Shown: piece by piece, positions 1-22,861 of the stretch
Numbering within the stretch: the first letter of the stretch is position 1
How the letters are laid out: every line of letters starts with the position of its first letter
Virus record (IMG/VR): IMGVR_UViG_3300010413_000201
Coordinates: 1 to 22,861 of that record
Strand: one strand, 5' to 3'
Source of the DNA: a virus
DNA: 22,861 nucleotides
Made by a program: the position numbers and the translations under genes
Notes under the pieces: model-generated
The model's database searches: none
Told to the model about the DNA's origin: nothing
The model's input: the letters and a program-made list of their open reading frames with translations, nothing else

Positions 1-2
1 AA

Positions 3-1043
3 AGCCGACAACAAGTCGTGTCGGCTGACGCTATTGTAAAGAAGGGCATATCTGGCGACGTATCCGCAGACGCTATTATTGAAAGGGCTGTAGACCAGAG
101 CGTTTCCGCAGACGCCATTATTGAAAAGCAAATTGAACAATCTGTGGTAGCAGACGCAATTATTAAGAAGTCTGTTGAGCAAGCGGTAACTGCAAGTGCT
201 TGGGTTCTTGGTGTCGGTGGCGGGAGTATAACCGCCGATGCGACAATAAAGAAGCAGATTGAGCAATCCATAACTGCTGGTGCCTGGATAGCTGGAGTTG
301 GCGGCGGTGCAATTACTGCCAACGCTGTCATCAAGGCGTCCGTTTCGGATTCCATTACGGCAGGTGCCATAGTCGAGTCTGCTGTATCGCAGTTGATATA
401 TGCCGACGCTATCGTAAAGAAGCAAGAGTCGCAAAGTGTAACAGCTGACTCCATAATCGAAAAGGCTACAGAATCAAGCATATCCGCTGACACCGTTATT
501 GTAAGGGCCACGGAACAGTCTGTTGTAGCAGATGCTGTTATTAAGGCTTCTGTAGGCCAGTCGGTAAAGGCAAGTGCAGTTATTGAGTCGTCGGTTGAGC
601 AGTCGGTAACAGCAGACGCAATCATTGTAAAGGCCGCACAGAGTTCTATAAGCGCAGATGCGGTTGTAGAAAAGGCAGCAGAACAATCAATAGTGGTCAA
701 CGCGGTGATCTCTTGCGTTGGCAAGCCCGTGTGGGTATCGCCTGCAAATATGGGGCCAGCTGGATCGTCTCCTGTGTTAGTGTTTACGATACCAGATTCG
801 CCATTTAGTATGCACTTCAGATTGGAGTTAGACAAGGTAGACACATTTGATAGTGGAGACTATCAAAAATTTGAAACGTGGGTAGACACTACTGGTTGGG
901 AATATTACGACGGTGGTACATGGCAACCGTTCCCATCAACGGGTGTGCCAAATACATACTCTGGAAACGATTGTAGATATACAGTACAAACGCCACTGTC
1001 TTCTGGTACATGGTATAGGAAAGTTACGGGAGGTAAGGCATAA
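3..1043 (+). CDS. 14-residue-repeat fibrous virion protein, 5' end outside the window
   Basis: The reading frame is open to the left edge, so this is the C-terminal part of a longer protein; the GTG at 18 is inside the repeat array and is not a credible start. Sixteen repeats of exactly 14 residues follow (bases 21-692), consensus roughly S-A-D-A-I-I-x-K-x-x-x-Q-S-V, then a decaying copy. Bases about 710-1040 encode a non-repetitive domain rich in Trp, Tyr and Gly, which may be a terminal or trimerising head domain. I see no signal peptide, catalytic motif or membrane segment. The V-x-A-x-A-x-I pattern suggests one short beta strand plus a turn per repeat, as in beta-solenoid or beta-spiral fibres; that is inference. 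It ends in a TAATG overlap with the next gene. A virion fibre or decoration role rests on the phage context. I recognise no named family. Confidence 0.72.
   Translation, partial: SRQQVVSADAIVKKGISGDVSADAIIERAVDQSVSADAIIEKQIEQSVVADAIIKKSVEQAVTASAWVLGVGGGSITADATIKKQIEQSITAGAWIAGVGGGAITANAVIKASVSDSITAGAIVESAVSQLIYADAIVKKQESQSVTADSIIEKATESSISADTVIVRATEQSVVADAVIKASVGQSVKASAVIESSVEQSVTADAIIVKAAQSSISADAVVEKAAEQSIVVNAVISCVGKPVWVSPANMGPAGSSPVLVFTIPDSPFSMHFRLELDKVDTFDSGDYQKFETWVDTTGWEYYDGGTWQPFPSTGVPNTYSGNDCRYTVQTPLSSGTWYRKVTGGKA
21..692 (+). repeat. Sixteen tandem 42-nt (14-residue) coding repeats, array 1
   Basis: Sixteen consecutive units have the same length, 42 nt, with no insertion or deletion. 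Position 2 is nearly always Ala, position 4 almost always Ala, position 3 mostly Asp (11 of 16) and otherwise Ser, Gly or Asn, position 6 Ile or Val, and position 14 Val or Ile. Synonymous sites differ widely between units, so the array is old and conserved at protein level, not a fresh DNA duplication. A seventeenth copy starting at 693 loses the pattern after about eight residues. Confidence 0.93.
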
Positions 1044-1516
1044 TGGCAGACCTCCAACTTTGGGTTGCGTCGGAACAATCAACAGGTGCGTGGAATACAA
1101 CTGGTTCTACGCCATATCTTGACGCACAAGATCAGCCTACAAATTATATCTATAGCACTGGAAGAAACGCTGACTCTGGCGTATATCTGTTTGATACAAC
1201 GTCCGAGACTGGCACAATCACCTCCGTCACGCTTTATATTTACGCATATGGAGTTGCGAGCAGTAACTTTACGTCAATACTAAGTGGTTCTGATACAGGG
1301 CTTGGGCCTCCTGCTTCGTGGGGATGGGTAAACGTAGACGTTTCCAGTATCCTTACAACGTGGGCGCAGATCAACGCTGCTACGATATACTTCGACAGGC
1401 CGAACACAACTAATGACGCTGGTGTTGACGCTGCATATCTGTACGTTGTATATCAAGGCGCTACTCCTCAAAGTGGGAGTATAACAGCCAATGCCTTTAT
1501 TGAGAAAACTAACTAA
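1043..1516 (+). CDS. Probable beta-sandwich (carbohydrate-binding-like) protein ending in one 14-residue repeat
   Basis: The ATG overlaps the upstream stop (TAATG) and has a strong ribosome site, GGGAGGT at 1028-1034, eight bases upstream. Residues 1-140 look like an all-beta jelly-roll: alternating hydrophobic strands such as SVTLYIYAYG and WVNVDVSSIL, an order I associate with DNRLRE/CBM-like binding modules (resemblance only). The last 15 residues, GSITANAFIEKTN and neighbours, are one unit of the same repeat as the flanking proteins. The frame stops at TAA 1514-1516, but the repeat pattern resumes in another frame from 1513. The natural product may therefore be one polypeptide: an N-terminal jelly-roll followed by about 37 repeats. 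If the stop is real, this is a stand-alone 157-residue protein. Confidence 0.68.
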   Translation: MADLQLWVASEQSTGAWNTTGSTPYLDAQDQPTNYIYSTGRNADSGVYLFDTTSETGTITSVTLYIYAYGVASSNFTSILSGSDTGLGPPASWGWVNVDVSSILTTWAQINAATIYFDRPNTTNDAGVDAAYLYVVYQGATPQSGSITANAFIEKTN

Positions 1517-3270
1517 CCGCAAAATCGATCATCAAAAAGCCGCAGGCTGGAAGTGTAGATGCAGATGCAACGGTAAAGAAGATTGGGCTAGGCGGAAGCA
1601 TAAATGCCGACGCGTTGATTGTACAGACCAATGAAGGTAGCATAGATGCAGACGCTACAATCAAGACGACCATAAGTGATTCTGTTATAGCAAAAGCTAT
1701 AGTCAAGACTTCTATAGGTGACTCTTTTGTAGCCGACGCAATTGTACTTCGTGGCGCGGAACAATCTGTAACGGCGAGTGCGTTCATCCTTGGCGGTACA
1801 TCTGACAATATTACAGCTGACGCCATAATTAGAAGGTACATAGAACAGAGCGTTGCTGCGCGATCTATTGTCAAGAGGTCTGTTAGCCAGGGTATATCAG
1901 CTGATTCTAACATAACGGCAACGGTTGAAGGTTTTATTACCGCAAAGGCATTTATCTTGGCGGGTGGCGCAGCCTATATAGTGGCTGATGCAATTATAAA
2001 AAAGCCCGTAGATGGATCGATTAGTGCAGGGGCAAGTATTGTTGGTATCATACAACAAAGCATAACGGCTGATGCAATTATCGATCTGACTTGCTTTGGC
2101 CCAACAAGCGATACGTGGCAGAATGATGTTACAGAGGCAACCTATATTGTTGCAGATGCAATTATTTTGGTTGGCAGAGAAAATAGTGTTGATGCCAATG
2201 CTATTATTAGGAAAACAGCAAGTCAAAATATATACGCAGATGCAACCGTCAAGAAAGAACAACTTGATAGCATAACGGCAAACGCCTGGATCGAAAAGGC
2301 TCAGGCTGGGAATATCTCGGCTGATGCGATAATCGAAAAACTAACAGAGCAGTTCGTTACGGCGAATGCATATATCTCTGTTGTTGGCGGAGAGTCAATC
2401 CTTGCCAATGCTGTTATCAAAAAGCAATCTAGTGATAGTGTAACCGCAGGCGCTTGGATAGAGTTGGCCCAAGAAAGCAGCGTTACAGCCGATGCTGTTG
2501 TTACAAAGACTGTAGAACAGTCTATAAGTGCAAAGGCTTATATACAAGTAAGCGGCATTGAGACAATCTCCGCCGATGCGATTATCCTGAAGCCGCAAAG
2601 TGGCAATATTATAGCAAGTGCCTGGATTGGCGCGAAGATAGAACAGTCGATTGCGGCCAACGCAATAATCATAGGCGTTGTAGAACACAGCGTTGTAGCA
2701 GACGCCATTATAGAGGCGGGTAGGCAGTATAGTATAATAGCCTATGCTATTATTAATAAGCCTATAGAGTCTAGCGTCGGCGCAGATGCTGTTATTGTTA
2801 GTGCGAGTAGCAATAGCGTTGCGGCAGACGCTATTATAAGACAACAAGCGGAATATAGCATTGTCGCTAATGCGATTGTTGCAAGAGTGGCAGAGGATAG
2901 TGTTACTGCTGACGCAATAGTCAAGGTTGTCGTAGAACAATCCTTGGTGTCAAACGCAACAATCAAGAGGACTGTTGAGCAATTCGTAACAGCAGACGCA
3001 AGGGTTGTAGTTGCTGGATCGAATAATGTTGTTGCGAGTGCTTGGATTATTGCGGCAAGGGCTGGAAGCGTTACGGCAAATGCCGTGATTAGAGAAGCGC
3101 CTTGTCCAGACGTGACGATTAATGTTATAGCTGACGCTATACTGTACAATGCTGAAGATGATAGTGTCACATCAGATCGGGTTTTTTACAGTGTCACTTG
3201 CAATATTCTTTGGAATGAGGTAGAATGCAATTACACTGTAGATCATATAGTGTTTAATGAGAGTTGCTAA
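1513..3270 (+). CDS. Long 14-residue-repeat fibre protein; no standard start, likely the out-of-frame continuation of the preceding gene
   Basis: This frame opens after TAA 1510-1512 and encodes up to 585 residues. The repeat pattern is readable from the Thr codon at 1516, so coding extends about 100 bases left of the first possible start, a TTG at 1615 in mid-array with no well-placed ribosome site. The frame contains no ATG at all. The simplest reading is that it continues the 1043-1516 gene across a frame break. About 36 repeats follow, then a degenerate tail (3073-3270) ending in a Cys-containing, Trp-containing segment. Repeat 14 (2065-2148) is exactly double length. The composition is rich in Ala, Ile, Val, Ser and Thr, with no membrane span or enzyme motif. 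The likely role is a shaft-like fibre or virion decoration, inferred from the repeats and the phage context. It ends in TAATG with the next gene. Confidence 0.65.
   Translation, partial: LTAKSIIKKPQAGSVDADATVKKIGLGGSINADALIVQTNEGSIDADATIKTTISDSVIAKAIVKTSIGDSFVADAIVLRGAEQSVTASAFILGGTSDNITADAIIRRYIEQSVAARSIVKRSVSQGISADSNITATVEGFITAKAFILAGGAAYIVADAIIKKPVDGSISAGASIVGIIQQSITADAIIDLTCFGPTSDTWQNDVTEATYIVADAIILVGRENSVDANAIIRKTASQNIYADATVKKEQLDSITANAWIEKAQAGNISADAIIEKLTEQFVTANAYISVVGGESILANAVIKKQSSDSVTAGAWIELAQESSVTADAVVTKTVEQSISAKAYIQVSGIETISADAIILKPQSGNIIASAWIGAKIEQSIAANAIIIGVVEHSVVADAIIEAGRQYSIIAYAIINKPIESSVGADAVIVSASSNSVAADAIIRQQAEYSIVANAIVARVAEDSVTADAIVKVVVEQSLVSNATIKRTVEQFVTADARVVVAGSNNVVASAWIIAARAGSVTANAVIREAPCPDVTINVIADAILYNAEDDSVTSDRVFYSVTCNILWNEVECNYTVDHIVFNESC
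1516..3072 (+). repeat. About 36 tandem 42-nt (14-residue) coding repeats, array 2
   Basis: The units start at Thr 1516. The second is 15 residues (1558-1602). Eleven units then run in exact 42-nt register from 1603 to 2064. A double-length unit of 84 nt occupies 2065-2148, and 22 more exact units run from 2149 to 3072. Two degraded copies follow to about 3160. The consensus matches array 1. Eight units here carry Trp, Phe or Tyr at position 5 (for example at the TASAF, TANAW and VASAW units), and none of these has Asp at position 3. Confidence 0.92.
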
Positions 3271-3617
3271 TGGCGAAAATAATTGTTGGTATAATTGATG
3301 ACTTTTACACAGGCGAAACAGTAGAGATTACTGTTTTGTGTAAAAAAGAGGGAGTGGCTCAGGATATAACAGGAGACACCGTTACGCTTACCGTCAAGGA
3401 GAATATTTCCGACGCTGATTCCAGTGCGGTTTTGCAAGAGGACGCAGACGTAACAACTTATGGTGCCGCTGGGACTGCGTATTGGGAGTTAACAACGACT
3501 ATGACTGATATTGATCCTGGGACATATTATCTTGACATTGTATGGTATGACGGTACAATGGAACACGTTGTATATAGCAGGGCTATAAATGTCCTGGAAA
3601 GAATAAGCGATAAATAG
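3270..3617 (+). CDS. Small beta-rich virion protein, baseplate (BppU N-terminal)-like
   Basis: I place the start at the ATG at 3270, which overlaps the upstream stop as TAATG and follows GAGAG at 3259-3263; an in-frame TTG at 3264 is less likely. The 115-residue product is one all-beta domain with strand signatures VEITVLCKKEG, DTVTLTVKEN and GTAYWELTTTMTDIDPGTY, then a strand beginning LDIVWYDG and ending near SRAINVLERI. The order 'tD..pGtY..di.w.dg' is familiar from the N-terminal domain of BppU-type baseplate proteins and related Ig-like phage domains; this is recognition by pattern only. It probably attaches to, or is a partner of, the adjacent repeat fibres, since the two genes are translationally coupled. 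No catalytic residues are seen. Confidence 0.55.
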   Translation: MAKIIVGIIDDFYTGETVEITVLCKKEGVAQDITGDTVTLTVKENISDADSSAVLQEDADVTTYGAAGTAYWELTTTMTDIDPGTYYLDIVWYDGTMEHVVYSRAINVLERISDK

Positions 3618-3631
3618 GAGACTAATTTAAA

Positions 3632-3943
3632 ATGAACGAGATTACTACGGCCCAAGGATTTATGTTGTGGCTTACGTCAGCCGCAGGGCTTGGTGTTGCC
3701 GTGACGTTTGTTGTTGGCCTGATTAAGAAAGTGTGGCCCAATCTGCAAGGATGGGCGGCTCTTGGAGTTACAATTGGCGTGGCAGTTTTGCTTGGCGTCG
3801 GAGGAACGCTGGCCCTAGAGTTCAAGGTATTTGAGTATATTGAACCGTATTGGGGAGTAATTATAGCAATTGCAACGGTGGTTGGAAGCTTTGGCACATC
3901 ACAATTGCTTTACCACGCGGCTCCACGAACTGGAGATAAGTAA
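3632..3943 (+). CDS. Small three-span membrane protein, holin-like
   Basis: The 103-residue product has three hydrophobic segments, about residues 11-31, 38-61 and 71-93, separated by short polar loops (the first loop contains LIKKVWPN). The C-terminus is short and charged (PRTGDK). Size and topology fit class I phage holins, which form the inner-membrane lesion that lets endolysin reach the cell wall. No endolysin gene is in the window, so the lysis role is not confirmed by neighbours; a virion-associated or superinfection-type membrane protein remains possible. AGGAG at 3616-3620 overlaps the previous stop and serves as the ribosome site, 11 bases from the ATG. The gene lies within the same close-packed rightward cluster as the fibre and methyltransferase genes. 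Confidence 0.5.
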   Translation: MNEITTAQGFMLWLTSAAGLGVAVTFVVGLIKKVWPNLQGWAALGVTIGVAVLLGVGGTLALEFKVFEYIEPYWGVIIAIATVVGSFGTSQLLYHAAPRTGDK

Positions 3944-3963
3944 GTAGGCGGTCGGAGGCACAC

Positions 3964-4653
3964 ATGGGCAGGATTGACTTTATTGAACGCGTTGATATAT
4001 TCAGCGAGTTCTACGATGCGTTTTCTTTGTCAAGGGACGCTGTACAAAGTGCGCTAGGTGGAGACCTTAATGGCATGGCTAATAAAGCGCAATTTATATA
4101 TCCAAAACTTCGCTTTGTAAAGCTAAATATGCAAAGGTACATATTTGCGTCACAGTTTCTCAGAGACACAGATTACGTTATAGATGTTCCGTGTGGGACG
4201 GGGTATGGTACTGTAATACTGGCGAGTAATGGTAATGAGGTTCTTGGACTAGACATTGATGCCGACGCGATAGAGGAGGCATCTGATATGTACAGGTTCC
4301 CAAACATTGAGTTTGGAGTTGCCGATATGATGAATGATGTTTTGCCAAGGGCAGACTTTATAACTTGCCTTGACGGTCTAGAACACGTAAGCCCTGGCGA
4401 AGCGTTGATTGAGAGGTTTGTGGAGTCACTCAACGATCAAGGCATACTCGTTATTAGCGTTCCAATTAACGAGCTTGCTATAACTGGTGGCGAGAGTAAT
4501 CCGTTTCATATGGAGGACTATACGCCAGAGAAGCTGGAAAAGTTGTTGAGTAAATATTTTGACTCCGTGACGCTTTTTGGTCACGATATGTATGGATCAA
4601 TATCTGGAGTGACTGAGGCGTTTGACGGAATAACCGCGATTTGTATGGGGTAA
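3964..4653 (+). CDS. Class I SAM-dependent methyltransferase
   Basis: The 229-residue protein contains a Rossmann-type methyltransferase core. Motif I, DVPCGTGYG, is at residues 74-82. The acidic residue that would bind the ribose of SAM is in GLDID (D97) at the end of strand 2. VAD (residues 119-121) fits the adenine-contact loop, and DGLEHV (137-142) is the post-motif strand seen in Methyltransf_11/25-like enzymes. The C-terminal NPFHMEDYTPEKL segment (about 179-191) resembles methyltransferases that act on glycans or small molecules; no DNA-methylase (D/N)PP(Y/W) motif is present. CGGAGG at 3953-3958 precedes the ATG. It lies between a holin-like gene and the connector genes, an unusual place for an enzyme. 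Substrate unknown; modification of a virion or surface glycan is a guess supported by the glycosyltransferase 1.9 kb downstream. Confidence 0.85.
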   Translation: MGRIDFIERVDIFSEFYDAFSLSRDAVQSALGGDLNGMANKAQFIYPKLRFVKLNMQRYIFASQFLRDTDYVIDVPCGTGYGTVILASNGNEVLGLDIDADAIEEASDMYRFPNIEFGVADMMNDVLPRADFITCLDGLEHVSPGEALIERFVESLNDQGILVISVPINELAITGGESNPFHMEDYTPEKLEKLLSKYFDSVTLFGHDMYGSISGVTEAFDGITAICMG

Positions 4654-4656
4654 TCT

Positions 4657-5259
4657 ATGTGGAAATATTGTACAAAGGGTGACGTTGCTGATTATTCTGG
4701 CATAAGTGAAGAGCGAATAAAAGATAGCTGGAGTAACATAGTAGAGGGCTTGATTGAAGAGCATACTGGCGACGCGTATGGCGGAACAACCACATATACA
4801 GAATACTATGATGGCAACGGTACAGATACACTTGTTCTAAGATATGCTCCCATAGTTTCTGTAACGTCGTTGTCTATAGAGGGGGTTGACTTACAATCAA
4901 CCGAATACAAGGTATATAGCAGCGGATACATTAGGCTTACAAGTGTTACTGGAAGTGCGCTTGACAGGGCAACAGGGAGTGTTGGTTCTGCTTTTCCAGT
5001 AGGGCAGCAAAATGTTTTGGTTGTATATGTGGCAAACGACGCGACTGTTCCAGCGATAGTGAAATTGGCAGCGATATTGTGTATATCTGAGCTTGCGCTT
5101 ACCGCAGAGCGTGGCGGGGCTGACAGTTCTTTGGCGGTGTCGCGTGCTTCGCAGCGTGCGGGTGAAAGCGACAGGACTTTTGTTCGGTCTGTCGATGTAT
5201 CTGGTAAAATCAGGACTATAATCAGAAACACGATTGGGCAAAAGTGGAGATTTGAATAA
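4657..5259 (+). CDS. Probable head-tail connector / adaptor protein (HK97 gp6-like)
   Basis: The 200-residue protein begins with a short helical segment typical of connector proteins (KGDVADYSGISEERIKDSW, about residues 7-25). A beta-rich middle follows (YTEYYDGNGTDTLVLRYAPI), then a loop segment ending in VPAIVKLAAILCISELAL, a helix near residues 134-152. This order (N-terminal helices, 'G.GtdtL.L...Pi..V.sv.idG' strands, 'vP..ik.A...la' helix) is characteristic of gp6/gp15-type adaptors that form the ring between portal and tail. The call is from pattern and from the next three genes, which are neck and tail-terminator types. The gene starts three bases after the methyltransferase stop and ends in a TAATG overlap with the next gene. 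Confidence 0.62.
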   Translation: MWKYCTKGDVADYSGISEERIKDSWSNIVEGLIEEHTGDAYGGTTTYTEYYDGNGTDTLVLRYAPIVSVTSLSIEGVDLQSTEYKVYSSGYIRLTSVTGSALDRATGSVGSAFPVGQQNVLVVYVANDATVPAIVKLAAILCISELALTAERGGADSSLAVSRASQRAGESDRTFVRSVDVSGKIRTIIRNTIGQKWRFE

Positions 5260-5807
5260 TGCCTTATAGTGTTAGGGTAACTGGATTGGACTGGTGGGAA
5301 AAACGTGTCATCTATTTCTCGTCTGGTGGGCTAGAGAAAGAGGCGGTTATGCCAGCCATGAAGGAGCTAAGTAGTCAATTCCGAAAAACGCTTACCACGC
5401 TATTCAAGCCTGGTGGTGGTAAAGGAACTGCTTATGAACACGGCTACACTGGAAAGTACCTTATGGGCCTGTATAATGTTGTAACAGGAGAAGGCCTAAA
5501 GATCATAGAGGGAAATCCAAAGGGCGGCAAGGAAATACGAGAGGGTGGCAAGCCTGGAAGCTGGCTAGATGTATATTTGTGGGCGCGTAGGAAATTGCAG
5601 GTGGACGCTCCAGACGCCAAGAGGATAGCCACGGCGCTACAGAAGCGTGGCTATATAGGCGGTGGTAGCTCTCCGCTCAAGCTAGAGTATCCTAGTGGCG
5701 CTCCCAAATTCTCTTTTCCAGAATGGATTGTTACTATCAAGAATAAAGACGATATTGACAAAGCGGCCCGAAGTGTGGAGTCTCTAACAGTTAGGTATTT
5801 GAGGTAG
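5259..5807 (+). CDS. Probable neck/tail-completion protein (HK97 gp10-like)
   Basis: The start is the ATG of a TAATG overlap. The 182-residue basic protein has an N-terminal segment with Trp pairs (GLDWWEKRV), a helical stretch near residues 26-45 (KEAVMPAMKELSSQFRKTL), a Gly/Lys-rich central part (TLFKPGGGKG, GNPKGGKE), and a C-terminal helix (DIDKAARSVESL). HK97-gp10-type proteins have a comparable length, helix and position directly after the connector and before the tail terminator, where they seal the capsid-tail joint. Identification rests mainly on synteny and general composition. The alternative is an unrelated minor capsid or neck protein. Confidence 0.5.
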   Translation: MPYSVRVTGLDWWEKRVIYFSSGGLEKEAVMPAMKELSSQFRKTLTTLFKPGGGKGTAYEHGYTGKYLMGLYNVVTGEGLKIIEGNPKGGKEIREGGKPGSWLDVYLWARRKLQVDAPDAKRIATALQKRGYIGGGSSPLKLEYPSGAPKFSFPEWIVTIKNKDDIDKAARSVESLTVRYLR

Positions 5808-5809
5808 AT

Positions 5810-6280
5810 ATGTCTTATACTTTTGCTGAAAATATACAAAGTGTGTTGATTGATAGCGTGTCAGCGTTTCAGTCAGATGATTCTGGATCTAATCTTGGAG
5901 TCGGTTACACTGGATGGGACAATGCTTATAGGTATGCAAGGCTGAATGCCCTTGATGTGTTTGGCTCTATTTTTCCAGCGACGGGCGACGATCAAAACAC
6001 AAAAGCTTTTGGGTATGGAATGTGGACGTGGGCGTATTACATACGAATCCACGTGCGCTTCGACGTATCGGCTGATCCGTCTCCAGATGAGGTTATAGCA
6101 AATCTTTCAACGAGCATACTCGCCGCGTTGTCTGATGGAGACAATGCGCGTACTGTTGCGCCAGGAGCATATGCAAAGGTTGTAGCTGCAAATTATCTTG
6201 GCGAGCCAGAGAATATTGAAGATGTAACATATCTGACGTTAGAGTTTCTAACGTCAGTAAAGGCGCAGTTTGAAAGATAG
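5810..6280 (+). CDS. Probable tail terminator / minor tail protein
   Basis: The 156-residue mixed alpha/beta protein starts two bases after the previous stop; the ribosome site GAGGTAG overlaps that stop. An N-terminal helix (FAENIQSVLIDSVSAF), a central aromatic strand (WTWAYYIRIHVRF, about residues 71-83), a helix (PDEVIANLSTSILAAL) and a C-terminal strand (YLTLEFLTSVKAQF) match the order in lambda gpU/gp9-type terminators, which cap the tail tube and bind the head. Its place between the gp10-like gene and the tail tube gene agrees. A perfect inverted repeat (6233-6257) overlaps its last codons. The assignment is by gene order and fold pattern, not by a diagnostic motif. Confidence 0.55.
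   Translation: MSYTFAENIQSVLIDSVSAFQSDDSGSNLGVGYTGWDNAYRYARLNALDVFGSIFPATGDDQNTKAFGYGMWTWAYYIRIHVRFDVSADPSPDEVIANLSTSILAALSDGDNARTVAPGAYAKVVAANYLGEPENIEDVTYLTLEFLTSVKAQFER
6233..6257. repeat. Perfect 11-bp inverted repeat with 3-nt loop at the 3' end of the tail-terminator gene
   Basis: CTGACGTTAGA (6233-6243) and TCTAACGTCAG (6247-6257) are exact reverse complements around GTT. The hairpin lies inside coding sequence, 28 bases before the next start. It has no T-tract, so it is not a standard terminator. It could be an RNA processing or stability element, or it could bind a dimeric protein. No function is shown by the sequence. Confidence 0.8.
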
Positions 6281-6284
6281 TAGA

Positions 6285-6554
6285 ATGGGCGAAAAAAACA
6301 ATGATGGTTTCTTGACTTGTATGGAAGCATGTGATACAATTGCTTTGCTATGTAAACAAGACATTAACAGCTTGATTGTGAATAGGGAGTTTATGTCAGC
6401 TTGTATGACTGTCTTGGCAACAAGGCTTGTAGAACTTCCAGTGGATATGGTTAAACCCATAGCGGAAGTACAAAAGTCTATTTACGATTTACTAGGGATA
6501 GAGGTTTATGAAGATTTTAACAGTGGCCCCTGGTCCAAAGTTCTCAACGTATGA
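6285..6554 (+). CDS. Small protein of unknown function
   Basis: The frame encodes 89 residues from the ATG at 6285, four bases after the previous stop; an upstream TTG at 6270 would overlap the tail-terminator gene and is less likely. The product is mostly helical by eye, with Cys and Met residues in the first half (LTCMEACDTIALLCK), a helix around EFMSACMTVLATRL, and an acidic C-terminus. There is no transmembrane segment, zinc motif or repeat. Its last 47 bases overlap the glycosyltransferase start, an unusually long overlap here, so either the C-terminus is dual-coding or one of the two starts is different. It is bracketed by a virion gene and an enzyme gene; no function can be inferred. 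Confidence 0.55.
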   Translation: MGEKNNDGFLTCMEACDTIALLCKQDINSLIVNREFMSACMTVLATRLVELPVDMVKPIAEVQKSIYDLLGIEVYEDFNSGPWSKVLNV

Positions 6555-7575
6555 TACATTCAAGTATTATACGCAGGCTTTTAAAGTGCTTGGGGCAGAG
6601 GTAAGGCCGTTTAATTACCATGATCATTATGCTTATCATGCGACGGCTCTTTCCTATATAGAGGATAGTAGTGCGGAGGATGCCGACTTGCAGACAAGGG
6701 CGATTCAATTAGCTGCAGAATCGCTAATATCTACAATAGCAAGGGGCAAGCCCGATCTTGTTTTTGTTGTTTCTGGACTTGCGCTTCCGCCAGCGGTTTG
6801 GGATTGGTTCGACGCATTTAATGATTCTTTAAAAAAGAGATTCAAAACGATGGTGCTTTTTACAGAGTCTCCATATATTGATGAAACACAATATCCTCTT
6901 ATTGAGAGGGTTGATTTTGCAGCAACTATGGATTTGGCAAGTCTTGAGAACTTTAAGGCTGCCAACAAAGACTCTTTTTATATAAGACACGCTTATTCGC
7001 AGTTTGTGCATTATCCACGGCCAAGAAGTACAAACTACGGCGCAGATGTTTTTATGGTTGGCACAGGTTTTCCAGAGAGGATAAACTTGCTTGCCAGTGT
7101 AGATTGGAATGACATTGACTTGAGAATATTTGGTGGCAATTGGGGCGATCTAGGAGATGAGCTTGACGACTATTACAGCGCCGAGTTCCTAGACAATGAA
7201 GAGATTGTCCCGCAGTATTATACCAATTCAAGAGTCAGTCTGAATATCTTTAGGACTGCTAAATGGCCTGGTAAGAATGTATTGCATATCGATCCAGGCT
7301 TGGCATATAGTATATCCCCACGGTGCTATGAAATACTAGCGTGTGGCGGATTCCTTTTGACTGATTCACGGCCAGAGTTAACAGAACTCTTTAAAGACAA
7401 AAGGGATATGGTCGTGTTTGATGGTGCCGAAGATCTTAGTGATAAGGTTCGGTATTATCTCACACACCCACGCCAGAGGAACAAGATTGTTGCCTCTGGT
7501 ATGCGCAGAGTCAGTGGGCAAACCTATGAGGCTCGCGCAAAAGAAATATTAACATATATAGATGAAAGAACATAA
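6508..7575 (+). CDS. Glycosyltransferase, CgeB / family-1-like (GT-B fold)
   Basis: The 355-residue protein begins MKILTVAPGPKFSTY, a GT-B N-terminal strand-loop. It continues with DLVFVVSGLALPP, VLFTESPYIDE and DFAATMDLASLENFK segments, the pattern of CgeB-like transferases that read 'tEsP'. The C-terminal half has ADVFMVGTGFPERI, IFGGNW and, near residues 269-286, SPRCYEILACGGFLLTD, which is the donor-binding helix region of Glyco_trans_1_2 (PF13524-like). The final residues RAKEILTYIDE are the usual C-terminal helix. Such enzymes transfer sugar from an activated nucleotide donor; donor and acceptor cannot be told. TAGAGG precedes the start. It is immediately upstream of the tail tube gene, which suggests a virion protein acceptor, but host surface glycan change is equally possible. 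Confidence 0.83.
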   Translation: MKILTVAPGPKFSTYDTFKYYTQAFKVLGAEVRPFNYHDHYAYHATALSYIEDSSAEDADLQTRAIQLAAESLISTIARGKPDLVFVVSGLALPPAVWDWFDAFNDSLKKRFKTMVLFTESPYIDETQYPLIERVDFAATMDLASLENFKAANKDSFYIRHAYSQFVHYPRPRSTNYGADVFMVGTGFPERINLLASVDWNDIDLRIFGGNWGDLGDELDDYYSAEFLDNEEIVPQYYTNSRVSLNIFRTAKWPGKNVLHIDPGLAYSISPRCYEILACGGFLLTDSRPELTELFKDKRDMVVFDGAEDLSDKVRYYLTHPRQRNKIVASGMRRVSGQTYEARAKEILTYIDERT

Positions 7576-7590
7576 CTGGAGGGTGTTATA

Positions 7591-7992
7591 ATGGCAAAGG
7601 TTGTATGTATAGACGCTCTCGTTTACTTCGATGGTAACGTATTGGCGGAACGGTCAGACGCAACAATTAGTTGGGATACTGACATCGCCGAAGCGCGGCC
7701 ATTCAAAGCTTCAGCGGCACAAGCGTTTGCTGACAAGTCCCCAACATGGAAGAGTTGGACAGCTTCGCTTGAGGGCTTTTATGATGACGCAGATGATGCA
7801 CTTGTTACCGCTGCTATCAACAACACTCGCGGTATGCTGATTGTATATCCGACACGTTCGAATATGACGAACTACTGGTATGGATATGCATATATCGCAA
7901 ATGTTGAGCATGGTATCAATTCTGAGGACTTCTCAAGCCTGAGTGGTGAAGCAGAAGGTGACGGGACCCTAACTTGGGTTAACAACACATAA
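7591..7992 (+). CDS. Major tail tube protein (probable)
   Basis: The 133-residue all-beta protein contains the strand pair LVYFDGNVLAERSDATISWDTD, a segment ending PTWKSWTASLEGFYDD, and a C-terminal GEAEGDGTLTWVNN. 'W..sl.g..d..d' followed by 'f.g.l..n...gdG.l.w' is the classic pattern of siphovirus tail tube proteins, which stack as hexameric rings to form the lumen for DNA. GGAGGG upstream is one of the best ribosome sites in the window, fitting high expression. A strong hairpin follows five bases after the stop, and the next genes are chaperones and the tape measure, the normal order. The length is at the short end for tube proteins. No additional Ig-like domain is present. Confidence 0.75.
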   Translation: MAKVVCIDALVYFDGNVLAERSDATISWDTDIAEARPFKASAAQAFADKSPTWKSWTASLEGFYDDADDALVTAAINNTRGMLIVYPTRSNMTNYWYGYAYIANVEHGINSEDFSSLSGEAEGDGTLTWVNNT

Positions 7993-7996
7993 AATC

Positions 7997-8028
7997 ATGG
8001 GCGGGAAGGTTAGCGCCTTCCCGCCCAT
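7997..8028. terminator. Strong 13-bp hairpin after the tail tube gene (partial terminator or mRNA stabiliser)
   Basis: ATGGGCGGGAAGG (7997-8009) pairs perfectly with CCTTCCCGCCCAT (8016-8028) around the loop TTAGCG. GC-rich and stable. The plus strand lacks a real T-tract afterwards (AAATAAAAACT), so full rho-independent termination rightward is doubtful. A hairpin here would lower transcription of the chaperone and tape-measure genes relative to the abundant tube protein, or protect the tube mRNA 3' end. On the minus strand the stem is followed by GATTTT. Confidence 0.78.
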
Positions 8029-8065
8029 TAAATAAAAACTAGGAAAGAAAAGGTATACAGAAATC

Positions 8066-8515
8066 ATGGCGAATTACAGATGGGATGATGAATTTCCTCT
8101 AGTCCTCTACATTGAGGACGAGCAGGTAAATCTTGAGACAAAAGGTATAGAATACGCAAGGCAATTTGGGCAATTGACTTCATGGCTTGGCAAGTATGCG
8201 TTGCCAGCCCTGATGTCTGCGTCTGACTCTGGTGATCTTGACCAGAATGACGTTAGTGTGGTTGTTAGTTTGCTGACAAACTTCATGGACCTTGGTTTTA
8301 CGCCAGAGGCCATTGTGGAACTTGCTGGCATTCTTATCAACAAGGATGCTAAGTTTGTAGAGGAGTACTTTGATCCAGGGTGGTTTGTTGAGGCGCTTCT
8401 GCGTTCATATGATTATCGCCCTGGCGTAAAGGCAGCATTTACAAGCGTGTATCAACGGTTTTTTCTGGCAACACGCGCCAAGCCCGTTGATGCGAAGGAT
8501 GAAGCATCAGATTAG
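8066..8515 (+). CDS. Tail assembly chaperone, upstream reading frame (gpG-like)
   Basis: The 149-residue helical, acidic protein lies between the tail tube and tape-measure genes, the constant position of the lambda gpG/gpGT pair. Internal order: beta-like start (FPLVLYIEDEQVNL), helices around LTSWLGKYALPALM, SVVVSLLTNFMDLG and PEAIVELAGILIN, and a C-terminus near KPVDAKDEASD. These proteins coat the tape measure before tube assembly. The first segment can bind alone; a frameshifted longer form adds a second domain that recruits tube protein. The stop lies inside the 5' part of the next frame, which is open from 8430, as expected for translational frameshifting. AAAAGG upstream is a modest ribosome site. 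Sequence-level family match is not verified; synteny is strong. Confidence 0.77.
   Translation: MANYRWDDEFPLVLYIEDEQVNLETKGIEYARQFGQLTSWLGKYALPALMSASDSGDLDQNDVSVVVSLLTNFMDLGFTPEAIVELAGILINKDAKFVEEYFDPGWFVEALLRSYDYRPGVKAAFTSVYQRFFLATRAKPVDAKDEASD
8480..8488 (+). promoter_or_regulatory. Candidate +1 ribosomal frameshift site (AAG CCC GTT)
   Basis: In the chaperone zero frame the codons are AAG CCC GTT. A +1 slip of the proline tRNA from CCC to CCG (8483-8486) resumes at TTG 8487 and enters the downstream frame without meeting a stop, giving a 268-residue fusion. The downstream frame lacks a well-spaced ribosome site for its own ATGs at 8490 or 8499. The exact slip position is inference: the frames overlap from 8430 to 8512, so other positions are possible. 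Confidence 0.5.
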
Positions 8516-8873
8516 GCAGGCCTATGGATTCACCGACGAGCAAATATATGAACATATAGCAACAGACGGTGAGGATTGGGCAATCGAAGCTTACGAATTT
8601 ATAATGGAGGATCGCAATACCTATTGGCAGATGATGACAGCTGTTTTGCCAGTCGCAAGGACTCCTATGGACAAGAAGGGTGGGAAGGCCCTACAGCGAT
8701 ACACAAAACAGTTAAGGCTTGCTCTTGAGAAGAGCTTTGCGCCGTGGATTAATCAACGCCGCATAGCAAAGATTAAAGCAAGGCTGGCAAAACCTCCAAA
8801 GGGTGTTGTTTATGACGAGAATGGGAATGTCATAAATACCAACGATCCTGATTGGTGGAAAAAACTGGTATGA
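8487..8873 (+). CDS. Tail assembly chaperone, downstream frame (T-domain of a gpGT-like fusion)
   Basis: The frame is open from 8430. The coding-like part starts near MKHQIRQAYGFTDEQIYEHI and continues as a helical basic domain (DWAIEAYEFIMEDRNTYW, then LQRYTKQLRLAL) and a Pro/Asn-rich tail. An N-terminal motif of the type 'Q.YGFTdeqi' is common at the start of the frameshift-added domain of siphovirus chaperones, whose residues often pack on the tube protein. It would be expressed as an extension of the 8066-8515 protein by a +1 shift. Independent initiation from ATG 8490 or 8499 is possible but lacks a good ribosome site. It ends with an ATGA overlap with the endonuclease gene. Confidence 0.68.
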   Translation: MMRRMKHQIRQAYGFTDEQIYEHIATDGEDWAIEAYEFIMEDRNTYWQMMTAVLPVARTPMDKKGGKALQRYTKQLRLALEKSFAPWINQRRIAKIKARLAKPPKGVVYDENGNVINTNDPDWWKKLV

Positions 8874-9652
8874 CGGACAAGTTTGACGTTCTAGACAAAT
8901 ATGTTACGGTGAAGTGGTCAACTAGAACAAAGAGTCATTATGTTGATCGCGGATATAAGTATACCGCTATGGGCAGAGAGTTTAAAGTGGCGGTAACAGA
9001 CCTTCCAGACATGTCAAAGGAAAAAGTCTTAATCCGTTGTCCTGAGTGTGGGGAAACCCGCAGGGTTGCATGGCAATCAATAGCTGGAAAAGATAACACT
9101 TATTGTCAAAAGTGTGCATCGAAAATAGCCAACTTTGAAGACCTGACTGGTCAAAAGTTCGGCAGGTTGTTTGTTGTTGGTCTATCGGATAGGCGCGGGA
9201 ATCGTGGTCAGTATTACTATGACTGTAAATGTGACTGCGGGAATGACACAACAGTAGAGGGAACTTCTCTGTCGTCTGGTGCAACACAGTCTTGTGGTTG
9301 CCTACAGCGCGAAGTCTCTAGCGAGAGAATGAGTGCTATGGTTGGGGAATTAAACCCGATGTGGGACGCAACAAAGACTGATGAGGATCGCGATAGTGGG
9401 CATACTAGCGCAGGACATCAGGCTTGGAGGGCAAGTGTTCTGGAGCGCGACGAGTATACGTGCGCGTGTTGCGGAAGTAATAAAGACTTACACGCACATC
9501 ATATATTGCCGTACTCCGAATACATAGAGCTTAGAGAAGACGTTGATAACGGTATCACTTTATGTGATGGCTGTCACAAAAAGTTCCACATAAACTATGG
9601 CGCGTATGTTACGAATGTGGAACTGGATGAATTCCTAATGGGGTGTGATTAG
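8870..9652 (+). CDS. HNH homing-type endonuclease with zinc-binding N-terminal modules
   Basis: Start chosen at ATG 8870 (ATGA overlap with the chaperone stop); TTG 8852 is an alternative. The 260-residue protein has a first zinc module with CPEC (57-60) and CQKC (79-82). A second follows, DLTGQKFGRLFVVG (92-104) then CKCDC (119-123) and SCGC (141-144), a module often found with phage HNH endonucleases. The catalytic HNH domain has CACC (198-201), HAHH (208-211), N227 and CDGCHKKFH (232-240), giving both zinc ligands and the H-N-H catalytic set. It would cut double-stranded DNA at a specific site. It separates the chaperone and tape-measure genes, which are otherwise adjacent, so it looks like an acquired, mobile insert. 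It ends in TAGTG with the tape-measure GTG start. Confidence 0.9.
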   Translation: MTDKFDVLDKYVTVKWSTRTKSHYVDRGYKYTAMGREFKVAVTDLPDMSKEKVLIRCPECGETRRVAWQSIAGKDNTYCQKCASKIANFEDLTGQKFGRLFVVGLSDRRGNRGQYYYDCKCDCGNDTTVEGTSLSSGATQSCGCLQREVSSERMSAMVGELNPMWDATKTDEDRDSGHTSAGHQAWRASVLERDEYTCACCGSNKDLHAHHILPYSEYIELREDVDNGITLCDGCHKKFHINYGAYVTNVELDEFLMGCD

Positions 9653-12600
9653 TGGCAACGCCTGTAATCATTGAAGTAAAAGCTAATGCTTCGCAAGCGC
9701 GAAGAGAGTTTGACGGTTTAAGCCAGTCTTTCAAGGCATTTGGCGCTAGTGTACGGTCTGTGGTGGCTATGTCATCACAGGCCGTAACTGGCATTCGCCA
9801 GATGGCGCAGGGTATTCAAAACCTTGGCTTTACAATGTCTGCCATGATTGGGTTGCCTGTAACTGCGGCACTCAAAACAATGACGAGTGAGGCTGTTGAT
9901 TTTGAGAAAAAGTTGGTTGAGGTAGAAAAGACAACTGGCCTTGCGAAAAGTCAAGTTGGTGAGCTAGGCAAAGAGCTGCGCGAGTTGGCTATGTCAACGC
10001 CAACAAGCGCAAAAGACCTAGCGGAGCTTGCTGCTGAGGCTGGCCGTGCTGGTGTTGGTTTAGGGCAAACGCTTGCTGGAAACGTGCAAGCGGCACGGCA
10101 AGAGATACTAGAGTTCGTCCGCGTTATGGATATGATGCAAGTCTCCACAACGCTTACTGGTGAGGCGGCTGCTGAGGCCTTCTCTCGTTTTATTACTCTC
10201 TTTGCAGACATCGATACCTCTAACATTGAGAACCTTGGCTCTGCTATCAATGAGTTGGGACAGGCAACGTCCGTATCTGAAGACGAAATCGTAGGCGCTA
10301 TGCTTAGAATAGCACCTGCGGCATCGACACTTGGACTGTCTGCATCTGAGGTTGCAGGCCTTGCAACGGCAATAACGCAGATGTCCGAAAGTATGTCGCG
10401 TGGTGGTACTCGTGTTCGCGTTGCGCTTGAACAAATGACCATAAACTATAAAGAGGCAGCAAAGCTGATTGGCGTAAGCACAGAAGAGATGGCTAAGAAG
10501 CTTAACGAAGAAGCGCTGCCAACATTTATAGAACTGGTTTATGCAATAGGACAAATCGAAGATGCGACAACATCAACAAAGGTTGCCGCTGACATATTTG
10601 GAACAACTGGTGCCAACGCTGTAAAAAGGTTTGCGGCTGCATATCCCGAATTGCAAATGCTTATGGAGTTGTCAAACCAATCATTTGAAGACGGCACATC
10701 GCTACAAAGAGAATTTGATCGTGCGCTGACATCAACGTCTGCGCAATTTGACATCCTCAAAAACGCCATCATGGAAGCTGGTTATACGTTTATGCAGGAC
10801 TTGTTGCCAATTGCACAAGAGATCATAAGCGCCCTTATTCCAGCTGTCCAAGAGCTTACAGAATGGGTTAAGTCATTAACGACAGAACAAAAGCTTCTTG
10901 CCGTTGGGATAGCTGCACTTGTAGTAGTCGGGTTGCCGTTGCTGGCACTCCTTGGCTCTCTTGGATTTGGCTTTGCCATGATCATAAATGGTGCCGTTAA
11001 CCTGATCGGTGGCCTTGTTGGGCTTCTTGCTACGGTACTTACGTTTGGCGGTGGATTGTCGTTCCTGACGACAATACTAGGAGGCCTTGCTGCTGTAATT
11101 GGCGGGGCGCTAATAGTTAATCTCCTAAAATCTGGAGACGCGTTTGACAAAATCATAGAGAAGCTACAAGAGGTAGCTGACGGTGCCCTTGATTGGGGCG
11201 AAAGTCTTATTGCCAATATTGCAGAGGGGATTGTACGGGCTGCGGCGAGTGTGCTTGTACAAGCCCTTGAATTTGTTGGTAATATAATCTCGTCATTCCT
11301 AGAAAGCCATTCGCCTCCTGACACTGGCCCACTTAGCACGATTAATGAGTGGGGAACAAGGCTGATAGACACCTATCTGCAAGGCTTTAAGAAAGCTGAC
11401 TTTAGCATACTGAAAGACGTTGCTGGCATTATTAGCAACGTCTTGAGGAACATGGTAGACATTGGCAAAATAAACGAGATAGACTTCGGGCCAATGCTTG
11501 CCAACGCACGCACTTTCGTTGCTGAGTTGATAGATGTATTTAACAAAACTGGTGTAATTGCCGAAGATGTGCTTGCCAAGATTGGCGATATGCTTGGTGG
11601 CGCAGGCGACGAGATAGTTAAGCTGTTAAGGCTTCAACTGCAATACAATAAAGCCCTAAAAGACCTTGAGGATATTAGAAGTAAAAAGGCCGATATACAA
11701 GAGGCTTATGAGGCAGAGGCAAGGGCTATCCTTGCTCGCACAGACCTAACCGAAGCTGAGAAACTTGCGGCAATTATGACTGCAAAGAAACGGCGCGATT
11801 TGGCTATGACAAACGCCGACACCGAAGAGGCGGCGGCACAAGAAAGCGTCGATGGTCTTAAAGAGCAAGTAGAATGGCAGAGAGAATACATTGGTGCCAT
11901 GATGGATCAGGATAGTGTCCTGGTCGATCATCTAAAGCTCATCGAAAAGCTAAGCAAGGTTATCCAAAAAGCTGCAAGTAGCATAAAGTCACTTGCGGAT
12001 AAAATAGCTGACCTGATAGCCGATCTTTTGAGACAGCTAGAAATAAATGAGCGCCTAAAAGAGTTGTACGAATCAAAGGGGATGGATACAACGCCGCTTT
12101 TGAGGAAGGAGCTAAGTCTGCGTAAGCGGCTCATTGAAGCTCTTATGGAAAAGAAACTCATGTATGAGGACATGAATAAAGAGCTTCCAGAGGCCGAGTG
12201 GATGCACCTGTCTGAAGAAGAAGAAAAGATGCTCAATGACAACATTGACCGTATCAAGGAATTAGAAGCTACCCTTGATATGGATCCAGACGCCATCAAT
12301 ATTCAAGTTGATACAGACGAAGCAACCGCAGGCGCTGAAGCTGTTCAAGAAAGTATAAAGAAGCTAAAAGACCTTGGAGACACTGTAAACAACACGCTTG
12401 CGAAGGGCAAAGGTTTGTGGGATGCCTTTAAGAGAGGTCTTACAGGCGTTGACTTGCCGAAGCCAAAAACAGATTTTAAGTCTCTTGGTTTGACAAAGGC
12501 AGAGTTTGATGCGCTTACACCAGAGGAGTTGCAGCAACTTGTTCCACCGCTTGACGAGTCTATGGTTAAGTTCCACGAGTGGGGCGCGAAGATAAAAGAA

Positions 12601-15462
12601 ACGTGGGACAAGGTAAAAACAACAATAGACGAGATTGGTGCCAAGTGGGAAGAGTTTAAGAGCAAGATTGGTAGCATATTTGGCGATGTAAAGAAAGAGT
12701 TTGGCGGTATTGAAGTGCCAGATGCTATGTACAGGTCAGCCGATCAGCTTGCAGCCGTAGAGGGACGCTTTAGCGAAGTCGGAGACTCATTTAAAAAGTA
12801 TGCGCCAATTATCCTGTCTCTTGGTGCCGCTATTCTGTTTTTGAGGAAGCCGCTTTCTGGTCTATCATCATGGCTTCTGTCGCCAAAGACCGTTGGCTTG
12901 CTTGGAGATGCTCTAGGCGGTCTTGGCAGTACAATTGGTGACTTGGCAACTGCATCTGCGACAAAGGGTTCCGCTGTAAAGAAGGGGCTTGGTGGAGCAT
13001 TTGAGACACTTTATCTGAAAGGACTATTCCTTATTGACGGCATAAAGGGAATCCCAACGGCCCTTGCAAAACTTCCTGGTGCGCTTGGCGGAAAGTTGCT
13101 AGGTGGCATAAAGACATTCTTTGGTCTGTTCACTGGTGGTATTTCGTCAATAGGCCCAATGATTGGCAGCGTAGTTTCTGGTATTGCTGGCGCGGCGACA
13201 ACTATTGGATCGTTTGTTGGAACGATAACGCTAATTGGCGGTGCGGTTGCTGCAATTGGCGTTGCTGTGGGTGTTGCTATTGCATACATTAGGAAAAACT
13301 GGTCAGAGTTTAAAGACAAGTTCCTTGGCATTTGGGACAACATAAAGCAGGCGTTTTCTGGCTTTGTTGATAATATCAAACAAGCACTTGGGCTTGGGGG
13401 CGCAGGTGGCGAAGGTATAAAGTTCGCCGATATACTCCAAAAAATTTATGACAAAGCGGAGCCTGTTGCCAAATTCCTTGCTGGTGCGTTTACAAAGGCA
13501 CTGCAGGTTATAAGTGGCTTGCTAAAGATTATATTGCCTGCTCTTGGCAAGGCGTTTGGTGGTATATTCCGTGGCATCGCGGCTGTTGCTGGAGGAATAC
13601 TGGATGTATTAGGTGGTATATTCCAGGCGATTGAGGGTATATGGAATGGTATAACTAAAGGTGATTGGTCCTTGCTGGAGGGTGCCTGGGAAAAACTAAA
13701 GACTGGAGTGCTTGAGATTCTTGGTGGGCTTGGCACCGCAATCGCTGGTGTATTCCTTGGCATTGGCGACACCATTATGGGAATCATAGGTAGTATCGTT
13801 GACGGCATTGGGAATGTCTTTGGCATGACAGACCTAATGCAAAAGATCAAGGGCTTTGTTGATGGCATAATTGGGTGGTTCCAATGGCTGTGGGAGAAGC
13901 TTATTGGTCGGTCAATTATCCCTGACATTGTTGAGGGAATCAAAAAGTGGTTTGAGAAATTGCTCAAGCCATTCCAGCCAGTGTTTGATGCGATCAAGCG
14001 GTTTGTTGATTATCTCAAGATGGCTTGGAAGTTTGTCTCTAAGGCATTTACCGCTGGTGGTGCAGAAAAAGGATTTGCGGCGTTGCTCAAGGTCATTGGG
14101 CCTTTTAAAAAGGTTCTTGGCCCTGTGATAAAAGTATTCTACCAATTGTATAAAGTTGTATCGCCTATTATCGATGCTCTCAAAACAGGATTTAAGGAAG
14201 GCGGAATCAAAGGTGCGTTTGAGGCTATTAAGAAAGTCTTGCCAGATGTGATTAAAAACCTTGGCAAACTTCTTGGAAGCATGATGACAATGATTCCAAA
14301 GATGCTGATTGGCCTAGCACAAATGTTGTGGCCTTGGATCACAGGTACACTCATTCCTTGGGTTACAAGCGTCGTATCTACTGTTTGGGAGTACCTAAAG
14401 ACAAATGTTCCTATTTGGATTACGGTATTGCTTACCGTGCTTGGGGAGTTGGCCGCGAAGCTGTGGGCGTGGATACAAGAGGTTGCGATCCCGTGGATTG
14501 TGGCGTTTGCACAAATGATATGGGCGTACCTAAAAGAAAATGTGCCACAATGGATTGTAACAATAGTAGAAGTCCTTGGCATCTTGGCATCTAAGCTGTG
14601 GGAGTTTATTACAACAACGCTGATCCCTTGGGCGATAGATCTCATACAAAAGGTGTGGGACATCATAAAAGAAAAGGGACCAGGGTGGCTTGAAAAGATA
14701 AAAGAGATTCTTGTAACTATTATAACGGCTCTCTGGAACTTTATAACCACTGACTTGATTCCTTGGATTGCCAGCGTTATAGTAACTGTTGTGGACTACT
14801 TGAAAGAGAATGGTCCTCAATGGCTTGCGACATTGGCAGAAGTGATGAAGCTGTTGTCAAGGAAGTTGTGGGCATTCATCCTAGAAACGGTCGTGCCTTG
14901 GCTGAGAGATCTGATCAAAAAGGGTGTGACGTGGCTTGGGAAGATTGCAACGTCGTGGTGGGCCAAGATTAAGGAAGGCCTTGATAAAATAAAGCAGTAC
15001 TTTGTTGACATCTTTGAGGGTATCAAAGAGATCGTGATGGGCGCAATTAAGGGCGCAATCAACGGAATGATTACGTTCCTTGAAGACGGAATCAACAAGA
15101 TAATTGAGGGCATTAATAGTTTCATTAAGACTATAAACAAGGTGCTTAGAAGCGTTGGCATTGGGGAACTGGGCCTGATTGGAAAGGTATCTATCCCAAG
15201 GCTTGCGAAGGGTGGTATTGCATTACAAGAGCAGCTTGCAATTGTTGGTGATGTGCCAGAAGCGATTATACCGCTTGATAAATTGTCAGGCATGGTTGGG
15301 AATACAGATCGTCAAACACCGTCTATCAACATTACTATAAAAGACAACACTGTGAGAAGTGATGAAGACTTGGATAGGATAGTAAGCGAAATATCGCGCA
15401 GGCTTGGTACAAAATTGGACGCAAAGATCAGGACAGTCGGCGTTAGGAGTATAAATATATAA
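9652..15462 (+). CDS. Tail tape measure protein, 1936 residues
   Basis: The longest gene in the window encodes the ruler that sets tail length, travels with DNA at injection and organises the tail tip. The GTG start overlaps the upstream stop as TAGTG and follows GGGG at 9640-9643. Residues about 85-300 match the TP901-1-type tape-measure domain (EKKLVEVEKTTG, LAMSTPTSAKDLAELAAEAGRAGVG). Residues about 414-493 and 1162-1213 are long hydrophobic stretches that could insert in the host membrane. Residues about 660-900 are coiled-coil-like and highly charged. Residues 1559-1783 hold five 45-residue Trp-rich repeats. The end has AKGGI...VGDVPEAIIPLDKL, the common tape-measure C-terminal signature. 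At about 1.5 angstrom per residue, a helical ruler predicts a tail near 290 nm; that number is inference. No lysozyme or peptidase motif was recognised. Confidence 0.95.
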   Translation: MATPVIIEVKANASQARREFDGLSQSFKAFGASVRSVVAMSSQAVTGIRQMAQGIQNLGFTMSAMIGLPVTAALKTMTSEAVDFEKKLVEVEKTTGLAKSQVGELGKELRELAMSTPTSAKDLAELAAEAGRAGVGLGQTLAGNVQAARQEILEFVRVMDMMQVSTTLTGEAAAEAFSRFITLFADIDTSNIENLGSAINELGQATSVSEDEIVGAMLRIAPAASTLGLSASEVAGLATAITQMSESMSRGGTRVRVALEQMTINYKEAAKLIGVSTEEMAKKLNEEALPTFIELVYAIGQIEDATTSTKVAADIFGTTGANAVKRFAAAYPELQMLMELSNQSFEDGTSLQREFDRALTSTSAQFDILKNAIMEAGYTFMQDLLPIAQEIISALIPAVQELTEWVKSLTTEQKLLAVGIAALVVVGLPLLALLGSLGFGFAMIINGAVNLIGGLVGLLATVLTFGGGLSFLTTILGGLAAVIGGALIVNLLKSGDAFDKIIEKLQEVADGALDWGESLIANIAEGIVRAAASVLVQALEFVGNIISSFLESHSPPDTGPLSTINEWGTRLIDTYLQGFKKADFSILKDVAGIISNVLRNMVDIGKINEIDFGPMLANARTFVAELIDVFNKTGVIAEDVLAKIGDMLGGAGDEIVKLLRLQLQYNKALKDLEDIRSKKADIQEAYEAEARAILARTDLTEAEKLAAIMTAKKRRDLAMTNADTEEAAAQESVDGLKEQVEWQREYIGAMMDQDSVLVDHLKLIEKLSKVIQKAASSIKSLADKIADLIADLLRQLEINERLKELYESKGMDTTPLLRKELSLRKRLIEALMEKKLMYEDMNKELPEAEWMHLSEEEEKMLNDNIDRIKELEATLDMDPDAINIQVDTDEATAGAEAVQESIKKLKDLGDTVNNTLAKGKGLWDAFKRGLTGVDLPKPKTDFKSLGLTKAEFDALTPEELQQLVPPLDESMVKFHEWGAKIKETWDKVKTTIDEIGAKWEEFKSKIGSIFGDVKKEFGGIEVPDAMYRSADQLAAVEGRFSEVGDSFKKYAPIILSLGAAILFLRKPLSGLSSWLLSPKTVGLLGDALGGLGSTIGDLATASATKGSAVKKGLGGAFETLYLKGLFLIDGIKGIPTALAKLPGALGGKLLGGIKTFFGLFTGGISSIGPMIGSVVSGIAGAATTIGSFVGTITLIGGAVAAIGVAVGVAIAYIRKNWSEFKDKFLGIWDNIKQAFSGFVDNIKQALGLGGAGGEGIKFADILQKIYDKAEPVAKFLAGAFTKALQVISGLLKIILPALGKAFGGIFRGIAAVAGGILDVLGGIFQAIEGIWNGITKGDWSLLEGAWEKLKTGVLEILGGLGTAIAGVFLGIGDTIMGIIGSIVDGIGNVFGMTDLMQKIKGFVDGIIGWFQWLWEKLIGRSIIPDIVEGIKKWFEKLLKPFQPVFDAIKRFVDYLKMAWKFVSKAFTAGGAEKGFAALLKVIGPFKKVLGPVIKVFYQLYKVVSPIIDALKTGFKEGGIKGAFEAIKKVLPDVIKNLGKLLGSMMTMIPKMLIGLAQMLWPWITGTLIPWVTSVVSTVWEYLKTNVPIWITVLLTVLGELAAKLWAWIQEVAIPWIVAFAQMIWAYLKENVPQWIVTIVEVLGILASKLWEFITTTLIPWAIDLIQKVWDIIKEKGPGWLEKIKEILVTIITALWNFITTDLIPWIASVIVTVVDYLKENGPQWLATLAEVMKLLSRKLWAFILETVVPWLRDLIKKGVTWLGKIATSWWAKIKEGLDKIKQYFVDIFEGIKEIVMGAIKGAINGMITFLEDGINKIIEGINSFIKTINKVLRSVGIGELGLIGKVSIPRLAKGGIALQEQLAIVGDVPEAIIPLDKLSGMVGNTDRQTPSINITIKDNTVRSDEDLDRIVSEISRRLGTKLDAKIRTVGVRSINI
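14326..15000 (+). repeat. Five 135-nt (45-residue) Trp-rich repeats in the tape measure
   Basis: Units start at 14326, 14461, 14596, 14731 and 14866, spaced exactly 135 nt. Conserved in all five are Leu-Trp at positions 1-2, Pro-Trp at 11-12 and Trp at 31; position 21 is Trp in the first three. The last unit decays after about 33 residues. Hydrophobic residues between the Trp positions suggest amphipathic helices that lie along the tube or a membrane. Confidence 0.9.
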
Positions 15463-16895
15463 TGGCTTATGTGTTACAATTAAGTGATGGAACAAATACT
15501 ATAGACTTCCTTGGCAGCAGCGGTGTGTCATGGTGCTTGCTAGAAGATGGAGGACTAGAGATCACAAACCCAACAAAGAGGGAAATGTGGTCAGGAAGTG
15601 GTGCGTGGCGATTTGGGCGCGAGCTTGCTTCGTTTGCATATGACAATAGGAAAATCCGCATTACGTTTGAGATTGTTGGGGATGATCGTGATGACATTTT
15701 GGACAAAAAGACTGCCCTTGTTAACCTTATTGAGTTAGCACGTGATAGCCAGATCAGGAGTCTTGCTACTCCTGTGTATCTAAAGTACCAACTTGATAAT
15801 ACAACAAACCACGTATATTTTGATGTTCTTGACGGCGAGCTTACTTTGCCGTTAAATATAATGTCGCTGGAGGCGTTAAGTTGGACTGTAGGGAGTGGGC
15901 AGCCGTCAATTAAGGGGTTTTCCCTTGAATTGACGTGCAAGCCTTTTGCAAGGGGCGAAGCTGTTCAGCTGGTCAGTGGCACAACAGTATATCCAGTTGA
16001 TGACACGTCAAGAAATAATTACGTGTCTTGGAATGGCAGTGCGGTAAAAGGCGACATAGCAGGGCCGTTAACTGTGAGATTCCTGAATACGTCTAGTGGA
16101 ATCCCAAACACAGACATTTATGGAGTTTGGATGGGACTTAGAGATCACGGGACACCTTCTAACTGGACATACAACGTGCTAGAGGGAGAAGATGCAACGT
16201 GGGTTGGTAGCACTACACCCTATTCTGATGCAAACTATTCTGGTGGCAGCGCATATGGAGTTACAATAGCAAGCACAGATGACTACAGAATGTGTCATTG
16301 GGATATTCCAGATACAACTGCGGCTAATGTCATAGACCTTCGTGGACGTGTCAGGGTTATTGCTCTCGGTTATTTCCCACAAAGCGCACAGTTTTGGATC
16401 ACTATGCGGAAATGGATTACTGATTATGTTATATATCCGCGAGCGATACCTGGGGTTTATGGAAGTGTGTACGTGTGCGACTTGGGGGTTATTGATCTTT
16501 TGGCCTGGGGCATTGAGCCAGATCAGGGGGCAGCATCGGTCGAACTTACATTGTGGACAAAGCTAGCAACTGCTGGGCAGTCTGTCCGTGTCGATGCATT
16601 ATATATGATACCAGCGGAGGACTATAAGTTTCGTTCCTGGAAATGGATGGGATACAGACAGCTTACAAGCACATACATGGAAGACATTGGTATTTCTAAT
16701 CAATTGGCTTATGGTGTAACCTTCAAGGCATTTACGGCGGAGCCTAGCGGGTTGCCAATACATGCTACTCCTGGTAATGATGCTCGTCTATATTTCACAT
16801 GGTATACCCCAACTGGATCGTATTATGGTAATGGCACTGCGTCTGTATATGTGTGGCACACACCATATTATGTAGACCTAAGAGGAACTGATTAA
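15462..16895 (+). CDS. Distal tail-like (Dit) protein with C-terminal binding domain
   Basis: The 477-residue protein starts in a TAATG overlap, directly after the tape measure, the position of Dit. Residues 1-165 are beta-rich with FLGSSGVSWCLLEDGGLEI at the start and VYFDVLDGELTLP and FSLELTCKPFARGE later, the latter being the usual 'l.L.ckP' end of a Dit N-terminal ring domain. Residues about 185-400 look like an added carbohydrate-binding-type beta-sandwich (AYGVTIASTDDYRMCHWDIP, LRGRVRVIALGYFP). The C-terminal part has VTFKAFTAEP and a Tyr-rich end (YYGNGTASVYVWHTPYYVDL). Dit hexamers join the tube to the receptor-binding hub; the extra domain could contact host glycans. Identification is by position and fold pattern. 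Confidence 0.62.
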   Translation: MAYVLQLSDGTNTIDFLGSSGVSWCLLEDGGLEITNPTKREMWSGSGAWRFGRELASFAYDNRKIRITFEIVGDDRDDILDKKTALVNLIELARDSQIRSLATPVYLKYQLDNTTNHVYFDVLDGELTLPLNIMSLEALSWTVGSGQPSIKGFSLELTCKPFARGEAVQLVSGTTVYPVDDTSRNNYVSWNGSAVKGDIAGPLTVRFLNTSSGIPNTDIYGVWMGLRDHGTPSNWTYNVLEGEDATWVGSTTPYSDANYSGGSAYGVTIASTDDYRMCHWDIPDTTAANVIDLRGRVRVIALGYFPQSAQFWITMRKWITDYVIYPRAIPGVYGSVYVCDLGVIDLLAWGIEPDQGAASVELTLWTKLATAGQSVRVDALYMIPAEDYKFRSWKWMGYRQLTSTYMEDIGISNQLAYGVTFKAFTAEPSGLPIHATPGNDARLYFTWYTPTGSYYGNGTASVYVWHTPYYVDLRGTD

Positions 16896-18565
16896 TGTTT
16901 GACTTCTCTATAAAGGTATATAGACACGATGCGACAACCACGCACTCTGGCACCTTCTATAGATTAATTGACGTGTGGACAGAGAAGGCGAAAAATGTCA
17001 GGTTCTCTACCAAAAATCCTGGTGGATTTTCAGAGTGTTCGTTTTCTATCGACACGCCATATGCAGAAGCATTTGATATATATGAATCCTATCACCACAA
17101 TTATATTACAATAGAAAGTGGCGGAGGTGACATAATTTGGCAAGGGAGGATTTATGAGATTACGCCTGAGCCGAATCAGGTTTCTATTCTTGCATACGGT
17201 ATGTGGTCACACGCATTTGACGTAATCTATGATAGCTCCTACTTTTTGCAAATACCTGGCGCGGAGAACTCAATACTAAACAAGACAGCAGACGTTGCAT
17301 TTTCAAGCACGTATAGAAGGTTTGCTCAGTCGTTTCAGCTTGACGAAGCAAGGGCGATTCAGGACATACAGGTAAGGCTTGCGAACCCATCAACACTAGA
17401 CGAAGGATTTATCGTATGCGAGCTTTGCGCTGATAGTTCTGGAGTGCCTGGTACGGTACTGGCTTCCCGTAGCATATCGGCTACAGCAATTGAGACTTCT
17501 GGTTTTAGCGAGTACGCTGGCCTTACAACCACTTCAAGGTTAAGCGCAAGTACAACTTATTGGATCTCACTTCGGTGTAATGTTGTTGATCCTTTAGCTG
17601 TTACTGTTGGCATTGACGAGAATGAGAATTATGCGGATGGAAAGTTAAGATATTACAATGGAAGCTCTTGGAGTGATTATCCTGGCGGCGCTGATATGAT
17701 ATTTTATGTCTGGACGCACCAGAAATTTAATTATTATTCTGGAACAGCGTCAACGGCACTAGATGTGATTGAAGATGCTGTAAGTGCTTGTCCGTTGTTT
17801 GATTCTAGGGCAATAATAGCAAGGGATACAGGCACTGCAGTTGTAAACCCAATCACATTTAGCAATGGCGAGAAGCCAGGTGATGTGATGGAGAGAGTGG
17901 CGGCGTTTGGATCGTCAGATGCAAATCCAGAGCAGATGTTTGTTGGTGTATATGACGCAAATCACGCTGGCACAAGTGGCCCTGTAGTTCATTTTAGGAA
18001 ATTCTCTCAAGGTCGGAAATGGTATATAGATATTTCTGACCTGGCTTTTGGGCAACAAGGAATGTCTTTGTCGTCAAGCCTTGACGGAATGAAGACAAGG
18101 ACTGCTGTTTTGTATAGCGATAGTGTTGGATCAAGGACAGCGACGCCTTGGGTTCCAAATGATTACTATGACAGCAAGTTCGGGTATAATAGGGATGGAC
18201 TATTTAGTATTGCTGGTGCAAGCGAAACGGTAGCAGATCTTGTATCTGCTGTTGTTGCAGACGCTTACGGAAGGCCTCAGAGCAAGTTGTCGCTATTATT
18301 GGAAGGATATGTTCGTGACATGGCTATGAATAGGTGGCCTGTATGGTACGTTCGCGCTGGTGACGTGCTGAAAATCAGGAACCTTTTTCCGACGAGTTCT
18401 ACGCTGTCAGACGCAGTACTTGACGGTATATCTACGATATACATTCAAGAGACAGATTTTGATGCAACCGCTGGAAGGATGACAATAACTCCTTCTGATA
18501 TGAATAGGTCACTACTTGATATTGTTCTTGTTCTGGCGGGACTTAGCGGCGGGAGTATGGTATAG
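16895..18565 (+). CDS. Tail hub / tail-associated (Tal, gp27-like) protein with inserted binding module
   Basis: The 556-residue protein starts in TAATG. The N-terminal 120 residues (FDFSIKVYRHD, KNPGGFSECSFSID, QGRIYEITPEPNQVSILAYG) have the order of gp27/Tal-type hub proteins. Residues about 133-273 interrupt it with AQSFQLDEARAIQDIQVRL, SSGVPGTVL and TTYWISLRC, a pattern I know from 'choice-of-anchor'-type beta-sandwich modules that may bind carbohydrate. From about 283 the hub pattern resumes (LDVIEDAVSACP, EKPGDVMERVAAFG, RKWYIDISDL), ending with VLKIRNLFPTSS and a C-terminal helix. No peptidase or lysozyme motif was found, and the protein is short for a Tal with such domains. It would plug the tail tip together with Dit. 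Confidence 0.62.
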   Translation: MFDFSIKVYRHDATTTHSGTFYRLIDVWTEKAKNVRFSTKNPGGFSECSFSIDTPYAEAFDIYESYHHNYITIESGGGDIIWQGRIYEITPEPNQVSILAYGMWSHAFDVIYDSSYFLQIPGAENSILNKTADVAFSSTYRRFAQSFQLDEARAIQDIQVRLANPSTLDEGFIVCELCADSSGVPGTVLASRSISATAIETSGFSEYAGLTTTSRLSASTTYWISLRCNVVDPLAVTVGIDENENYADGKLRYYNGSSWSDYPGGADMIFYVWTHQKFNYYSGTASTALDVIEDAVSACPLFDSRAIIARDTGTAVVNPITFSNGEKPGDVMERVAAFGSSDANPEQMFVGVYDANHAGTSGPVVHFRKFSQGRKWYIDISDLAFGQQGMSLSSSLDGMKTRTAVLYSDSVGSRTATPWVPNDYYDSKFGYNRDGLFSIAGASETVADLVSAVVADAYGRPQSKLSLLLEGYVRDMAMNRWPVWYVRAGDVLKIRNLFPTSSTLSDAVLDGISTIYIQETDFDATAGRMTITPSDMNRSLLDIVLVLAGLSGGSMV

Positions 18566-18568
18566 GAT

Positions 18569-21277
18569 ATGGCTGGCAATATTGAAAGAGAAAGAATACC
18601 AAAACTTGGCGACACGTCCTTTTCTGGTAACGTGTTGTCTAGTGAAGATGGACGCTATGATCTTGGCGATATAGATCATCGTTGGAGAAGGTTGTTTGTA
18701 AAAGAGATAAATGTGGCGCAGGTAACATATGTTACAGAACCAGCGATAGATGCCGACACGGTAGATGGCTTTCACGCAGACTCTACGCCAACCGCTGGAT
18801 ACCTGCTTGCACTTGACGGAAGCTTGCATTTTCCAAGTAGCACATACGCTGACGCGTTGCTAAGGGACGGAACGAGAGGGCTAACAGCAGATTGGAACGC
18901 TGGAAGTTTTTCAATCACGGCGGCAGGCCTTACTATAAACGGCGATATTATTGTCTCTGGGAATGTTGACGGTGTAAATGTTGACGATCACTCAAGTCGG
19001 CACGATCCTGGCGGGGCTGACGCACTAACAACTGCGGTAGCGTCTGACGTGTCACTTCAGTCCAACGCAGAGGGAAGTGCTGCGTCGCTGGCGAGATCGG
19101 ATCACTTGCACCATTTGAGCGAAGCTATAATCCCAACGTGGACAGGGAAGCACACGTGGGGTACTAGCACAGAGATTAATTTTAGAGACACCGCGCTAAG
19201 AATTTATTCAAGCGCCGACGGCCAATTGGACATTGACGCAGATGTCAAGCTAGAGATTGTTGTGCCTAGTGTTAGTATTGACGGAGACATTGATTTTGTT
19301 GGTGCCCAAGAGATAACAACGTCAAGCGGAGATTTAACATTAGCACCAGTCGGGAACCTTAGCATAAACGCTGACATTAGCTTCGTTGGCGCACAGCAAA
19401 TTGTGACGACGGCAGATAATCTTACGCTGGCACCAGTGGGAGATCTTGAACTTAATCCAGGTGGTAATGATGTACTTCCTGGCAACAACTATGACATAAA
19501 CCTTGGCGCATTAAACCTAAAGTATCTGACACTCCACGCTGCGGAATTGTGGGTAGAAACACTTGTTGCGCAGAATACAATTGCAACAATCGGCGGCAGG
19601 ATTCTTGTTGGGCCGACGACAAAGCTAACCTCAGACGTAGGTGTTTCAGATACAACAATTTATGTTGAGCATAATACACTTGCAGATGGAGACACTGTTT
19701 ACTTAGAGGCGAACTCAAAGATAGAGTTTATTGAAATTGATAGTACTCCTGGCGGCGTCGGCCCATATTCTTACACGGTTATTCGTGACAAGGATGGCTC
19801 TGGCGCGAATGAGTGGTATGCTGGCGATGCAGTATTCAATACTGGCGCAGCCGATGATGGCTTCATGGATATTTATAGCTTTACTGGCATGGACGGAGCG
19901 TCTACAGGCCCGACGATTGTTGGGAATGTACGCAACTCTTTGACCTATAATGACTGGACAGAACATTGGGCAATTGGAAACCTAAATGGGCTATATGGTT
20001 ATGGAGTAGATACCTACGGGTTGGGACTTGGTGAGTATGGAGGAGATCATATTGTCATTGATCCGTCAGACGGAATCAGATTTAGGGATTCTTCAAACAA
20101 CGTTCGGGCGCAGTTGACGGGCGGGGCGTGGACGATTGGAAGGGTCGGGGCAAGTCTTTCTAATGTGTATATTGCGGCAGGGGCCGTGCAGTTACGCACG
20201 AACACGACCGTCAACCTGGAACTAACAACTGCTGGGGCCATTATTATTGGCGATGATAGCTCTGGTAAATACGTAACAGTCGATAGTGGCGGCATTGAAA
20301 TGTTTGCCAATTCTATCAAGGTTGTTGATATTGACGGTACTACTGGAGACTTTGTATTTGGTCAGGTGGCCGCGAGTAAGGCGAACTTGTTTTGGGATCA
20401 GTCAGAAGGGAGACTCAATTTCCGTACCAACACAAGTGCTAAGCTGTGGATTGACACTGATGGTTCGCTAAGGGCTGGCGGGAATATGATCATGCTAGAC
20501 GACACGGCTCTCCACCTTGTTAGTGGTTCTGGTGGGGCTGCAACATATATTAATTGGCACTACGCTACTCTTGCAGGTCAAGTTGATGCGCAGATATATA
20601 CATATCAATCAACAAAGGCTTATTTGAATCTTCGCGCAATTGGCTATGGGGTGTCTGCGGAACACGCCGTTGTTGGCCTGCTAGCAGAACACTACAACAC
20701 TTCTACAAAGAACTCTACCCTTTATTTATACTCGGACGACAATCCATATGCCCTTTTCAGTGGATATGTTGGGATTCCCGATGGCATCACCGCACCGTCG
20801 GGGTTGTCCAATACCGCTTCCATCTATGTAGACACATCTGACTCTGTACTAAAGGTTAGACATGGGACTGGAACACCAATAAGTCTTGAGGAGCAGGGCG
20901 GCAGCGACACAGGATCGTCATGGAACAGTGGCGGCAATACCGTGATCAATACGACCTACACCACGATTGCAAGCCATTCGGTTACGGTGGCAACTGGGCA
21001 GACTCTGCTTGTCCATGCCCATGCGTCGTACTATTGTTCTAGTTACACGGCAGACGAATACATGCAGCTTCGTATCTATGATGGCACAACGTCTATCTAC
21101 CAGATTCAGACAATTACCAAGAACGGATTGTACTATACCTACGGAATGACGGTCAAGCTCGCCAAGACTGGAACCTACACGGTGTACTTGCAAGGCATCA
21201 GGGGCAGCACCGATATTAACGGCTATGTGCCACAGTATTATGGTATTCTAACTACAGAGGTTGTAAATGAAGTATAG
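18569..21277 (+). CDS. Long tail fibre / tail spike-like protein, 902 residues
   Basis: The N-terminus (KLGDTSFSGNVLSSEDGRYDLGD) and the DTVDGFHAD segment (about 63-71) are familiar from phage fibre shafts. The middle has short repetitive strands: two 29-residue units sharing DLTLAPVG (residues 240-297), a DVGVSDTTIYVEHNTLADGDTV segment, and GGAWTIGR and NTTVNLELTTAGAIIIGDDS shaft-like strands. The C-terminus, from about 780, is a separate beta-sandwich (VTVATGQTLLVHAHASYY, TGTYTVYLQGIRGS) that would be the receptor-binding tip. That final part is richer in G+C than the upstream part. No enzyme active site or autoproteolytic chaperone domain was recognised. It is the last gene of the structural run. 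Confidence 0.75.
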   Translation: MAGNIERERIPKLGDTSFSGNVLSSEDGRYDLGDIDHRWRRLFVKEINVAQVTYVTEPAIDADTVDGFHADSTPTAGYLLALDGSLHFPSSTYADALLRDGTRGLTADWNAGSFSITAAGLTINGDIIVSGNVDGVNVDDHSSRHDPGGADALTTAVASDVSLQSNAEGSAASLARSDHLHHLSEAIIPTWTGKHTWGTSTEINFRDTALRIYSSADGQLDIDADVKLEIVVPSVSIDGDIDFVGAQEITTSSGDLTLAPVGNLSINADISFVGAQQIVTTADNLTLAPVGDLELNPGGNDVLPGNNYDINLGALNLKYLTLHAAELWVETLVAQNTIATIGGRILVGPTTKLTSDVGVSDTTIYVEHNTLADGDTVYLEANSKIEFIEIDSTPGGVGPYSYTVIRDKDGSGANEWYAGDAVFNTGAADDGFMDIYSFTGMDGASTGPTIVGNVRNSLTYNDWTEHWAIGNLNGLYGYGVDTYGLGLGEYGGDHIVIDPSDGIRFRDSSNNVRAQLTGGAWTIGRVGASLSNVYIAAGAVQLRTNTTVNLELTTAGAIIIGDDSSGKYVTVDSGGIEMFANSIKVVDIDGTTGDFVFGQVAASKANLFWDQSEGRLNFRTNTSAKLWIDTDGSLRAGGNMIMLDDTALHLVSGSGGAATYINWHYATLAGQVDAQIYTYQSTKAYLNLRAIGYGVSAEHAVVGLLAEHYNTSTKNSTLYLYSDDNPYALFSGYVGIPDGITAPSGLSNTASIYVDTSDSVLKVRHGTGTPISLEEQGGSDTGSSWNSGGNTVINTTYTTIASHSVTVATGQTLLVHAHASYYCSSYTADEYMQLRIYDGTTSIYQIQTITKNGLYYTYGMTVKLAKTGTYTVYLQGIRGSTDINGYVPQYYGILTTEVVNEV
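19286..19459 (+). repeat. Two tandem 29-residue (87-nt) shaft units in the tail fibre
   Basis: Units at 19286-19372 and 19373-19459 align without gaps: DIDFVGAQEITTSSGDLTLAPVG versus DISFVGAQQIVTTADNLTLAPVG, each followed by a short hydrophobic strand. The first is preceded by a shorter related stretch. Typical of beta-structured fibre shafts built by duplication. Confidence 0.8.
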
Positions 21278-21287
21278 GTGTGATGTT

Positions 21288-21371
21288 ATGGCCTTATTCC
21301 TTCGTCTGCAAATTGATATTGACAATCCGTCATTGTTCGCGTATAATAGGCAGAGTTATTGGAGGTCATAA
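21288..21371 (+). CDS. Possible 27-residue leader-type ORF
   Basis: ATG 21288 to TAA 21369-21371 reads MALFLRLQIDIDNPSLFAYN plus seven residues. AGGTG at 21275-21279 is a plausible ribosome site, and its stop overlaps the next ATG as TAATG, the linkage used by six firm gene pairs here. Against it, the promoter elements lie inside it and its end is the ribosome site of the next gene. Transcripts from that promoter would not carry its start, so it could only be read from upstream transcription. Probability of being real is modest. Confidence 0.3.
   Translation: MALFLRLQIDIDNPSLFAYNRQSYWRS
21319..21347 (+). promoter_or_regulatory. Exact consensus sigma70-type promoter (TTGACA-17-TATAAT)
   Basis: TTGACA at 21319-21324 and TATAAT at 21342-21347 are separated by exactly 17 bases, the ideal form for the housekeeping bacterial sigma factor. 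Transcription should begin near 21354, leaving a short leader before GGAGGT (21361-21366) and ATG 21371. It starts a separate unit at the end of the tail genes and is probably recognised by unmodified host RNA polymerase. It would give the two downstream genes expression independent of the structural operon. Confidence 0.85.
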
Positions 21372-21727
21372 TGAACGTAAAAGTTATCGATATGTTAAAT
21401 GCAATAGAATCTCTCAACGTGCTTATGGGGCAAGGCCTTCCAGCGCGTATAGCCTACAAAATAGCGCGATTGGCAAGGCTGATAAACGCAGAGATTGACA
21501 TTTTTACAGAAACAAAAAATGGCTCGTTTAATAAGTACGCTAAGGAAGATGAGGATGGCAAGCTAAGAGTGCCAGAGGATTCTGCTGGTGCTTTTAGGGC
21601 AGATGTAGACGAGTTATTGCAGTCTGAAATCATGTTTAACATAGAGTGCTTAAATATTGACGAGTTCGGCGATGCGGAACTAAGGCCGTTAGACCTGCTA
21701 TCACTGCAGCCATTTATGTGTGAATAG
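21371..21727 (+). CDS. Small phage protein, DUF1617-like
   Basis: ATG 21371 is chosen because GGAGGT ends five bases before it; the frame also extends to a TTG at 21359 inside that site. The 118-residue product is helical in its first half (MLNAIESLNVLMGQGLPARI, YKIARLARLINAEIDIF), followed by a KYAKEDEDGKLRVPED segment and an acidic C-terminal half with LLQSEIMFNIECLNIDEF. The order 'L..l....lp..iaykiar....l..e...f...r..l..kya.kDedGk..v' is what I recall of DUF1617, a small phage family of unknown role. It is the first gene after a strong promoter and is followed by the phosphoesterase. I give family resemblance only; no biochemical function is known. Confidence 0.6.
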   Translation: MNVKVIDMLNAIESLNVLMGQGLPARIAYKIARLARLINAEIDIFTETKNGSFNKYAKEDEDGKLRVPEDSAGAFRADVDELLQSEIMFNIECLNIDEFGDAELRPLDLLSLQPFMCE

Positions 21728-21751
21728 CAATTCCTTAATTGGAGGAAGTGT

Positions 21752-22663
21752 ATGGGCTGGAAAGATTTAGCTTATGATGCCAGGGACAAAATGCTTGCAC
21801 AAAAGATTGCTGGTGTGCCAGTGGAGGACTTGGCAAAAAAGATTGGTATGCGACCAACTACACTGGACCGCAGACTTAGAGAATGGGCGACTATAAACGA
21901 GACAGCAGGTATTAGGCGTCCAAAACAAAAGCAAGTAAAATGGAATACACCGCCAAGATTTAAGGGCGATGCAGTTATTGCTGGCGATTTTCATATGCCT
22001 TTTATGGACTACGACTTTGCGGAAATCATGTTGGACACAGCTATGGTACTATTGCCAGAGCCACGAAGGTTAATTGTCGCTGGCGACTTGTTCAATATGT
22101 CGGCATTTAGTAGCTTTATTGCCACAAATCCATATCAGCCTTCGTTTAGGTCTGAATTAAACGTGGTAGTGTCTTTTCTTGAGGACGCGTTGAGGGTGTT
22201 TGATTCTATCGATGTGTTGCTTGGGAATCACGAGCTTAGGTTTGTGTATAGACTTGGGCAACTAGGCCATGAGGAACTTGAAAAGGCTGTCGGGGTTGAC
22301 AGCGTAAAGTTTCACGAGTATGCCTATTGTGTTATAGAGACACAAACTGGAGAATGGCGCATAACGCACCAGAGGAATTACAGCACGTCAGCACAGTCCG
22401 TTGGTAGGAAGCTGGCACATAAATACAGGCAGCATATTATTACGCACCACCAGCATAAAGTCAGCAAGGGATTTGATGACTCTGGAATGAGTATTGTGAT
22501 TGACAATGGGTGTATGGCCGATCCTGAGAAGTTGGATTATGTTAGCCAGGTTGACAACACTTTGCCAATTATGACGCAGAGCTTTGTCGTACTTCGCGGC
22601 GGTGTTGCTAATCTGTTTGTAAACAACACTGCTTTTACAGATTATAGTTTTTTAGAGAAATAA
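21752..22663 (+). CDS. Metallophosphoesterase (calcineurin-like) with N-terminal helix-turn-helix
   Basis: The 303-residue protein has an N-terminal HTH-like segment (VEDLAKKIGMRPTTLDRRLREW, about residues 24-45) and a linker of basic residues. A complete two-metal phosphoesterase core follows: GDFH (78-81), GDLF (111-114), GNHE (158-161), H206 in THQRNY, and HHQH (232-235). These supply the metal ligands and the catalytic His of the family. Such proteins hydrolyse phosphodiesters or phosphomonoesters, sometimes nucleic acids or nucleotides; the HTH suggests nucleic-acid context but the substrate is unknown. GGAGGAAG at 21741-21748 precedes the ATG. Both this and the DUF1617-like gene probably belong to a unit read from the promoter at 21319. 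A hairpin terminator follows. Confidence 0.88.
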   Translation: MGWKDLAYDARDKMLAQKIAGVPVEDLAKKIGMRPTTLDRRLREWATINETAGIRRPKQKQVKWNTPPRFKGDAVIAGDFHMPFMDYDFAEIMLDTAMVLLPEPRRLIVAGDLFNMSAFSSFIATNPYQPSFRSELNVVVSFLEDALRVFDSIDVLLGNHELRFVYRLGQLGHEELEKAVGVDSVKFHEYAYCVIETQTGEWRITHQRNYSTSAQSVGRKLAHKYRQHIITHHQHKVSKGFDDSGMSIVIDNGCMADPEKLDYVSQVDNTLPIMTQSFVVLRGGVANLFVNNTAFTDYSFLEK

Positions 22664-22666
22664 AAA

Positions 22667-22712
22667 AGGGTGCCGCCGTAATTTCCATTAAGTATATTAG
22701 TGGCGGCACCCT
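22667..22712. terminator. Bidirectional rho-independent terminator
   Basis: AGGGTGCCGCC (22667-22677) pairs with GGCGGCACCCT (22702-22712), 11 bp, around a 24-nt loop that contains a weaker inner pairing (TAAT 22679-22682 with ATTA 22696-22699). On the plus strand it ends the phosphoesterase transcript and is followed by CATTTATTT, moderate in T. On the minus strand the stem is followed directly by TTTTTT, so it is an even better terminator for leftward transcripts arriving from outside the window. This suggests convergent gene units. Confidence 0.88.
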
Positions 22713-22861
22713 CATTTATTTGGCCGACGAGTTTTCGATCTTTGCGGCATATAGCCCTAATCGCTCGTCCGCCCGATCCCCCAACTTGCGAAGCTGCTAA
22801 TTCGGCCTGTTGATTCGCTGCTCTTTTGTGTATGTAGTTCTGTGTCAGCCGTTGGCATTAC
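22713..22861. other. Window edge, no gene assigned; possible 3' end of a leftward gene
   Basis: No plus-strand gene is seen in the last 149 bases. On the minus strand a short frame ends at TAA 22716-22718, just before the T6 terminator. Its last 26 codons (ending YAAKIENSSAK) look protein-like, but it meets TAG at 22797-22799, so a functional leftward gene would need a start downstream of that or a different frame. A second minus-strand frame without an ATG is open through most of the same interval. Too short to decide. Confidence 0.35.

Follow-up and report, generated by a model that had tools for sequence, protein, structure and literature searches.

A 14-residue repeat family of uncultured phages and its probable place in a fibrous virion protein

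Long arrays of a short peptide repeat lie at the left end of the viral DNA examined here, and they raise the question of which family the repeat belongs to and what it would build in the particle. The window, 22,861 bases long, is a complete viral record of IMG/VR and carries the structural part of a long-tailed phage, with a major tail protein gene at 7591–7992, a tape measure gene at 9652–15462 and tail-tip/fibre-like genes reaching to 21277. A first-pass annotation had reported more than fifty 14-residue repeats in exact register, and this stands: the window encodes about 56 units, with the consensus S-[IV]-T-A-D-A-[IV]-I-K-K-x-x-x-[GQ], and their register is far above chance. Lag-14 identity is 0.43 in g1 (vs 0.11, sd 0.02, in shuffled sequences) and 0.31 in g3 (vs 0.095, sd 0.012), and the core motif forms exact-register runs of 11 and 19 units, the longest run in 2000 shuffles being 2. 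The earlier counts per open reading frame (16, 1 and about 36) needed some revision. The single unit at the end of g2 (1043–1516) is unchanged, g1 has 17 consecutive exact units, and the frame-1 ORF (g3, 1519–3270) has about 38, with longest runs of up to 23 units and one degenerate unit at about 2098–2139.

Synonymous codons had been described as varying freely, and indeed 64% of the agreeing residue pairs between units differ in codon. As DNA, the units have a mean identity of only 44%, and Tandem Repeats Finder detected no array over the repeat region. The codon differences and the low DNA identity mean that the repeat is old and selected at the protein level, and that recent DNA expansion is not its origin. 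Long ORFs on the minus strand of the arrays mirror the repeat codons and were discounted.

The repeats had also been assigned to three reading frames, a description that must be abandoned. There are two genes, and in this contig the second (1043–3270) is interrupted where 10 nt are missing from the register (Table 1). A unit alanine codon lies at 1487, and the next, expected at 1529, is found at 1519 (32 nt apart, not 42). The frame shift falls between 1510 and 1516; the frame-1 ORF is open from 1513, and its reading is taken here from 1519. That 1043–3270 is a single, broken gene follows from two related contigs. The corresponding place in L008 is occupied by a single unbroken gene (754 aa; L008:10819–13083), the product of which is 36.5% identical to g3 over 641 columns, and in L005 the homologue of the g2 N-terminal domain (56% identical) runs directly into a repeat region. 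Programmed frameshifting at 1513 was weighed and rejected, as there is no slippery heptamer and the 10-nt loss breaks the unit register as well; for the same reasons a deletion, or a sequencing or assembly error, fits the break better. A search for a near-identical contig covering the break found none. Local TAAC repeats occur at 1509–1519 (AACTAACTAACC).

Table 1. Features of the repeat region and its downstream neighbours (window coordinates)
Feature	Position	Strand	Remarks
g1, 3' part of repeat protein 1	3..1043	+	346 aa seen, start precedes contig; 17 units, then ~107-residue C-terminal domain
g1 uninterrupted 17-unit array	15..728	+	
g1 C-terminal domain (GKPVWVSPAN...)	723..1040	+	common to L008, L022, L035, weakly L026
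g2, N-terminal domain (~143 aa) of repeat protein 2 and first unit	1043..1516	+	TAATG overlap with g1
Register/frame break in repeat protein 2	1509..1519	+	10 nt missing from 42-nt register
g3, rest of repeat protein 2	1519..3270	+	~38 units, then ~50-residue conserved C-terminal tail outside the repeat
Ig-like beta-sandwich protein	3270..3617	+	TAATG overlap with repeat protein 2; divergent relative of BppU_N proteins; phrog_1084 E=3e-4
Small protein with two apparent membrane segments (holin-like)	3632..3943	+	conserved in L008, L009
Head-tail adaptor	4657..5259	+	phrog_442 E=1.5e-15; places the module at the head-tail connector genes

As anticipated, the repeat corresponds to no named family: Pfam, PHROGs, NCBIfam and PDB sequences all lack a match to it. 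The best profile matches of the 14-residue array in the first three were partial and below cut-off; weak Pfam/NCBIfam matches to ParM_N, GYF_2 and CIS5_fam were rejected as chance, being below cut-off and on repetitive sequence. The whole repeat protein as a query retrieved no viral relative, and the search relied on exact short peptides. IMG/VR was scanned twice with the consensus as guide, yielding 14 and 16 loci, some on the same contig or near copies of each other, and removal of same-contig hits and near copies leaves 23 lineages with the window included. The repeat is found in 22 viral contig lineages besides the window, with about 1,070 units in all, and is a family spread across many uncultured phages rather than confined to the window phage. 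Two scans of sampled bacterial genome contigs, using narrow patterns, found none, and no paper carrying the consensus peptides was found. By tblastn the repeat is absent from isolated phages, a soft result since the low-complexity filter may mask repeats. A family found in 23 or more viral contig lineages is yet missing from the family libraries, which leaves proteins as long as about 2,450 residues unannotated, one of them with lectin domains.

Over the 23 lineages the consensus is S-[FLVI]-T-A-[DN]-A-[VI]-[IVL]-[KR]-[RK]-T-x-[ST]-G, with Ala6 in 94% of units, Ala4 in 76% and Gly at position 14 in half. There are 2.4–4.1 Ser/Thr per unit, and the core is nearly proline-free. Each unit has a conserved segment of 8–10 residues, in which positions 2, 4, 6 and 8 (I/V/F, A, A, I/V) lie on one face, and a loop at residues 11–14 that accepts changes of length and whole inserted domains. 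Unit spacing is 14 in 703 cases, followed by 28 (one decayed unit), 15 and 10, with 16 also occurring, and from this order it is mainly the loop that takes the length change. Where domains are inserted, the array is usually cut after position ~10–12 and restarts at position 1–2; in L012 four LamG_3 (concanavalin-like) domains (E=5e-61) are inserted.

The arrays have variable domains on their N-terminal side and conserved ends on their C-terminal side. Over its full length g1 is 54% identical to L008:9776–10816, and its C-terminal domain, which has no tblastn match in isolated phages, is 66% identical to that of L008 rep2. The C-terminal tail of g3 is 65% identical to L008 rep3. The N-terminal domain of the L009 protein matches L008 rep2 (52%) while its C-terminal end matches L008 rep3 and window g3; the g2 N-terminal domain, which received no assignment in a Pfam search, matches neither the L008 nor the L009 N-terminal domains but that of L005. 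N-terminal domains are thus swapped relative to C-terminal ends among L008, L009 and the window. The L005 protein (L005:198–2039) is of separate interest in that its homologue of the g2 domain is fused to a different repeat of ~20 residues (GQSDVxIxxSGxLSVxxxLA), in another gene neighbourhood; shafts may have been exchanged between phages.

One strand per unit, as in a beta-solenoid or beta-spiral shaft, had been proposed from the residue pattern. The strand per unit recurs in both AlphaFold2 models, and its packing may be that of a solenoid or of a multimeric shaft. For 12 units with a 20-row alignment of lineage stretches, the model has twelve strands and a pLDDT of 72.8 (range of the five models, 73 to 47), and for the intact L009 protein pLDDT is 87–92 across much of the array core; the predicted shaft is all-beta, with no helices. 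AlphaFold2 yields confident but unreal beta-solenoids on repeats (PMC11795689), and so the models back a strand per unit more than any packing. Foldseek gave no match at E<=0.001. For the L009 model the top PDB structure, curli CsgA (8c50; E=0.015, prob 0.35, TM 0.15–0.20, 8% identity), is a beta-solenoid of short repeats, but the match is not significant and the unit length and sequence are different; no curlin match was found by Pfam in the repeat proteins. In a unit-lag test, the best agreement is at lag 2 for loop residues (z=3.1) and at lag 1 for core residues that point inward (z=2.8); these values, weak among 40 comparisons, weakly suggest two strands per turn.

An intertwined multimer (a triple beta-spiral, beta-bracelet or similar), with Ala6 and Ala4 at the symmetry axis, is a real possibility for the shaft, if short of an even chance, and is compatible with the function favoured below. 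It would account for the prevalence of these two alanines; the viral beta-shafts known so far are trimeric or pentameric (PMC7565637), and the tendency of AlphaFold2 to over-predict solenoids on repeats is also in its favour. Against this, the monomer prediction is confident for part of the array, the lag pattern, weak as it is, is that of two strands per turn, and unit spacing varies (10, 14, 15, 16). The adenovirus triple beta-spiral and the Orsay virus beta-bracelet have short beta repeats, inward hydrophobic residues and a thin virion fibre in common with what is predicted here, but their units, of ~17 and 8 residues per 15 angstrom, are multimeric (PMC7565637), and the 14-residue unit has no sequence match to them. 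Of the features of the triple beta-spiral (a unit of ~15–17 residues, a conserved Gly/Pro turn, a trimer), the present repeat can be compared in its length, 14 residues, and in its glycine at position 14, found in half of the units.

Gene order is of two kinds. In most lineages it is portal, p161, variable genes, repeat gene(s), BppU_N-like, glycosyltransferase, prohead protease, major capsid protein and adaptor. The window's kind, which includes L008 and L009, has protease, capsid protein, GH25 lysin, p161, a sulfo/glycosyltransferase-like protein, repeats, Ig-like, two-membrane-segment protein, methyltransferase and adaptor. While the capsid proteins of the two kinds are only weakly similar (E about 1e-5 to 1e-7), p161, the repeats and the Ig-like protein are common to both, which suggests that these three form one functional module; in the window, TAATG overlaps join g1 to g2 and g3 to the Ig-like gene. 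The p161 gene precedes the repeat genes in 13 loci (L009:5594–6079 and 12 equivalents) and encodes a conserved protein of ~161–162 residues. It has no match in Pfam, PHROGs or, by tblastn, isolated phages, and is likely to be part of the repeat-fibre structure. There are exceptions: L032 has the p161-repeat module beside putative tail genes, and in L034 no BppU_N-like neighbour was found. Several other loci stop too early for their neighbours to be judged.

The domain BppU_N anchors lactococcal baseplate arms and neck fibres, and has this role in the baseplate of TP901-1. In five relatives (L015, L018, L028, L029 and L033) a domain encoded immediately after the repeat genes, or fused to them, passes the Pfam cut-off for BppU_N (PF10651), here within a head module. 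The repeat protein of L015 carries its BppU_N-like domain as a C-terminal fusion, and by profile match the repeat ORFs of L019 and L035 include one as well; in other relatives it is a separate gene directly downstream. The Ig-like protein of the window has no match to Pfam BppU_N and is only 17–25% identical to the relatives that pass, its tie to them being the phrog_1084 match and the alignment; tblastn found no match to it in isolated phages.

The first-pass suggestion of a fibrous module remains the best reading, and the neighbouring genes, the lectin domains inserted in a relative and the BppU_N-like partner make a fibrous role likely. The repeat proteins would form, with a probability of about one half, a fibre attached at the neck or head, its shaft a new beta-repeat; it would be similar to the neck passage structure (NPS) of lactococcal siphophages, but with a different shaft and the domain order reversed. 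Both repeat genes would give rod-like virion proteins, the units of which stack, one beta-strand each, into a stiff shaft. Conserved ends of such proteins usually face the particle and variable ends the host, and for this reason the C-terminal end, together with the BppU_N-like sandwich, is the presumed anchor, most likely at the neck or head. The variable N-terminal and inserted lectin-like domains would be held out to bind surface sugars of the host or surroundings, a weak ancillary adhesion preceding engagement of the separate tail tip (genes to 21277). Gene order favours neck or head in that the module lies near the head-tail adaptor, although gene position is not particle position.

In the NPS of TP901-1 and the 936 group, a BppU-like collar rings the portal-adaptor junction, and the fibres end in carbohydrate-binding modules (PMC6669499, PMC10747895). 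The BppU_N-like beta-sandwich is a point of likeness, and a long fibre, sugar-binding modules and an association with the head-tail neck would be others; candidates for the sugar-binding modules are the four LamG_3 domains in the relative L012. There are three differences: the BppU-like domain is N-terminal in NPS but C-terminal or a separate downstream gene here; the NPS shaft is a trimeric coiled coil and the present one is predicted to be a 14-residue beta-repeat; and the binding domains here appear N-terminal or inserted. NPS is therefore the nearest working model by analogy, and membership is not claimed. Head fibres are also found as the capsid fibres of 7-7-1, phiCbK and phi29, the first two of which use them for first attachment (PMC12796354); that of phi29 is helical, unlike the all-beta shaft predicted here, and tblastn found no sequence link to isolated phages. 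Only tentatively can these proteins be raised to an undescribed class, that of neck-/head-attached adhesive fibres common to distantly related uncultured phages, with a new 14-residue beta-fold shaft, exchangeable domains in the turn loops, a C-terminal BppU-type anchor and possibly sugar modification. If they are neck or head fibres, the collar-fibre idea of dairy phages would be far more widespread, with a modular shaft that takes domains in its loops; such a scaffold would also be relevant to protein design.

The same shaft could instead serve as side fibres on the tail or baseplate, its gene merely being placed in the head region, and both the role of BppU_N in the TP901-1 baseplate and the tail-gene neighbours of the p161-repeat pair in L032 point that way. 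This appears unlikely, since the other loci with enough flank have the module among portal, protease, capsid and adaptor genes rather than near those for the tape measure and tail fibres. Less probable again is a flexible, mucin-like linker, the two to four Ser/Thr per unit of which would be sugar-modified by adjoining glycosyltransferases. A glycosyltransferase gene does follow the repeat module in 15 loci, and there is another in the window (see below), but, unlike in disordered linkers, large hydrophobic and tiny residues alternate strictly at positions 2, 4, 6 and 8 and the core has hardly any proline; a folded shaft could also be modified. An assembly artefact or recent DNA repeat expansion can be dismissed: the frame break at 1513 means that the contig may carry an error, but the divergence of the units in DNA and codons argues against it and independent contigs with the same repeat exclude it.

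Several other genes of the window and its relatives deserve mention. The window glycosyltransferase (6508–7575; Glyco_trans_1_2, E=7e-28) lies between the connector and major tail protein genes and is conserved in L008 and L009; it possibly modifies virion proteins. A SAM-dependent methyltransferase (3964–4653; Methyltransf_23/25) stands amid the connector genes, and L008 and L009 have one of similar size and start at the same place. Between the tail assembly genes and the tape measure, 8852–9652 encodes a protein with an HNH-type motif (CCG..LHAHHILPYSEY..ITLCDGCH), and at this place too L008 and L009 have a protein with a similar start. In L009 the GH25 lysin gene (L009:3363–5495) immediately follows the major capsid gene, an unusual site for a lysin, and the enzyme hints at a Gram-positive host.
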